Shown here: one piece after another, positions 1 to 64,000 of the stretch
Layout of the letters: each line of letters starts with the position of its first letter
Position numbering within the stretch: position 1 is the stretch's first letter
Assembly: GCA_002070115.1 (NCBI GenBank)
Contig: MWCO01000007.1
Coordinates: 1 to 64,000, forward strand
Reading direction: 5' to 3'
From: Deltaproteobacteria bacterium ADurb.Bin207
GTDB lineage: Bacteria; Myxococcota_A; Polyangia; Polyangiales; Polyangiaceae
DNA length: 64,000 bases
Notes under the pieces: generated by a model
What the model was told of the DNA's origin: nothing
What the model saw: only the letters and a program-made list of their open reading frames with translations
The model's database searches: none
Position numbers and translations under genes: made by a program

Positions 1-232
1 CCGCCGCCATTGGCACCGGATCGAACGGCACCAGGCGTCGAACGAGGGTCGAAAGTAACGACCTGTCGTTGGGTGCCACCGTTGCCCGAAGATCGAGAGG
101 ACCCGTGCATGCACGATAACCAGGGGGCGGTGTTGGAAATCACAGAGCGTACGGATATGCGTGAAGAGAGCAAGACACAGCAATCCCATACGTGTCTTTG
201 CAACTGATGAAGCCACGAAGCACGAGCCCCCT
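1..232. other. Left-edge segment, gene not resolved
   Basis: This stretch lies downstream of the minus-strand membrane protein and runs off the left edge. Two minus-strand frames stay open through the edge. One starts at an ATG at 189 and begins MGLLCLALF. The other contains a Gly/Asn/Ser-rich stretch with a GNGG motif that looks like a secreted-protein linker. Either could be the 5' part of a gene continuing to the left. Neither has a convincing ribosome binding site, so I do not call a gene. Confidence 0.3.
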
Positions 233-1585
233 TCAGATTCCCAGCCACGTGATCAATGCGAACGAGCCAAATGCCACGGCGATGAGCGATACCGCAATCA
301 GCATATGGATCCACCGTTTCGACCCTCCGATCAGGCTGCGGCGAAGCGATTCGTCGATATCGGGTTGCGCGGCGAGCAAGCTTTCGAGTTCTTGATTGGC
401 GTTGCGTGAACGAAGGCCGATGAGCATGGCTTCGATGGCGGTGGCGAGGGTGAGGATCATAAAAGCGCGAAAACGGCCTTGCCGCGATCGCCGTCGTGCA
501 GCTTCAAGAGCCATTGGCTTGCCGTCCCCTAGCATCGCCGTCGAAACGTGCGCGGCTTCGGCGGGAAGATCAGCGGACCTTTGCAGCGGCCAACCCAATA
601 ACTCAGGCTCTACCCCCGTTGCTTGGGGGTCGGGAGATACCATCACCCAACGATGGGGCGCTGGCGAAACGCCAAGAGGCATCGAGCCAATCGCATCGCC
701 CGTCAGTGTTCGCGTAAGCGGCAAACGCAGGCCGAGCAGGCGCGAATGCTCATCGAATACGGTGATGTACGCGAAGGGGTGGTGGACCGGTGATGCGACG
801 AAAAGGATTCCTTCATCGATTTTTTGCGGGTCGATCCATAGAGTTCCGGAGCGGACGGGCAACACGCATTGCAACGAACCCGTGGTGGCATCGGTGGCCG
901 TGGCATGGATCTCCAGGACAGGAGAAGGAAATGTAGCGGTGAAGACGACTTCGATTCGTCCTTGCGCATCTGTGATTTGGTGTTGCGACGGCGCAAACGA
1001 GATACCATCTCCTGAAAAAACGACGTTTGCTTTGGGCACGGGGGCCTCGTCGCGAAAAACATGTACCCACGCTTTTTCGGGAAACGATGAGGAAATCGTC
1101 GCCCGGCTCAGACGCAGCTCGATACGCAAGGGTCCTTGTTGTCTTGCGGCCACGAGGGGTGCGACCCGACGAAACGACTCGTTCCAGGACTTTGGGGAAA
1201 GAAACACGGGGCTTTGAAGCAGGACGGCCGCTGTATCGAGGCGCCGGATGGTCAGCGTGGTTTGTTCCGGTTGTGAACGCAAAACGACCCTTGCTTCCCA
1301 AGCGCCTTCGTCATCGGTGATCCCTTCGGTGATGTCGGAGATGGGAGTTTCGAGGGAAATGGGCACGTGGGATAGGGGCAGCCAGGTACCTCGGTCGTAG
1401 TGGGATGCGACGACTTTCCACGCGGCAATACCTTCGACGCTGGGGGGGCCCCCCAAGACATGAGCCGCGTCGACATCCTGTAACTTAGTGAAATAAAAGG
1501 AAATTAATAGAAGGATCGCCGTCAGGGCTGGCACCACGGATAGCCCTTGGACGATCCGTTCGTTATGGACTTGCCGGGGACTCAA
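233..1585 (-). CDS. Membrane-anchored protein with Ig/macroglobulin-like domains
   Basis: A 450-residue protein of unknown function. It has an N-terminal hydrophobic segment at about residues 11-30, a long extracytoplasmic region, and two hydrophobic segments near the C terminus (about 377-398 and 426-448). The extracytoplasmic part contains beta-rich stretches of the kind found in transthyretin/Ig-like and macroglobulin-like domains: one around residues 60-110 with a TDDEGAWEA turn, another around 160-250 with a TDAQGRIEVVF turn. Such domains usually serve cell-surface or envelope roles. The gene is divergent from rplU and shares that intergenic region. The segment encoding the end of the first hydrophobic helix is unusually AT-rich compared with the rest of the gene. 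Confidence 0.75.
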   Translation of the reverse strand: MSPRQVHNERIVQGLSVVPALTAILLLISFYFTKLQDVDAAHVLGGPPSVEGIAAWKVVASHYDRGTWLPLSHVPISLETPISDITEGITDDEGAWEARVVLRSQPEQTTLTIRRLDTAAVLLQSPVFLSPKSWNESFRRVAPLVAARQQGPLRIELRLSRATISSSFPEKAWVHVFRDEAPVPKANVVFSGDGISFAPSQHQITDAQGRIEVVFTATFPSPVLEIHATATDATTGSLQCVLPVRSGTLWIDPQKIDEGILFVASPVHHPFAYITVFDEHSRLLGLRLPLTRTLTGDAIGSMPLGVSPAPHRWVMVSPDPQATGVEPELLGWPLQRSADLPAEAAHVSTAMLGDGKPMALEAARRRSRQGRFRAFMILTLATAIEAMLIGLRSRNANQELESLLAAQPDIDESLRRSLIGGSKRWIHMLIAVSLIAVAFGSFALITWLGI

Positions 1586-1629
1586 GATCCGGCCTTTTTT
1601 CGTGTAGATTCGTGTCGGTTACTTCGGGC

Positions 1630-1657
1630 TTGCAATCGTCCCATGTGCATCTATACT
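1630..1657 (+). promoter_or_regulatory. Sigma-70-type promoter for rplU-rpmA
   Basis: A TTGCAA hexamer at 1630-1635 and a TATACT hexamer at 1652-1657 are separated by 16 bases, about 30 bases upstream of the rplU start. Both are close to the housekeeping consensus, and position and direction suit the ribosomal protein genes. Assigned by eye; no transcript data. Confidence 0.6.
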
Positions 1658-1688
1658 CCGCCGTCCTGAATTTTACCGGTGAGTAACC

Positions 1689-2000
1689 ATGTATGCCGTA
1701 ATCAAAACGGGCGGTAAACAGTACCGCGTCGCCGAAGGTGAAAGCCTTCGTATCGAGAAGGTCAAGGGAGAGCCTGGAGACAAGATCGTATTCGATCATG
1801 TTCTCATGCTTGGTGGCGATGAGCCGACGGTGGGGAAACCTACCGTGCCCGGTGCCAAAGTCGAAGCCCAGATTCTAGCGCAGGATCGAGCCAAGAAAAT
1901 CATCGTCTTCAAGTTCAAGCGACGCAAGAACTACCGACGCAAGCAAGGACATCGTCAACCCTACACCGAGCTGCAGATCACGAGCATCTCAGCGGGATAA
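1689..2000 (+). CDS. rplU: 50S ribosomal protein L21
   Basis: A 103-residue protein with the full L21 pattern: it begins [14 protein letters not shown], has a central [16 protein letters not shown] segment, and ends with the basic [19 protein letters not shown] block that contacts 23S rRNA. Length is normal for the family. The start at 1689 follows a GGTGAG ribosome binding site. It is the first gene of the rplU-rpmA pair and sits behind a clear promoter. Confidence 0.98.
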
Positions 2001-2010
2001 GGAGAGAGCC

Positions 2011-2268
2011 ATGGCGCATAAAAAAGGTGGCGGTTCTTCCCGCAACGGTCGAGATTCCAAAGCGCAGCGACGTGGTGTCAAGGTTTACGGGGGCGAACGC
2101 ATCCGTGCGGGTGGCATCATCGTTCGCCAAGTGGGCAACAGCATCCACCCTGGCAAAAACGTCGGCCAAGGTCGCGACTTCACCCTCTATGCTTTGATGG
2201 ATGGCGTCGTTGCCTACGAGTGGAAAAGCAATAAGAAAAAGCAAGTGTCGGTTCATCCCGCCGAATAG
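2011..2268 (+). CDS. rpmA: 50S ribosomal protein L27
   Basis: An 85-residue protein with the L27 signature: the N terminus [20 protein letters not shown] reaches towards the peptidyl-transferase centre, followed by [19 protein letters not shown]. It starts 10 bases after rplU stops, behind a GGAGAG ribosome binding site, so the two are cotranscribed. There is no N-terminal cleavable extension of the Firmicutes kind. Confidence 0.98.
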
Positions 2269-2422
2269 GCTTGCCCCTCTGTTTGCGATTCTCTCGCCTT
2301 TCGCTGCACTTTCCGCGTTTGGGCATGAACGGATCGCTCATGCCGTGCTAAGGGACACTTACCCTACGCATTCGCTCTGACGAGCGATTGACGGATTCGA
2401 ATATCCCGAGTTCGAGATATCC

Positions 2423-3055
2423 ATGGCTCGCCCCTCGATGCCTCCTGTTTCAAAACGTCCACGATACCTGGTGGTTGCTTTGATCGTGGCGTGGACGTTT
2501 GGCATCGGAGGCATCATGAACGGTTGCGAGTTGCTCCGGTTTTATAAGGATCCGAATACCATCCCCGCTCAGGTTCATGAAACCACGGAAGAGGGTTTGG
2601 CCGGATTTCTCGCGGCACAACAACGCATTTCCAAAGAAGCTTCCACCAAAGCTCTCGAAGAACATCAACAGCGCATGGTGCCCCTTGCCGTGGCCAATAT
2701 CTTGCTCTCCGCTTTGCTCATTGTCGCCTGTGCCCGCGCCCTTGCCGCCAAACGCAATGCTCATCACCTCGCGCTCCAAGCCGTCGCCGCCAATATCCTG
2801 TACGCCATCGTGGATTACTTCGTCTCCGCGCCTGTTCGCCATGCCGTGCTCACCGCGACCACGTCGCAAACCTTGCCTGCCGACGCTCACGAATTGGATC
2901 CTACGCAACTCGCTTCCGCTGTTGCATGGTCCGTTCGTATCTTGTCCGCCATGCATGTCGCCATCCTCGGCCTCGTGGCTTTCGCCCTCACCCGTCCGCG
3001 AACCCTCGCTTTCTTCCACGGTGTCGAAGAAATATCGCCTCCGGAGGAGCCCTGA
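2423..3055 (+). CDS. Four-helix membrane protein of unknown function
   Basis: A 210-residue protein with hydrophobic segments at about residues 14-36, 88-108, 118-136 and 170-192, and a charged extramembrane stretch between the first two. No catalytic motif is visible and I do not recognise the family. The stop at 3053-3055 lies two bases before the proposed mutL start, so it is probably translated from the same message as mutL. Codon use resembles its neighbours. Confidence 0.7.
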   Translation: MARPSMPPVSKRPRYLVVALIVAWTFGIGGIMNGCELLRFYKDPNTIPAQVHETTEEGLAGFLAAQQRISKEASTKALEEHQQRMVPLAVANILLSALLIVACARALAAKRNAHHLALQAVAANILYAIVDYFVSAPVRHAVLTATTSQTLPADAHELDPTQLASAVAWSVRILSAMHVAILGLVAFALTRPRTLAFFHGVEEISPPEEP

Positions 3056-3057
3056 AC

Positions 3058-4914
3058 GTGGGCGCGATCCTTCGTTTATCCGACGATCTATGTAATCAAA
3101 TCGCCGCTGGAGAAGTCATCGAACGACCCGCCAGCGTCGTCAAAGAACTCGTCGAAAACGCCATCGACGCCGCTGCTTCGCGCATCCAGATCGATATTGG
3201 CGCGGGAGGTGTCGGTTTGGTGCGCGTGACCGATGATGGTGTCGGCATGGATGAACAGGATGCCCGACTCGCTGTAGAGCGACACGCCACCAGCAAAATT
3301 CAAGCTGTCGATGACTTATTGTCCCTGACCACCTATGGCTTCCGAGGCGAAGCCTTGCCGAGCATCGCCTCCGTGTCCCGATTCACATTGCGCACGCGCC
3401 GTCGCGATGTCGATGGCGGAATCGAAGTGACTGTGCAGGCTGGTCAGGTGCGCATGACCCCTTGCGGTATGGCGCCAGGAACGATCGTCGAAGTGCAAGA
3501 CCTGCTCTACAACGTGCCGGCAAGAAGAAAGTTCCTCAAATCCACCAACGCCGAATCCGCCGCCATCACCGGAGTCGTAGAAAGCCTTGCGCTCTCACAA
3601 CCCACCGTCTCCTTCGCGCTCAGCCGCGATGGGCGCGCTTGCCGACAATGGCTGCGAGCATCTTCGCGTCACCAAAGAGCCATCGCAAGCCGCCCCGATG
3701 ACCAACTCGAAGCCGTGACGGGTCACCGAGGACCTCTGACCGTAGAAGCCTATCTTAGCCCTCCACAACGTGCTCGAACCGGTGCCGCTGGCCTCGCGAT
3801 TCTCATCAATGACCGTGTGGTTCGCGATCGGACCCTGGCTCGTGTGGTAGCGCAAGCCTACGGAAGCGTGCTCGAACCCGGACGTTATCCTGTCGGCGCC
3901 GTGTACGTGGATATCGACCCTGCCCTGGTCGATGTCAACGTGCATCCCCAAAAAGCAGAAGTGCGTTTTGCCGATGCCCGCGCCGTACAGGATGCTCTGT
4001 TTCGCATCGTTACCGATGGTCTTGCTCAGGCATTCGGTCTTGCACCCGCTTCTCGCGCATTCATTATTACCCCTCCGACTGCGAAGCCCTCGTTGTCTTC
4101 GACCACGCCACCGTGGTTGCGTCCGTCTTCCTCTTCGGACTCACCATCCGGACAATCCACGGTTTCAGGCGATGGGGTAGGGGGGGCCCACGACGCCGAT
4201 CCTTGGGGGTTACGACCTGAGCGACCCGTGCCCGCCACTGCTGCTCAACCATCGCTCGGCTTGCAGCCTGGACCGTGGGTAACGCCGTCGGTAGCCGTAT
4301 TGCCAGATCAATCGATGGTTCGTAACCAAGAGATTAGTTACGGCCAACTTCGTTTTCTGGCGCAACTTCGGCTCATGTTTTTGCTGTGTGAGGCTGACGA
4401 TGCCGTCGTGGTGATCGATCAGCATGCCGCGGCGGAACGAGTCACGTTTGCCAAGCTTCGTGATGCCTACCACAAGCGATCGGTGAGTTCTCAGCGCTTA
4501 CTCGTTCCCGCCACGCTGACGTTGGACGCGGAGGATGTGGCGTTCGTGGAAACCCAAGCGGAGGTGATTGAGTCCACCGGATTGGAAATTCGTGTGGTGG
4601 GGCCTTCGCAAGGGATGGTCACGGCGGTCCCTCAGATCTTGACGAGGGCCGATCCGGCAAGGCTTGCTCGTGATTTGTTGGATGAGGTTCGACGCGCGGG
4701 TGGGCGTGGCTTTTCCGCCGCAGTCGATCTGGCGTTGGCCACCATGGCCTGCCATGGATCGATTCGCGCCGGTGATCCCGTATCTCCGCAAGAGGCCCAA
4801 TCCTTGTTGTCCGCGTTGGATGACGTGGACTTTGGTGGGCATTGTCCTCACGGTCGTCCTTTGCTCATGCGCATTCGTTTCGAAGAACTCGAACGTCTGG
4901 TGGGACGACGATGA
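3058..4914 (+). CDS. mutL: DNA mismatch repair protein MutL
   Basis: MutL couples mismatch recognition by MutS to strand processing. I choose the GTG at 3058 (618 residues), preceded by GGAGGAG at 3043-3049; the frame opens further upstream only inside the preceding gene. The N-terminal GHKL ATPase is intact: IAAGEVIERPASVVKELVEN, the DDGVGM box and the GFRGEALPSIASVS box. A Ser/Pro-rich linker at about residues 340-420 leads to the C-terminal dimerisation domain with DQHAAAER and CPHGRP. The endonuclease motif DQHA(X)2E(X)4E is incomplete: the last Glu is Ala (ERVTFA), so nicking activity is uncertain. miaA overlaps its 3' end. Confidence 0.96.
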   Translation: MGAILRLSDDLCNQIAAGEVIERPASVVKELVENAIDAAASRIQIDIGAGGVGLVRVTDDGVGMDEQDARLAVERHATSKIQAVDDLLSLTTYGFRGEALPSIASVSRFTLRTRRRDVDGGIEVTVQAGQVRMTPCGMAPGTIVEVQDLLYNVPARRKFLKSTNAESAAITGVVESLALSQPTVSFALSRDGRACRQWLRASSRHQRAIASRPDDQLEAVTGHRGPLTVEAYLSPPQRARTGAAGLAILINDRVVRDRTLARVVAQAYGSVLEPGRYPVGAVYVDIDPALVDVNVHPQKAEVRFADARAVQDALFRIVTDGLAQAFGLAPASRAFIITPPTAKPSLSSTTPPWLRPSSSSDSPSGQSTVSGDGVGGAHDADPWGLRPERPVPATAAQPSLGLQPGPWVTPSVAVLPDQSMVRNQEISYGQLRFLAQLRLMFLLCEADDAVVVIDQHAAAERVTFAKLRDAYHKRSVSSQRLLVPATLTLDAEDVAFVETQAEVIESTGLEIRVVGPSQGMVTAVPQILTRADPARLARDLLDEVRRAGGRGFSAAVDLALATMACHGSIRAGDPVSPQEAQSLLSALDDVDFGGHCPHGRPLLMRIRFEELERLVGRR

Positions 4915-5846
4915 GTGCATCGTTTCTTTTGGAAACCGATGACAACGTTTTGCTTTGCGTCGTGGGGCCCACGGCATCGCAAAAAACAGCTCTGGCGATT
5001 CGTCTTTGCGAGCAATGGGACGGTGAGGTGATCGGTGCGGACAGCGTGCAGATCTATCAGCACTTCGACATAGGTTCTGGCAAGCCGACAGCTCGAGAAT
5101 TGGCGCAAGCTGCCCATCATCTCGTAGGGATTGTGGACCCACGGGAACCGGTGGACGCTGCTCGATATGCGCAACTTGCGGAAGCGTCGATCCGGGATGT
5201 GCGCGCGAGAGGAAAGGTTCCGATCGTCTGCGGCGGGACGTTTCTTTGGGTTCGTTCCTTGGTGTATGGGCTCGCGCCAGCGCCACCGGCTTCGCCCATC
5301 GTCCGAAAAAAACTCGATAAAGAGCGTGAGCAATGGGGGGATGCGGCGATGCATGCTCGTTTGCAACAGGTCGACCCGATCACGGCGCGGCGGCTGAATC
5401 CAAGGGATTGGGTTCGCGTTCAACGTGCGTTGGAAGTCTTCGATCTGAGCGGACGCCCTTTATCCGAGTTCCATCAGGAGCATCAACGTCAAGCGCCGCG
5501 GTATCAACCCCGCTTTGTGGGGATTCGATGGACACCCGCGGAGTTGGAAACCCGGATTCGTCATCGTGTACGGTCCTGGCTTGCGTCAGGATGGATCGAG
5601 GAAGTCGAATCACTTATCGCGCGTGGCTATCGTCATACGCGTCCCATGGCATCGGTGGGTTATCGGCAAATCGTCGATGTCCTGGAAGGGCGCGAGAGTC
5701 ATGAGCAACTGCTCGATCAAATCGTGCGTGCCACCAAGGTATTTGCCCGACGGCAACGAACATGGTTGCGGGAGGTGGACGTGCAATGGTTGGATCCAGA
5801 CAGTAGCGAAAGACCCACATTGGAATTGCGCGAAAAGGACGATTGA
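4911..5846 (+). CDS. miaA: tRNA dimethylallyltransferase MiaA
   Basis: MiaA transfers a dimethylallyl group to the N6 amine of adenosine-37 in tRNAs that read U-starting codons. The ATG at 4911 overlaps the mutL stop (ATGA), giving 311 residues, normal for the family. Recognisable blocks are GADSVQIYQHFDIGSGKPT, HHLVGIVDP, PIVCGGTFLWVRSLVYGL and a C-terminal FARRQRTWLR. The P-loop reads GPTASQKT instead of the usual GPTASGKT, which places Gln where a phosphate-contacting Gly is expected. The mutL-miaA order is common in bacteria. Confidence 0.95.
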   Translation: MSASFLLETDDNVLLCVVGPTASQKTALAIRLCEQWDGEVIGADSVQIYQHFDIGSGKPTARELAQAAHHLVGIVDPREPVDAARYAQLAEASIRDVRARGKVPIVCGGTFLWVRSLVYGLAPAPPASPIVRKKLDKEREQWGDAAMHARLQQVDPITARRLNPRDWVRVQRALEVFDLSGRPLSEFHQEHQRQAPRYQPRFVGIRWTPAELETRIRHRVRSWLASGWIEEVESLIARGYRHTRPMASVGYRQIVDVLEGRESHEQLLDQIVRATKVFARRQRTWLREVDVQWLDPDSSERPTLELREKDD

Positions 5847-5920
5847 ACGATTCGCCCAATCCAAAGAAGGGTGATAAGCTACGAAAGATACTCATAAGGG
5901 GACTTTGAGGTACTCTGGCC

Positions 5921-8900
5921 GTGGAAGAGACGTTCGGGCGATACAAGCTACTTGAACCGCTCGGCCAAGGTGGAATGGCCGAAGTGTTCAAAGCAAAAAG
6001 CTTTGGCGTGGAAGGATTTGAAAAAATCCTCGTCATCAAGAGGATCTTGCCACAACTCGCTTCCAACCAGGTCTTTGTCGATATGTTCGTGCATGAGGCC
6101 AAACTCGCCGTACGCCTCTCGCATGCCAATATCGTCCAAGTCTTCGACTTGGGTCGCGTCGTCAACGATCGTGATGTCCCATCGTATTACATTGCCATGG
6201 AGTACGTGGCGGGGCTCGACATTGCCTCTTTGCTCAAACGTTTGCGTCGTCGTTCCGAAATCTTGCCCGTAGATCTATGCCTTTTCGTCGCGGCGGAAGT
6301 CGCCAAAGGCCTCGATCATGCCCATCGCCGTAGAGACGAGCAAATGCGTCCTTTGGGCATCGTTCATCGCGACGTTTCACCGCAGAACGTATTGTTGTCG
6401 TGGGAGGGGGAGGTGAAGGTTACGGACTTTGGAATTGCCAAGGCTCGTGACCTCATGGAGGACCGATCCGACGACAATAAGCTTCATCAGCTCAAGGGTA
6501 AGTATGCGTACATGAGTCCTGAGCAAGCGCGCAATCAGGACGTTGATGCGCGCAGCGATATTTTTTCGCTTGGTGCCATGCTTTATGAAATGATCGCGGG
6601 GGTCAATCCGTTCAGTGCGGCAACGCCCTTCGAGACACTTCGCCGGGTGCAGGCCGCGGAATTTCCTCCCATCGAATTGCTTCGTGAGGATGTATCCAAG
6701 GATCTTGCCCAGATCGTGCATCGAGCGCTTGCTAAAAATCCCGAGGATCGTTTCGAAAATTCCGGTCGATTCTACGAAGAGCTTCTTGGGTATTTGTATT
6801 CCTCCGGCACGCGTTATACGGCCAATGACTTGGCAGAGTATCTTTCGGACTTCCGCGAATTGGATGCGGAAGAACTCAAAGCGCGCGATGTGCTCCAAGA
6901 CCTGGGACCTTTGTCCGATGAACCGGATGCAACACCGGTGGAGGTGCCCTCCACGGCCGGTGACCATGGTTCCGCGTATCGATCCGTGAGTTCCCCAGGC
7001 TTCACCAGCACGCCCACCGCCGGGGAACGACGTGAAGTTACGGTGTTGGTCCTGACGTTTGCCGAAAGGGATTGGACGTTTCCACACCATCTGCGTGCTC
7101 GTGTGAAAGATACCCTTGCGCGCTACGGAGCCCGTCTCATCGACGAAGAGCCCTTGCAGTTGGTTAGCCTTTTTGGACTCGGCGATACGGATGGACGAGA
7201 AACCGAAACGGCGGTTCGTTGTGCACTCGTACTTTTGCGCCAACTCAGCGCCGGGAAAGTATCTCCGAGCGCGGGCGTTCATGTCGGTCGCATCATGCTG
7301 CATGCCTCGGGAGAGCCGGCGAGAGACACGAGATTGATGTCGCTGGTCAGCGAAGCCCAGGCGCTTGCCCGCGCACCGGAACAAGGCTGTGCCGTGTCCG
7401 CGGCTGTCACACGCGAAATCCGCGGACTTTTCTTTCTCGAACCGCTCACCGATGTTTCTCGCGCGGGATTGACATCCGGCGCCATGCTCGTTGGTGACCT
7501 TCGAGCCCCCGATGAAGTCATTGGAAAGTTCGTCGGACGAAAAAACCAACTCCGCCGTGTGGGAGAAATCCTTGCCGCTGCAACACGCCGACGATTGCGA
7601 ATCGTCTCCATACAAGGTGAACAAGGAATCGGTAAAACCCGATTTCTATATGAAGTGCATCGCCGTCTTCGAAAAGGCGATTACAACGTTGGGTTTTACT
7701 TGGCATCGTGTCCACCCCGGGGAAGAGAAAATTCCCTGTCGGGTTTGACGGCGATGCTCGAAGTTTTATGCGGCGTTCGGGAAGGTGATCCGCTCGAACG
7801 AGTGCTGGGGGTCGAGCCTCGTCTTCGTGCTCTCGGCCTCCCCGACGAAGAACGCAATGCGGTTCTTGGCCAACTGGGAGTGAAGCGGATCGGCCAAACA
7901 GGTCCCAATCTCCCCCCCTTGCGTGCGGCTTTTGCCCGTATGGTTCAGCGCTTGTGCGAAGACCGTCTGCACGCTTTCGTTTTGGATAACGCCCATGCGC
8001 TCGATGAAGACACCCTCAATGTGCTGCAAGGATCGACCCTGCGTCTTGCCGCGACGCGTGCCGTTTTCATCATGGCCGCGCGCACGCCGGTGCAGCATAA
8101 ACTCTTCCAACATACGTCCCATGAGAAGATCGTGCTCGATGAACTCGATGATTCCGAGATGGCACGGCTCGTGGCAGTCCGCTCGGGACTGAAAACACCA
8201 TCCCCCGATCTCATCGAATTTTTCCGATCTCGCGCGGGAGGACACCCGCTGTTCATCGAAGAACTCGTCAAGGAACTCATCGAAACAGGCGCGCTCGTCG
8301 TGCAGAACGGCATGGCGGAAAGTGTCAAACTCACCGGCGACGTCGCGGTTCCTCGGCCTCTTCGTACGCTGATGGCCGCGCGGGTGGCTCGCCTCGAACC
8401 CAATCATAAATTGGCGCTATTTGCCGCCGCTATCCTTGGAGATCCCATCGATACCACGGTGCTTGCCACCATGCTGGGCCTGAGCCTGCAGCATAACGAA
8501 CACACCATCGCCGCCCTCGAAGAACGAGCGCTGCTGCGTCGCACCGCCTCCTCGTCCGCCTCGCTCGCCTCACCCATGCTTCGAGAGTCCGTACTCGAAT
8601 CATTGCCCGTGGAAACCCGACGAGACTTACATAAGTCCGCGGCCGATGCGTACGAATCCGTTTTTGGAACCAGAATTGAACAAAAAGCGCATCGTGTGGC
8701 TTATCACTTGGCTGAATACGGAGATCGAAATCGCGCCGCGGACTTTTTTGCCATGTCGGGTCGCCGACGCCTGCGCTCCGGGCAACTCGAAGCCGCGGTT
8801 CACGATTGGGTGGAGGCCTTTGACCTCAGTGACCTCGAACAAAGAAACGCCCAAGAACTATGTGAGTGGCTCGGCGACTTGCGCGCGGCCGTCCATGCGG

Positions 8901-9856
8901 TTCGTGCGGCACCCGCGCTGCCACGAATCCTTACACGCGTCCTTTCCCGAATCGATGCGGAAGCAAATCCCAAACGCTGCGTGATCGCACGCATCCATAG
9001 CGCCGCTATGCTTGGCGCCGTCCATCAATTCGATTCCGCACAAGAGTATATCGACCATGCCCTCGTGCTTGCCGACCAGCGCGTGGAGTTGCGTCGCTCC
9101 GCCTTGCTCACGGGAGCGGAAATCGCTTTCCGTCGCGGTCTGTTCCGACACGCCCTCGACTTGTATCGAGAAGTCTCCTCCCTCGGTGAACTCGAAGGCA
9201 AAGAAGCATATCGCTTGGAGATCGGCTTTGCCAATACCATGGCCGCGCAAGGCAATCGTGCCGAAGGCCTCACGCATCTCGACCGCGCTCAACAACTCTC
9301 GGACCCCACGGACCTCGCGGATGCGGTCGAAAGAGAAAAAATTCGCGGCCTCATCCACTACTTCACCAGAGACTTCCGATCCGCTGCCGCTGCTTTCGAA
9401 AGAGGTGCCGACCTCGCCCGCGCTTCCGGACTTTCCTACGAAGTCGCCCTCGCGCTTCATAACGCCGGCGATGCGCTCGTCTGGCTCGGCAACTTCGCAC
9501 GCTCTCACGTCGTTTTCTGCGAATCCTTATCCACTTGTGAAGAATACGGCTACGAACGGCTTGCCGCTCATAACCGCATGTACCTCGCATTTCTAGAGGC
9601 CGATAAGGGCAACAACGACACTACCGTTCTTCGTGAACTCATTGCGATTGCCGAAGCTCACGGCTACTTGTGGGATGTTCTCGATGGTCGGCACCTGTTG
9701 GGAACACTCGCATTTCGAAGAGGGGATACCGATACGGCACGCACCGAACTGGGAATCGTGCAGGCTTTGGCCCGTGACAACCATAACCAATTGCTCGAAC
9801 ACAGCGCCTCCGAAATGCTCGAACAACTCGATCGAGAAGCCAACAGCACCCGATGA
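5921..9856 (+). CDS. Ser/Thr kinase with cyclase-like, ATPase and TPR domains
   Basis: A 1311-residue signalling protein starting at a GTG (5921). The N-terminal kinase (about 7-280) has the LGQGGMAEVF glycine loop, VIKRI lysine, HRDVSPQN catalytic loop near 147, DFGIAKA near 168 and YMSPEQ activation segment, so it looks active. Residues about 367-525 resemble a class III nucleotide cyclase fold (HVGRIMLHASGEPA) without a convincing set of catalytic residues. An AAA-type ATPase follows (FVGRKNQL, then GEQGIGKTRF near 565). The C-terminal third is helical TPR-like repeats. This is the layout of PknB-family/AAA/TPR regulators common in myxobacteria. It is soluble, with no transmembrane segment, and ends five bases from the convergent transglycosylase gene. 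Confidence 0.9.
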   Translation: MEETFGRYKLLEPLGQGGMAEVFKAKSFGVEGFEKILVIKRILPQLASNQVFVDMFVHEAKLAVRLSHANIVQVFDLGRVVNDRDVPSYYIAMEYVAGLDIASLLKRLRRRSEILPVDLCLFVAAEVAKGLDHAHRRRDEQMRPLGIVHRDVSPQNVLLSWEGEVKVTDFGIAKARDLMEDRSDDNKLHQLKGKYAYMSPEQARNQDVDARSDIFSLGAMLYEMIAGVNPFSAATPFETLRRVQAAEFPPIELLREDVSKDLAQIVHRALAKNPEDRFENSGRFYEELLGYLYSSGTRYTANDLAEYLSDFRELDAEELKARDVLQDLGPLSDEPDATPVEVPSTAGDHGSAYRSVSSPGFTSTPTAGERREVTVLVLTFAERDWTFPHHLRARVKDTLARYGARLIDEEPLQLVSLFGLGDTDGRETETAVRCALVLLRQLSAGKVSPSAGVHVGRIMLHASGEPARDTRLMSLVSEAQALARAPEQGCAVSAAVTREIRGLFFLEPLTDVSRAGLTSGAMLVGDLRAPDEVIGKFVGRKNQLRRVGEILAAATRRRLRIVSIQGEQGIGKTRFLYEVHRRLRKGDYNVGFYLASCPPRGRENSLSGLTAMLEVLCGVREGDPLERVLGVEPRLRALGLPDEERNAVLGQLGVKRIGQTGPNLPPLRAAFARMVQRLCEDRLHAFVLDNAHALDEDTLNVLQGSTLRLAATRAVFIMAARTPVQHKLFQHTSHEKIVLDELDDSEMARLVAVRSGLKTPSPDLIEFFRSRAGGHPLFIEELVKELIETGALVVQNGMAESVKLTGDVAVPRPLRTLMAARVARLEPNHKLALFAAAILGDPIDTTVLATMLGLSLQHNEHTIAALEERALLRRTASSSASLASPMLRESVLESLPVETRRDLHKSAADAYESVFGTRIEQKAHRVAYHLAEYGDRNRAADFFAMSGRRRLRSGQLEAAVHDWVEAFDLSDLEQRNAQELCEWLGDLRAAVHAVRAAPALPRILTRVLSRIDAEANPKRCVIARIHSAAMLGAVHQFDSAQEYIDHALVLADQRVELRRSALLTGAEIAFRRGLFRHALDLYREVSSLGELEGKEAYRLEIGFANTMAAQGNRAEGLTHLDRAQQLSDPTDLADAVEREKIRGLIHYFTRDFRSAAAAFERGADLARASGLSYEVALALHNAGDALVWLGNFARSHVVFCESLSTCEEYGYERLAAHNRMYLAFLEADKGNNDTTVLRELIAIAEAHGYLWDVLDGRHLLGTLAFRRGDTDTARTELGIVQALARDNHNQLLEHSASEMLEQLDREANSTR

Positions 9857-9861
9857 TTCCC

Positions 9862-12117
9862 TCAATACGCATCGTCGGGAATGCGTATCGAACCAGGAAG
9901 ATGCAACCCCAACACGGGTATCGATGCCTCGCCTTCGAGCAAGTAGCGATACCGTAACCAGTTGCTCATCACCCGCCAGATATAGTGACGAGTCTCTCGG
10001 TAGGGGACTAACGCTACCCAAATATCCAGCGGTGTTTGCTCCGCGCCTTGGAGCCACCGTCCCACCGCCATAGGACCCGCGTTATACGCACCTACGGCAA
10101 GAGGTACGTGACCGTCAAATATTCGAAGAAGCATGGATAAATACTCCATGCCAAGGGTGATATTCATGCCTGGGGAACGAAGTCGACGAAGGTCGAATGG
10201 TTTGCCCATACGCTGTGCCGTCCTGTCCGCGGTCGTAGGCATGAGTTGCATCAGCCCTTGGGCGCCGACCGGAGACTGCGCCTCCGGGTTAAACGCGCTT
10301 TCCTGTCGCATGATCGCATGGGATAAACCTGAAGGAATGCCGTGCTCCGTTTCCCATCGATGCGTGATCGGTCCGTAAGGATAGGGAAATAGACATTCCC
10401 ACGCCCAGCGATTCGATGCTGTCGGTGCCAGTTGAACAAGGCGTTGGGGAGCGTGCCGCTGACCCATGCGGTATAACCTGCCCCCCGTCTGAAGCTGCCC
10501 GTAAGCGCGGCACAAGGCTTCTCCGCCGCGATCACCATAACCGCGCTGAAAAGCTTCTTCCTGAGTACGCATCGCTTCTTCCGCATCGCGAACGAGCCCC
10601 AGGTCGCGCAACCATTGAACCGTCGGCGGAAGGTTCACCACCATCGGTGGCAGCTCATGAACGGAAGGAGCCGGAAGGGCAATCGGGGGCGTGGGTTGTC
10701 CCATCGACGCTAGCCGCGCCTGAGCCATCAGGCTGAACCATGACAAGGGCTGGGAAGAAATCGTGTCTCGCCATACCGAAGCGGCGAGAGAGGTATTCCC
10801 TTCCAAAAAAGCAGCAACCGCTCCCAAATAACGAAAGGAGGCCGCTTCGAATGCCTGTTTCTCCCCGCTGGCGAGAGACTCAAACAAAGGTCGCGCTTGC
10901 CCAGGCTGCCCTGAAAGCAACAAACACAGCGCAAGCTCATATCGCGCCTCCTTGGACAACGACCCTCGTGGATAACGCTGCAAGTAGCGTCGGTATCCTC
11001 TTTCCGCCAAAGGCCATCGACGTTGAAAACGGTAGAGTCGAGGGGCGTCGTAGCTAGCCCGTTCAGCCCAAGACGACGCGGTGTGCTGATGGATGACCTG
11101 TTCGTACAAGGCGAGCGCTCGATTGTTATCCTCCGCCCGGCTCCATGCTTTGGCCGCCAAATACAAGGCTTGTGCCCCATGAGGGCCGCGAAGCTTCGCC
11201 GCTTGCTCGTAGATTTGCGCCGCTTGGCGATAATCCTTGCGGCTTTCGTAATACGCCTTGGCTTGGGCAAGAAGCTGCTGGACCCGGGGAGGTGGCCCTC
11301 CGGGAGCTGCTTTGGCTTGTTCGATCTCTTGCCGCGTTGGCTCCGAATAACCACGATTCGCATGACTCCACGCGCGTTGCATACGGTCCGAGGAAGTCAG
11401 ACGATGGTTTGGGTCCACCTGACGAAGCGTCTTCCACGCTTCGGCACTGACTTGGGGATCGCGTGCATGCTGGTATACGAAACGCAAATCCGCTATCGCC
11501 GTGGCTTTGTCGCCCATCGTTTGTGCGAGCATCGCGCGATGAAGGCGAGCTTCGATCCCATCCTCACGGCTCGACGTGCCGGCCATTTGAATGGCTCGAT
11601 CGATGGCGCTGCGTGCTAACTTGACTTGGCTGGCTCGAAAATACGCCTGGGAAGCTTTCGTCAACGCCCGTACGGTCTTGAGCTGGGCAAAGTACTGCGC
11701 TGCTAGATCCGCTTGACCGCCATGCCAATGCGCTTCTGCTCGCTGTAGCGCGATATCTGTCGCCACCTGCGGAAGCGCCGACTCCAAACCGTCCAGCAAC
11801 GTCAACGCTACCGACCACTGCTCTTGCCCCATGGCAACCTTGGCGCGAACATATCGCATCCTCGGTGCGCTACAATCCACATGCTTATCGAGCAAAGACG
11901 CTGCAAGAGCCCAATCTTCGAGACGAACCGCCTCGACCCAGGACTCTTGCGGTGGGGTAATCTCCGCCGCGGAAGAATTCGCGGAGGAAACGGCTGGTTC
12001 GACGCTCATCGTCGAGACCGAACCATTGAGTGACAACGTGTTGGAGCGAGGTTCCGCACGGGTGCAACCCAAGGCAACGCTTAGCAAAAACCACCAATGC
12101 CCTTTGATCCAGTTCAC
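9862..12117 (-). CDS. Lytic murein transglycosylase lipoprotein (SLT family)
   Basis: This enzyme would cleave peptidoglycan between MurNAc and GlcNAc, forming 1,6-anhydro-MurNAc. The best start is the GTG at 12117, which overlaps the stop of the preceding gene (GTGA) and gives a lipoprotein signal ending LSVALGC (Cys18); the open frame runs to 12420 but lacks a signal there. The 751-residue product has a long TPR/superhelical middle region, as in Slt70, and a C-terminal SLT domain with the catalytic Glu in MRQESAFNPEAQ (around residue 600), GAQGLMQLMPTTA and AYNAGP. It is translationally coupled to the UbiB-like kinase. Confidence 0.93.
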   Translation of the reverse strand: MNWIKGHWWFLLSVALGCTRAEPRSNTLSLNGSVSTMSVEPAVSSANSSAAEITPPQESWVEAVRLEDWALAASLLDKHVDCSAPRMRYVRAKVAMGQEQWSVALTLLDGLESALPQVATDIALQRAEAHWHGGQADLAAQYFAQLKTVRALTKASQAYFRASQVKLARSAIDRAIQMAGTSSREDGIEARLHRAMLAQTMGDKATAIADLRFVYQHARDPQVSAEAWKTLRQVDPNHRLTSSDRMQRAWSHANRGYSEPTRQEIEQAKAAPGGPPPRVQQLLAQAKAYYESRKDYRQAAQIYEQAAKLRGPHGAQALYLAAKAWSRAEDNNRALALYEQVIHQHTASSWAERASYDAPRLYRFQRRWPLAERGYRRYLQRYPRGSLSKEARYELALCLLLSGQPGQARPLFESLASGEKQAFEAASFRYLGAVAAFLEGNTSLAASVWRDTISSQPLSWFSLMAQARLASMGQPTPPIALPAPSVHELPPMVVNLPPTVQWLRDLGLVRDAEEAMRTQEEAFQRGYGDRGGEALCRAYGQLQTGGRLYRMGQRHAPQRLVQLAPTASNRWAWECLFPYPYGPITHRWETEHGIPSGLSHAIMRQESAFNPEAQSPVGAQGLMQLMPTTADRTAQRMGKPFDLRRLRSPGMNITLGMEYLSMLLRIFDGHVPLAVGAYNAGPMAVGRWLQGAEQTPLDIWVALVPYRETRHYIWRVMSNWLRYRYLLEGEASIPVLGLHLPGSIRIPDDAY

Positions 12118-13538
12118 AAAGGCGACTCCAGCTTGGCGCGAACCCACGGCTCCGTAATCTGTCGAAATCGGGCTTTCGTCCTCAATCCGCCCAGTATCGA
12201 AGCCAATCCCCACTGCAGCCGATTCACGAACGTAAGATCGAAGGGCATGTGCATCGGCGTGGGAAGCTTGGGTCCTCCCTCCGCTTCTTTGATGAGCTTG
12301 CGGTGTCCTCTTACCAAATATTGCACCGCTTCTTTCGCGCTCTCGGGCGTGTACTCGTACGTCGAATGAGTCGCGATCGGCATCATCAATTCGATCGCGT
12401 AGCTGCGATACAAATCCCACGAAGCCTTGTCACCAGGGGCCATGCCCATGAACTCATGGCAAAGACGATCGAATTCCGGCCAATTTGCATCCATGACCGC
12501 GGCCATATAATCCTTGAGCCCTTGGGCCATGGCGGTAGGTAACACCTTCACACATCCAAAATCCAAAAACCCAATACGCCCATCCTCCAAAAATCGATAA
12601 TTGCCAGGGTGCGGATCGGCGTACAACACACCATGAACCAGCAAATTTCGCATCATGAACGTCCACAGGGTCACCCCCGCCGCATCGCGCTGCGCTTGGC
12701 TGGCCGTCGCCCGAAACTGCTCATACCCCATTCCCCCTAGCCTCTGCGCCGTCAGCACCCGACGCGTCGATAACGAATGGTATACGTGGGGTATCACCAC
12801 CGCGGGAAGATCGGCGCATAACTGCCGAAATCGATCCATATTTTCCGCTTCTAGGCCATAATCTAGTTCAGCAAGGAAAACTTCCGTAATTTCACGAAGA
12901 GTTTCCTTCGACTGGTACTGCCGAGACAAGGGAGCCAGGACGACTTCGAGCATGGACAAGCTTTTGAGATCGTTTTCCACCGCCTTGTCGATGCCGGGGT
13001 ATTGTACTTTCACAGCCACTTCATCGCCTCTTCGTGTCATGGCCCGATGAACTTGGCCTATGGAGGCGGCCGCGAAAGGAACGGGCTCCCAATGACGGAA
13101 AAGCCGTTCCGGTCCCACCCCAAACTCCTGCCAGATCATTTTTTCAGCCGCTTCCGGGGAAAGAGGGGGGGCCTTATCACGCAATTGCTGAAGCAAACGC
13201 TGAACCTTGTCTTCGTAACCCGGAGGCGCCAGCCCATCGATATAGCTGAACATCTGCCCGAGCTTCATCGGAAGCCCCTTCATCTCCCCAAGCGTTTTCA
13301 AAAGCGCCGTCCCCGCTTTTTTCGCATTCTCGTACGTTCGCTGCCGCGCCAACCGCTCCTGCTGCTCCGAACGCGATACGCCCACCGCGCGTTTGGCTCC
13401 TTCCAAGGCAACCGGCAATACCTTCGGCGCAAGAAGGCTGAGCCGAGCCAGACGTTCCCACCGTGACGATGGAGCTTGGGACCGAGGGGAAGGCTCGAGC
13501 GGTCGAGCGAATTCGTTGGGGTCTTTCTCTCCTTTCAT
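12114..13538 (-). CDS. ABC1/UbiB-family atypical kinase
   Basis: A 474-residue protein from the ATG at 13538. It has the hallmarks of the UbiB/ABC1/COQ8 family: the KxGQ-type segment PMKLGQMFSYIDG, the Ala-rich loop AAASIGQVHRA, the VAVKVQYPGI lysine, DPHPGNYRF and LDFGCVKVL. Family members support isoprenoid-quinone biosynthesis or act as ATPases on lipids, but many bacterial paralogues have other roles and no ubi genes lie nearby. No C-terminal transmembrane helices are evident, unlike canonical UbiB. The stop overlaps the start of the lytic transglycosylase by GTGA, so the two are made together, possibly for envelope upkeep (inference). Confidence 0.9.
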   Translation of the reverse strand: MKGEKDPNEFARPLEPSPRSQAPSSRWERLARLSLLAPKVLPVALEGAKRAVGVSRSEQQERLARQRTYENAKKAGTALLKTLGEMKGLPMKLGQMFSYIDGLAPPGYEDKVQRLLQQLRDKAPPLSPEAAEKMIWQEFGVGPERLFRHWEPVPFAAASIGQVHRAMTRRGDEVAVKVQYPGIDKAVENDLKSLSMLEVVLAPLSRQYQSKETLREITEVFLAELDYGLEAENMDRFRQLCADLPAVVIPHVYHSLSTRRVLTAQRLGGMGYEQFRATASQAQRDAAGVTLWTFMMRNLLVHGVLYADPHPGNYRFLEDGRIGFLDFGCVKVLPTAMAQGLKDYMAAVMDANWPEFDRLCHEFMGMAPGDKASWDLYRSYAIELMMPIATHSTYEYTPESAKEAVQYLVRGHRKLIKEAEGGPKLPTPMHMPFDLTFVNRLQWGLASILGGLRTKARFRQITEPWVRAKLESPL

Positions 13539-13885
13539 TGGATGATCCGCGCGCAACGTGGGGTTGATTACCAATTCGACCGCAACCCATCGTCGACGAT
13601 TTTTAAAATAGTCTATTGATTTCCATTGGTTATGATGTGTTCGGGCGTGATGGTCGAGTCTTTCGGCCCCGCACCCTTGCCTCGTCCATTGTGCGGTACG
13701 GTACCACGAATAGCAAGGACGCGACGAATGCTTACGGATCGTTCGGTAGGCTTCGTGGCAGCCCGGTGGCACTTCATGCTTGTTGTTGGAAAACGAGCCC
13801 TTCCATGCATCCTTGGCGCAATGGCTCGAAACGTATCGTACAGGGAGTTGCTCGCCTTCGAAGGGAACATGCTACGATCCCCCAG
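13539..13885. other. Divergent intergenic spacer
   Basis: 347 bases between the divergent UbiB-like kinase and the small lipoprotein gene. It must carry promoters for both directions, but I could not place convincing -35/-10 pairs. It includes a conspicuous AT-rich patch at about 13600-13640. The open frames here are not protein-like. Confidence 0.5.
13608..13637 (+). repeat. AT-rich dispersed element, loose copy
   Basis: Thirty bases containing ATTGATTT and ATTGGTT. With one gap they match the 42936-42965 copy at about 21 positions. It lies in the spacer between two divergent genes. Alignment done by eye. Confidence 0.35.
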
Positions 13886-14242
13886 ATGAGGCTTCGCTCT
13901 CCGATTCTGGTTTGCCTGTGTTTCGCTGTTTTCGGCTGCTCAAAAAAAGATGATCCCATCGATTTTTCCAGTCAAACACAGGGAGAGGCGCAAGGGGCTG
14001 GTGCGGTGCCCTCCGAAGCGGTTTCGCCCTTTTCCTCCCCCGCGGTATCCCCAGCGGCTACTTCAGTCCCTTCGGTTCCGTCGGTCAACCCGCCCAAACC
14101 AGACGCTGGTCCTTTGCCCGACGGTGGGCTCGCGATGCCTCCGTTTCCTACCTTGCTTCCTACGCAATTACCTTCCTCCCTTCCGCCCCTTCCTACCTTA
14201 TTGCCCAGTGCATTTCCCATTCCCGTGCCCGCACGAACGTGA
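13886..14242 (+). CDS. Small Pro-rich lipoprotein
   Basis: A 118-residue lipoprotein from the ATG at 13886. The signal peptide ends VFGC with the lipidated Cys at 18, followed by Ser/Lys/Asp residues. The mature part has very low complexity: Ser/Pro/Ala-rich, then repeated Leu-Pro motifs (PTLLP, SSLPPLP). No enzymatic domain is visible; it may be an envelope spacer. It ends three bases before the prepilin peptidase start, so the two are probably cotranscribed. Confidence 0.7.
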   Translation: MRLRSPILVCLCFAVFGCSKKDDPIDFSSQTQGEAQGAGAVPSEAVSPFSSPAVSPAATSVPSVPSVNPPKPDAGPLPDGGLAMPPFPTLLPTQLPSSLPPLPTLLPSAFPIPVPART

Positions 14243-14245
14243 GGT

Positions 14246-15217
14246 ATGCCCGTGCCCACGCTCGTTGAGCTTCCCCCTTGGTTCCTTCTGGGATTTGCCC
14301 TCGCTTTCGGCTTGATTTGGGGCAGTTTTTTGAATGTCGTCATTTACAGGGTTCCTCGAGGACAGAGCATCCTTCGCCCCGCTTCTCGCTGCCCTCACTG
14401 CGAAACGCCCATTCGCCCTTGGAACAATATCCCCGTGGTCAGTTGGTTGTTATTACGAGGGCGAGCTGCTTGCTGTGGTGCCGCCATCCCCATTCGTTAC
14501 CCCCTCGTGGAAGCAGCCGGAGGATTGCTAGCCCTGGCCTTGGTGCAAACCGTCCTTCGCCCCATGGCTCCCGATACCCCCCTATGGCTAGGCGCTCTGA
14601 CTTTCTGCACCTACTTTGCGCTTGGCTTGGTTTCCATTGCGGTAGCCTTCATCGATCTCGACCATCTGTATATCCCCGATTCCATGTCCCTCGGTGCCAT
14701 CGTTGTAGGCTTGGCTTCCTTTTCCCTTCGGCCCCCGTTGACCTTCACCGAATCGTTGGCCGCTTCTATCGCGGGATTTGTCGTCGTTTGGCTCGTGTTC
14801 GGTGTGTTATATCGCGCGATTCGTGGACGAACGGGGATGGGGTTAGGGGATGCCAAGCTCCTGGCGGTTGCAGGCGCGTGGTTCGGATGGAAAGGGATGT
14901 TTTTCGCTCTGCTAGGCGGTTCCGTGCAAGGAACCCTCGCCGCCGTCGTTGTTCTATTGGTTCGGGGAAGACTCGAGGAACCGGAAGCCGTGCAACGGGA
15001 GCGAGAAGAACTGCTTGCCGCGGTGGCCGCCATCGAAGATCCGGTCGAACGCCAACAAGCCGAGCAAGAACTACAAAAAGACCCGATTTTCGAACCTTCC
15101 GCTGGCGGAGCGGGAGCCAGGATCCCTTTTGGCCCTTTTCTGGCTCTCGCCATCATCGAATATATGCTGGTCGGTGAAGCTCTTTTGTCGCAGTATATGG
15201 CATGGCTCGCGCCATGA
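14246..15217 (+). CDS. Prepilin peptidase (A24 family)
   Basis: A 323-residue polytopic membrane aspartyl protease that would cleave and N-methylate type IV prepilins or type II secretion pseudopilins. It has the N-terminal methylase/zinc region (GSFLNVVIYRVPRG, CPHC, NNIPVVSWLLLRGR) and both catalytic aspartates: DLDHLYIPDSM near residue 137 and the GLGD motif near 197. The second zinc pair is unusual: RGRAACCG instead of the usual RGRCxxCG, so one Cys is displaced. A charged Glu/Gln-rich insert lies at about 235-280 before the last helix. Its stop overlaps the start of the next lipoprotein. No pilin genes lie in the window. Confidence 0.93.
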   Translation: MPVPTLVELPPWFLLGFALAFGLIWGSFLNVVIYRVPRGQSILRPASRCPHCETPIRPWNNIPVVSWLLLRGRAACCGAAIPIRYPLVEAAGGLLALALVQTVLRPMAPDTPLWLGALTFCTYFALGLVSIAVAFIDLDHLYIPDSMSLGAIVVGLASFSLRPPLTFTESLAASIAGFVVVWLVFGVLYRAIRGRTGMGLGDAKLLAVAGAWFGWKGMFFALLGGSVQGTLAAVVVLLVRGRLEEPEAVQREREELLAAVAAIEDPVERQQAEQELQKDPIFEPSAGGAGARIPFGPFLALAIIEYMLVGEALLSQYMAWLAP

Positions 15218-15681
15218 TACCGCTTCCGTCTTGCTCTCGCGTCCTGGTTGCCGCTTGCCTGTCTCTGTGTCTGGCTCTCATCGCCTCCTGTACGTCTGTC
15301 ACACCAATTCCCCCACAAGGGCCCCATGACGCTACAGAGCCGTTTCTGTCGGTACCCAAACCTCCAGATATCGTTCATGTGCAGATGCTACCACCGCCCC
15401 CCGATGACCAATCCGTCTGGGTGGATGGTCAATGGCAATGGTCAGGACGCCATTGGAAGTGGCAAGAGGGGCAATGGGTACAACCGCAAAAGAAAGCCCA
15501 TTACGCACAGCCGGACTTCGTATTGACCCCAGAAGCCGATTATCAACGTGTTATCTCGCAGGAAGGAGCGGAGAGCTGGGTATTGCGGGGGTACCGGGCT
15601 AAACTACAGTTTCGCCCGGGACGGTGGTACTCCACTAGCGATAGAGCACCGGCAGGTTCGGCGTCGCCTTTGGAGCGATAA
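15214..15681 (+). CDS. Lipoprotein with YXWGXW-like aromatic repeats
   Basis: A 155-residue lipoprotein. The ATG at 15214 overlaps the prepilin peptidase stop (ATGA); an ATG four codons upstream (15202) is also possible. The lipobox ends LIASC (Cys26). The mature protein contains alternating Trp motifs (WVDGQWQWSGRHWKWQEGQW) like those of YXWGXW-repeat envelope proteins, then a short C-terminal domain. Function unknown. Overlap with the peptidase indicates translational coupling. Confidence 0.8.
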   Translation: MIPLPSCSRVLVAACLSLCLALIASCTSVTPIPPQGPHDATEPFLSVPKPPDIVHVQMLPPPPDDQSVWVDGQWQWSGRHWKWQEGQWVQPQKKAHYAQPDFVLTPEADYQRVISQEGAESWVLRGYRAKLQFRPGRWYSTSDRAPAGSASPLER

Positions 15682-15696
15682 ACCCCTGGGGCGTGA

Positions 15697-16170
15697 TTAG
15701 AGGAAGTAAATCGTTGCCCGACGCTCTCCCTCTTTTTTGATCTGGCCGTCGGAAATCAGCTTTTGAATCGGCCGCATGAGTTGGCGGGTGGTCGTACCGA
15801 GTCTTTTGTTGATCTCCTCGATCCGCATGGGCTCTGGAGCGGTCGACAACAGCTTCACCACCTCTTCGCCCACCCTTCCCAGCTCATTGGCGGAGCGTCG
15901 AATACGCTTACTCGGTACGGGCTTTTTCTTGGCCGTCGTAGGCGTTTTGGCCGCTGGTTTGACCACGGTTGTTTTGGTATTTTGCGGCTTGGCAGCTTTG
16001 ATTGGCTTAGGTGCCGGCGTTGGCTTTTTTGGCGTTGTACTCGCCGCCATGGGTCCGGACCGGAACTCCGCTGCCACGGAAGCAAACGCTTCCCCAAAAA
16101 TAGCACTTACCTCTTCGGTAAAGTGTAGGGCCGCAGCACGAATCTTTTCTCTTAGTTCATCTCGCGTCAT
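15697..16170 (-). CDS. Histone H1-like protein with winged helix (paralogue 1)
   Basis: A 157-residue basic protein in three parts: an N-terminal helix (MTRDELREKIRAAALHFTEE), a Lys/Ala/Pro/Thr-rich linker at about residues 45-90 resembling eukaryotic H1 tails, and a C-terminal winged-helix-like segment (RIEEINKRLGTTTRQLMRPI, then GQIKKEGERRATIYFL). I chose the ATG at 16170 because the paralogue at 16559-17053 aligns from that point; an ATG fifteen bases upstream is possible. It probably binds DNA as a nucleoid or regulatory protein (inference). The two paralogues are adjacent and same-strand, with long non-coding spacers upstream of both. Confidence 0.8.
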   Translation of the reverse strand: MTRDELREKIRAAALHFTEEVSAIFGEAFASVAAEFRSGPMAASTTPKKPTPAPKPIKAAKPQNTKTTVVKPAAKTPTTAKKKPVPSKRIRRSANELGRVGEEVVKLLSTAPEPMRIEEINKRLGTTTRQLMRPIQKLISDGQIKKEGERRATIYFL

Positions 16171-16558
16171 GGCACTCGACTTTCCCATAATCGTGTTGAA
16201 CGCACAAGACGAATCGTCGAAATCTGCCACGGAGATCCAACACCCTTCCCCCTAGAAGGGATACATCTCGTGTAATTTCCAGTAGTTACGCTAATTGTCG
16301 CCTAGGGATGAGCCATCGATTCCCAACAGGCCACCTTCCTTCGGACCGCTTTGCTTCCACCACCGTTTGCCCCCTAAGGCCTGCGGTTCTCCCTTCCGCC
16401 CACGCATGCCTCCCTCACGAAAGCACTACAGAGTAACGATGCGCAAAACCTTTGCTCAGCGGCGTCACGGCATGCAAACCGCACAACGATGCCACGGTAG
16501 GATTCGTTCTGCTTCCCAACCAAATGTAGGACAAAAGCGGGCTCTGACTCTCTTTCAG
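16171..16558. other. Non-coding spacer between the two H1-like genes
   Basis: 388 bases with no convincing gene. It holds the upstream region of paralogue 1, an AT-rich imperfect palindrome at 16272-16289, and a pyrimidine-rich stretch beyond it. A 92-codon plus-strand frame here has protein-unlike composition and is not called. Confidence 0.5.
16272..16289 (-). repeat. AT-rich imperfect palindrome, copy 1
   Basis: The 18-mer GTAATTTCCAGTAGTTAC has GTAA/TTAC arms around a 10-base centre. It is closely related to copies at 27748-27765 and 35464-35481. It lies about 100 bases upstream of the minus-strand H1-like gene and could be an operator or promoter part. Compared by eye. Confidence 0.5.
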
Positions 16559-17053
16559 TCAGTCGTGCAATGAGGATGCGGGAACGAAATACGTTGTCGA
16601 TCTGCGAGTTCCCCGCTTCTGAATCTCGCCCGACGCAAGCAATCGCCGGATGGGTCGCATCAGTTGTGGCGTCGTCGTTCCAAGCGCCGTGTTGATTTGC
16701 TCAATGCGCATCTCCGCTTTCTTTTCTTTCAAATACCGAACGACGCGCGCCGCGTCCTTGTCGAGTTCTTGGGCGGAACGACGTCCCGAGGATGCCAGGC
16801 GGTGAGTCGACGGTTTTTTTGCTACCTGTTTTTTTTTCGAAACCGACGGTCGAGAGGGCTTGGGGGCACTTTTCTGTTCTTTTTTTTCGGCGACTGCCCG
16901 GTTCTTGGATGCCGTGGATGGTGCCGTATTGGCAATCCCAACCGTGACGTCTCTAACGACACTCTGCAACAACTCCCCAAAATACCCTAGGAGTTCATCG
17001 GTCAAACGGTCAGCCGCATCGATCACTTGTGCTTGATAATCTCGTTGGTTCAT
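16559..17053 (-). CDS. Histone H1-like protein with winged helix (paralogue 2)
   Basis: A 164-residue paralogue of the 15697-16170 product. Both start with an amphipathic helix (here MNQRDYQAQVIDAADRLTDE), carry a Lys/Ser/Ala/Pro-rich linker with KKK clusters, and end in the same winged-helix block (MRIEQINTALGTTTPQLMRP, then GEIQKRGTRRSTTYF). The frame is open to 17164, adding a hydrophobic stretch; I prefer the ATG at 17053 because it aligns with the paralogue. The conserved motif IEEIN/IEQIN..LGTTT..LMRPI suggests sequence-directed DNA contact rather than a pure polycation. Function is inferred. Confidence 0.78.
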   Translation of the reverse strand: MNQRDYQAQVIDAADRLTDELLGYFGELLQSVVRDVTVGIANTAPSTASKNRAVAEKKEQKSAPKPSRPSVSKKKQVAKKPSTHRLASSGRRSAQELDKDAARVVRYLKEKKAEMRIEQINTALGTTTPQLMRPIRRLLASGEIQKRGTRRSTTYFVPASSLHD

Positions 17054-17705
17054 GGGTTGACAGAGTTCCACAGTCATCACGAACAAGACAAGAGCAAAGA
17101 TGGACAACGATGGGTTCATTCGCTTTTTCTCACGAAAAACGCGTTGCTTGACGCTTGTAACCAAGCGCTGTGGCTAGCGAAGGAAGGAGCACGAGATATC
17201 CAATTCCAAGCCTTCGTCCTTTTCCTCTTCCCGTCATATCCGTATCCGGTTTAATCTCCCAAGACCTATCGCTTTTTCTTTCCTGCTTCGCCTCCTTGTT
17301 TCACCGCCTTCGGCCTTCGCGGTATTCCTCTTTCGAAGAAGGGGAGATTCTCCTCATCATCTCCCATGTTTCCGCCAGTTCTCCCACGATTTCCAAAACC
17401 TACGTACGCCCGCCGTTTGCGTCCCAATCTCCCCTTCGGCTCTATCGAAGTCACCCTTCTAAGTATACGTATTCGGATAGTGTGTCGTCGATCCTCGTGT
17501 CGTATCTTCCACAGCCATTTCGCGATTCGCCCTCGACCCATTCCTCCCTAGTCATCACAATCCCTTATGGATAACCGTCTTTCGCCCTCCCACCCCTGAA
17601 CGAATACTCCGAGGACATCCGACCAGCCCACCGCTCTCTCACCTTGGGGTTGCCACAACGCGACGTCCGGCGTATGCGTTGCTCTCACACCCGATGGGAG
17701 ACCGC
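17054..17705. other. Long pyrimidine-rich non-coding spacer
   Basis: 652 bases without a convincing gene. From about 17210 to 17600 the plus strand is strongly C/T-rich, with runs such as ctttttctttcctgcttcgc. The longest frame (134 codons) has Ser/Pro-heavy protein-unlike composition. It may hold the promoter of the H1-like gene on the minus strand, a non-coding RNA, or decayed sequence. Confidence 0.5.
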
Positions 17706-18002
17706 ATGAGCCTCAAAAAGAAAGCGTTACACCAAGGTATGAAACTCATGAGCGACCCTCGCGTCATGAAGCTCATGCAAGACGAGCGACTCATGAAAGC
17801 CATGATGGCAGCGATGAGTGTTCCCGGTCGTCTTACCACCGCAGCCCATGAACACGCCGACCGTGTCGCCAAAATCATGTCCCTGGCCACCGAACAAGAA
17901 GTCCGTGACCTGCGTCGTACCGTTCGTTCCCTGGAAGACCAACTCGCCGACCTCAAACGAGAACTCGAACACGCTCGCTCTCGAAGAGACGATTCCAATT
18001 GA
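17706..18002 (+). CDS. Small coiled-coil protein
   Basis: A 98-residue protein from the ATG at 17706, which follows GGGAG at 17695-17699. The N-terminal half is Met-rich and helical (MKLMSDPRVMKLMQDERLMK), the C-terminal half a predicted coiled coil (EVRDLRRTVRSLEDQLADLK) with a charged tail. Overall it resembles small phasin-like or polyhydroxyalkanoate-regulator-like helical proteins, but no specific family is recognised. It stands alone between non-coding spacers. Confidence 0.7.
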   Translation: MSLKKKALHQGMKLMSDPRVMKLMQDERLMKAMMAAMSVPGRLTTAAHEHADRVAKIMSLATEQEVRDLRRTVRSLEDQLADLKRELEHARSRRDDSN

Positions 18003-18218
18003 TCGATCCTTCGTCCAACACCCTTCAATCTCCCTTATCGTGAGATACCACCCGTAACACCCCGCGCATCCTCTTTCGCCCTTGCCAATCCTTGGAATGG
18101 GTCATGGCACAACTACCGTCAGAATGTGCCCAGGATGCCATGGCTCACCAAATCATGTATACTCGCCCTCAGCCTTGTGGCACGAATTGTCACAACTCCG
18201 AACCCTCTTGGGCTGTCC

Positions 18219-19088
18219 ATGAAAAATTGCGTTGTTGCCCCGCTTATCGCTTTCTCCTTCGCTACCCTTGCGACGGCTGTCGACGCCCAAACTGACCCGG
18301 CTTCTCCCTCGCAATCCCCCTCGGAATCGCTTGCGGCCACCGACGGCACGGCTGCTTTCCCCCAGGAAAAACATAACCCCAAGCAGTCCCCCGCGGCCGC
18401 CGATTCCTCGCGAAACGAAGGCGATGCCGAAGACCAACGCTTCATCGGGCTGCGCGGACGAATTGCTTATATCCCAAGCTGGATGTTCGATCTATTCGGC
18501 GCCGACGGCGGAAAAGGTGTGGTCTCTCCTTCCGTTGGCCCCGAATATGTGACGAGAAAACATGGGTTCGAAACGGATATTTGGCTTGTTTTCATCTCCT
18601 ATGGCATGGGCGACGTGCCCTTCAAAGCCAAGTCCGATCCCGACACATCGTACGAAATCGTTCGTTCCCACATTAAAACCTTGACCATAGGAGCCGATTT
18701 TTTGTGGTCGAAACCGCTGGGAGACCCGCGCTTTACGTTGACGTACGGTGCCGGCGCAGGCATTGGCGTGGTGTTTGGCGATCTGATTCGTAACCAAGCC
18801 TATCCCCCCGACGGTCAGCCGGGCGATCCCACAACGTATGTCAAATGCCCCGGCCCTGGACGCGCCCATGGCGATTATTGTGACGCGTCCAACGACCACT
18901 ATAACGATTATCAAGAGCCCAATTGGCTCCACGGTGGCGCGAAACCCATCCTGTTTCCATGGATTACACTGCCCCAGGTCGGTGTTCGCTGGAACGCTAG
19001 CCGTGACTTCGTCCTTCGACTCGATACGGGTCTGTCTTTCCCCGGTCCGTGGTTCTTTGGCCTGTCAGGACAGGTTGGACTGCGCTGA
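18219..19088 (+). CDS. Probable outer-membrane beta-barrel protein
   Basis: A 289-residue protein from the ATG at 18219 with an N-terminal signal peptide (FATLATAVDAQ). A Ser/Pro/Ala-rich linker (about residues 25-70) precedes alternating beta-strand segments with aromatic and Gly residues, e.g. TLTIGADFLWSKPLGD, FTLTYGAGAGIGVVFGD and FVLRLDTGLSFPGPWFFGL, as in OmpA-like or autotransporter-like barrels. An extracellular-loop-like insertion contains two Cys (VKCPGPGRAHGDYCD). A TATACT hexamer at 18158-18163 may be its -10 box; no good -35 is seen. It ends seven bases before the next kinase gene, hinting at cotranscription. Confidence 0.75.
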   Translation: MKNCVVAPLIAFSFATLATAVDAQTDPASPSQSPSESLAATDGTAAFPQEKHNPKQSPAAADSSRNEGDAEDQRFIGLRGRIAYIPSWMFDLFGADGGKGVVSPSVGPEYVTRKHGFETDIWLVFISYGMGDVPFKAKSDPDTSYEIVRSHIKTLTIGADFLWSKPLGDPRFTLTYGAGAGIGVVFGDLIRNQAYPPDGQPGDPTTYVKCPGPGRAHGDYCDASNDHYNDYQEPNWLHGGAKPILFPWITLPQVGVRWNASRDFVLRLDTGLSFPGPWFFGLSGQVGLR

Positions 19089-19095
19089 GGTACCC

Positions 19096-22000
19096 ATGTC
19101 CTTACAATTTCCTGCTCGTTATGAACAAGTGGCCGTTCTCGGCCAGGGCGGTGGAGGGCAAGTCTGGGCCGTACGAGATCGACTCACCCGAGAAACCGTC
19201 GCTCTCAAAGCCCTTGCTGAAAACGCCTCCCAAAAAGAAGTCCAAGCACTCGTCCGCGAAGCCGTGACCCTGTCTGGCCTCGAGGGATTCGGCGTTCCCA
19301 AAGTCCTGCGCTTCGGTCGTCTACCCGGTACCCTTCGCCCCTACCTCGTCCGTGAACTCGTGCCCGGTCATAGCCTGCTTTCCATGATGGAAGGACCCAA
19401 ACCGGACCCCCATACCTGCTTGAACGCCTTGCTTCATGCCGCCAATCAACTCACCGGATTGCACCGCGCTTCCTTGCTCCACGGCGATGTAAAACCGGCC
19501 AATATCATCGTCTCCCCACAAGGCGCTACTCTCGTGGACTTGGGACTAGCCGCCCCCTGGCGCGAAGAAGGTGCCCGCCCCGAGGGCTTGACTCCTCGCT
19601 ACGCCGCTCCGGAACTCTTTGCCGGAATGCCGATTACCGTGCGATCCGAGATTTTTGCCCTTGGTGCTACCCTTCGAGACGTCCTCGAAGCCTGCGGTCA
19701 CCAACTCGACCCCTCTATCCTTTCCAACCTCCACGACATCGCCCTGCGAGCCACTCATACGGACCCCTCCCAACGCCACCCAAGCACCGACGAAATCGCC
19801 AGTGCCATCCGCCTCGCGGCTCACTTGCCCGACGTTTCCGCCAATCACGCCGTAGACCTCGTTTGGCCGATCGTCGGTGTCGATGCCGCCGCCAACTTGT
19901 TGCTGTCTCGAATCGCAACCATGGTCACCGGTTCTGTCATCGCTCTCGTCGGAAAAATAGGCTCCGGCCGATCTACCCTGTTGCGACGTCTCGCTTGGAC
20001 CTTGGGCATAGAGGGAAGAGACGTGGCTTGGATTCAAGGTGAGCAATCCGTGCCGTGGACCGATGAACTGGAAATGGAATTGGGCGCGTATCCCACGCTG
20101 GAAGGCGTTGTCGTGCTCGCCGATGGCGCTGAATCTCTCACGGAAACCGATTCCCAACGTCTTGCCCAAGCCCGCGAAAAAGGAGCCAAAATCGTATTGG
20201 TCGCGCACCCTCATGTCGCCACTTCGATCGGTGGTCCCGTCGAAACCTTCGTGATGCCTGCTCTCGATCACGAAGCCGCGGCCGAGCTTGTTCGACGCCT
20301 CATCCCTTCGCTCTCCGATTCCCTGGTTCAACATACGATTCGGCGCGCGGAAGGCAGACCCGGAAAATTACGAGCTATTGTGCGACGAATTGGCAGTCGG
20401 CCCGTACTGAGTATCAGCGAGATGGATGAGATGTGGCAAGAGACCGAATCGACCGTGTCGCATCCGCTTTTGTCTTCCGATATCGCGGAAGTGGATCGGC
20501 TTCTGAACCAAGGAAGACTCGAAGAAGCCGCGGAAAAACTTCAACAAGTGTCGAATACCGATCCGTTGGAATACGCCCTTTGCAAAGCACGGCTCGAACT
20601 CGGCCAAGGCGAAGCCGCACAAGCCTTGGCCACGCTCCAATCCATCGATGAATCCTCGATTCCTTCCCAAGGTTTGGCTCGACGGCGATGGATGCTCAAC
20701 GTGGCTCGCTGCAAGCTACGCTTGGGGTGTCATGAAGAATCCATGAGTTACGCACGACAGGCGATCGATCTCGAGGCCACTGACGCTGAACGAATCGCCG
20801 TCACGCTCGAAGCTCGTGCATGCATCGGATTGTTGCATAGCTATGGCGGTGACCACGCAGGAGCGGAACAAGAACTTATGGATGCCGCCGCCGCCGCACG
20901 CCAACTCGGGGACAAACGCGTCGAGTCCATCGTCGTGGGCTCTTTGGCTGTTGCGCTGCAACGGGGCGATAAACTGGCAGAAGCACGTCGTACGTTCGAA
21001 GAAGCCCTCGAATGCGCCGAGCATGCAGGCGACGCGGGCGCCGTCGCCAACACACGCCTCAACCTCGCCGTGCTCGCCAATATCGAGGGCGATCTCGCCG
21101 ATGCCATTGAACATCTGGAAGCCGCCATCGACATGGGACGTCGCGCGAGCCGTGGCGCCACCACACGACAAGCACTGCTGAATTTGGCTCATTTGGATAT
21201 CTATTTGGGACGATACGCCCGTGCTACCTCGAGCCTCGCTTCCCTCGCGGAACAACGTGAAAAATTAGCGCCCAATCATCGTGCACAACTCGCGGGTATG
21301 CAGGCCGAACTCGCCGCTCGAACCAGTGAACTGGACCGAGCTGTCGAGTTTTATGCCTCATGCGCTTCCCAATACGAAGCGCTCGGACGAAGCGTGGATG
21401 CCGCCGAGGCCATACTCGAAGGCGTGCTCGTCTCTGTCCGCTCCGATTCCCGTGACCTCATGTCCCTGTCCAGAGACATCGAACAAGCCATGTCTCTGCT
21501 CACCGATAATACCGCGCACCGCGCTTTGCTTCACTTGGCCCGAGGTGCCGTCGCCGCCGCCCAAAACGATGAAGATCGCGCCCGTAACTCCTTCAATGCC
21601 GCCTTGCTCGCCGCAAGAGAAGCAGGACAAAAAGAGTGGATTTGGAGAACCCTCGAAGCCCGCTCTCGCCTCCTTGTCGAAATGGGTCAGGACTTGGCCG
21701 CACGAAAAGACGCCGAAGAAGCCCTGGCCGTGCTGGAGGAAATTGCTACCCGCCTGCCTCGCGACTTGAGAGAAGTCTTTTGGGATGACCCACGGCGACG
21801 CGCTGTTCGAACCAACCTGCTTGGGATGCAGCTCCCTCGCTCCAACGCCATCGTTGCCAATTCCTTGTGGCCACTGGGCTCCCGCGCCTCCGGTACCGGC
21901 ATATCGTCCACCATGATCGCGTTGCCGGTCGAAGATAGATTAACGAAACTCCTTGAAATCAATAGGGAATTAGCCAGAGAGCACAAGTTGGAACCCCTGC

Positions 22001-23568
22001 TCGAACGAGTGACCGACCACGCCATCTCTCTGGTGCATGCCGAACGAGGCTTCGTCATTCTCGCCCAAAACGGCGTGCTCGTTCCGCATATCTCGCGAAA
22101 TCGGCAAGGCGACGCCTCTCACGCAAAATTCTCTTCCAACATCGCAGAGAAAGTCATCGCCACCGGCGAACCGGTCATCACTCTCAGTGCCCGGGAAGAT
22201 GAACGAATGGCCGATTATCTTTCCGTTCATCAACTCAATGTGCAATCCGTGGCTTGCGTTCCCATCCGAGCGCCGGACAACCGAACCGCGGGCGCATTGT
22301 ACGTGGAAACACGCCATCGCCCCGGTGCTCTTTTTCATACCGAACTTCCCACGTTGATGGCCTTCGCGGACCAAGCCGCCGTCGCCATCGCCAACGCTCA
22401 TCTCATCGCGGAAAACCAACGTAGGGCCGAAGAACTCGCGAAAACCAATGCCGAACTCGAAAAAGCACACGCACGCCTACAAGAAGTCCTCGGACATAGA
22501 ACCGCGCAACTCGAATCCACTCGCCGCGATCTCGACGCAACACGCGCGGTGCTTCGCGGTCACTTTGGTTACCAGGGACTCGTGGGAACCAGCGAAAAAA
22601 TGCGACGTGTCTATGCGCTGATCGATCGCGTGAAAGACATGGATGTGCCCGTGTTGATCACAGGGGAAAGCGGAACCGGAAAGGAAATGGTCGCGCGAGC
22701 CATCCATCGCGGTGGACCCAGAGGCAAAAAGCCGTTTACGGGCATCAACTGCGGCGCCATCCCAGAACACTTGCTCGAAAGTGAATTGTTCGGTCATACG
22801 AAAGGCGCGTTCACAGGCGCCGATCGGGACCGAAAAGGCCTGTTTCGAGAGACGGAAGGAGGAACCATCCTTCTCGATGAAATCGGCGAAATGCCACATA
22901 AAATGCAAGCAGGTCTGCTTCGCGTGCTGCAAGAGCACCTCGTTCGTCCCGTGGGTGGCGCTCGCGAAGAACGCGTTTCCGTTCGTGTCATCGCCGCCAC
23001 CAACCGTAACCTGGAACGAATGGTCGCCGAAGGTACGTTCCGAGAAGACTTGTACTATCGCTTGCGCGTCGTCGATGTGCAACTCCCCTCTTTGCGAGAA
23101 CGCGCCGAAGACATTCCCATGCTCATCGACCACTTCCTCAATATCTTCGCCGCGCGATATCGAAGGGAACGAAAAACGATCTCCCGCGATGCGCTTCGAC
23201 TGCTATGCGCTTGTCCATGGCCGGGAAACGTTCGACAACTCGAAAACTCCCTGCTCAACGCTTGGGTCATGAGCGATCGAGCCCAACTCGAAATCGATGA
23301 TTTCGAAATGGCAGGGGTGCAACGAACGAGCGACTCTCGCTCCTCGGAACTGCCTCCATCGTTCATCTCCGAAGTGCATCCAGTCGACACCGGTGCCAGG
23401 AAACACCTCGGCACAAGCGAAACGCTGTCCGCCCATGAAGCCTCCGAAAAGGAACGAATTCTTGCCGCCCTGGCCAGTGCGAACTGGAACCGCGTCAAGG
23501 CCGCGGAACTTTGCCAGATTCCGCGGCGCACGTTCTATCGACGATTGAAAAAATTCGGCATTCAATGA
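19096..23568 (+). CDS. Kinase-TPR-GAF-sigma-54 activator fusion
   Basis: A 1490-residue fusion from the ATG at 19096, behind a GAGG site. Order: Ser/Thr-kinase-like domain (about 8-260); a P-loop ATPase segment (GKIGSGRSTLLRR near 288); TPR-like repeats (about 440-880); GAF domain (about 965-1100); a short coiled coil; sigma-54 AAA+ domain (about 1160-1390) with GESGTGKE, GAFTGA and GGTILLDEIGEM; and a C-terminal Fis-type HTH. The GAFTGA loop implies contact with sigma-54 RNA polymerase. The kinase has HGDVKPAN for HRD and DLG for DFG, so activity may be altered. It would link a signal directly to sigma-54 transcription in one polypeptide, a myxobacterial style. Confidence 0.92.
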   Translation: MSLQFPARYEQVAVLGQGGGGQVWAVRDRLTRETVALKALAENASQKEVQALVREAVTLSGLEGFGVPKVLRFGRLPGTLRPYLVRELVPGHSLLSMMEGPKPDPHTCLNALLHAANQLTGLHRASLLHGDVKPANIIVSPQGATLVDLGLAAPWREEGARPEGLTPRYAAPELFAGMPITVRSEIFALGATLRDVLEACGHQLDPSILSNLHDIALRATHTDPSQRHPSTDEIASAIRLAAHLPDVSANHAVDLVWPIVGVDAAANLLLSRIATMVTGSVIALVGKIGSGRSTLLRRLAWTLGIEGRDVAWIQGEQSVPWTDELEMELGAYPTLEGVVVLADGAESLTETDSQRLAQAREKGAKIVLVAHPHVATSIGGPVETFVMPALDHEAAAELVRRLIPSLSDSLVQHTIRRAEGRPGKLRAIVRRIGSRPVLSISEMDEMWQETESTVSHPLLSSDIAEVDRLLNQGRLEEAAEKLQQVSNTDPLEYALCKARLELGQGEAAQALATLQSIDESSIPSQGLARRRWMLNVARCKLRLGCHEESMSYARQAIDLEATDAERIAVTLEARACIGLLHSYGGDHAGAEQELMDAAAAARQLGDKRVESIVVGSLAVALQRGDKLAEARRTFEEALECAEHAGDAGAVANTRLNLAVLANIEGDLADAIEHLEAAIDMGRRASRGATTRQALLNLAHLDIYLGRYARATSSLASLAEQREKLAPNHRAQLAGMQAELAARTSELDRAVEFYASCASQYEALGRSVDAAEAILEGVLVSVRSDSRDLMSLSRDIEQAMSLLTDNTAHRALLHLARGAVAAAQNDEDRARNSFNAALLAAREAGQKEWIWRTLEARSRLLVEMGQDLAARKDAEEALAVLEEIATRLPRDLREVFWDDPRRRAVRTNLLGMQLPRSNAIVANSLWPLGSRASGTGISSTMIALPVEDRLTKLLEINRELAREHKLEPLLERVTDHAISLVHAERGFVILAQNGVLVPHISRNRQGDASHAKFSSNIAEKVIATGEPVITLSAREDERMADYLSVHQLNVQSVACVPIRAPDNRTAGALYVETRHRPGALFHTELPTLMAFADQAAVAIANAHLIAENQRRAEELAKTNAELEKAHARLQEVLGHRTAQLESTRRDLDATRAVLRGHFGYQGLVGTSEKMRRVYALIDRVKDMDVPVLITGESGTGKEMVARAIHRGGPRGKKPFTGINCGAIPEHLLESELFGHTKGAFTGADRDRKGLFRETEGGTILLDEIGEMPHKMQAGLLRVLQEHLVRPVGGAREERVSVRVIAATNRNLERMVAEGTFREDLYYRLRVVDVQLPSLRERAEDIPMLIDHFLNIFAARYRRERKTISRDALRLLCACPWPGNVRQLENSLLNAWVMSDRAQLEIDDFEMAGVQRTSDSRSSELPPSFISEVHPVDTGARKHLGTSETLSAHEASEKERILAALASANWNRVKAAELCQIPRRTFYRRLKKFGIQ

Positions 23569-23574
23569 GCGGCT

Positions 23575-25503
23575 TCAAAGGCCGTGAGCCCGGAGTTTTT
23601 TGTGGAGCCCTTCCCGGGTGATTCCAAGGGTTTTCGCCGCGTTGGTCTTGTTGTTGCCATGCTCACGCAACGATTCGATCAGCAAGTACTTCTCGACTCG
23701 ATCCATCATCTCTCGCAACGTTCCCTTTCCCACACCAGCCTTTCCCACGACGCCCTCGACCGAACGAATACGCTCCGAAAGCAACTCCGGAACCACAAAC
23801 GCTCCTTCGTCGAGCTGAATCACCAAACGCTGAATTTCGTTCTGTAACTCGCGAACATTGCCAGGCCAGTCGTAAGCCACCAACAGCTCCATGGCTTGTT
23901 GGCTGAAACCGCCCACCGTCTTGCTGAGTTCCGATGCGTATCGCTTCATGAACGCTCCGGCGAGCAATGGAATATCCTCCCTTCGCTCGCGCAAGGCCGG
24001 CGACCGAAGAGGAAACACTTTGAGCCGGTAGTATAGATCTTCCCGAAACCGTCCCTCGCGCACTTCTTGTTCCAAATTACGGTTGGTCGCCGCCACGATT
24101 CGAACGTCCACCCAATGCGTGCGCGATGCTCCCACCGGTCGCACCTCGCCTTCCTGCAAAACACGAAGAAGCTTGGATTGCAGGGACAACGAGATCTCCG
24201 CCACCTCGTCCAAAAACAAGGTCCCCCCATCGGCGATGTCAAACAATCCCTTCTTGTCGTCCACAGCTCCCGTAAACGCACCCCGTTTATGCCCAAATAG
24301 CTCACTTTCCAACAGATTTTCCGGAAGCGCCGCGCAGTTTTGCGCCACGAACAACTTGTGTCGCCGCTTCGAACGATAATGAACCGCCGACGCGAGAAGC
24401 TCCTTTCCCGTACCCGTTTCTCCTTCCACCAATACCGTGACACGGGTGTCAACCACCTTGTCTAGCTGGGCAAGAACGGCTTTCATGGCTTCGCTCTCCC
24501 CCAAAATCGGCTGCGCCCGCGTGCGCGTCTCTTCGCGGGTTCGCAAAAAATCGTTTTCTTTGCGAAGCTGTTCTTGCGCTATCTGAAGCCTTCGGATCAA
24601 TCGAGCGTTGGATACCGCCAGTGATGCGTTGGATGCGAAGAGCGCGAGAATTTCCAAGTCCAACGCGCTGAGCATGGCAGGAGCCTGACGATTGTCGGCT
24701 TGTATGACCCCAAGAATGGTTTCACCACGCCACAAAGGAACCGCCGCCGTGCTTCGAATCGAAGCTCCAACAATGGATTCCGCCTGGGCTACTTCCCGCG
24801 GTGCGTCGGCCGCAAGAACCGCCGCTCGCTCCGAAAGCACTTTGCGAAATACGCTTCGCGCAATCGGAATCGCTCCCCGAGACGCTGCCCCCGAACCATC
24901 CGTTCCCCGCTCCCGCGTGACAACCGGCACATAGACCGGCTCCTGAGAACTATCCTCCTCATCGCGTAACGTCACCGTCACATGCGTCGCACGCGGCAAT
25001 AGCTGCAACACGCCATCACATGTCGCTTCCAATACTTCATCGAGATCCGATGCCGCGTCCAAACGCTTTTGCGCCGCGTACAACTGCGGAAGTATCTGAA
25101 GATCGCGTTCGAGATTCTCCCCTGAAACGCCGATCTCCTCGATGCGCCTCATCGATACGACCCGCGCTTCGTCCGACTCCAACAACCGAACTTCAATCAA
25201 CGTCAACTCCGCTCCCGTTCCCACTTCGATACGACACCCCGTGTCCACCTCCACACAACGATTCGGCATCTCATCGAGACGCTTCCGCTCATCTCCCATG
25301 ATCACCGTCGTGCCACGCGTCGAATGCAAGTCCTCGATGAGCGTGCGATGAGGACCACGGACAATACGCAGGTGGTGGCCCGATACATGGGAATCGGCAA
25401 GGATGACGTGATTGTCGGACGCACGTCCTACCGTCACGACATCCTCGTCGAACGTCAGCCACTGACCAGCCTGAAGGCCCGAGTGGACGGTAACTTGAAT
25501 CAT
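23575..25503 (-). CDS. FHA-GAF-sigma-54 transcriptional activator
   Basis: A 642-residue enhancer-binding protein. The N-terminal FHA domain (about 1-105; VGRASDNHVIL, SGHHLRI, STRGTTV) would bind phosphothreonine, plausibly on a Ser/Thr kinase target. A GAF domain (about 145-305) follows, then the sigma-54 AAA+ domain (about 325-560) with GETGTGKELLASA, GAFTGA and GGTLFLDEVAEI, and a Fis-type HTH (NNKTNAAKTLGITREGLHKK). It converges tail-to-tail with the kinase-sigma-54 fusion, seven bases apart. Pairing a kinase-bearing and an FHA-bearing activator suggests a regulatory circuit (inference). Confidence 0.93.
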   Translation of the reverse strand: MIQVTVHSGLQAGQWLTFDEDVVTVGRASDNHVILADSHVSGHHLRIVRGPHRTLIEDLHSTRGTTVIMGDERKRLDEMPNRCVEVDTGCRIEVGTGAELTLIEVRLLESDEARVVSMRRIEEIGVSGENLERDLQILPQLYAAQKRLDAASDLDEVLEATCDGVLQLLPRATHVTVTLRDEEDSSQEPVYVPVVTRERGTDGSGAASRGAIPIARSVFRKVLSERAAVLAADAPREVAQAESIVGASIRSTAAVPLWRGETILGVIQADNRQAPAMLSALDLEILALFASNASLAVSNARLIRRLQIAQEQLRKENDFLRTREETRTRAQPILGESEAMKAVLAQLDKVVDTRVTVLVEGETGTGKELLASAVHYRSKRRHKLFVAQNCAALPENLLESELFGHKRGAFTGAVDDKKGLFDIADGGTLFLDEVAEISLSLQSKLLRVLQEGEVRPVGASRTHWVDVRIVAATNRNLEQEVREGRFREDLYYRLKVFPLRSPALRERREDIPLLAGAFMKRYASELSKTVGGFSQQAMELLVAYDWPGNVRELQNEIQRLVIQLDEGAFVVPELLSERIRSVEGVVGKAGVGKGTLREMMDRVEKYLLIESLREHGNNKTNAAKTLGITREGLHKKLRAHGL

Positions 25504-25506
25504 GAG

Positions 25507-27264
25507 TTAAAGACGGGCGAGAAGGCGGATGCGGATCTGGCGCAGCGGCGCGTCCCCAGCGATGAGATTCTGATCGCCTTTGGCAATGTTGGTCTGAAGC
25601 TGCTTGTCGATTTCGTCCGCCGCGGCCTGATCCCCCTTCGGGGCAAGAAAGTCCAGCGCTTGTCCCGCCGTATACTTGATGGCAGCGTTTTTGATGCTAG
25701 GAAAGCGACGAACGATCTCCATGCGCGTTTTGTCGTTGCCCAGGATTCCAAGCATGTACGACGCCTTGATCCCTTGGAATTGCTCGTTCTTTTCCTGGAC
25801 CGCGGCTTCCTCGAGCTTGGCGAGATAACACTCCAGCTTGTCATCGCATGCGCTCAGAACCGCCTTCGCTTTTCCAAGCGCCTCTTTCTCGAGCTTGGCG
25901 TCGTCCTTTCCAGGCGCCCACCGGCCGATCGCTTTTTCCACAAGATCGATCTGATCTTTTCGCATCAACTTGATCATCGTCGGAAGCACGGAATCGCGAA
26001 GCAAGTCCTTGTCTTGCTTGTCTCCCTTGAAGTTGTCCACCCGCGCAATCAACGTGTCGATGACACTCGGATCGTAAAATTGCGCAATGGATTCCGCCAA
26101 TACCGTAACCGCCGTAAGCCCCGGAGGAATGAACGCGGAAACCGGCATGTCATTGAATACTTTGATGAATGCTTTGAGGGACTCGGGCGTGACAGGACAC
26201 TTCGATAGCTCACGAGCAAGAATCGCTTGCGTGATCGCATCCGACTTGTCCGCCTTGTCCAGAGCCATGAGCATCGGTTGCACACCATCCGCTCGACCAA
26301 TCGTCCCAATCACCAACGCGGCAGACCGAACCGGAGTCACCAATGCCTCTTTCTCTGCCTTGATTTTCGCTTTAGCAAACTCCGTCAGCTCCGCATCCTT
26401 GCCCAATAACGCGTCGATGAGCGTGTTCATCGAATCCTTGCCCATCTTCACCATCGCCATGATCGCCGTGGCCGCCACATCCGCCTTGTTCGGATCGATG
26501 ACCGTCTTGAACAACGGCTTGATCGCATCCGTAGCCTTGATTTCTCCAAGAATTTCCGCGGACGTCACTTGCCAGAACTGCTCGTTGCGATACGCCGTGA
26601 TCTTGTCCTCGTTGGTACGATCACTCTGCTCGAGCTTCTCCATCGGTCGATTCAACCGCTCGAGAAGCTGGGACTTCCACGAAGGAGAGGAAATATCGAC
26701 GAGCGCCTTCTTGAAATCGACATAAATGAGCGCCCCTTTGGGGGAACCCGCTTCGAACTTCACGAAGACATTGATGAGCGCATCCATCGCTTCCGGATCC
26801 TTGACCCCCGTCTCCGCAATGACCTTCGCACACGCCCGAACGTCAGGCTCCGTCACGTTGGGCTTGTAATCCTTGAGCGCTTTGATCCACGCGGGCTTCG
26901 CTCGCTCGTCTTGCGAATCCGCCAGCAACTTGATGATCTCGCCTTTCGTTCGATCGTCAATCGTGTCGCCCTCGAGATACGTCTGCGTCAACGGTGGAAC
27001 GATCTTGTCCAACAACTCCTTCACATTCGGCTTCGTCCGATCCTTGTCTGCCCGCGTCATCGCATCTTCAAAAAATTGCACGAGACGCTTGACCGCCTGA
27101 GGACGTAGCGCTGGGTCATTCAACCGCTTGACATGATACTCAGGCTGTTTGTCGTCCTCGCACCCCATCATCACGGCAGATGAGACCGACACCGTCGATA
27201 CGGCAGCGACGCCTAGCACCAAAGAACGAATCAGCGGGGTGATCTTTCGCACGTTGCGGAGCAT
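25507..27264 (-). CDS. HEAT-repeat-like lipoprotein
   Basis: A 585-residue protein from the ATG at 27264, preceded by GGAGGG at 27270-27275 (reverse strand). The signal sequence ends AVMMGC with Cys35 as probable lipidation site. The rest is helical repeats about 35-40 residues apart (for example DPALRPQAVKRLVQFF, TSAEILGEIKATDAIKPLF, SAALVIGTIGRADGVQPM), in the manner of HEAT/PBS-lyase scaffolds. It ends three bases from the FHA regulator, so both may be on one transcript. Such lipoproteins are common in Myxococcota; function unknown. Confidence 0.85.
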   Translation of the reverse strand: MLRNVRKITPLIRSLVLGVAAVSTVSVSSAVMMGCEDDKQPEYHVKRLNDPALRPQAVKRLVQFFEDAMTRADKDRTKPNVKELLDKIVPPLTQTYLEGDTIDDRTKGEIIKLLADSQDERAKPAWIKALKDYKPNVTEPDVRACAKVIAETGVKDPEAMDALINVFVKFEAGSPKGALIYVDFKKALVDISSPSWKSQLLERLNRPMEKLEQSDRTNEDKITAYRNEQFWQVTSAEILGEIKATDAIKPLFKTVIDPNKADVAATAIMAMVKMGKDSMNTLIDALLGKDAELTEFAKAKIKAEKEALVTPVRSAALVIGTIGRADGVQPMLMALDKADKSDAITQAILARELSKCPVTPESLKAFIKVFNDMPVSAFIPPGLTAVTVLAESIAQFYDPSVIDTLIARVDNFKGDKQDKDLLRDSVLPTMIKLMRKDQIDLVEKAIGRWAPGKDDAKLEKEALGKAKAVLSACDDKLECYLAKLEEAAVQEKNEQFQGIKASYMLGILGNDKTRMEIVRRFPSIKNAAIKYTAGQALDFLAPKGDQAAADEIDKQLQTNIAKGDQNLIAGDAPLRQIRIRLLARL

Positions 27265-28152
27265 GATTGCCCTCCGATGGTCATCCTCGATGACCGGATG
27301 TTTCGCTTGATCCTCTACGATGAAGCCGTGTCCCATGGAAACGACCGCACGCGGGCAGGCTAAGGGTAGCGCGTCGGGGTGTCAACGCGAGTTGACAGGA
27401 ACCAGCTTTCCTCCGCCTTTCCACGCCTCCTACTCGCCTCCCCGTCGCCGAAGTCACATCCCCTTTCTACCTCGATACCTCCCCCAACCTCACTCACCCC
27501 CCATCAATGCCCTTGCCAATTCACCCACCTCGCAAACCAACGCCACATCCCATGAACATTCCCCAATGCTTTCCGCAGACCGATCCCTGCGCCTCGTCAA
27601 CCCCACGACCATGACACGCCCCAGCACCTACGAACCCCTGCGCCCACAGCACCACGCACCCTTTCTTTCCACAATCGAAAAAGGTCGACGTTCCATCAGC
27701 AGCCAAAATAACCGTGAGCATGGCGTGAGGGGCTGACAAATTTATGTGTAGTTTCAAATAATTACACTAATGTTGCGGGATCCTTCCTGCGCATCCAACC
27801 ATGCGATTCTCGCTCTTGACCCCCCTTGTCGTTGATCAGCGCGCTCCTGGCTTCGAAGTAGCTTCGCACCACGGACTACCGCACCCTGAAGCCACGACTC
27901 ATCGGTGCGAACGTCTCTGAATCCACGGCCAATACGCTTGATTAGGCCTCTGCTTCCCATGGAAAATGGGATGGATGGTCACGCAACACTCTTTCATTCC
28001 CATCGCCCTTGTGTTGCGTTTCGATGTCTCTCGCCCTCATCCACCCAACCCGTTGGCGCTCACGCATGCTGTCCCTTCCCCAACGCTCCTATCACCGCAA
28101 CCAATACGTTTTTCATGACCATCGGGCCGATACGACCCTTGCCCCCTAGACA
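27265..28152. other. Long C-rich non-coding spacer
   Basis: 888 bases without a supportable gene. From about 27400 to 27700 the plus strand is strongly C-rich and purine-poor (for example cctcccccaacctcactcac). An AT-rich palindromic element lies at 27748-27765. The possible frames on either strand are short and low-complexity. The part next to 27264 must include the promoter of the HEAT lipoprotein. Confidence 0.5.
27748..27765 (-). repeat. AT-rich imperfect palindrome, copy 2
   Basis: The 18-mer GTAGTTTCAAATAATTAC sits inside a slightly larger inverted repeat, GTGTA at 27746-27750 and TACAC at 27763-27767. It resembles the copies at 16272 and 35464. It lies 484 bases upstream of the HEAT lipoprotein start in an otherwise gene-free spacer. 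Confidence 0.5.
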
Positions 28153-28872
28153 TCATGCTTCTTGCGCATCTCGCAAATCCGCATCACACGTCAGACAACG
28201 ATCCGGCAAATCGTCCTTGTGATAAACTTCACCACATCGAACACAATACCGAGCATCTCGCTCGAACGTGATCGTTCGCTGACTCGCTCGACAGGACCGC
28301 CCCGTGACCTGAAGCGGCTCGACCACAAGCCCCTCTCCGTCGTCCGACGATGTCTTCGGCAAGGATTGAATCACATCCTTGCTCGCCTTCCATCGTTTGG
28401 GAATCCGTGCGTTGGCTTCTTTGGCCACCCACGCGGCCGCCAAGGGCTGGCTTGCCACGCTGAACGTCATCACTTCGCCTTCCAACTGCACCCGAACCAT
28501 TGCGTCGCGAATCTCCACCTCCCGCATATCACACCATGCAACACGACGATTCACCTTGCCGTCCCGCTCCCAGACTATGCCCGCGTCTCCGACGCGAATG
28601 ACGGTTCCTTCCAGATCTCCCCACAATAGCACCGCGGCAAGCACCGCCGATCCAGCCGCCAATACCCATGGCGCGACGGCCATCGTCGGATTCGTCATCC
28701 ATTGCCCATACAAACCAGCCCCCACACCCAATCCACCCACAATCGTCCCGGCCATCGTGGCGATCGATGCGTTCGAGCGCTCCGGCATGAAACGCCTTTC
28801 CGAACGAACCGCTTTCTTCGATTTGGCCCCCGTGGACTTCTTGCTCTTCGTTGACACTCTCTTGTCCGCCAT
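28153..28872 (-). CDS. Membrane protein with C-terminal zinc ribbon
   Basis: A 239-residue protein. The N terminus is Lys/Ser-rich and cytoplasmic (KSKKSTGAKSKKAVRSERR), followed by two hydrophobic segments (about 38-60 and 68-85), then a PH-like or bPH-type beta-rich region (GTVIRVGDAGIVWERDGKVN) and a C-terminal zinc ribbon (CVRCG ... CLTC). The mix suggests a membrane-linked regulatory or quality-control role, but no family is assigned. It is divergent from the chemosensory-like cluster across a 370-base spacer. Confidence 0.75.
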   Translation of the reverse strand: MADKRVSTKSKKSTGAKSKKAVRSERRFMPERSNASIATMAGTIVGGLGVGAGLYGQWMTNPTMAVAPWVLAAGSAVLAAVLLWGDLEGTVIRVGDAGIVWERDGKVNRRVAWCDMREVEIRDAMVRVQLEGEVMTFSVASQPLAAAWVAKEANARIPKRWKASKDVIQSLPKTSSDDGEGLVVEPLQVTGRSCRASQRTITFERDARYCVRCGEVYHKDDLPDRCLTCDADLRDAQEA

Positions 28873-29242
28873 GCTTCGTCTTCCTCATGCGCGATGTCGA
28901 CCATCCCCCCTGTAGCACGCTTTGCCCTTATGCTGTTCGTCTCTCTCGAACCCAACACAGAAAAGCCGCTCCCCCCGTAATCTCAGGCTCGCGCAAAACT
29001 CAGCATTGGTCCGGACTTCAACCGCCCTTTGTTCGGTACAACCCCTCGGCCACCGCGGCCTGCATCCGTGAGCCTCGGCCCCCCCATTTCGATGGCCTTG
29101 CCAACGACCACCACGCTCGAGAACGATGAGCGCCGTTGCGAAATAGACGAGATCGAATAGGCTCCCCCCACCGGCTTCGATGCTTGAACGAAGCAACGAC
29201 GCTAGCTCCTATCGCTACCAACCCACCATAAGGTACCCAACC
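28873..29242. other. Divergent spacer before the chemosensory-like module
   Basis: 370 bases between two divergent genes. I see no gene, repeat or clear promoter pair. It should carry promoters for both sides. The CheW-like gene has an AAGG ribosome binding site at its right end. Confidence 0.4.
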
Positions 29243-29641
29243 ATGCCACCGTGCGCAGGAATGGTGCTCGACGCAGGAGAATCTTGGTGGTTCGTCTCCG
29301 CCCAAGAAGCGCAATGGATTGCCCCCGCCGAACCTGTTTTGCCCGTTCCAGGCATGGTCCCCCCGGCCATCGGACTCGTGCTGACCGAAGAGCAGGTCGC
29401 TACGGCACTTCAGGTGGGTTCGGCACCCGCCTCCGACATGATCATGTGCATGACCCAAGGGGGACCCGTCGCCTTGTTCGGCGCTCGCGTGGTGGCTACC
29501 GGAGTGTTCGAGCTAACCGAGGGGCAAGTAAAATTCCAAAATAAATCCGCACGCTTACTGGATGTGCGGCAACTCACCTTCGATATCGAGGCCGCCCTGT
29601 GGCGAGCCGCTCGCCTCGGAGAACAAGAGAGGTCCGAATGA
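29243..29641 (+). CDS. Probable divergent CheW-like protein
   Basis: A 132-residue soluble protein from the ATG at 29243. Its beta-rich pattern fits a degenerate CheW fold: an opening strand (SWWFVSAQEAQWI), a central VPPAIGLVLTEEQV segment where CheW has its Gly-rich turn, and a closing ARLLDVRQLTF like the LLDxxxL of CheW. I rely as much on context as on sequence: its stop overlaps the start of an MCP-like gene (ATGA), which overlaps a CheA-like gene. In classical systems CheW couples receptors to CheA. Identity as CheW is an inference. Confidence 0.55.
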   Translation: MPPCAGMVLDAGESWWFVSAQEAQWIAPAEPVLPVPGMVPPAIGLVLTEEQVATALQVGSAPASDMIMCMTQGGPVALFGARVVATGVFELTEGQVKFQNKSARLLDVRQLTFDIEAALWRAARLGEQERSE

Positions 29642-30408
29642 CAAAAGGCGTGCGACGAGGTTGGTTTCGACGAGCCAGACAAACCTCGAAACCTACCGAC
29701 CAGACGGAAGTGGCGAGACTGTGGACAGCACACCTGCGCGCCCACCAATCCGCAAACCATGCCGTCGAACTCACCACACAATTGCTCGCTTCCACCAAAC
29801 GCCAGCAAGTTCTCCTCGACGGTGCTTTGGATCTCATTCGCCAAGCCGCGAATCGCAGCCCCGAAATCCAAGATCCCATCGATCAAGTTGCCCACAACCT
29901 CGACCGCTTACGGCTCATCGCCCTGAATGTCGGTCTCGAAGGAGCACGTCTCGGCGATCCCGCGGGCCACACCCTCATGAACATGGCCGATGAAGTGCGT
30001 TCCTTGACCGAGCGGGCCAACGAAGCCGTACAAGAACTACGCACCGCGTTGGATGATACCCTATCGCTGTGGAATCAAGCCGTTCATCGAACCGAGGAAA
30101 CTCGCCACGCCCACGAAGCGTTGGAAACCCAATTCGGCAGCCTGCAAACCGCCGCCGACAATACCTTACAAGATATTCAACCCATCGGAACACACACACG
30201 CTCCCTGCTCGATATGGATCCCCATACCGCCGTCGCTCTTGCCCGAGTCACCGAACATGCCAAAGAACTCATCCAAGCCCTCGGCTCCCTCGGCGACCAC
30301 GCCAGGCAAGATATCATTCGATCAGCGCTGGGCCCCACCCTCCATCCCCTGCTCCGAGCGCTGCTGCAAATCGCTAACCCATCGAAAATAAAGCCAATCC
30401 GCGAATGA
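29638..30408 (+). CDS. Soluble methyl-accepting-chemotaxis-like protein
   Basis: A 256-residue, almost entirely helical protein with no transmembrane segment or ligand-binding domain. The section around residues 95-125 (RLIALNVGLEGARLGDPAGH, then MADEVRSLTERANEA) clearly echoes the hairpin tip of MCP signalling domains, normally LLALNAAIEAARAGE...VVADEVRKLAE. The flanking helices are short for an MCP. Acidic methylation sites are not obvious, and no CheR or CheB is encoded nearby. The ATG overlaps the CheW-like stop, and its own stop overlaps the CheA-like start, both as ATGA. It probably nucleates a small cytosolic array (inference). Confidence 0.75.
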   Translation: MTKGVRRGWFRRARQTSKPTDQTEVARLWTAHLRAHQSANHAVELTTQLLASTKRQQVLLDGALDLIRQAANRSPEIQDPIDQVAHNLDRLRLIALNVGLEGARLGDPAGHTLMNMADEVRSLTERANEAVQELRTALDDTLSLWNQAVHRTEETRHAHEALETQFGSLQTAADNTLQDIQPIGTHTRSLLDMDPHTAVALARVTEHAKELIQALGSLGDHARQDIIRSALGPTLHPLLRALLQIANPSKIKPIRE

Positions 30409-32420
30409 CCCCGCTGGATCCGGAACTCCGCCGACTATTGATCGAGGAACTGCAAAAACACCTCGATGCTCTGTCTCGCCACGACCTCGACAGCAAAACG
30501 CAACGTCTTGTGCTCCATAGCGTCAAGGGTGCCGCGGGATTGGTGGGAGAAACCGACCTTTCGGATGCGTTTTCCCGGCTCGAACGCTTGGATAATCCAG
30601 CCCATTCCACCCGCCTCGCTCGCACGATCCTCCAGCAAGCCCTGGCGAACCTCAACGCCAATCGCCAAGCCTATCGCGATCCTTGGCCCAACCCCCCCGA
30701 TGATTTATGGATTCATGGTAATTGGAAATGTAAGGATAAATTATATTATTCTGATATGATGGATAGATTGAGGGAGTGGGACCTTTCTCTCTCCTCCGAT
30801 CCGCACGACGGCCTCAAAGATGCGTTGCGGCACTTGCATACCCTGAAAGGGGCCGCCGCCGCCGTGGGAGACGAAGTCATGGCCTGGTTTTGCCATGGCC
30901 TCGAAAGTCATTTGTCACCCTGCCAAAACCCAGAACAAGCCCAGAGCCTGGTCGACCAGATGGAACGATGGCGGCCGGTCCTCGCCGGTCTGTTGACCGA
31001 TCCCACGGCAACCCTTGACCTTCTTCGCGCCAATTCGCCCGGCTCGGTTCCCCACACCCCCCTACCATCCACCGTCGCCTTTGACCCCAGCGCTCATCCG
31101 TGGCTCCAGGTTCCCACCCAAACCCTCGATCTCGTGCTCGAACGGCTTCGGCGTATTCACCGTTCTGCCCGGGAAATGGAGGGGCAAACCGATTTTGCAA
31201 GGAATACGGCACGGCAACTGCGGGATGCCAAACAACGACTGAGCGAATCCCAACGATTAATCGGCCCGCCACGGCCTTGGGGTGCCCCCCTCGCAGCCCT
31301 CCATCATATCGAAAATGCTTCTGAAATCTTGACCTTGGCCGCTTGCCAGCTCGATTCCCTCGCTTCTACGACACGGCGCGGAACGCGAAGCATTCTGCAA
31401 AGCACGACATCATCCCACAATGAACTGCGTGCGGTCCGCCAAGCCACCGTGGCCGTCGTTTTCGACCGTGTGGCCGAAGCGGTCCAAACCATCGCGGAAC
31501 GCTCTTTCAAAAAAGTGCAGGTCGAACAAGTCGGAACCAACACACCCATCGACCGACACGTCGCCAACTCCCTGGTGGATCCCCTTCTGCAACTCGCTCG
31601 CAACGCCGTCGTCCACGGTATCGAATCGCCCGACGTGCGTGCGGCTGTGGGAAAACCCCCCTTTGGTCGAATCCGCCTCTCCGCGGAAATCCGCGGCGCC
31701 CACCTGATCCTACGCGTGGCCGATGATGGGGCAGGAATCGACTTGCAGGCCGTTCGCGCCAAAGCCACCAGCGCCGGACGCTTGCTCGCCGATGCTTCAC
31801 CCCCCCCTTCCGATGAGGCTTTGCTCAACCTGCTATTTCTGCCCGGCATGTCCACCCATCCCAACGTTGACCTGCTCGCGGGACGCGGCATCGGCCTCGA
31901 TATTGCCCTGCACACCATCCGACGACTCGGCGGTACCGTCCGATTGCGCCATCGAAAAGGCCACGGCCTCACCGCCATCGTCGATATTCCCGTGGTGGAA
32001 CGCGGACATGCCCTCGTTTTGTGGGTGCGTTCCGCCCACGACCGCTTCGCCTTGACCGCACGCCACCTGCTCCAAACACACCTCGCCAATCCACACCACC
32101 CCGCGCCCTCCCTCGCGTCGTTGATGGACCCCCAACACCTCGGCCTTCCCGGCAAATTCGTGATCGAAGTCGGAAAATCTATCGATGACGCCATCCGCCT
32201 GACCGTCGACGAGATCGAAGGATTCGAATATGCCCCTGTCCGACCTGTTCCCCCCCTCGTCGCACTCGCCGGACCCTACGTCGGCGTCGTCGTTCATACC
32301 GACGGTCACCCATCCTTGCTAGTCGATGCCTTGCTTGTCGCCGAACGCACGTGGAAAACACCGTATCAGCGGTATTCCACGTTCCCTCCGGTCGAACGTA
32401 AAGAACGAAAAATAAAATAA
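30405..32420 (+). CDS. CheA-like histidine kinase with two Hpt-like domains
   Basis: A 671-residue kinase. Two Hpt-like segments are visible: HSVKGAAGLVG near residue 36 and HTLKGAAAAVG near 144, each with a candidate phosphorylatable His. A linker and helical dimerisation region lead to a GHKL ATPase (about 350-530) with the N-box LLQLARNAVVHG, DDGAGI and GRGIGLDIALH. The C terminus (about 535-660) looks like the CheW-like regulatory domain. An AT-rich patch at 30708-30770, between the two Hpt segments, encodes WKCKDKLYYSDMMDRL and differs from the surrounding codon usage. No CheY-like regulator is encoded in the window. Confidence 0.9.
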   Translation: MTPLDPELRRLLIEELQKHLDALSRHDLDSKTQRLVLHSVKGAAGLVGETDLSDAFSRLERLDNPAHSTRLARTILQQALANLNANRQAYRDPWPNPPDDLWIHGNWKCKDKLYYSDMMDRLREWDLSLSSDPHDGLKDALRHLHTLKGAAAAVGDEVMAWFCHGLESHLSPCQNPEQAQSLVDQMERWRPVLAGLLTDPTATLDLLRANSPGSVPHTPLPSTVAFDPSAHPWLQVPTQTLDLVLERLRRIHRSAREMEGQTDFARNTARQLRDAKQRLSESQRLIGPPRPWGAPLAALHHIENASEILTLAACQLDSLASTTRRGTRSILQSTTSSHNELRAVRQATVAVVFDRVAEAVQTIAERSFKKVQVEQVGTNTPIDRHVANSLVDPLLQLARNAVVHGIESPDVRAAVGKPPFGRIRLSAEIRGAHLILRVADDGAGIDLQAVRAKATSAGRLLADASPPPSDEALLNLLFLPGMSTHPNVDLLAGRGIGLDIALHTIRRLGGTVRLRHRKGHGLTAIVDIPVVERGHALVLWVRSAHDRFALTARHLLQTHLANPHHPAPSLASLMDPQHLGLPGKFVIEVGKSIDDAIRLTVDEIEGFEYAPVRPVPPLVALAGPYVGVVVHTDGHPSLLVDALLVAERTWKTPYQRYSTFPPVERKERKIK

Positions 32421-32438
32421 CGGAAGATGGATGGCCGG

Positions 32439-32753
32439 TTACGCCGCGCGCCCCAACGGCACGATCACAACCAGTCCCGCAGACTCGCAATCCCATACGA
32501 GTTCTTCGATCGACGGCAGGGATGGCATTCCTTCCACACGGCTCTGCAGCTCCTGCGCTGCCGCGTGAAGCTCCAGGCGAGTCGGTATGTTCATCGCTAT
32601 CGGACGCGTCCGACATCGCGCTCGCGCCAAACGATACGCAGCTCGCCCAACACTCCCCGCATCCTCGAGAAGTTGGCGATATTGCAAAGGATCTTCAGAA
32701 AGCCGGCGTAGCCATTCATTCGGGCGCTCGACTTCGTCACGGATGGTTCTCAT
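32439..32753 (-). CDS. Small hypothetical protein
   Basis: A 104-residue protein of unknown function, mostly helical and Arg/Glu-rich (QYRQLLEDAGSVGRAAYRLA, SRVEGMPSLPSIEELVWDC), ending in a short hydrophobic strand (AGLVVIVPLG). The start at 32753 follows GGAGAG, which supports translation. It converges with the CheA-like gene, 18 bases apart, and lies downstream of comEC on the same strand. No link to the chemosensory module can be shown. Confidence 0.6.
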   Translation of the reverse strand: MRTIRDEVERPNEWLRRLSEDPLQYRQLLEDAGSVGRAAYRLARARCRTRPIAMNIPTRLELHAAAQELQSRVEGMPSLPSIEELVWDCESAGLVVIVPLGRAA

Positions 32754-32964
32754 GGCTCGCTCTCCTATCGCTTCTCTCTATCCCAGCAAGCTATATGCCT
32801 ATTCGAGAACGTTCGCAAATAAAGCGCGAAATTGCTCCCTTTCCCCCCCAAATATCCGTCAATCTACCCTTTTCTCACCAAGATTCCCTCGTTTTTCCCT
32901 GATCCCCCTGTCATGCCGCCAAACCCTTCCTTCCCGTCGACACCCAATACGTTGCCTTCGACAA

Positions 32965-35325
32965 TTACGGAGATATCGCGGTCTTCACCCATAACGACTC
33001 CCCATCCGTCTCCCAGCGCACCGCCCCATGAACATCCGAACGAAATACCCGAACTCCTTTTTCTTTCAATAATTTCAATGTGTTAGGTGCGGGGTGGCCG
33101 TAACGATTGCGAACGCCGCTCGTGATGATCGCGTCGCGCGGAGATACCGCATCGACAAACGCGGCCGATGTCGATGTTTTGCTGCCATGGTGGCCCACTT
33201 TCAGCAAATCCGCGTGCAGCACCGACGGCCCCAGCTTCATCAGATCCTCTTCTTGCTCATGCTCCGCATCACCCACAAGCAGCGCGGCTCGTCGGCCATA
33301 CTGCACATGAAGCACGATAGAACTATTGTTGGCGCTTCTCCCAGGCACGATATCCGGACAAGGCCCCAGCACCCGCAGCCTCGCTTGCCCAAAATAAAAA
33401 GCCTTTCCGCATAGTTCGGGGGGGCGTCGCACCATCACACCCCGCGCCCGCAACCCGTCGAGAAGCCCTTGATATACGGGCCCCGCCCCTTGCCGCTCTC
33501 CCTGTCCCGAATCCCAAAACTCCCCTACCGACACCCGAGGCAGCGCCGAGGCCAGCCCGATCACGTGGTCCGGATGAGGGTGGCTGAGAACCGCAAAACT
33601 CAAAACGTTGCGTCGTCGTGCCCGAAGCACCGGAGCCACGACCCTTAACCCAGGGTCCATCGGACTGCCCACAACCCCCCCTCCGTCCACCAACATGCCG
33701 CGACCATCCGGAAAGTCCACCATCACGCTGTCTCCCTGACCCACATCGAGCACCGTGATTCGAAGCCTTCCTTTGGGTTGATGACAAAATACCGCCCAGG
33801 ATTCGAATACCACCCACAACAATCCACCCAACCATGCCCAAAAAAAACGTCGTCGAGGATATAGGAGCAGACAAGCTCCCAGAAGCCCAACCATGACGAG
33901 ATGCCAGTCGGTGGGACGGGGCGTATCGAAAGCCAACACGTCCAACGACGCGGCATTTCTTGCAATCCATCGAACGAAAAGCAGGCTGCCGGATCCGAGC
34001 AACGCCACCCCTCGCTCCGCATCGGGAAATGGAGCCAGCAACAGATGACCCAAACAAGCCGGCAGAGATATCAACTCCCCTACAGGCACCGCCAAACCAT
34101 TGGCCGCCACCCCAACCACCGAAAAGCGCGGCCCAAGCAGGGTCAACCAAGGAAGACAAAACACCGAAGACGATACCGTCGCTGCAACGGGCTCCGCCGC
34201 CCAGCACAGCGGACGAGGCAAACGAGTGAGCCACCGCTGCAAAGGACGAGAACCAACCAACAAACCCGCGGTGGCTCCCGCCGACAACCCAAACGATACG
34301 TCGAAAGCTGCAAGGGGGTCGATCCAAGCCCCCGCCCCCATCGACAGACCAAACGCCCGCAACCCATCGGGGCGACGTCCTAGCGCGCGGGCGCCTAGCA
34401 CCACGGTCGCCATCAAGGCCGCGCGACGCACACTCCCTCCGGAACCGGCGAATTCCGCATACAACCAGGTAAGAGGAATCCCCAGGCCTGCGGCGATTCG
34501 AGCGCTGTCACCGCGCGCCGACAGCCTCTCCACCCGTACGAGCACCGCTTCCAGCAGACGAACGACTCCCATCACCGCAATCAAAATATGAGTGCCCGAT
34601 ACCGCCAACAAATGCGCCAGGCCAGAGAGCCGAAACGCCTCCGCATCTTGCTCGGGCAGATCGTTTTCCCCAAGAACCAGCGCCCGCGCCATCGGCGCCG
34701 CGTCGGACGGATAGGTTGCCTCGATTCGACGACGCGCATGGGTCCTGGCAAGGTCCACCCAGGTGGCAGGATGAAACCAACGTCGGCTCACGCGCTCACC
34801 ATCGATAATGCCCCCACTGAGGGTAGCTCCTTGACCTGCCGCATAGGCCCGACCTCCCTCGACCTCGAAGTTCCTCGGAATTTCTAGCGTTCCCACGCGA
34901 ACGACAACATTCCACCCATCTCCCCGGGCCAGATCATCGAAGGGTGCGTAAAGACGCATGATGGTCCCGGGCAGCACCTTGGCGGAACCTTCGCATTCGA
35001 GATGAATCGCCTCCGCCACAAAACCCAACCGATCCCCTCGACGGCTCGGCGAGGTGATGGGTCGAATCGTTCCGCTGCAAGTTTCCGGAGCACCTAATGC
35101 CTCCCATGCGGCAACACGAGCCTCGTCGTATTGGTTGAGCATGCTGCCAGCTCGATAGGCCGCCAGCGCAAAAAAGAAAAACAACACCACGGTTTGCGTC
35201 ATCGAAAGCCGACGCCATCCAATCACCACGAGACCTATCGCCGCCATGGCCGTAGGCCAGGGGGAACTGGGAGCAAGCTGACCCAAAAACAGCGCGACGC
35301 CTGCTGTGAGAAAAAAATCGAGCAC
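32965..35325 (-). CDS. comEC: DNA-uptake channel protein ComEC/Rec2
   Basis: A 786-residue polytopic membrane protein starting at GTG 35325. It shows the three parts of ComEC: an N-terminal extracytoplasmic OB-like region (about 60-180), the competence domain of multiple helices (LSGLAHLLAVSGTHILIAVM, then a series of hydrophobic segments), and a C-terminal metallo-beta-lactamase-like domain with LDVGQGDSVMVDFPDG, SHPHPDHVIG and VGHHGSKTS. ComEC moves single-stranded DNA across the inner membrane during transformation. Together with the prepilin peptidase it suggests, but does not prove, that the organism has or had natural competence. No comEA or comF lies nearby. Confidence 0.94.
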   Translation of the reverse strand: MLDFFLTAGVALFLGQLAPSSPWPTAMAAIGLVVIGWRRLSMTQTVVLFFFFALAAYRAGSMLNQYDEARVAAWEALGAPETCSGTIRPITSPSRRGDRLGFVAEAIHLECEGSAKVLPGTIMRLYAPFDDLARGDGWNVVVRVGTLEIPRNFEVEGGRAYAAGQGATLSGGIIDGERVSRRWFHPATWVDLARTHARRRIEATYPSDAAPMARALVLGENDLPEQDAEAFRLSGLAHLLAVSGTHILIAVMGVVRLLEAVLVRVERLSARGDSARIAAGLGIPLTWLYAEFAGSGGSVRRAALMATVVLGARALGRRPDGLRAFGLSMGAGAWIDPLAAFDVSFGLSAGATAGLLVGSRPLQRWLTRLPRPLCWAAEPVAATVSSSVFCLPWLTLLGPRFSVVGVAANGLAVPVGELISLPACLGHLLLAPFPDAERGVALLGSGSLLFVRWIARNAASLDVLAFDTPRPTDWHLVMVGLLGACLLLYPRRRFFWAWLGGLLWVVFESWAVFCHQPKGRLRITVLDVGQGDSVMVDFPDGRGMLVDGGGVVGSPMDPGLRVVAPVLRARRRNVLSFAVLSHPHPDHVIGLASALPRVSVGEFWDSGQGERQGAGPVYQGLLDGLRARGVMVRRPPELCGKAFYFGQARLRVLGPCPDIVPGRSANNSSIVLHVQYGRRAALLVGDAEHEQEEDLMKLGPSVLHADLLKVGHHGSKTSTSAAFVDAVSPRDAIITSGVRNRYGHPAPNTLKLLKEKGVRVFRSDVHGAVRWETDGESLWVKTAISP

Positions 35326-35463
35326 GACCCGCGCCGTATCAAGACCTGGGCCACTCGACGTTGCTTGATGATTCCCTTGATTTCATGATCGCAACCGATG
35401 GTACGACTGGCGGTGCGCCACCCCACGAAGCACCCAGAAGCTGGAGTAACAGTAATTTAATGT

Positions 35464-35481
35464 GTAATTTTAGATAGTTAC
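35464..35481 (-). repeat. AT-rich imperfect palindrome, copy 3
   Basis: The 18-mer GTAATTTTAGATAGTTAC has GTAA/TTAC arms like the copies at 16272 and 27748. On the reverse strand it begins TTGTAACTA and could supply the -35 of a comEC promoter, with TTAAAT 17 bases further on. Confidence 0.5.
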
Positions 35482-35489
35482 AAGGATAT

Positions 35490-35520
35490 GGCGGGCGCCA
35501 CCCCCAAATTGGCGCTCGCC
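35490..35520. other. Strong GC-rich inverted repeat
   Basis: GGCGGGCGCCA at 35490-35500 pairs with TGGCGCTCGCC at 35510-35520, an 11-base stem with one G-T pair on one strand, around a 9-base loop. No T-run follows on either strand, so it is not a standard terminator. It directly abuts the AT-rich element. Confidence 0.6.
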
Positions 35521-35736
35521 ACTCAGCACTGCCCCCGCGCCCAAACACCCCAGTTTTCTAAGAATAACTCCGTCATCGGTCGTCATCACCCATTGCCATC
35601 AGCCGTCGATCACTCCTGAGGGGATGGGACAAACCGCAATCGCCGCCGTCGGCTCCACAACCCCGATCCCTTGACCTGACAATTCGACGTCGAGTACGAG
35701 TGCTATCTCCACGCCAAGTCCGGAAGATCAACGCTC

Positions 35737-36204
35737 ATGGATCAAAACCTGCTCCGTTCCTATCTGTCCACGGTTTATGAGATTCCGTCGCCATCGGGTC
35801 TGCTTCGCGTATCGATGGATGGGGATGTGGCCGCGGACCCAAGCTTGCTTCCCGACCCATTGACCAAAACCTTTGCGATTCTGACGGCGTACAACCCACG
35901 TTCGATGCTATTGCCACGACGCGTGAACGAGGCCAGGCATCAGGTCCTTCGGGATCTGTTGATTTTGGGAGTTTATCGGGTGGAGTCGTGCGTGGGATAT
36001 GAAGATGAACCGGAAGGCGTGTGGCGAGAGCCCGCATGGTTCGTCCACAACATGGATCGTGTGGAGGCCGAAGCCTTTGGGCGGGTATTTCGACAGAATA
36101 CGATTGTATGGTCGTCTGGGGGGCGGCCAGAACTGATTGTGACTGATCCGACGTGCGACGAGCTTGGAAAGACGGTGGCCGCGAGTTTTCGGGTTCGAAG
36201 CTGA
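35737..36204 (+). CDS. DUF3293-type protein
   Basis: A 155-residue soluble protein. The segment FAILTAYNPRSMLLPRRVNE and the later AWFVHNMDRVEAEAFGRVFR match the pattern of the DUF3293 family (TAxNP...S...N, then an aromatic/GRxFxQN segment), small proteins of unknown function found widely in Proteobacteria. It is encoded alone, and ends 20 bases before the convergent debranching-enzyme gene. Confidence 0.8.
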   Translation: MDQNLLRSYLSTVYEIPSPSGLLRVSMDGDVAADPSLLPDPLTKTFAILTAYNPRSMLLPRRVNEARHQVLRDLLILGVYRVESCVGYEDEPEGVWREPAWFVHNMDRVEAEAFGRVFRQNTIVWSSGGRPELIVTDPTCDELGKTVAASFRVRS

Positions 36205-36224
36205 AGGGGGTATCTGACGGCGAG

Positions 36225-38192
36225 TTATGCGCCCAACATCTCGAGGGCGCGGAGCATCTCGGCAACGGCGGGGGCGTGGGCCACGCAACCCTGGGAGCGA
36301 TGGGGGGCATCACCATCTGCCAATTCGGGGATTTGTCCGATGGCAATTTGTTTGGAAAGGGTGTTTTCGACCAGAGAGCGCAATCGCGCTTTGCGCGGCT
36401 CATCGTTGGGGAAGGTGTGGCAGGTAGCCTGAACGAGCGCCCCGAACAAAAAAGGCCAGGCAGTTCCCTGATGGTAAGCTCGATCTCGATCTTCCACGCC
36501 TCCCCGATAAAAGCCACGATATCGAGAGTCGTTCGGAGACAAAGTTCGAACGCCCATTTCTGTCAGTAATTCGTTTTCCACTCGCTCGATGATCTTTTGA
36601 GCTTGCCCTGTGGTGAATAAATCCGGATCGACCGCGAGTGCGATCAATGCATTGGGTCGAATCGTTGGGTCCGCCCACGCCGTTTCCAGATCTTCGTTCG
36701 CGGAAACGACATCGAAAGGATAGTGAGTGGACTCGCACCAAAAGCGTTTTGCAAAAGCCGATCTCGCTTGGTCGCGAGCCATCGATGCTCGGCTTGCTAG
36801 CTGTTCATCGCCGCAACGAGACGCAAGCCATGCGAGATCGTCGCATCCTTTGGACCACAAGGCTTGCAACTCAATGGCGGCGCCCCATCGGGGTGTGACC
36901 GGCTGCTCCCCCACCCGAGCATCCATCCAAGTGAGCGAAGTGTCCGGATTTCCAGCGGAAATCAAACCCGCGGGGGTGACGTGGATGCCGTCCTCCGTGC
37001 CCTTGTCATACGCTTCGAATACCTCACGAAGCGCGGGAAGTAGAACCTCTTGCGCGAAGACATCGTTGGCGGGCAATGCTTCGGTGAGTTGTCGAGCGAC
37101 ACGGAAAAGCAGCAAGGAGGCATCGGCGCTGTGGTATTCCACCGATTCACCCGTCTCCGGGAAACGATTGGGGATTCGACCGTTGCGCAAGGCTCCGAGC
37201 AACGTTTTCATCACGGCCTTGGCTTGCTCGATATATCCAGGAATGAGGTACAGTCCCGGCAACGCGGTCAACGTGTGACGACCCCAAACCTCGAACCACG
37301 GATAGCCTGCAATGACACTTGGAAATGCGCATTCATCCGCACGAAATAGGTTGGCTGCCACGAATAGACTGCGCACGGGCCAGCTTCGCGATGGCCCAGG
37401 GTCGCAGTTGCGCAGAGCTTGTGCCGCCTGCTCAAAAAGCACATCCCCTTCCTCATCGGGCACTTTATCCAATCCCACGATAAGGTATTGGGGGACATCC
37501 GGTTGGAAGGTCAGTCGAAACACACCAGGAGTCCACAAGTCCTCTTGGAATTCGAGCCCCCGATCTTGTTCGTCGAGATACTCGAATCGGTGCCACCAAT
37601 CGGGAGAACCCACGAAGGTGCCCCCGTGACGAAAAATGACTTGGGGTAGGTTCCGAATGGGCTGAACACATACTTCGCGGGGGCGAAGGTGAACCCGTTG
37701 AATCATCGCGCCATGCGCGTGGGTAAGGGTGTGATGGTCACGCATCGCGAGAAGAGGACGTGCCGAAGCGTGGATGGCCCCATCGCCACGCCACAAATAG
37801 CGCAACACCAACGCGTTGATGCCTCGTACCAACGCAAGGCTTTCCTCGAACGTTCCCCTGGTGAGTTGATACGTCCAGCGAGGCAACGGATCCTGATGGA
37901 ACCACTGAAGATGACGATATCCCTCCACGGGAGAGACGTTGGGAAATTGATGGCTTGCCAGTTCGACTTCCCGACCGCTGTCTTGCAGCACGATATCCAT
38001 GTGGGAAACCACGACCGTACGTTTACGGGGAGGCTCGAGCGCTGCTACGAGCAAGCCATGATACCGACGTGTATGCATCAACGCGACTGTGGAAGATGCG
38101 TATGCCCCGGCCCCATTGCCCATGATCCATTCCGTGCGAGCGCGAGCAAGCTTTCCATCCACATGCAACGTCGGCCAAAATAGATCATTCAT
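36225..38192 (-). CDS. Amylo-alpha-1,6-glucosidase / glycogen debranching enzyme
   Basis: A 655-residue enzyme from the ATG at 38192, which overlaps the upstream AroE-like gene by 8 bases. The N-terminal region has ARTEWIMGNGAGAYASSTV and TRRYHGLLVAA, hallmarks of the archaeal-type debranching enzyme (GDE_N). The C-terminal (alpha/alpha)6-barrel glucosidase domain has WFEVWGRHTLTALPGLYLIP, SADASLLLFRVARQL and TWMDARVGEQPVTPRWG, and near the end YHQGTAWPFLFGALV. These fit hydrolysis of alpha-1,6 branches in glycogen. The longer frame to 38285 adds an N terminus without family similarity. Confidence 0.92.
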   Translation of the reverse strand: MNDLFWPTLHVDGKLARARTEWIMGNGAGAYASSTVALMHTRRYHGLLVAALEPPRKRTVVVSHMDIVLQDSGREVELASHQFPNVSPVEGYRHLQWFHQDPLPRWTYQLTRGTFEESLALVRGINALVLRYLWRGDGAIHASARPLLAMRDHHTLTHAHGAMIQRVHLRPREVCVQPIRNLPQVIFRHGGTFVGSPDWWHRFEYLDEQDRGLEFQEDLWTPGVFRLTFQPDVPQYLIVGLDKVPDEEGDVLFEQAAQALRNCDPGPSRSWPVRSLFVAANLFRADECAFPSVIAGYPWFEVWGRHTLTALPGLYLIPGYIEQAKAVMKTLLGALRNGRIPNRFPETGESVEYHSADASLLLFRVARQLTEALPANDVFAQEVLLPALREVFEAYDKGTEDGIHVTPAGLISAGNPDTSLTWMDARVGEQPVTPRWGAAIELQALWSKGCDDLAWLASRCGDEQLASRASMARDQARSAFAKRFWCESTHYPFDVVSANEDLETAWADPTIRPNALIALAVDPDLFTTGQAQKIIERVENELLTEMGVRTLSPNDSRYRGFYRGGVEDRDRAYHQGTAWPFLFGALVQATCHTFPNDEPRKARLRSLVENTLSKQIAIGQIPELADGDAPHRSQGCVAHAPAVAEMLRALEMLGA

Positions 38193-39117
38193 CGCTAAGT
38201 CTCGCGCAGGCATCGAGTGCGGCCGCATGGATGAGTTGTCGCGGAGGGCTTTGCCCTGTCCAGGTTTCGATGATTCGTAATCCACGCATGGTCAGTATTT
38301 CGATACCTCCGATCCCAGTAAGGCCGCGACGTTGTGCCTCGGCCAGAAATGGGCTCGTGGAGGCCCCATATATCAGATCGCAGACCACGGCGTCTTGCCG
38401 TGTTTGTGTCCAAGGGATCACGGATGCTAGTAGTCGTGCATCTTCCGAAGATGGACTTACGGCAATCGTTTGGATCAGTGCTTGCGCCGAGGATGCCAAT
38501 TCCCCGAATTGAAGCCGCATCTGTTGAGAAAACCGGCTACTTGCCGAGCATTCCCTGGACATCGGCCATAGCACCGGAAGAGCCCCCATTTGCCGAAATC
38601 TATCGGCGAGCGGTGAATCATGGAGCTTTTCGGTCGAAATCCAAGACCGCGTGGTGATACCGATGAGTTGAAAATCGAGCTGGCGACACGCTGCTACCGC
38701 TGCCACCGCCGCAGGCCCTGTGCCGAGTATCAACGCCGTACTCCGCGGTGGAGCAATCACGGCAAGCCTGTCCTGCCACGTGTCGTAGTGAATGTCGTGA
38801 CCGAAAATTCCCGCTGAAGTGCTCATCAGCATGTTCACACACGAGGTTCGCTCCGCCGAAGGCCCCAGCTCGTCCGCAAAGCTCGTGGCTTGAAAACTCA
38901 GGGAACTGGAAAGCGACAGCATGCCAAGCTTGTTTCCACGAAGGGAGCGGACGATCTTCATGAGCCCCGCAACGTCACTCATGTCGACCTTATACACTTC
39001 CGTCAAGGGCTCGATCGCCTGCAAGCCCGCGCGAAGCAATGTCCCCAGCACCTGGATCTCACGGACGCATCCGCTGACCCCACAAGCATGGGTTTGGATT
39101 GACTTCATGCTCCCCAT
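38185..39117 (-). CDS. Shikimate-dehydrogenase-like protein, probably catalytically altered
   Basis: A 310-residue protein from the ATG at 39117 (39108 also possible). The NAD(P)-binding half is recognisable: ALILGTGPAAVAAVAACRQL, then DLIYGASTSPFLAEAQRRGL and IGGIEILTMRG, matching the AroE pattern DLVYxPxxTPLLxxA...G. The substrate half is degenerate: the SxS motif is absent, and where AroE has NVTxPxK this protein has MLSLSSSLSFQ, lacking the catalytic Lys; the NTD motif is replaced by a HYD-like string. It may have changed substrate or lost activity. The downstream debranching gene overlaps its end, so the two are coupled. Confidence 0.75.
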   Translation of the reverse strand: MGSMKSIQTHACGVSGCVREIQVLGTLLRAGLQAIEPLTEVYKVDMSDVAGLMKIVRSLRGNKLGMLSLSSSLSFQATSFADELGPSAERTSCVNMLMSTSAGIFGHDIHYDTWQDRLAVIAPPRSTALILGTGPAAVAAVAACRQLDFQLIGITTRSWISTEKLHDSPLADRFRQMGALPVLWPMSRECSASSRFSQQMRLQFGELASSAQALIQTIAVSPSSEDARLLASVIPWTQTRQDAVVCDLIYGASTSPFLAEAQRRGLTGIGGIEILTMRGLRIIETWTGQSPPRQLIHAAALDACARLSDE

Positions 39118-39318
39118 TCGCGTTGAACCCGATCGATAGCCGAGTGTACGACCAGAACGCACCCAAGGGGAGATCGAAAGTGGACCCTTCGACAAAACCG
39201 TCGCCTTTTCACGAAAATATCTTCGTCGGTCCGCTGCCCTTCTGCCTCGTTGGCTCGCCCTATCCAAAGCGATTCGTCGAATTTCATGCTGAAAACGGCT
39301 GGCTGACGATGCACGACG

Positions 39319-39327
39319 TGCTATACT
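39319..39327 (+). promoter_or_regulatory. Extended -10 promoter for the CAP-domain gene
   Basis: TGCTATACT fits an extended -10 box (TGn followed by TATACT), 43 bases upstream of the ATG at 39371. No strong -35 is visible, as is usual for extended -10 promoters. A GGGGAG ribosome binding site lies just upstream of the start. Confidence 0.45.
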
Positions 39328-39370
39328 CTAGGGCTTCGAAATCCAGCGCTTCAAAGGGGAGTATCAGACC

Positions 39371-40750
39371 ATGACGAAAACACACGGTCGAACCCTTATC
39401 GGTTGGTTCATGGTAGGGGCTCTTGGTCTTGGTTGCTCCAGCATCCTCGAGTTCGACGAAGTGTCGTTTGAATCCGATGTACCGCCCGATGGGGGAATGG
39501 GGGGGCGTCCCGCGGGAACACAATGCGGAAATGTTGCCGTCGGCAACTCCGAATGTGCGGCCTGTATCGACCAAACCTGTTGCAGCCAGGCAGAAGCATG
39601 CGGAAATACTCCTGCTTGTGTGGCGCTTGCCCTGTGTCGAAATGCTTGCCATCCACAAGACCTCGCCTGCCTTTCCTCCTGTTCACAAATTCACGCCACG
39701 GGCGCTCAAGCCTGGCAGGCCTTGGAATCTTGCTATTCGGCATCGTGCCCCGCCTGTGCCTCTGGATCGAGTGGAACCGGAGGCAGCGGCGGCGGAGGAG
39801 GCGGTGGTGAAATCGGCGGTGGTGGGAGCGGTACTGGCGCAAGCAGCGGCGGCGGAAGTGGAGGCGGAACCAGCGGCGGTGGTAGCGGAGGCGGAACCAG
39901 CGGTGGTGGAAGTGGGGGCGGAACCAGCGGCGGTGGTAGCGGAGGCACAGGTGGCTCGGGCGGCAGCAGTGGTGGCACTTGCGACATCCAATCCACCGAC
40001 CCCGCCTGCAATGACTGCATCACCTCCCAATGCCTGTCATCCTGTCAAGCCTGTGCCGGTAGCCAAGCTTGCCTTGCCCTATTAGATTGCCTCATACAAT
40101 GCGGTTCTAGCAGCAGTTGTCAAAACAACTGCGCCAACACTTACCCAAGCGGAATCGACCTGCTCATGGACTTTCTCGGTGTTGGCGGATGTCTCGACAC
40201 CAAGTGCAATGTCCCCTGTGGTGATGGCTCGGGAGGTAGCGGCGGCTCGGGAGGTAGCGGCGGCTCGGGAGGCAGCGGCGGCTCGGGAGGCAGCGGGCCC
40301 ACTTGCTCCGTCACCAACCCAAACGGAACCGGTAACGAACCCGGTGGGATCATTCCCGTCTGCTGTTCTCCGACGGCATCAGAAAAAAGCTATATAGATC
40401 AAGTGTTTGCGTTACTTAACGACTATCGGATCAGCAACGGTCGCTCCGCCCTCACCTACGATACCAAGCTGGAAGCCACCATTCAGGGGCACTGCATTCA
40501 CATGGGGATCCATTCCTTCTTTGACCATACCGCCCCCGAATCCGCCGTCAGCAGCCCATGGACCCGCGCAAACCTGTGCGGCACGTCCGCGAACGGGGAG
40601 AATATCGCGAATGGTTACTCCAGCCCCGCCGCTGTCATGACCGGATGGAAAAACAGCCCCGGCCACAACGCCAATATGCTCAACTCCAGCTTCACCCGTG
40701 TGGGCATCGGCTATTATCAAGGATATTGGGGCCAAATCTTCGGCAATTGA
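39371..40750 (+). CDS. Cys-rich lipoprotein with CAP/SCP domain
   Basis: A 459-residue lipoprotein: signal ending GALGLGC (Cys22), a first Cys-rich domain (ECAACIDQTCC ... about 50-130), a Gly/Ser linker, a second Cys-rich domain of the same type (CNDCITSQCLSSCQAC, about 205-285), another Gly/Ser linker, and a C-terminal CAP/SCP domain (about 340-459). The CAP domain has FALLNDYRISNGRSALTYD, GHCIHMGIHSFFDH, GENIANGYSS and SPGHNANML, with the expected His/Glu residues. Paired Cys-rich domains with Gly/Ser linkers are typical of secreted myxobacterial proteins. Role at the surface is unknown. Confidence 0.88.
   Translation: MTKTHGRTLIGWFMVGALGLGCSSILEFDEVSFESDVPPDGGMGGRPAGTQCGNVAVGNSECAACIDQTCCSQAEACGNTPACVALALCRNACHPQDLACLSSCSQIHATGAQAWQALESCYSASCPACASGSSGTGGSGGGGGGGEIGGGGSGTGASSGGGSGGGTSGGGSGGGTSGGGSGGGTSGGGSGGTGGSGGSSGGTCDIQSTDPACNDCITSQCLSSCQACAGSQACLALLDCLIQCGSSSSCQNNCANTYPSGIDLLMDFLGVGGCLDTKCNVPCGDGSGGSGGSGGSGGSGGSGGSGGSGPTCSVTNPNGTGNEPGGIIPVCCSPTASEKSYIDQVFALLNDYRISNGRSALTYDTKLEATIQGHCIHMGIHSFFDHTAPESAVSSPWTRANLCGTSANGENIANGYSSPAAVMTGWKNSPGHNANMLNSSFTRVGIGYYQGYWGQIFGN
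39848..39955 (+). repeat. 27-bp tandem repeat encoding GGGSGGGTS
   Basis: Four in-frame 27-base units (from 39848, 39875, 39902 and 39929), the last diverged, encode a GGGSGGGTS linker. Synonymous differences between units alternate (units 1 and 3 against 2 and 4), suggesting an older 54-base duplication. Confidence 0.85.
40226..40297 (+). repeat. 18-bp tandem repeat encoding GSGGSG
   Basis: Nearly four in-frame copies of GGCTCGGGAGGYAGCGGC form the second linker of the CAP-domain protein. The first two copies are identical; the last two share a T-to-C change, so copy number probably changes by slippage or recombination. Confidence 0.85.
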
Positions 40751-40755
40751 CGCCG

Positions 40756-41958
40756 TCAATCCAACGTCTCCACAGGCCTGTCACCACGACGAGGAACCGT
40801 ATACAACAGCAGTCGCCGCTCCTGGCTTTTGGCAATCACCCATACTTGTTGCGAAGATAGCGGCCAGACGTCTTCGGCCGTCATCGGTATTTGCCGGGTG
40901 TCCCCGGGAAGGAAAACTCGTTCCCACCGCGTCTCTTGTTTCTTCCACAACTGTCCGCTGGCCGTGACAGTCCAAAGTGTGCCGTGGCCATCAGTAGCTA
41001 GTCGCACGATGGCGTCGCGCATCGGTGTGTCTTGACGGCTCCACGCGCCGTTTTCCCAGCTTGCCACATACGCCGATGCTCCCTCTGCGGTGCTACCGCC
41101 AATCCACGCCTGGGACGAATGGGTGGCCACCAGATCCGATATCCGGACCCCTTCACTTTGCGGCAACGAATGAATAGTCCCCTTGTTGGAGCCGGGGTCC
41201 CAATGCTCCACGCCTATGCCCACTCCTGCACATACCTTTCCAGCCGCCATCACATGCCCACTGCGAAGGATCGCCGCTCGTTCGTGCAACAGGGCTGTCG
41301 CACACCCTGGCTCTTGCGAAGCAGTAGCCACGGGTACCGGAGCGATGGGAAAACCCGCAATCACCTGAAACGATGGCTTGCCCGTTTGAATATCGCGCAC
41401 CAACGCCAGTACGCGGCGCAGGTTCCAAGGGGCAAAGTCACCAAGTTCCGTTCCCGCCGGGGTTTGAAGCTTGCTTTTCCATCGCATTCCGTCCCAAAAA
41501 AATAGTTCGCTGCGATGCCGCCCCGCGTCTTTTCTCACGGCACGAATAAGCGCCGTATCCGGCCATTCGCCCCCGACGGTTACCGATTCGTAAAGGTTAC
41601 CCGTGGGCAGCCCCCGGTTGGGATGCGGGTCGTACGCCACCGTGTCGTCGCGAAGGGTCCATATCTTGTTTTTCACCAATAAAAACCCTATGTTACCGGC
41701 TGGCTGCAGATGCATTTCGGCATGGCTTTCGCCGATGACGGTAAATGGGGAGGGACCTGATTCGGGCGGTGTTGCCACGGCAGCAGGTTCCGCGGGTTGT
41801 TCCTCGGGGGTCTTCTGCGCGGGCGTGGCAACCGAGGATTCGGAATTGGTTGCCGTTGGCGCGGGTTGAGAAACGGGCGATGGCGTGGAAGTCGCGCACC
41901 CCATGATTCCAAAAACCGCGAAACAGTAGCGGAAATTGAGCAAACGTATCCGGTTCAC
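40756..41958 (-). CDS. Lipoprotein of unknown function
   Basis: A 400-residue lipoprotein from the GTG at 41958: the signal sequence ends VFGIMGC (Cys21) and a Thr/Pro/Ala-rich linker follows. The rest is beta-rich with repeated motifs of the type found in propeller-like proteins (AWIGGSTAEGASAYVASWENG, DGHGTLWTVTASGQLWKK, EDVWPLSSQQVWVI), consistent with a ligand- or surface-binding beta-propeller. The frame remains open to 42738 on this strand but overlaps a plus-strand lipoprotein, so the extension is rejected. It converges with the CAP-domain gene, five bases apart. Confidence 0.8.
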   Translation of the reverse strand: MNRIRLLNFRYCFAVFGIMGCATSTPSPVSQPAPTATNSESSVATPAQKTPEEQPAEPAAVATPPESGPSPFTVIGESHAEMHLQPAGNIGFLLVKNKIWTLRDDTVAYDPHPNRGLPTGNLYESVTVGGEWPDTALIRAVRKDAGRHRSELFFWDGMRWKSKLQTPAGTELGDFAPWNLRRVLALVRDIQTGKPSFQVIAGFPIAPVPVATASQEPGCATALLHERAAILRSGHVMAAGKVCAGVGIGVEHWDPGSNKGTIHSLPQSEGVRISDLVATHSSQAWIGGSTAEGASAYVASWENGAWSRQDTPMRDAIVRLATDGHGTLWTVTASGQLWKKQETRWERVFLPGDTRQIPMTAEDVWPLSSQQVWVIAKSQERRLLLYTVPRRGDRPVETLD

Positions 41959-42096
41959 CCCACAATCGTGGTCATGTCCGGGACATGGGGCAAGAAACGT
42001 GTAATGCGCTCGACAACTCCGCCGCGTCGGCACAAGAGTTGTTTTCACGTCACACAACCCATCGACACCCACGCTGTTTCGCGCTACTTGCACATC

Positions 42097-42771
42097 ATGA
42101 GCCATGTCCCTTCCCTCCGAAAGAGCCGCATTGCCTTTGGTTCCCTGTCGGTATTCTTTTTTTCGAGTTTTCTCGCCATCGGTTGTGACCAAAAAACCGC
42201 TCCCGTCGAACCGGGGCCAGAAAAAATAGTGGCTATCGAGACCGCACCACCTCCCTCTGTTGCGGACACTCCGGCGAATTCCGCCAAGGAACCGGAACAA
42301 CCCGTCGCTTCCGCCACTGCGGTCCGTGCGCCCACGACGACCACCCCGCCGTCCCAGGGGCAAGATACTCGCCCCGAGCCGAAATCGACAGCCTCCGCGG
42401 CCGAAGAGCCCAAAAAAGGTGCCGACGCCTCCGCGGCCTCCTATTCCGCCTGGCTCCAATCCGCCGGTCCCTACGAAGCTGGAAAACAAGGCGCGCTCAC
42501 CGTCGTTCTCGTCGCCAAAGACCCCTACAAATGTAACGATAAATATCCCTACAAATTCAAACTCGACCCGCCCGGCGCCGGCATCTCCTACCCCCAGGAC
42601 ACCGTACGAGGCATGCAAGTCACGCCCAAACGTTCCACCCTTTCCGTCCCCTTCGTGCCCGCCCAGGCGGGCCCCGCTACCGTCTCCGGCACCCTCCATT
42701 TTTCCGTCTGCACCGAAGAACGTTGCCTCATCGAGCAAGCCAAACTTTCCGTGACCGTCAACGTCCCCTGA
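42097..42771 (+). CDS. Lipoprotein with DsbD-alpha-like domain
   Basis: A 224-residue lipoprotein from the ATG at 42097; the signal ends FLAIGC (Cys30). A Pro/Ala/Thr-rich linker (about 35-120) leads to a C-terminal beta-rich domain. Its last part, LHFSVCTEERCLIEQAKLSV, resembles the region of the DsbD N-terminal domain and its relatives (ACxxxxC followed by L-S-V). One more Cys (YKCNDKYPY) lies earlier. It may handle thiols in the periplasm; this is an inference from a short motif. The gene is divergent from the 40756-41958 lipoprotein. Confidence 0.75.
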   Translation: MSHVPSLRKSRIAFGSLSVFFFSSFLAIGCDQKTAPVEPGPEKIVAIETAPPPSVADTPANSAKEPEQPVASATAVRAPTTTTPPSQGQDTRPEPKSTASAAEEPKKGADASAASYSAWLQSAGPYEAGKQGALTVVLVAKDPYKCNDKYPYKFKLDPPGAGISYPQDTVRGMQVTPKRSTLSVPFVPAQAGPATVSGTLHFSVCTEERCLIEQAKLSVTVNVP

Positions 42772-42935
42772 GCCTGATCCGTCCCCTCATTTGGCCGTGG
42801 TCACGGTCACCGTCACGGCAAACGCAATCGTGGGGGAGACGACGCTCCAGGTATCCAAAGATGCCGACGTGCCGGGGGCTTCCCTGTTTACGTGCCTTTG
42901 CCACGCAAGGTGCATCCGATGATCTGCGGACTTGT

Positions 42936-42965
42936 TATAACTAATTGATTTTATTGGTTTTAATC
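42936..42965 (+). repeat. AT-rich dispersed element, loose copy
   Basis: Thirty bases starting TATAACTAATTGATTTTATT. It matches the reverse complement of 51740-51769 at 23 of 30 positions by eye. It overlaps the 3' end of the acyltransferase gene, encoding its final KTNKIN residues. Confidence 0.4.
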
Positions 42966-44155
42966 CTGGGTCCGTGCAAGACGATACCGATCCCGGTATA
43001 GCGAACGAAAATATGGTAGCTTCCGAGCAGCAGGGGCAAGCTCGAGGCAAGCACAAGGGGCAGTTTGATATACCAGCCTATCGGCCAACTTCGAAGCAAG
43101 ATGGCAAGAGCGATGACCAGCGGCAAGTGGACGAGATAAATCCAATAGGAGGCGTCGGCGAGATAGCGCCACACGGCGTTGGGACGGTGAAAAAAGCGTT
43201 CGAAGGCGCCGAGCCATCCCAGCACGAATCCCCAGGATATCGTGGCGTAAAGCAAAAAATAGACGATTCGAAAAGCGAAGCCGGCGTCGTAATGGAGCGA
43301 ATATATCCAATACAGCAACCCAGTGATGGGAAATAGCAAAACCGAGGAGATGGCGACATGCATGCCCCAGCGATTTCGTAGGGTTGCGAGCAAGGTGGGA
43401 TGGCGGTGCAGCCACCAGCCCATGAGGAAAAAGAAGCCATAGAATAATAGATGGGCAGCTCGGGGCCACAGACTTCGATCGGCAAAATCCACGCCCCATC
43501 CTCGCATGGGGAGCAAGGCGCAAGCCGTGGGAATCGCCAATCCGAAGATGCCAAGGCGAGAGTGCAGCAGACGAAGAAAAAGGGCGTCGAGGCGTTGCTG
43601 CTGTTTGCCCTGCCTGTCCACCTTGAGTCCCACCCATCGGATGCCGACCGCAAACCCGTAAAGCAGCAATAAATAATATAAAAACCATAGATGGATCAGG
43701 CCGAGACCCCGACCCAGAAAGGGGGGGGTAAAAGCTGCCACCACGGCCTGATAGAGATCGGCCCCTTGCACCATGCGCACACCGCTCCACACCCATAAAA
43801 AGCGCACGAGCGGGTAGAGCACGATCCAACCCACCACCAGAGGTCCCAATATCCTTCGAAGCCGGTGTTTGACGAATGCTCCCACGCCATCTCGTTGAAG
43901 CACCAGACGTGCGAAAAAACCGGCGATCAAAAAGAAGGCGGGCATACGAAACGAATGAATGGTGTAGATGAGCAGTGTCAGACTCACGGAGCGGGAGCCA
44001 TCCACCACGGCCCACGGAAACAAGACGAATAAGTAGGGCATCGACGCGTGCAACAGCACACCGAGCAGCATGGCGAAGGCTCGGGCGCCATCCAGGGCAT
44101 GGTAGCGAGATGCTGCTTTGGGTTTGTTCATCGACGTTCTGGTCGAGGCCACCAT
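42941..44155 (-). CDS. Acyltransferase 3 family membrane protein
   Basis: A polytopic membrane protein (404 residues from 44155; 396 if the ATG at 44131 is used). Family features: the N-terminal YHALDGARAFAMLLGVLLHA with the conserved D-x-AR segment and His, the second helix SFRMPAFFLIAGFFARLV, and about ten hydrophobic segments. Members acylate exported carbohydrates or lipids using acyl-CoA; the acceptor cannot be predicted. It stands alone, convergent with the DsbD-like lipoprotein gene. Its 3' end lies in an AT-rich element, so the C terminus may have been altered by that sequence. Confidence 0.88.
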   Translation of the reverse strand: MVASTRTSMNKPKAASRYHALDGARAFAMLLGVLLHASMPYLFVLFPWAVVDGSRSVSLTLLIYTIHSFRMPAFFLIAGFFARLVLQRDGVGAFVKHRLRRILGPLVVGWIVLYPLVRFLWVWSGVRMVQGADLYQAVVAAFTPPFLGRGLGLIHLWFLYYLLLLYGFAVGIRWVGLKVDRQGKQQQRLDALFLRLLHSRLGIFGLAIPTACALLPMRGWGVDFADRSLWPRAAHLLFYGFFFLMGWWLHRHPTLLATLRNRWGMHVAISSVLLFPITGLLYWIYSLHYDAGFAFRIVYFLLYATISWGFVLGWLGAFERFFHRPNAVWRYLADASYWIYLVHLPLVIALAILLRSWPIGWYIKLPLVLASSLPLLLGSYHIFVRYTGIGIVLHGPRIKTNKIN

Positions 44156-44636
44156 AGCCCCTCGCCGGGTTGTGATCTAGCGGCGTGGAAAAACAAGACG
44201 ATGTCCCCGAGGGATTCCGGTGGAAATCGTGCGAAGGGATATTCGACCAGGGCATCGGCCCTGGCCCCGGGTGGGGCCGATCCGCAGGGGAAAAAACTCC
44301 CAGAAAATACTCAAAACGTAGGGAATGATCGACCCGGTCGGGTTCTCGATCGACCCTTCCTGCCAAGAACGGAACCTCTGCCGCAGGCCGCTCTCCTATC
44401 CTGTCACGACGCTCCGACTACCCGACCAACTCCCGCCGCTTTCGAATCCTGACCCCAGTCCAATCCACGGTTCGAAAAACCCGACAACGGCTCTTTCCGA
44501 CCGCAAGCAAGCAAAAACACACATAATTAGCCCTGGTCCCGATACGACCAGGGCGTTTCTCGGGCGAGCCATCCCACGAGGAAATCCGCTCGTAACGAAT
44601 GGAATGGTAATACGTATATTCTTTAGAATCCGGTAT
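44156..44636. other. Intergenic spacer with one terminator
   Basis: 481 bases between two minus-strand genes. It contains the terminator-like hairpin at 44530-44554. I see no gene; the open frames are in protein-unlike composition. It should also hold the promoter of the acyltransferase gene. Confidence 0.45.
44530..44554 (-). terminator. Rho-independent-type terminator
   Basis: GCCCTGGTC at 44530-44538 pairs perfectly with GACCAGGGC at 44546-44554 around a 7-base loop. On the minus strand it is followed by TAATTATGTGTGTTTTTG, a T-rich tail, and lies about 80 bases after the stop of the Cys-rich lipoprotein gene. On the plus strand GTTTCTC follows, so some bidirectional activity is possible. 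Confidence 0.65.
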
Positions 44637-45551
44637 TTATTGACACATCGATGGCTGGGGGATTTTGCACCAGCCGTCGACACATACGGCGGGCTGCAGA
44701 CAGGTGGGGCCGGAGGAGTCCTGGCAAGGGCGACCTTCCGGGACGGGCGCCACGCAGACCCCCTGGCTCGAACAGGTCCCTCTGCCGCAATACACGGTTT
44801 TTCCGTTGATGAGCCCACAAGCCTGCCCTGTAGCTGCTGTTTCGAGGGGTTCGCAGACCCCCTGGACGCATTCGGTGGCCAATCGGTTGTTGCAGGTATT
44901 TTCGATACAAGGGTCATGCAAGGCGGGGCTTTGTTGGCAAGTTCCTGAAAGGCAAAGCAGTTGTCCGGCGCAGGGGCGACCCGAGCCGCATTCTTCCCCC
45001 AGAGCCATAGTTTTCAGGCAGTGATAGCCTACGCAAGCGCTCGTTGCGGGGCATTCCATCGATTGGCGACAAGGATCTCCCACCCCTGCCGTGGGTTGGC
45101 ACACGCCACAAACCCCCTGGGCGTCCAGGTAGCATGCTTTGGAGGCGCATTGGTAACCGGAAATACAGGGCTCGTCGACGGAAAGAGATCCGCCGGGCGC
45201 ATCGCAAAATGGATCGTCACGACGCGCTTGCCAAGCGGCGCACGATAGGGACCGAAACGTCGAAGCACACGCGCCGATCGCTTTGGCGCCGACGCGAACC
45301 CCTGGTAAATGCCCCACATGCACACACCATGCACGAAGCTCGGAACGACAGGCGTCGAGATCTCCGTGCTCGATGGCAAATAGGGCAGGCGCACAGCGAT
45401 TCATCGTCTCACACCGCGCGGAAGCATAGCCTTCACAGGGCTTCTCGATGGGACCCGTGTCCTCGTCGCTCGGGGGGTCCTCGGAACTGCATCCCCACGC
45501 GCCAAGGCAAAGGACAAAGAGGAAATAGACACATGCGATCCTCGGTGGCAT
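44637..45551 (-). CDS. Cys-rich lipoprotein
   Basis: A 304-residue lipoprotein: signal ending LGAWGC (Cys21), an N-terminal helical domain with four or more Cys (CEGYASARCETMNRCAPALF), then a long run of short Cys-rich modules of the form GxxCxxxxxCxxxxxCxxxxC (for example GEECGSGRPCAGQLLCLSGT), resembling Dickkopf/EB-type disulfide knots. Such proteins are abundant in Myxococcota envelopes; function unknown. It is followed by a terminator-like hairpin and is divergent from the DNA methylase gene. Confidence 0.85.
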   Translation of the reverse strand: MPPRIACVYFLFVLCLGAWGCSSEDPPSDEDTGPIEKPCEGYASARCETMNRCAPALFAIEHGDLDACRSELRAWCVHVGHLPGVRVGAKAIGACASTFRSLSCAAWQARRDDPFCDAPGGSLSVDEPCISGYQCASKACYLDAQGVCGVCQPTAGVGDPCRQSMECPATSACVGYHCLKTMALGEECGSGRPCAGQLLCLSGTCQQSPALHDPCIENTCNNRLATECVQGVCEPLETAATGQACGLINGKTVYCGRGTCSSQGVCVAPVPEGRPCQDSSGPTCLQPAVCVDGWCKIPQPSMCQ

Positions 45552-45666
45552 GCTCCTATCCCATCGGAGTCTGAAGACGTTGTCAACGGGACAGGAGCCC
45601 CGAAAAGTCGAGAATCGATCGCTCCTTTCGAAAGCATCGCATGCACTGCCTTTCTACGCCTCTGTC

Positions 45667-47574
45667 ATGAACGAAAGCGACCACGTCTCCCAACACACTT
45701 GTTCCTTCTCGTTGCACGGGGCCAACCCGCACCTGGAAACATGGGTGCGGCAGCGGGTTCATCCTTTCGACCCATCGACGGACGATTATCATCGGCCCCC
45801 ATTTTCGGCTCAGATTCAGACGACCAAGCAGTCTGCCATCTATGCTTTGCATGGGTATCACCTTGGCAAAAAGCCCCATGATGCCATTCGCGCGTATGTG
45901 GCTCACTTTACCGCCCCAGGGGATGTCGTGCTCGATCCGTTTGCGGGATCGGGAAGCACGGCGCTCGCGGCCTTGCAAGAACATCGTCATGCGATCGGGA
46001 TCGACGCCTCCCCGGCTGCTACTTTCATTGCCCGGGCATATCTTTTCCCTATTGATATCAATGACTTACTGGCTCGTTGCGAGGCCATGGTCCAGCGCGC
46101 GGCCGATGAGTTGCAATGGCTGTATGCGACGCGCTGCCATCGTTGTGGGGGAAAAGCGATGCTGCACCATCTGGTGTATTCCCAAACGTATGCCTGTCCC
46201 CGATGCAAAGAAATCACAAGTCTTTTCGAGGCATTACAACAAGAAGGGCCGTCTTGTTGCCCCTCGTGTCTTCGCCAAGGAAAACGGGTGCGAATCCACT
46301 CGTCGCTCGACCGGCTTGGATTGGTGCCGGTTGGCGTGAGTTTTTCTTGTTTGGAGGGCTGCCATCCGAAGCGAAGCACCCGCGGTATCGTCGGGACCAG
46401 GGAGGAAAGGGAAGCGTTCGACCGCATCGATCTTGCGGGTATCGCTTGCCTGGAGCGATTGCCCATTCCTCATCCGATTCCCGATGTGCCGATGATGAAT
46501 AGGATCGACGATGGGCCGTGGGGGGACGAATGGCGTCCAAGCCGCAACTTTAGGTGCATTCGGGACCTATTTACCCATCGAAATTTATGGGCCTTGGCAG
46601 CGTTGTGGGAGGCGGCGGACGGTGACCTGGATCTTCAAGCCGTGCTGACGAGCGCCATGTTGGCGGTCAGCCGAAAAGCACAGCATCTCGAGGGGGGAGG
46701 TGGCTATATCCCTGGTCATTGGGCTCTGCCCCCCATGACCAAGCAGCGCAATGTTTTGGAAACCGTGCGAAGGGTATTCGGCCGCTCGCTGGTGGCGCGC
46801 CAACAGTTGCAACGTCTTGGGTTGCGAGGCGATGTTTGTCTGTCGACGCAATCCTGCACGGATCTGAGCGCGATACCCGATGCGAGCATCGACTATATTT
46901 TCACCGATCCTCCTTATGGGGGCATGGTGCAATACGGGGAACTGAATTTTCTTTGGGAAGCGTGGCTGGGCCTGCCCACGGATTGGCATCGTCATGAAAT
47001 CATCGTCAATCGGACACGCGGTTTGTCCTTGGAAACGTGGACGGAGCGAATGAGCCGGGCGCTTGCGGAATGTCATCGGGTCCTGAAACCAAACCGATGG
47101 ATGTCCGTTTGCTACCACGATGGGTCGAAAGGCAGTTGGAGCGCTTTGCAGCAGGCGATTGAAAACGCAGGTTTCGATGCGCAATCGGTGGGAAGCGCGA
47201 CGAGCATCGATACGAAAAGCAGAACGTACAATCAATACACGGTCGACAAGGTCAACAAGCGAGATCTGGTGCTGAATCTTTGCAAATCACCTCGTGCCCG
47301 CGTGTTTCCCGCCGCCACTGTGGTGGGACAAGACGCTTTCGACGAGCGAGTCCGCGAGATCATCATCGCGTTTTTGAAAAAACACCCAGGATCCTCGAAG
47401 GACCGGATTTTCGACGAAGTGGTGAGCACCCTTTTGTGTACGGGACCGATGCAAGACCATGATTTTGAGAGAATTTTGAGGCAGGTGGCGGAGCCGCAGG
47501 GCGAATGCGAAAGGGTTGTCGAAACGGGCGTACGCCGTGGCGCCCATGCAACCTCCTGGGCCCTTCGGCCCTGA
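45667..47574 (+). CDS. Zn-ribbon DNA methylase (N6-adenine or N4-cytosine type)
   Basis: A 635-residue protein. I use the ATG at 45667; the frame opens earlier (45550) but that part is not protein-like. The SAM-binding motif DPFAGSGSTALAALQE lies near residue 90, and the catalytic TDPPYGGMVQYGELNF near 413. Between them sit Cys-rich zinc motifs (CHRCGG ... CPRCKE, and CCPSCLRQG), as in Zn-ribbon adenine-specific methylases. Motif order (SAM site first, DPPY later) differs from the common beta class. The C terminus (about 560-620) looks like a winged helix. No restriction enzyme or defence gene lies beside it, so it appears solitary. Confidence 0.88.
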   Translation: MNESDHVSQHTCSFSLHGANPHLETWVRQRVHPFDPSTDDYHRPPFSAQIQTTKQSAIYALHGYHLGKKPHDAIRAYVAHFTAPGDVVLDPFAGSGSTALAALQEHRHAIGIDASPAATFIARAYLFPIDINDLLARCEAMVQRAADELQWLYATRCHRCGGKAMLHHLVYSQTYACPRCKEITSLFEALQQEGPSCCPSCLRQGKRVRIHSSLDRLGLVPVGVSFSCLEGCHPKRSTRGIVGTREEREAFDRIDLAGIACLERLPIPHPIPDVPMMNRIDDGPWGDEWRPSRNFRCIRDLFTHRNLWALAALWEAADGDLDLQAVLTSAMLAVSRKAQHLEGGGGYIPGHWALPPMTKQRNVLETVRRVFGRSLVARQQLQRLGLRGDVCLSTQSCTDLSAIPDASIDYIFTDPPYGGMVQYGELNFLWEAWLGLPTDWHRHEIIVNRTRGLSLETWTERMSRALAECHRVLKPNRWMSVCYHDGSKGSWSALQQAIENAGFDAQSVGSATSIDTKSRTYNQYTVDKVNKRDLVLNLCKSPRARVFPAATVVGQDAFDERVREIIIAFLKKHPGSSKDRIFDEVVSTLLCTGPMQDHDFERILRQVAEPQGECERVVETGVRRGAHATSWALRP

Positions 47575-47724
47575 ACGCCCGACGCCGTCGTCTGGGAAAA
47601 CTGTAGTAACATATTGTATTTATAAGAATTTTTAGGTTGTTGGAGCGTGATCGCCGGGGCGTGTCACGACCGCTTTTCCGAGGGTTGTCGCTCCTGTCGA
47701 AGGCCGTCGGGAATCAGAAAAAAA

Positions 47725-48418
47725 CTAGTGTAAAAACAGTAGATTAGGCAATTTGAGGGTCACGCTGCCGAAGCTGAGCAGCCAGCCGATTCCTGCCCCC
47801 AGCAACAAGCCCAGGGCGACGATAAGAAATGAGATCGGAGCTGGAGGTGCCTTTTTCTTTTGCCAGGATACCGGATTGGCGCGGATGATCCGTTTTCCTA
47901 ACACGATCGCGATGGGGCTATCGGGCGATATCCCGTACAGTCCGGCTATACAACGAATGGCCACCTGATGAGGCTCTTCATGTTCCTTTATTTTCTTAGT
48001 TTCCTTGTCTTTATCCGTTTCTAATTCTTTGCGTGCAATGGCGTAAATGAGCCCGAGGTTGGGTGGCAGTTTTCCGGCGTTTTCCTCGGGAGCCGAAGTA
48101 CTTGACGATGCCTTCCCACTGGCCCGATGCCAGAAGGGGTTCGAGTTCGGCAATACGGGGGTCGGGGGAAGTGATTTTCGAAGCGCCTTCCGGTTGTGGG
48201 CTGGAAGGCCTATCTGCTCCGGGGTCGGTAGCATCGAGGTTGCCCCGACGGCTGGAAGGCGGTTCTGCTTTTGGGGGTGGGGGTGATTCTGCGGCGGCCT
48301 CGACAATGATAGGCGTGGCCGGGGCGTCCTGCTCTGCCGTGGGGGGTGGGACGGTGGGGTCCCGTCGTGGGTCACGGAGCAGGTTTTGTTCTAGGCGTCG
48401 TGGGTCGCGGTCACGCAT
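47725..48418 (-). pseudogene. Frameshifted membrane protein gene
   Basis: Two overlapping minus-strand frames together make one plausible protein. The first, from the ATG at 48418, encodes a Pro/Ala-rich linker and IAELEPLLASGQWEGIVKYF. The second continues with SAPEENAGKLPPNLGLIYAI, HQVAIRCIAGLYG, and a C-terminal transmembrane helix (FLIVALGLLLGAGIGWLL). The switch is a +1 shift near 48085-48100, around the TTCGGCTCCCGAG bases. It may be a sequencing or assembly error, a true inactivating mutation, or a recoding site. The combined layout, a disordered linker, a helical domain and a terminal anchor, is seen in myxobacterial hypothetical proteins; function unknown. Confidence 0.6.
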
Positions 48419-48509
48419 GGGGTGATTGTCTCATGGTGAAAAAAACTAGCCAACTTCGCGCAACTAGATGCTTTTTCTTGTTGGCGCGTTCGTGGTACGA
48501 GTCGTGGGT

Positions 48510-49049
48510 ATGACCGGTACTTCGCATGGGTTGGTCGTATGGTTGACTGGGCTTCCCGCGGCGGGCAAGTCCACCTTGGCGTTGGCGTTGCGCGATAGCC
48601 TTGAAAAAGCGGGTCAGGCTGCATGCATCATCGACGGCGACGTATTGCGCCAGGGGCTTTGTTCCGACCTTGGTTTTTCCGCGAAAGACCGTCAGGAAAA
48701 CGTACGTCGGGCGGGGGAAATCGCAAAAATCATCGCTGAACAAGGAATCATCGCCATCGTGGCTCTCGTGTCTCCTTATGAAAGGGATCGACGAGCGGTG
48801 CGGGAGCGTCTACCGCCACACCGATTTTTCGAAGTCCATGTCGATTGTTCTGTGGAGGAGTGTCGCCGCAGAGATCCCAAAGGGTTATATCGTCGGGCGG
48901 ATCGCGGACAAATCCCGCAGTTTACGGGGGTATCGGATCCCTACGAGGCGCCGTCGAAGCCGGAACTCCGTGTGCGAACGCAGGACGATCCGGTGCAGGT
49001 ATCGCTCGATCAATTGCTAGCGGCGGTCACGGAAGCGATAAAGCGTTGA
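48510..49049 (+). CDS. cysC: Adenylylsulfate kinase
   Basis: A 179-residue kinase from the ATG at 48510 that would phosphorylate adenylylsulfate (APS) to PAPS for sulfate assimilation or sulfation. It has the P-loop TGLPAAGKSTLA, IDGDVLRQGLCSDLGFS, DRQENVRRAGEIAKI, LVSPYERDRRAVRE and the FTGVSDPYEAPSKPEL segment, all typical of CysC. Length is normal. The usual sulfate adenylyltransferase genes (cysDN or sat) are not in the window, so the pathway partner must be elsewhere. Confidence 0.95.
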   Translation: MTGTSHGLVVWLTGLPAAGKSTLALALRDSLEKAGQAACIIDGDVLRQGLCSDLGFSAKDRQENVRRAGEIAKIIAEQGIIAIVALVSPYERDRRAVRERLPPHRFFEVHVDCSVEECRRRDPKGLYRRADRGQIPQFTGVSDPYEAPSKPELRVRTQDDPVQVSLDQLLAAVTEAIKR

Positions 49050-49052
49050 ATT

Positions 49053-49796
49053 TTATTGAGTTTCGCTCGATGGGGCGGTCAATTCGGCCACGAAGGCGGC
49101 GTGGGTACGCTCACATAATTCGGCGGCTCGTGACTTTTCGTCGCCATCGGAGGGGGCATGTATTGCGGGAAGCACCGTGAGGGAGCATTTTCGCTCGGCT
49201 TGTACGGCGAGGTCTTTGGAGCCAGGGACGAACAGTTCGTGGGTTCCGCGAACGACGAGGGGGACGATGGGCAAGTTTTCACGCACGGCGGTGCGGAACG
49301 CTCCGATGCGAAACGAGTGCAGGCGACCGTCGCGGCTTCGGGTGCCTTCGGGGAAAAACAACAAGCTTGCGCCTTGTACCACGACGTCGTGGATGCGTTG
49401 CGCGAGCATTTCGTTTTTGTCTTTATGCTCTCCGCGGTAGACGGGGACATGACCGGATACGGATAGATGCCATCCGATGAAGGGGATGTGGAATAGCGAG
49501 GCTTTGGCGAGCCAACGATAATCCTGTTTGAGATAGGAGCCGATGAGAAGGATATCGAGTTGGCTGAGGTGATTGGCAACGAACACGCATGGCGTGGCGC
49601 TATCGAGTAGCGATCCATTTCGAATCGAGTGTTGGATTCCCAATCCGTCCAGGGATCCTTGACACCAGGCCCGCATGCAGCGCTGTCCGATGTCGTGGCG
49701 TTTGGTGATGGTCCCGGCGGTGACACTGATGGATCCGTAAACGATGGCTCGGCCGCCGACGTGCCACCAATTTTTTCCTGCGCGAAATAGGTTCAT
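49053..49796 (-). CDS. plsC: 1-acyl-glycerol-3-phosphate acyltransferase family protein
   Basis: A 247-residue acyltransferase with the catalytic NHLSQLD (NHx4D) motif, a VPVYRGEHKDKNEM substrate motif, the FPEGTRSRDGRL motif and a later VPLVVRGTHELF motif, as in PlsC-type enzymes that make phosphatidic acid. The N terminus has a hydrophobic segment (AIVYGSISVTAGTI). Symbol given for the family; a paralogue with another lipid acceptor cannot be excluded. It converges with cysC, three bases apart. Confidence 0.9.
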   Translation of the reverse strand: MNLFRAGKNWWHVGGRAIVYGSISVTAGTITKRHDIGQRCMRAWCQGSLDGLGIQHSIRNGSLLDSATPCVFVANHLSQLDILLIGSYLKQDYRWLAKASLFHIPFIGWHLSVSGHVPVYRGEHKDKNEMLAQRIHDVVVQGASLLFFPEGTRSRDGRLHSFRIGAFRTAVRENLPIVPLVVRGTHELFVPGSKDLAVQAERKCSLTVLPAIHAPSDGDEKSRAAELCERTHAAFVAELTAPSSETQ

Positions 49797-49823
49797 TGGC
49801 CGTCTTGCAAGGAGTTGTGTTGC

Positions 49824-50078
49824 GTGATGAATCGCTGCCTAATCAACCGTGGGCGCAAACTCAAGGTCTACGTGCAGCCCTGGGTTGACCCTGCCGAAGC
49901 GCGGACTATGATACGCGCACACCTTTCCAAGTGGGTGGAACTCCCCAACGGAGGGTTTGAGCATACCGCGGAGGAACAGACAATCGGCGTCATCAGCAAG
50001 CGTGATCGCTCACGGTCCGTAGCCAGGCACCCGTCGTGGGCCCGAATTCCGAGAAATCATTTTCTTCGAAGCGGATGA
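49824..50078 (+). CDS. Possible small protein
   Basis: An 84-codon frame from the GTG at 49824 (or ATG at 49827). AAGGAG at 49809-49814 gives a fitting spacing. The product begins with a basic segment (RGRKLKVYVQPWVDPAEART), then IRAHLSKWVELPNGGFEH, which is protein-like, but the last third is not. No family is recognised. It could be a real short gene or a chance frame upstream of the P-loop gene. Confidence 0.4.
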   Translation: MMNRCLINRGRKLKVYVQPWVDPAEARTMIRAHLSKWVELPNGGFEHTAEEQTIGVISKRDRSRSVARHPSWARIPRNHFLRSG

Positions 50079-50189
50079 ATCGCTCCTGCTGTCGTCCTGA
50101 CTTCTGTGATGATGCGGCTGCTCAAATACTCGTATTGTTGATATTCGATTGGGGATCGACACCTTACAAGCCCCTGAAAAGGAATTGTT

Positions 50190-51182
50190 ATGACCAGCCC
50201 GAACTTCGTCGATACCGTTCTTCTTCTCGCTCTTCCGGCTTCCGGTAAGTCGGAAATTCGCCGCTACATGATGCATGTCGATCGCGCGAAACGCATCGAA
50301 CAATTTCATCTCGCCGACACGGTCCAGCTCGATGATTACCCGTATGTCGAGTTGATGCGTGAGATCGATGATGCTCTCGAGGAACTCGGGGAAGCCCGTC
50401 GATTCTTCAAAAGTGCCGACGATGGTTTTCAGTACGGCCACGATTGGGGCACTTTGTTGCAGTTGGTCAACGAGGATTACCGGGTGATGAAAAACCCCGA
50501 CCTGCCTTCTCCCAAGGCCGACGCCGCGGTGATGTTTGCGCGCATCGATGCGGCCAGGGCAAAAGTAGGCGTCCCCGCGGCGTTCGAGTCGATGAGCGCC
50601 GATCTCCGCAAACGACTCGGCGATCGGATGCAAAAAAAGGTCGAATGGGTGGTTCATGAGCTGTTTGGAAAACGTCCAAACTCGCTGGAAAATAAGACCA
50701 TCGTCATCGAATTTGCCCGTGGTGGACCCCAAGGCTCCACCATGCCTCTGCAAGCCCCCCATGGATATCAATACAGCCTCGCGCAGCTTGCTCCGGAAAT
50801 CCTCGAAAAGGCTGCCGTGCTCTATGTCTGGGTCGAGCCCGAGGAGTCCCGTCGAAAGAACCTCGCTCGTGCGGTGCCCAACGCCGAAAACACGATCCTA
50901 TTCCACGCGGCTCCCGAGTCCGTGATGATCAATGACTACGGTTGCGACGACATGGCCTACTTGATGGAAACCTCCAAGGTGCCCAACACCATCACCATCC
51001 ATGCCGGCGGCAAAGACTACTTCCTGCCCATCGGACGTTTCGACAACCGCGTCGACAAAACCACCTTCGTACGCGATGAACCCTCCTCCTGGGATCCGAA
51101 ACTCGTCGCCGAATTGCACGCTGGGCTCGCCGATGGTCTCAGCAAAATGTGGTCCGCCCACAAAACCGTCCGAAAACTCTGA
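50190..51182 (+). CDS. P-loop-containing protein of unknown function
   Basis: A 330-residue soluble protein with a good ribosome binding site (AAGGA) before the ATG at 50190. The N terminus has a Walker-A-like loop in an early beta strand (DTVLLLALPASGKSEIRRYM), then an acidic, aromatic-rich region (VQLDDYPYVELMREIDDAL). Further strands (KTIVIEFARGGPQGS, AAVLYVWVEPEESRRKN) fit a P-loop kinase/NTPase core, and the latter resembles a lid region with Arg residues. No known family is assigned. Codon use is normal and the protein looks well conserved in structure. Nothing nearby indicates its substrate. Confidence 0.8.
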   Translation: MTSPNFVDTVLLLALPASGKSEIRRYMMHVDRAKRIEQFHLADTVQLDDYPYVELMREIDDALEELGEARRFFKSADDGFQYGHDWGTLLQLVNEDYRVMKNPDLPSPKADAAVMFARIDAARAKVGVPAAFESMSADLRKRLGDRMQKKVEWVVHELFGKRPNSLENKTIVIEFARGGPQGSTMPLQAPHGYQYSLAQLAPEILEKAAVLYVWVEPEESRRKNLARAVPNAENTILFHAAPESVMINDYGCDDMAYLMETSKVPNTITIHAGGKDYFLPIGRFDNRVDKTTFVRDEPSSWDPKLVAELHAGLADGLSKMWSAHKTVRKL

Positions 51183-51307
51183 TCCCTTGCCCTTGGTTTG
51201 CTGAACCATCGGCAACAACCCATTCCCTGCTCCCGCCCCGCCCTCGACCACGTCGCCTCCTTCTATTGCCCTCTCGCTGGCTCGCCTGTGATACAACTCG
51301 GATCATC

Positions 51308-51667
51308 ATGCTATCGAGACGAGCCCAGTTGCTGCTCTGCACACTCCTTTCGTCGGTTCTGATTCTGGGATGTCAAAACGATACTCCCACCGGTCAGATC
51401 ACGCCCGGCAAGGTGCAAGCCAAAGTCGGGGATACCGTCGCCCTTTCCTTGTCCGTACCCAAAAAATTCGACCGTCTTCAGCGCGAGATTTGGAAAGTCG
51501 AACCCGCCAATCTGGGGGAGGTTTACTTCGATCAAGCTTCGTTGACCCGACGAGAAGCTACGTTTCGAGCCAAAGAGGCCGGCACCGGAACGATCGTTGT
51601 GCAAGGCTTTCTCACGGATCCCAAGCAGCTTCACCATGTCGCGCAAATCCCTGTCACCGTCGAATGA
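51308..51667 (+). CDS. Small Ig-like lipoprotein
   Basis: A 119-residue lipoprotein from the ATG at 51308; the signal ends VLILGC (Cys22). The mature part is a single beta-sandwich-like domain (GKVQAKVGDTVALSLSV ... GTGTIVVQGFLTD ... VAQIPVTVE), like bacterial Ig-like or protease-inhibitor (chagasin) folds, but without a clear active loop. It follows the P-loop gene by 125 bases on the same strand. Confidence 0.8.
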   Translation: MLSRRAQLLLCTLLSSVLILGCQNDTPTGQITPGKVQAKVGDTVALSLSVPKKFDRLQREIWKVEPANLGEVYFDQASLTRREATFRAKEAGTGTIVVQGFLTDPKQLHHVAQIPVTVE

Positions 51668-51739
51668 CCAGGGCTCGCCAGGGCGATTCGCCACCAATCC
51701 CCCGCGTCGAAACCATCGTCGTGAGGCTCGTTGCTTATA

Positions 51740-51769
51740 GATAAAATTCAATTAAATCAGCGAGTTATA
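51740..51769 (-). repeat. AT-rich dispersed element, loose copy
   Basis: On the minus strand these 30 bases begin TATAACT and contain TGATTT and ATTG; they match 42936-42965 at 23 of 30 positions by eye. The element lies in the spacer between the Ig-like lipoprotein and the DJ-1/PfpI gene. A GC-rich GGTGGCGCC lies close by, as it does next to the 35464 copy. Confidence 0.4.
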
Positions 51770-51938
51770 GTCGGTGGGGCCGTTTGCCAGGCGCCACCGT
51801 GGCCACGGCCTTCGTGGTTGGCGGTTGCGGTTCCATTTATCCTTGCTTCATGTTCTGACAGCGGTGTGGGCTCATGGTGGAGATCATGGGCGAATCGACA
51901 GGGATTGATTGCGACTTGGCGTGACAAGGAGATGAGTG

Positions 51939-52490
51939 ATGGACGACCTGGCCGTGGCTGTTCCGTTGATGGAAGGGTTCGAGGAGATCGAGGCGGTAAC
52001 GATTATCGACGTGCTTCGACGGGCGAATATCAAGGTGATCGTAGCAGCGAAGGCCCCTGGGCTCGTGACCGGTGCGCATGATATTGGCGTGCAAGCCACC
52101 GATACGTTGCGGGACCTTCGACCGGAGTCCCTGGCTGCCATCGTTCTTCCCGGGGGAATGCCCGGAGCGAAAAACTTGGCGAACGATGAGCGCGTGCAAT
52201 GGCTCGTGGAGAAAATGGCGCAAGAGGGCAAACTCGTGGCGGCGATCTGCGCTGCACCGATGGCCATCGCCTCCACGAAAGCCCATCTGGGACGCAAGAT
52301 GACCGCGTATCCGGGCTTCGAAACCTACTTGGAAGGAGCGACTGTGCTGTCCGATCGGGTCGTGGTCGATGCCAACATGGTCACGAGCCGTGGGCCAGGA
52401 ACCGCGCTCGACTTCGCACTCACGTTGGTCGAGAAGCTGCGAGATCAGAAAACGGCCCTCGATTTACGCAAGAAAATGCTGGTGGGCTGA
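51939..52490 (+). CDS. DJ-1/PfpI family protein
   Basis: A 183-residue protein from the ATG at 51939, behind AAGGAG. It has the DJ-1 core: PLMEGFEEIEAVTIIDVLRR with the conserved acidic residue, IVLPGGMPGAKNL, and the nucleophile elbow AAICAAPMAIAS with the reactive Cys. The C-terminal TSRGPGTALDFALTLVEKL is typical of the YajL/DJ-1 branch. Members act as thiol-based chaperones, deglycase-type or oxidative-stress proteins; the exact activity is debated. It converges with the radical SAM gene. Confidence 0.93.
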   Translation: MDDLAVAVPLMEGFEEIEAVTIIDVLRRANIKVIVAAKAPGLVTGAHDIGVQATDTLRDLRPESLAAIVLPGGMPGAKNLANDERVQWLVEKMAQEGKLVAAICAAPMAIASTKAHLGRKMTAYPGFETYLEGATVLSDRVVVDANMVTSRGPGTALDFALTLVEKLRDQKTALDLRKKMLVG

Positions 52491-52510
52491 GCCAACGCCG
52501 CCAGACATCC

Positions 52511-52532
52511 GAGTATACATATACGGATACTC
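52511..52532. other. Inverted repeat between convergent genes
   Basis: GAGTAT at 52511-52516 pairs with ATACTC at 52527-52532 around a 10-base loop. It lies between the two convergent stop codons and could be a weak bidirectional terminator; there is no T-run. Confidence 0.3.
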
Positions 52533-52540
52533 CTCCGGTC

Positions 52541-53386
52541 TCATCCAAGCTGGTTCTCGTTTCCGGAGCCATCGTCGAAAACGCGGCCCGCTTGCGCCAT
52601 CAGGGTCCCACATCCCCCATTGGGTTCATTGCGGGCCAGGGAACTGCAACGCACTTCCAGACCCATGGCTCGCCAGGCTTCGACAACCTCTTCGTATCGC
52701 TTTTCCGCGGCCGGAAGAAAGTTGCCGTGGGCCACCGGATTGAACCGATAAAGATAGACAGACAAGCCAAGGCTTCGAGCGCGCTCCGAAAAGGCACCAG
52801 TCTGCTCCGCATCATCGTTGCCATCGCCGATGAGCAAATACGCAAGAGATAAACGACGTCGCCGGGAACGACTCAACCGCGGTACACATTGCTCCACCGT
52901 GTCGAACAATCGAGACAGCGACAAGCCATGGGGAACGAGCTTGCGCCTCATCGATTCGGTGCCCGCATGGACCGACAAGGTTAACCCGTTATGTGGTAAC
53001 CCCATGAAATGTTTCAGCTTTTCCTCGCTTCCCCCCGTTGTGGTCAAGCTTGGCGCCAGGTGGTGTTGGCGACACCAATGAAGCAGCGTCTCCACCGCCG
53101 CCGCGTTGTGCAAAGGCTCACCTACGCCCGAGACGGTGACGCGGCGAAGGGAGGGGGCCCACGATTGGGCTTGCTGCACCTGCGCGATCAGTTCTTCCGC
53201 GTGAAGGTTGCGCATCCAACCGCGACTTCCTGACGCGCAAAATGGGCATCCCACGGCGCAGCCCACCTGCGAAGAGATGCATAAAGTATGTTTCCGGTAC
53301 AACACCGCTTCCACCCACGCGCCGTCATCGAGTTCGACCGCGAATTTGGTGTTGAACTGGCTGCTGCTTCGAGGAATCAGACGCAC
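52541..53386 (-). CDS. Short RlmN/Cfr-like radical SAM protein
   Basis: A 281-residue radical SAM enzyme related to RlmN and Cfr, which methylate adenosine in 23S rRNA. It has the iron-sulfur motif CAVGCPFC in the expected context (CISSQVGCAVGCPFCASG), the VTVSGVGEPLHN segment, LSVHAGTESMRRKLVPHG, and a C-terminal GGCGTLMAQ like the RlmN GACGQL, which carries the methyl-carrying Cys. Compared with RlmN (about 350-400 residues) it lacks most of the N-terminal accessory domain; the open frame starts at 53386. It may have another substrate or be an accessory paralogue. Confidence 0.85.
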   Translation of the reverse strand: MRLIPRSSSQFNTKFAVELDDGAWVEAVLYRKHTLCISSQVGCAVGCPFCASGSRGWMRNLHAEELIAQVQQAQSWAPSLRRVTVSGVGEPLHNAAAVETLLHWCRQHHLAPSLTTTGGSEEKLKHFMGLPHNGLTLSVHAGTESMRRKLVPHGLSLSRLFDTVEQCVPRLSRSRRRRLSLAYLLIGDGNDDAEQTGAFSERARSLGLSVYLYRFNPVAHGNFLPAAEKRYEEVVEAWRAMGLEVRCSSLARNEPNGGCGTLMAQAGRVFDDGSGNENQLG

Positions 53387-53446
53387 GGCGGCGGTATAGC
53401 ACGAGGATCAGAATTCCTGCGGAACAGAAGGCCAATTCCTGGCGCA

Positions 53447-56359
53447 TCACGGTGGTTGGGGGGAACGTCGACGGCGCACGAGCCGGTCCGCTCGTACCAA
53501 TATCTCGCTCGTGGATCCAATGGGGCAAATCGACTCACAAAAAGGTCGTCGGACGAAAAACGAAAGCAGCAGCAAGCCGCCCGTGATCCATAACACCCAG
53601 GGATTGACCGCATCGGCATGCTGATAGAGCCGCTGGACGATCCCTTCCCCTTCATGGACCGGACCAGGATCGATTCCAAACACCCACCAGATGACCAAGG
53701 CCAACGAGGGGATCCGCAACCACCAGGAGGCTTTTCCGAGCTTGCGCAACGAACTCGTCGAGGGAACCGACGCTTGTGCGAGACCCAACGGACATACGCG
53801 CTGGCAAAACCGTAAGTCTCCCAAGTTGGTCACGAGCGCCGAGGCGATGACGAATCGACGCAGAACCCCAAAGATACAAGGGCGCGGACATACGTGACAA
53901 AATAGATAGGGGATCGCAAACATGCAGCGTCCCAGGGGTTGAGCTGCTACGGGCAATAGGGCCAGCAAGCTGAGAAGGCGCAAGGGAGACACGCCGATCC
54001 GTTCGGCGAAGACGCGACTGCGGTGTTCCGCTTGGCGAATCCAACGGCGCCATGGCATGGGCTCGAAAGCTGACGCCATCGCGGCGGCCAAAACGAGGAT
54101 AGCGACAAGCCGATACCCATCGGAGTTGATGAAGCGCTGAAACGGGCCATGGGTGGATTGAATCGCAAGCAGGATCACCCCGCCGAGCAGCATCATGGGC
54201 AGGGGCATCCGAAAGGAGAGGGACTCGGCGCTGACCCGGGATCGGGTTACCAAAGCCACGAGGCTCACGGCTTTGCATCCCGCCACGGCCCATAAGGTTC
54301 CCGATATTCCTAACGTGGGAATCAGCCACGTGACGGAAACGAAGGCGGCAAGCGCCGCGCCCGCCAAGTCGAGGCCGTACACCGATGCCCCCACACCGGT
54401 CGGAAAAACCCCGTCCATTCGCGAGGCCACGGCGAATTGCCCTCCGGTGGCGGCACCCATCAGCAAAGCGGCCACGATGACCCCTGCGCGCGTCAGATCC
54501 GCCCCCGCTTGCATCATCGCATCCACGCCGACCGCCAAAGCCATCGCCACCCCGAGCTGCCACGCATCCATCAGCCATAATGCCCGAAAACGAGCGGCCC
54601 TTCGCATTCCCACGACCGTGGCCGCACAACTCGCCCCCATGAACAGCCCCGTCACCAGCGCCACATCGCGATACAGCGCGCCTACCGCCGTTTGAAATAC
54701 CAACATCAACGTGAGTTGCAGCGCGAGCCCTGAAAATCCCGTACTTGCCACCGCGAAAGACACCGGTTTCGAACGCGGATCGACCCAGGCCATCATCATC
54801 AAAATAGTTGATAACACTAGGAAAATTAGCGAATCCAGCCCGGTCTCGAGACGCTCGAAAGTAGCCTGCCGCGCCGCTGAAACGATAACCGGATGCGTGT
54901 CCGTGCTCGGACGCACGCTCCGCCCACTCCACAGCGCCGCCTGGTGAATGCGCTCGGTGGAAAGCCTATCATTGACCCACGCTTCGGTCAGGTAGCGCGA
55001 GTCGATCCCTCGCTGTTTCATGCGCAACAGAACCGTTTTCCCAACATCGGCGGGATCGATGAGCCGCGACGAAGACGCCACATACAGCGTTCGATCCCCC
55101 GGTAGAGCTAGGATATGCGGAAAAACCTCCTTCAACGTCGAGACCACCGTGCTGTGAAGATCCCGTTCTGCTTCCGTGGCGTATGCCGCAAAACCAGGAA
55201 GCGACACCACCAAAAGACCGTCGGAGGCCGTAGCTTTCGCAAGTTTTCGATAAAAAGATGTCGAGTATAGACGAGCCTCCGCCACGCTCGTCGGAAGCCC
55301 GGCGTTTACCACCAGCAAATCGAAGGCAGGCTCCTCATCGATGCCCGACCAGGCCCGAGCATCACTGGGCACGATCCGAACGCGTCCATCGGAAGCATCG
55401 GGGGCCCAGGATGAAATTACATCGGCGATCACCCGATCTCCCGCAAGAATCGTCAGATGGTCGATGCCGTGGGCCAGCAACGACGAAATCAGGTTTCCGG
55501 GGGGAGCGCCTACCAGCAGAATCCGTTTCGGACACGTGTGTAAGCATGCGGAAATATTAGCAATTTGTTCCGAGCCCTCGATGTCCGCGGGGATCAGAAT
55601 CGGTTGTCTTTGCAACATCACTTGTTGCTGACCCGTCTGTTGTGTCACGAGCACCGCGCCCCGAGGGCTCGAGGCGAGCTGTAACACCTGTTGTCCGGGG
55701 GCATGCCAGCGATAGGTGAGTCGGTCTACGGGGGCGATGGCGAGGGCGGCGCACGGCAGGAGGGCGGCGACGAACCAGCCGCGGCGGTGGGGGTCCGCTA
55801 GAAAAATGGCTCCCAAAAACGCGGTGGCGCTGACCAAAGACGCCACCTGAAACGGCAGAAGATGGTCGAGGATCACGGTGGAAAGCAGCGCTCCGGCGAT
55901 GGCTGACCCCAGGGTATCGAGCCAATAGGCCTGGGCCGAGACGACCCCCCCGTTCTCAATTTTTGCTGTATTTTCCAGTGGTTTGGCGAGCTGGCCGTAG
56001 AGCCAGCCCGAAAGGAAACACGCCGGGGCGAGAATGAAAATAGCGGCAAGCGCTACGGAAAATGAGCTGGGGACTTGACCGAGAGGTATCCACCCTACGC
56101 AGGCGCGGGCAGCCAGCAGCGTTGCCGCGACCGTGAGGCCATAGATGGTGAAACCAGCGGAAACCGTGGTTCGGCGAGCTGTTCGAGTCCGGCTTCCCAT
56201 GGCGCCCAGGGCCGTTTCGATCAGCCAGATCCCCATGAGCAATGCCACGACGGTTTCATCGCCGGCAGTGACGGCCATGCCCTCACGAATGGCCAGGACT
56301 TGGAGGGCGGCGGAGGCGGCGCCGAGACAAAGCAGGGGTAAGCGACGGGATTCGCCCAT
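53447..56359 (-). CDS. Membrane spermidine-synthase-like protein fused to a 4Fe-4S module
   Basis: A 970-residue fusion from the ATG at 56359. Residues about 1-240 are multiple hydrophobic helices like membrane-bound spermidine synthases; about 280-480 is a Rossmann SAM-type domain where the family GGGDGG loop is replaced by LLVGAPPGNLISSL; then about eight more helices (530-820). The C-terminal part has three Cys clusters of membrane polyferredoxins (FCHVCPRPC, FCQRVCPLG and FCESICPIG) between further helices, as in NapH/NosR-type electron carriers. The Rossmann loop change argues against ordinary aminopropyl transfer. Role unknown; a redox link is inferred. Confidence 0.85.
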   Translation of the reverse strand: MGESRRLPLLCLGAASAALQVLAIREGMAVTAGDETVVALLMGIWLIETALGAMGSRTRTARRTTVSAGFTIYGLTVAATLLAARACVGWIPLGQVPSSFSVALAAIFILAPACFLSGWLYGQLAKPLENTAKIENGGVVSAQAYWLDTLGSAIAGALLSTVILDHLLPFQVASLVSATAFLGAIFLADPHRRGWFVAALLPCAALAIAPVDRLTYRWHAPGQQVLQLASSPRGAVLVTQQTGQQQVMLQRQPILIPADIEGSEQIANISACLHTCPKRILLVGAPPGNLISSLLAHGIDHLTILAGDRVIADVISSWAPDASDGRVRIVPSDARAWSGIDEEPAFDLLVVNAGLPTSVAEARLYSTSFYRKLAKATASDGLLVVSLPGFAAYATEAERDLHSTVVSTLKEVFPHILALPGDRTLYVASSSRLIDPADVGKTVLLRMKQRGIDSRYLTEAWVNDRLSTERIHQAALWSGRSVRPSTDTHPVIVSAARQATFERLETGLDSLIFLVLSTILMMMAWVDPRSKPVSFAVASTGFSGLALQLTLMLVFQTAVGALYRDVALVTGLFMGASCAATVVGMRRAARFRALWLMDAWQLGVAMALAVGVDAMMQAGADLTRAGVIVAALLMGAATGGQFAVASRMDGVFPTGVGASVYGLDLAGAALAAFVSVTWLIPTLGISGTLWAVAGCKAVSLVALVTRSRVSAESLSFRMPLPMMLLGGVILLAIQSTHGPFQRFINSDGYRLVAILVLAAAMASAFEPMPWRRWIRQAEHRSRVFAERIGVSPLRLLSLLALLPVAAQPLGRCMFAIPYLFCHVCPRPCIFGVLRRFVIASALVTNLGDLRFCQRVCPLGLAQASVPSTSSLRKLGKASWWLRIPSLALVIWWVFGIDPGPVHEGEGIVQRLYQHADAVNPWVLWITGGLLLLSFFVRRPFCESICPIGSTSEILVRADRLVRRRRSPQPP

Positions 56360-56580
56360 CACTCGTTGGCCTCCGCTTTTCGCTTGACCGGGTGGTGGTT
56401 GGGTAGGGCGCGGTTGTTCTCCCCGATGAGGAAGGCACGGTGGGCGTATCCAGGCACGGTGATTCGACTCCCTTGCCAACATACCAGCCGATCGTCGCCG
56501 CGCCTATCCGAACCGTGGTCGGCCGCCACGCTCATGACGTGGCCTACCTTGGCAGGATCCGCTATCGTGTGGGTTCTTCG

Positions 56581-59500
56581 ATGTCTACGTCACGGACTAC
56601 CGCTCGATCGGCCGATACGCCTTTGCAGGGGGGAACGGTTCCGTCCGACGCGCCGGTTTCGGCTACGACGATCCCCAGCGCGGAGTTTCCGGATCGGTCG
56701 GCGACGGTACGTCGTCAGGTTTCTGCGGATTCCTTGGCGGAGGTATCCCAAGGGGCGCGGGGGCTTGCTCCGGGAACGCTCGTGTCGCCGTATCGGGTGG
56801 TACGGCTCGTGGGTCGTGGGGGCATGGGTGATGTGTATTTGGCGAGAGACACGCAGCTTGGAAGAAAAGTGGCTCTGAAGGTGGTTCGGCCTTCGGTGGT
56901 GGGCAATCGCGAGGAGGTGGCGAGATTTCTGTTGGAGGCTCGCATTACGGCGCGATTCAATCATCCCCATATCGTTACCGTGTACGGGGCTGGTGAATTC
57001 GAGGGGCAACCGTATGTGGCGCTCGAATACCTGGAGGGTCAAACGCTTCGCGCCCGAATGGATGAGCAGCGGCTTGGGGTTCGAGAGGTGATGCGTATCG
57101 GTCTTGCGGTGGCCGAAGCGTTGCAAGAAGCCCATCGACACGAAGTGTTGCATCGGGATCTCAAGCCCGAAAACATCTATTTGCCGCGCGATGGGCGATT
57201 GCGGGTGATGGATTTCGGCCTGGCCGTTCCTTTGCGTCTTCCAGAAGTGCTGGCGGAGGCGAGGGAACTGGATGAGTTGCCGGAAGGCATGGAGCAGGCG
57301 CTCAAAAAAAATATGGATCACGGTGGGATCGAGGGAACGCCTCTGTATATGGCACCAGAGCAATGGCGTGGACTCGGTTGTTCCACCACCACGGATTGCT
57401 GGGCTCTGGGTGCGGTGCTGTACGAACTTCTCAGCGGCTCGCCTCCCTACAACGAACAATCCAATATGTTGCAGTTGCTTCGCGTGTGTTCCGCGGACCC
57501 TGCTCCACGCCTGGCGCCCTTCGAAGCAGTGCCCGAACCGCTCGTCGAATTGATTGCCCGTTGCCTCGAAAAAGACCCGGCGAAACGTCCGCAATCCCAT
57601 GAAATTGCCCAGGATTTACATTCCATGCTGCATGAAGGCAGGCTTCGCTTGGAGGCGGAACAGTCGCCGTTTCGAGGCTTGCTTCCCTTTTCTGAAGACC
57701 AGGCAGACTTCTTTTATGGGCGCGATGATGAAATCGCGTCGATGCTCGAACGCATTCGACATGAGCCGCTGTTACCTGTCGTTGGCCCTTCTGGAGCAGG
57801 CAAAAGCTCTTTCGTCCAGGCGGGCCTGATCCCAAGACTACGAGAACATGGCCGGTGGATCGTGCTTCGCCTCCGTCCCGGTCGTGAACCTTTCGAAGCG
57901 TTGGCCATTCGTTTGACCCGCGGCGAGCATGACGGGACCAATCGCAGCGTTCATACCACCAGTCGGGGGGGGGGATCCGAGGAAGATACAAGGGAAAAAG
58001 AACGCGCGTTGAGTGTGCAACTATTTGAAAATCCGCCGTTTTTATCCTTTTCCCTCCATCAGATCGCCGAACAGGAAAACGCCGGAGTCTTGTTGTTCGT
58101 CGACCAGCTCGAGGAGATCTATACGCTGGCGAGCAACCCGGATGTGCGTCGCCGTTTCATGACGGCCGTGTGCGGTGCGGCCGATGACGTCGAGAGCCGT
58201 GTGCGGGTGGTGTTGACGCTTCGGGACGATTTTCTGGTTCGGTTGGCGGAGACGCCGGTGGTTCGGGAAGCGCTTGGGCACGTGACGGTATTGCGGACTC
58301 CGGGGCCGGAAGCGCTTCGGGACATTGTGATGACGCCGGTTCGTCTTGCTGGCTATCAGTTCGAAGATCAGTCGTTGGTGGAGGAGATGATCGAGACGGT
58401 GGGGGCTCAAGCGGGCGCGCTTCCTCTGCTGCAAGTCGCGGCCGCCCGGTGGTGGGAGGGGCGGGATCGAAAGAAGAAAATCCTTACCAAAAGCGCGTAT
58501 GAGGCCATGGGGGGAGTGGTAGGAGCGATTGTGAAGCAAGCCGATGGCGTGCTCGATGGGCTCACGCCCCGGCAATTGCGGGTGGCGCGGGAGATGTGTT
58601 TGCGCCTGGTCACGCCGGAGCATACGCGTCGCCTGGTCGTTCGCGAGGAATTGCTCGAGGGACTTGGGTCGGATGGGGAAGAGGTCTTGCGTCGCATGGT
58701 GCTGGGGCGGATTGTGGTTGCGCGAAGGGGGCGTTCCGAAAAGGGAGGCGATGTGGAATTCGTCCACGAGTCGCTGGTGAGTCATTGGACGCAATTGGTG
58801 CGATGGTTGGAAGGGAGCCGGGAGGAGATCGCGTTTGTAGCGGAAGTCGGCGCGGCGGCGGAGTTGTGGGACAAGCGAGGCAGGCCGAAAGAAGAGGTTT
58901 GGCGGGGGCCATCGCTGCACGCTGCGCTTGCCAAAGCCAGCCAGATACCGACGATGCCCGAGCGGGTGCGGGCTTTTCTCGAAGCGGGTCAGCGCCGAGA
59001 GCGTCGGGGATCTCGAAGACGCCGGGTCTTCGCGGGTGTGGCCTTTGGTGTGATGACGCTTGCGGCCACCATCCTTGCCTGGCAAGGCCAGGAGGCCGCC
59101 TCCCAGCGCCGTGTGGCGGAAAAAGAAAGAGAAATCGCTGAGTTGCAGCGATGGCGGGCAGAGGAAAGGCACGCGGAAGCCATGAGGGAGGGGGCGGAAG
59201 CCGCCATTCTTCGCGACAATATGCTCGAAGCACGGGCCAAAATCCGCGTTTCCCTCGAGGCCCAAGACACTCCCTCGTCTCGCGCTTTGTGGAGTCAGTT
59301 GCGGCATCAACCCTTACAAGCGGTCGTTCGACTTCCCACACGCGCCTGGACCGCCAAGTTCATGGACTCGGGACGTTCGGTGGCGGCCCTCGATATCCAG
59401 GGCTCCGTTCACACCATCGATGTGGCTACTACCCAAACCCGTCGCCTGGCGGATTGGAACGCCACCAGTGTGGCGGAAGCTTCTTTCTCCCAAGATGGTC

Positions 59501-61971
59501 GCTTTCTCGTTTCCACGAACAAGACCGGTGACTTGCGGGTGTGGGACCTGGAGCATCGATCCGTTGCCAAACTCGGCCATCCCCCCCCGCGCGCCACGTG
59601 GTTCGCCATATCCCCAAATGGACAGACAGTCGCTTCTTTGCACGCCACGGGGGCCATCCATCTTTGGGACGTTCGTTCCGGATCTCAAACAAAAACCTTT
59701 GATAATCAAGGGCTTGAAGTGACGCGGGCCACCTTCGATCCGTTGGCCCCGCGGCTGGCCAGCGGCGACGTTGCCGGGAATATACGTATCTGGACTCTGA
59801 CCACCGGAGAGAGCAAAACCTTGCCCCAGCGTCACGACAAGCTCGTATCCTGTCTCGCTTTCGATGCCCATGGCCGCCTGCTGGCGACGTCGGATTGGGG
59901 CGGACAGATACGGCTTTGGGATTCGCGGTCTGGCAAACTCCTCCGTACGTTGGAAGGCCATGTCGGTGCGGTATACAAGGTTCGGTTTCATCCCGACGGC
60001 CGACGCTTGGTTTCCGTAAGTGGTGATAAAACCGTACGTATTTGGCGAATCGACGACGGCTCTTTGCTTCATGTCCTCCGGGCGCACCAAGACCAGGTTT
60101 ATGATGTGGACTTCGATCCAACGGGTGAAACCCTGATGACGTTGGATGGGCTTGGGGCGCTGCGTTTATGGTCGTTGCAGGCCGCTTCGGGGACGATACG
60201 ATACGATGGGCATCGAGGCAGTGTGTTTGGCATTGCCATTCATCCGAACGAGCATCAACTCGCTTCCGCAAGTCGTGATTCGTCGATTCGTATTTGGAAC
60301 GTGACCACGGGGCATGTCGAAGCGGTGCTCGAAGGACACGAAGCAGGTGTTCTCGGTGTCGATTATAGTCCCGATGGCACGCGGCTCGTTTCCGGAGGCA
60401 ACGATAATACGGTGCGGCTGTGGGATACGCATCGACAGGTGCAACTCGCGGTGCTCAGCGGTCATCGGGATGCCATCGTGCATCCTGTTTTCAGTCCCGA
60501 TGGCAAGCTCATTGCCTCTCCCAGCAACGATGGCACTATCCGTATATGGTCTGCTGCCACGGGAGACAAGATCCATGAATTGGTTGGCCATACGGGAGGT
60601 GTCAACCAGGCCAGCTTCTCTCCTGATGGCCGAGTCCTTGCCACGGGCGCGGACGATGCCACGATTCGTTTGTGGGACGTGCAAACGGCAAAGCCGCTAC
60701 GTGTGCTCCGCGGACACCAATCTCCCGTGTATGGACCCCGGTTTGGAGCGTCGGAACATCTTTTGGTCTCGGCGGGATGGGATGGTGACACGCGGGTGTG
60801 GACGCTTCCTTCCGGGGAAAGCCGTGTCGTGCATCGATGTGAAGGATATGCTTTTTTCCCTACTTTCGATGCATCCCAGCATCATGTGGGGGCCACCTGC
60901 GCCGATGGGACCGCCGCGATCGTCGATCTGAAAAGCAATCTTGGGCTAACGCTTCAGGGCCATGTGGGCCACGTCACCGACATGGCTTACGCCCCTTCCG
61001 GGCGATGGGTCGCAACGTCGGGCGACGACGGCACCGTGCGACTGTGGTCGGCTACCAAGGGGCTGCCCGTTTGGCGCGGAATCATGTTGCGACAAGAGCC
61101 GGCGGAAGCATGGTCCCACGAAGGGGGGGTATCCCTCGACGGACAGCCGGTCGTCGAGAAAGCCTGGCAAAAAGCATTGCAATCACAGGCTTCGATCGCC
61201 TCCAGCTCCCGCGATACGCTCTGTTATCTCAGCCGTGATGGCATGCTGAAGCGCTGGGATCTGAAGGCCGATACGCAAAGCTGGCAGCATCCCATGCCCC
61301 ACGGAATCAAGGTGATGGCTCACGAAAGCCGATGTTTCGTCCTGCAAAGCGATGGCGAAGCCTCGTTGTGGAACGATCGGGGCGAGCGTCGGACCGTTGC
61401 CAGCGACGCCACGGCGATCGGGGTTCGGCAAGGTGAGGGGCTCGTGGCCGTTTCCGGAAAAATTCTGCGAACTGCCTTGGATGGGACGGTAACGAGCCAG
61501 ATTCCTGTCGATGAGCGCATCAGCGCGTTGGCCTACGTGGGAACGTACTTGGTGGCCGGCACATACCAGGGGGATATTCGGTTTCTGATGGATGAGAACA
61601 CGCGGGATCAACCGAGGGGAAGCCTTCCCGGACTTCCTTCCGCTTCCGTGCAGGCGTTGTTGGAAGGGCCAGCGGAAACCGTGGTTGCGGGATTCAGTAA
61701 TGGGATGGTTGGCGTGTGGGATGGTCGTCGACGCGCGCTGGTGGCGACGGAGCATCTGCACGGTAAGGTATTGTTTTTACAGCGAAATCGTGGAAAGGTG
61801 CATGCCTTGTCCGAGCTGGGGGACCGGGTCACGTTGGATCTCGAACTGCTCGAACGACCATATTGTGAAGTCATGCGTGATGTATGGGATCGTGTTCCCG
61901 TGGTGTGGGAAGAGGGGCGGGCCATTCGCAAAGGGGCGCCCCCCGAGCATCCGTGTTTGCGCGATCCGTAA
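56581..61971 (+). CDS. Ser/Thr kinase-STAND ATPase-WD40 protein
   Basis: A 1796-residue protein from the ATG at 56581. A disordered N terminus leads to a PknB-like kinase (about 68-345) with VGRGGMGDVYLA, VALKVV, HRDLKPENIYL and DFGLAVP. Next is a STAND-type ATPase (about 365-800) with the entry motif FYGRDDEI, the P-loop VGPSGAGKSSFVQAGLIPRL and FVDQLEEIYT. One transmembrane helix (about 815-833), a short coiled coil, and about a dozen WD40 repeats follow (VRLWD and IRIWS endings). Such proteins act as envelope-linked signal sensors in Myxococcota and Cyanobacteria; STAND-WD40 proteins may also serve defence. The WD40 part lies beyond the membrane helix. Confidence 0.92.
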   Translation: MSTSRTTARSADTPLQGGTVPSDAPVSATTIPSAEFPDRSATVRRQVSADSLAEVSQGARGLAPGTLVSPYRVVRLVGRGGMGDVYLARDTQLGRKVALKVVRPSVVGNREEVARFLLEARITARFNHPHIVTVYGAGEFEGQPYVALEYLEGQTLRARMDEQRLGVREVMRIGLAVAEALQEAHRHEVLHRDLKPENIYLPRDGRLRVMDFGLAVPLRLPEVLAEARELDELPEGMEQALKKNMDHGGIEGTPLYMAPEQWRGLGCSTTTDCWALGAVLYELLSGSPPYNEQSNMLQLLRVCSADPAPRLAPFEAVPEPLVELIARCLEKDPAKRPQSHEIAQDLHSMLHEGRLRLEAEQSPFRGLLPFSEDQADFFYGRDDEIASMLERIRHEPLLPVVGPSGAGKSSFVQAGLIPRLREHGRWIVLRLRPGREPFEALAIRLTRGEHDGTNRSVHTTSRGGGSEEDTREKERALSVQLFENPPFLSFSLHQIAEQENAGVLLFVDQLEEIYTLASNPDVRRRFMTAVCGAADDVESRVRVVLTLRDDFLVRLAETPVVREALGHVTVLRTPGPEALRDIVMTPVRLAGYQFEDQSLVEEMIETVGAQAGALPLLQVAAARWWEGRDRKKKILTKSAYEAMGGVVGAIVKQADGVLDGLTPRQLRVAREMCLRLVTPEHTRRLVVREELLEGLGSDGEEVLRRMVLGRIVVARRGRSEKGGDVEFVHESLVSHWTQLVRWLEGSREEIAFVAEVGAAAELWDKRGRPKEEVWRGPSLHAALAKASQIPTMPERVRAFLEAGQRRERRGSRRRRVFAGVAFGVMTLAATILAWQGQEAASQRRVAEKEREIAELQRWRAEERHAEAMREGAEAAILRDNMLEARAKIRVSLEAQDTPSSRALWSQLRHQPLQAVVRLPTRAWTAKFMDSGRSVAALDIQGSVHTIDVATTQTRRLADWNATSVAEASFSQDGRFLVSTNKTGDLRVWDLEHRSVAKLGHPPPRATWFAISPNGQTVASLHATGAIHLWDVRSGSQTKTFDNQGLEVTRATFDPLAPRLASGDVAGNIRIWTLTTGESKTLPQRHDKLVSCLAFDAHGRLLATSDWGGQIRLWDSRSGKLLRTLEGHVGAVYKVRFHPDGRRLVSVSGDKTVRIWRIDDGSLLHVLRAHQDQVYDVDFDPTGETLMTLDGLGALRLWSLQAASGTIRYDGHRGSVFGIAIHPNEHQLASASRDSSIRIWNVTTGHVEAVLEGHEAGVLGVDYSPDGTRLVSGGNDNTVRLWDTHRQVQLAVLSGHRDAIVHPVFSPDGKLIASPSNDGTIRIWSAATGDKIHELVGHTGGVNQASFSPDGRVLATGADDATIRLWDVQTAKPLRVLRGHQSPVYGPRFGASEHLLVSAGWDGDTRVWTLPSGESRVVHRCEGYAFFPTFDASQHHVGATCADGTAAIVDLKSNLGLTLQGHVGHVTDMAYAPSGRWVATSGDDGTVRLWSATKGLPVWRGIMLRQEPAEAWSHEGGVSLDGQPVVEKAWQKALQSQASIASSSRDTLCYLSRDGMLKRWDLKADTQSWQHPMPHGIKVMAHESRCFVLQSDGEASLWNDRGERRTVASDATAIGVRQGEGLVAVSGKILRTALDGTVTSQIPVDERISALAYVGTYLVAGTYQGDIRFLMDENTRDQPRGSLPGLPSASVQALLEGPAETVVAGFSNGMVGVWDGRRRALVATEHLHGKVLFLQRNRGKVHALSELGDRVTLDLELLERPYCEVMRDVWDRVPVVWEEGRAIRKGAPPEHPCLRDP

Positions 61972-62059
61972 CCGGATCATCGCGATCGAACCCGTCAATA
62001 GCTCCGTAGCGATGGGGTGATCGAGGCGGCTCGATGCGGGTCGTTGTGACCGAGGCCGT

Positions 62060-64000
<1,941 letters not shown>

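Follow-up and report, generated by a model that had tools for sequence, protein, structure and literature searches.

A spermidine-synthase-like membrane protein fused to an eight-cysteine module and its probable association with AmrS, AMMECR1 and MEMO proteins bearing export signals

Introduction

The AmmeMemoRadiSam trio is made up of the radical-SAM enzyme AmrS together with AMMECR1 and MEMO; among its members are bacterial relatives of AMMECR1 and MEMO1, two human proteins linked to disease. To our knowledge the trio is uncharacterised and its function is not known. As a radical-SAM enzyme AmrS requires low-potential electrons for the cleavage of SAM, and radical-SAM enzymes are regarded as cytoplasmic, as this is where SAM and a low-potential reductant are found. 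Burroughs and colleagues are said to have extended the contexts of Memo to base and isoprenoid modification.

Whilst the AmmeMemoRadiSam proteins are one point of comparison for the protein described here, the membrane spermidine synthases and the NosR and NapH families are others. Spermidine synthase is not mentioned in two papers on flavinylation (PMC8238504, PMC11334425), and a passage of PMC7159879 cites Burroughs et al. 2019 (doi 10.1074/jbc.RA119.007595) for Memo-AMMECR1 systems. A search of the literature on AMMECR1 with radical SAM and on periplasmic radical SAM found no exported system, and neither an exported AmmeMemoRadiSam system nor a fusion of a synthase with an eight-Cys module was found described, with Burroughs et al. 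2019 lying outside this comparison, a paper that may already note exported forms.

The fusion gene

The window is the whole 64,000-nucleotide stretch of DNA analysed, and within it a single gene on the minus strand joins membrane helices and a spermidine-synthase fold to a cysteine-rich membrane module. Its features are as follows.

53447..56359, minus strand: fusion gene, 970 aa starting at Met42 of the longest ORF
55736..56341, minus strand: seven N-terminal membrane helices, residues 7-208 of the 970-aa form, N-terminus predicted inside (AF2 helices, positive-inside counts)
54845..55693, minus strand: spermidine-synthase-fold domain, residues 223-505, predicted periplasmic (Pfam, Foldseek, topology)
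55493..55513, minus strand: degenerate SAM loop VGAPPGN, GGGxG in true synthases (alignment to 3anx and homologues)
55355..55363, minus strand: invariant D-x-R (D374, R376), the adenine-side Asp position of synthases (alignment to 3anx)
55292..55306, minus strand: lost catalytic motif, NAGLP where synthases have DxxDP (alignment to 3anx and homologues)
54248..54841, minus strand: second set of membrane helices, residues 507-704 (AF2 helices, positive-inside counts)
53876..53926, minus strand: four-Cys motif C-x8-C-x2-C-x3-C (C853, C862, C865, C869), predicted periplasmic, candidate [4Fe-4S] site
53789..53806, minus strand: first CxxxCP pair (C893, C897), predicted cytoplasmic
53522..53539, minus strand: second CxxxCP pair (C982, C986), core of the Pfam Fer4_5 match, predicted cytoplasmic

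The gene lies in an uninterrupted ORF of 1011 aa (53447..56482), with an upstream ATG at 56482 that adds 41 residues. As residues 1-41 are not conserved among homologues, Met42 is the likelier start, and it is the one that the span 53447-56359 of the preliminary description implies. Full-length homologues of the fusion are found at 40-43% identity in G022, G015 and G397, a set that includes two other genera of the window genome's family at 43%, and more distantly in L092 (34%), L094 (32%) and L095 (23%), which comes from another phylum, a small one with 58 genomes in the collection searched. The distant homologues were recovered with an alignment-based scan of genome contigs; the fusion protein as a single query gave no match against the contigs of close relatives, nor did it in a search of PHROGs. 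Because full-length homologues in six genomes keep the whole architecture, the spermidine-synthase/Fe-S fusion can, on sequence grounds, be taken as confirmed, both real and conserved. The preliminary description of this DNA had helices and a Rossmann domain joined in one frame to a cysteine module and proposed a search for the same fusion in other Myxococcota; both the ORF and the six homologues, down to 23% identity, agree with it.

The spermidine-synthase-fold half

The synthase fold, a beta N-domain with a Rossmann domain, is recognised in the fusion protein by both Pfam and Foldseek. Spermine_synth is matched at residues 304-455 with 27.7 bits against a cut-off of 22.9, and the best Foldseek hits are spermidine synthases, the top one being 3anx with an E-value of 1.9e-9 and a TM-score of 0.67 by target. 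The AF2 model has a mean pLDDT of 74.5, with 70-90 across most of the helix and synthase parts, and places seven helices first, then the synthase domain and then the second helix set.

Two motifs expected of an active enzyme are missing. The Gly-rich dcSAM loop GGGxG is absent from the fusion and its homologues, which have VGAPPGN, VGVAPAG or VGAAPAF in its place, and the altered loop APPGN had been correctly picked out in the preliminary description. The catalytic Asp of DxxDP is also absent (NAGLP, QSMPP or SEPAP), and D374 and R376 are invariant across 14 diverse sequences. The score against the curated spermidine-synthase equivalog is 47.6 bits with a cut-off of 260, and every curated NCBIfam score of the protein is far under its cut-off. 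The alignments support a Rossmann fold that has been kept in a catalytically degenerate form.

The cysteine half and topology

The three Cys clusters that had been read as typical of NapH/NosR-like 4Fe-4S proteins are real, and the addition of C853 turns the first of them into a four-Cys group. Eight cysteines are invariant in seven sequences, in the arrangement C853-x8-C862-x2-C865-x3-C869, C893-x3-C897-P and C982-x3-C986-P, and Pfam Fer4_5 is matched at 960-1006 with 31.3 bits against a cut-off of 22. The ferredoxin motif CX2CX2CX3C does not occur among the 16 cysteines of the protein, and the scores against the curated families are low, being 12.1 for NosR (cut-off 1000) and 13.3 for napH (cut-off 213). 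A PDB profile search with the eight-Cys module returned no solved relative, and AF2 models the Cys region poorly, with a pLDDT of about 40-60.

Using the helix boundaries of AF2, K+R averages 20.9 in inside loops compared with 3.2 outside, with the same sign in 13 of 13 sequences, and when the count is continued to the C-terminus it is 16.4 compared with 4.3 in seven sequences. This predicts an N-terminus on the inside, followed by seven helices and an external synthase domain. It was suggested earlier that the Cys clusters be checked for a cytoplasmic position, and the charge distribution predicts one for the two CxxxCP pairs, whereas the four-Cys group 853-869 is predicted to be periplasmic. 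Sister proteins have an FMN_bind domain inserted behind a helix, at a point that is likewise outside in this prediction, and as FMN_bind acts outside the cytoplasm in NosR, RnfG and NqrC, the site of insertion agrees with the charge-based topology. A role in membrane electron transfer, with an old fold as sensor or scaffold, had also been put forward; the NapH/NosR-like cysteine module makes a redox role in the membrane likely, but the synthase domain is predicted to be periplasmic and would not be a cytoplasmic sensor.

Partners in other genomes

The cluster neighbours of the fusion elsewhere, which had been named as something to check, give a consistent set of partners, namely AmrS, AMMECR1 and MEMO in exported forms. 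AmrS adjoins or shares an ORF with four of the seven eight-Cys fusions: it follows the fusion gene directly in L090, L093 and L095, and in L092 a single ORF of 1400 aa contains the synthase/MFS part, the eight-Cys part, a Tat-like segment (DRRLFLRR) and AmrS, with the next gene encoding a MEMO-AMMECR1 protein that has an apparent lipobox (LAAC). The AF2 model of the Fe-S and AmrS stretch of L092 has a mean pLDDT of 57.7. The AmrS, AMMECR1 and MEMO partners exceed their curated cut-offs (TIGR04337, TIGR04335 and TIGR04336).

Twin-arginine motifs, such as SRRQFLKR, SRREFIKS and DRRRFLKR, are found on the AmrS copies that accompany the eight-Cys fusions and are missing from canonical copies. At the level of this motif, Tat-AmrS is present in all seven genomes with the eight-Cys fusion, and these copies retain the radical-SAM motif CxxxCxxC. 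AMMECR1 and/or MEMO, wherever found with the fusion, have N-termini of the lipoprotein type, again judged by motif. With a strict automatic rule a lipobox is detected in 15 of 24 system-associated AMMECR1/MEMO proteins, compared with 0 of 18 beside canonical AmrS; several of the nine that fail the rule have a lipobox by eye (LAAC in L092, CSGC in L206), which is a matter of judgement. Large genomes of the window genome's family (L137-L148) have a third class of AmrS-like proteins that score lower (about 190-270 bits), and in several of these proteins CxxCAHRC replaces CxxCPxxC.

The wider class of membrane protein was defined by profile, with members scoring at least 197 bits over their full length and generic fused MFS-synthases reaching at most 160 bits, which is a clean split. 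Within the family, Tat-AmrS is found in 8 of 108 genomes, and the class is in all 8 of these compared with 1 of the 100 others (p 2.6e-11, shared ancestry uncorrected). Across the phylum sample, with AmrS classes assigned by hand from tables of bit scores, non-canonical AmrS is present in 28 of 29 class-bearing genomes compared with at most 21 of 350 others (p about 6e-28, likewise uncorrected for shared ancestry). Judged from profile matches and gene neighbourhoods, these genomes show a class of MFS-like helices with a synthase-fold domain that is encoded with AmrS, AMMECR1 and MEMO, and its co-occurrence with AmrS and the partners is near-exclusive.

Three flavours of system

The system is found in three flavours. 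In type A the synthase/MFS part is joined to FMN_bind and a NosR-like Fe-S module, typically within one operon in which AmrS has no export signal and MEMO-AMMECR1 is a lipoprotein. In type B the synthase/MFS part is alone and paired with Tat-AmrS, and in type C, to which the window belongs, it is joined to the eight-Cys module and also paired with Tat-AmrS. Tat export of AmrS tracks the absence of the FMN module, 19/19 against 2/19 in the set. The exceptions are G114 and G041, with a membrane protein that has no redox domain and an AmrS without Tat, and G189, where no AmrS was found.

The preliminary description held that the fusion would be refuted if relatives encoded its halves as unrelated separate genes. 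This is so only in part, as type B has no Fe-S half and the halves are split only in G041, which has the synthase half alone and a separate FMN/Fer4_5 protein adjoining AmrS.

In other families of the phylum there is a recurrent operon (L164, L165, L167-L169, L172, L173) of a signal-less AmrS, a lipoprotein MEMO-AMMECR1 and a synthase/MFS-FMN_bind-NosR-like fusion of roughly 1200 aa. In L082 and L181 an FMN_bind and Fer4_5 protein without the synthase half adjoins AmrS. As the AmrS of type A is without an export signal, a general rule that FMN and Fe-S modules supply an AmrS in the periplasm was given up.

The loci of the window genome

In the window genome itself the fusion gene, on contig C7, is apart from the genes for AmrS and AMMECR1 (C1) and MEMO (C15), so these do not form one operon. 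Contig C1 has a Tat-AmrS (TIGR04337, 333 bits), with an N-terminus that reads MTDRRRFLKR, followed by an AMMECR1 (TIGR04335, 179 bits) with a lipoprotein-like N-terminus, and contig C15 has a MEMO with MHRRSFLITLPILCSGC. There is also a canonical AmrS without an export signal at C7:96954-97997. Each gene of the C1 locus (AmrS, AMMECR1, GbsR-like, HU, RNase R, kinase) has its counterpart in that of G015 at 54-90% identity, with 59% for AmrS, 63% for AMMECR1, 75% for the GbsR-like protein, 90% for HU and 54% for RNase R. As it is the fusion gene that heads the syntenic AmrS-AMMECR1 row in G015, the fusion gene of the window looks like a relocated member of a C1-type locus. The link between fusion and partners in this genome rests on synteny, nearest relatives and co-occurrence. 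The Mantel correlation, r 0.71 (0/5000 shuffles) with shared species ancestry left in, supports it weakly.

Two further genes flank the fusion. Directly downstream is an RlmN/Cfr-like radical-SAM protein of 281 aa (52541-53386, minus strand), which scores 115.7 bits on TIGR00048 (cut-off 290) with a profile match only from position 76. It was rejected as the partner, since the radical-SAM gene near the fusion elsewhere is AmrS and none of the other genomes examined has an RlmN-like gene adjoining the fusion. A Ser/Thr kinase with nSTAND1 and WD40 (56440-61971, plus strand, 1843 aa) runs divergently from the fusion gene, and its GTG start would overlap the fusion ORF if translation of the latter began at the ATG at 56482.

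Proposed role and alternatives

The fusion protein is very probably associated with an exported AmmeMemoRadiSam system. The best explanation, to which a probability of roughly 0.6 can be given, is that it forms the membrane part of an AmmeMemoRadiSam system working outside the cytoplasm and probably passes electrons outward. Judging by the cysteines, each set of four might hold one [4Fe-4S] cluster, and electrons taken up on the cytoplasmic side would cross the membrane, reach the four-Cys cluster in the periplasm and from it enter the Fe-S cluster of the AmrS exported by Tat; for this relay to AmrS the odds are about even. Tat exports folded, cofactor-loaded proteins, so the Tat route suits AmrS as a [4Fe-4S] enzyme. 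Since we know of no SAM supply in the periplasm, a SAM-handling step can also be proposed, if more weakly, in which the MFS-like helices and the dead periplasmic synthase fold would export, bind or hand over SAM, or might instead clear the products of SAM cleavage. A complete extracytoplasmic radical-SAM unit, with Tat-AmrS, lipoprotein AMMECR1/MEMO and one membrane protein supplying both electrons (as an Fe-S wire) and SAM (as a periplasmic carrier), is a tentative and less likely extension of this.

The other flavours complicate a simple relay. In type A the AmrS that goes with the redox module lacks an export signal, so the module cannot simply feed a periplasmic AmrS, and in type B Tat-AmrS is paired with a membrane protein without a redox domain, so electrons must come from elsewhere. 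These patterns mean that SAM handling and delivery to MEMO/AMMECR1 remain serious rivals.

The stronger of these would have transport or hand-over of SAM, substrate or product by the MFS-like helices and synthase fold as the core role, with the Fe-S part as a late add-on. Type B, where the synthase/MFS part alone is still paired with Tat-AmrS, fits this well, as does the invariance of D374 and R376 in 14 sequences despite the loss of the catalytic Asp. However, the Gly-rich SAM loop is degenerate and the eight invariant cysteines are left unexplained, and such a role could hold alongside the best explanation. As the whole answer it appears unlikely. Slightly less likely again is that the periplasmic MEMO/AMMECR1 lipoproteins, rather than AmrS, receive or supply the electrons, with AmrS working separately in either compartment. 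This would cover types A and C together, and in type A it is a signal-less AmrS and a lipoprotein MEMO-AMMECR1 that accompany a membrane protein with FMN and Fe-S. Yet the 19/19 against 2/19 tracking of Tat-AmrS with FMN absence indicates that the location of AmrS matters to the design, and in L092 it is AmrS, not MEMO/AMMECR1, to which the Fe-S part is fused.

It is improbable that the cysteines, instead of holding Fe-S clusters, act like those of DsbD/CcdA and keep partners in the periplasm reduced through a thiol-disulfide relay. The CHxC part does resemble a CxxC pair and there are cysteines on both sides of the membrane, but CxxxCP is the signature of Fer4_5, which is above its cut-off, two sets of four cysteines suit two [4Fe-4S] clusters, and profile searches of Pfam and NCBIfam found neither a thioredoxin nor a DsbD domain. 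That the protein is a working membrane-bound spermidine synthase (polyamine aminopropyltransferase) is far less probable, for although the fold and the Pfam match are those of the enzyme, the dcSAM loop and catalytic Asp are gone, the equivalog score is a fraction of its cut-off (47.6 vs 260), the domain is predicted to be periplasmic and no polyamine genes are among the genomic partners. A frameshift or assembly join, which had been named as what could undo the fusion and has only the fragmented assembly (220 contigs) in its favour, is refuted by the identical architecture of the six full-length homologues.

If the best explanation is true, a Tat-exported AmrS with an intact motif and a dedicated membrane partner would break the rule that radical-SAM enzymes are confined to the cytoplasm, and would raise the question of how SAM and electrons reach the outside. 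The AmmeMemoRadiSam trio could then be assigned to a compartment and a membrane partner, and its biochemistry would have a setting in which it can be tested. It is also a warning for annotation, as 'spermidine synthase-like' membrane proteins of this class are probably not polyamine enzymes.

Comparison with known systems

With the membrane spermidine synthases and fused MFS-spermidine synthases the fusion shares N-terminal helices and the synthase fold. The fusion class departs from the generic MFS-synthases in that a further set of helices follows its synthase domain, its SAM loop and catalytic Asp are gone, and its occurrence is linked to that of AmrS.

The likeness to the NosR and NapH families is in the Fer4_5 CxxxCP pairs at predicted cytoplasmic ends of helices. 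The fusion differs from these in having neither an FMN domain nor CX2CX2CX3C, and in an extra, predicted periplasmic, C-x8-C-x2-C-x3-C. The type A sisters are closer to NosR and NapH, as they do carry FMN_bind and have matches to TIGR01947 and TIGR02163.

With the AmmeMemoRadiSam system of TIGR04337, TIGR04335 and TIGR04336 there are in common the same three partners, each above its curated cut-off. What sets the exported set apart is its Tat and lipoprotein signals and a dedicated membrane protein, whereas the canonical set of the same phylum is without such signals.
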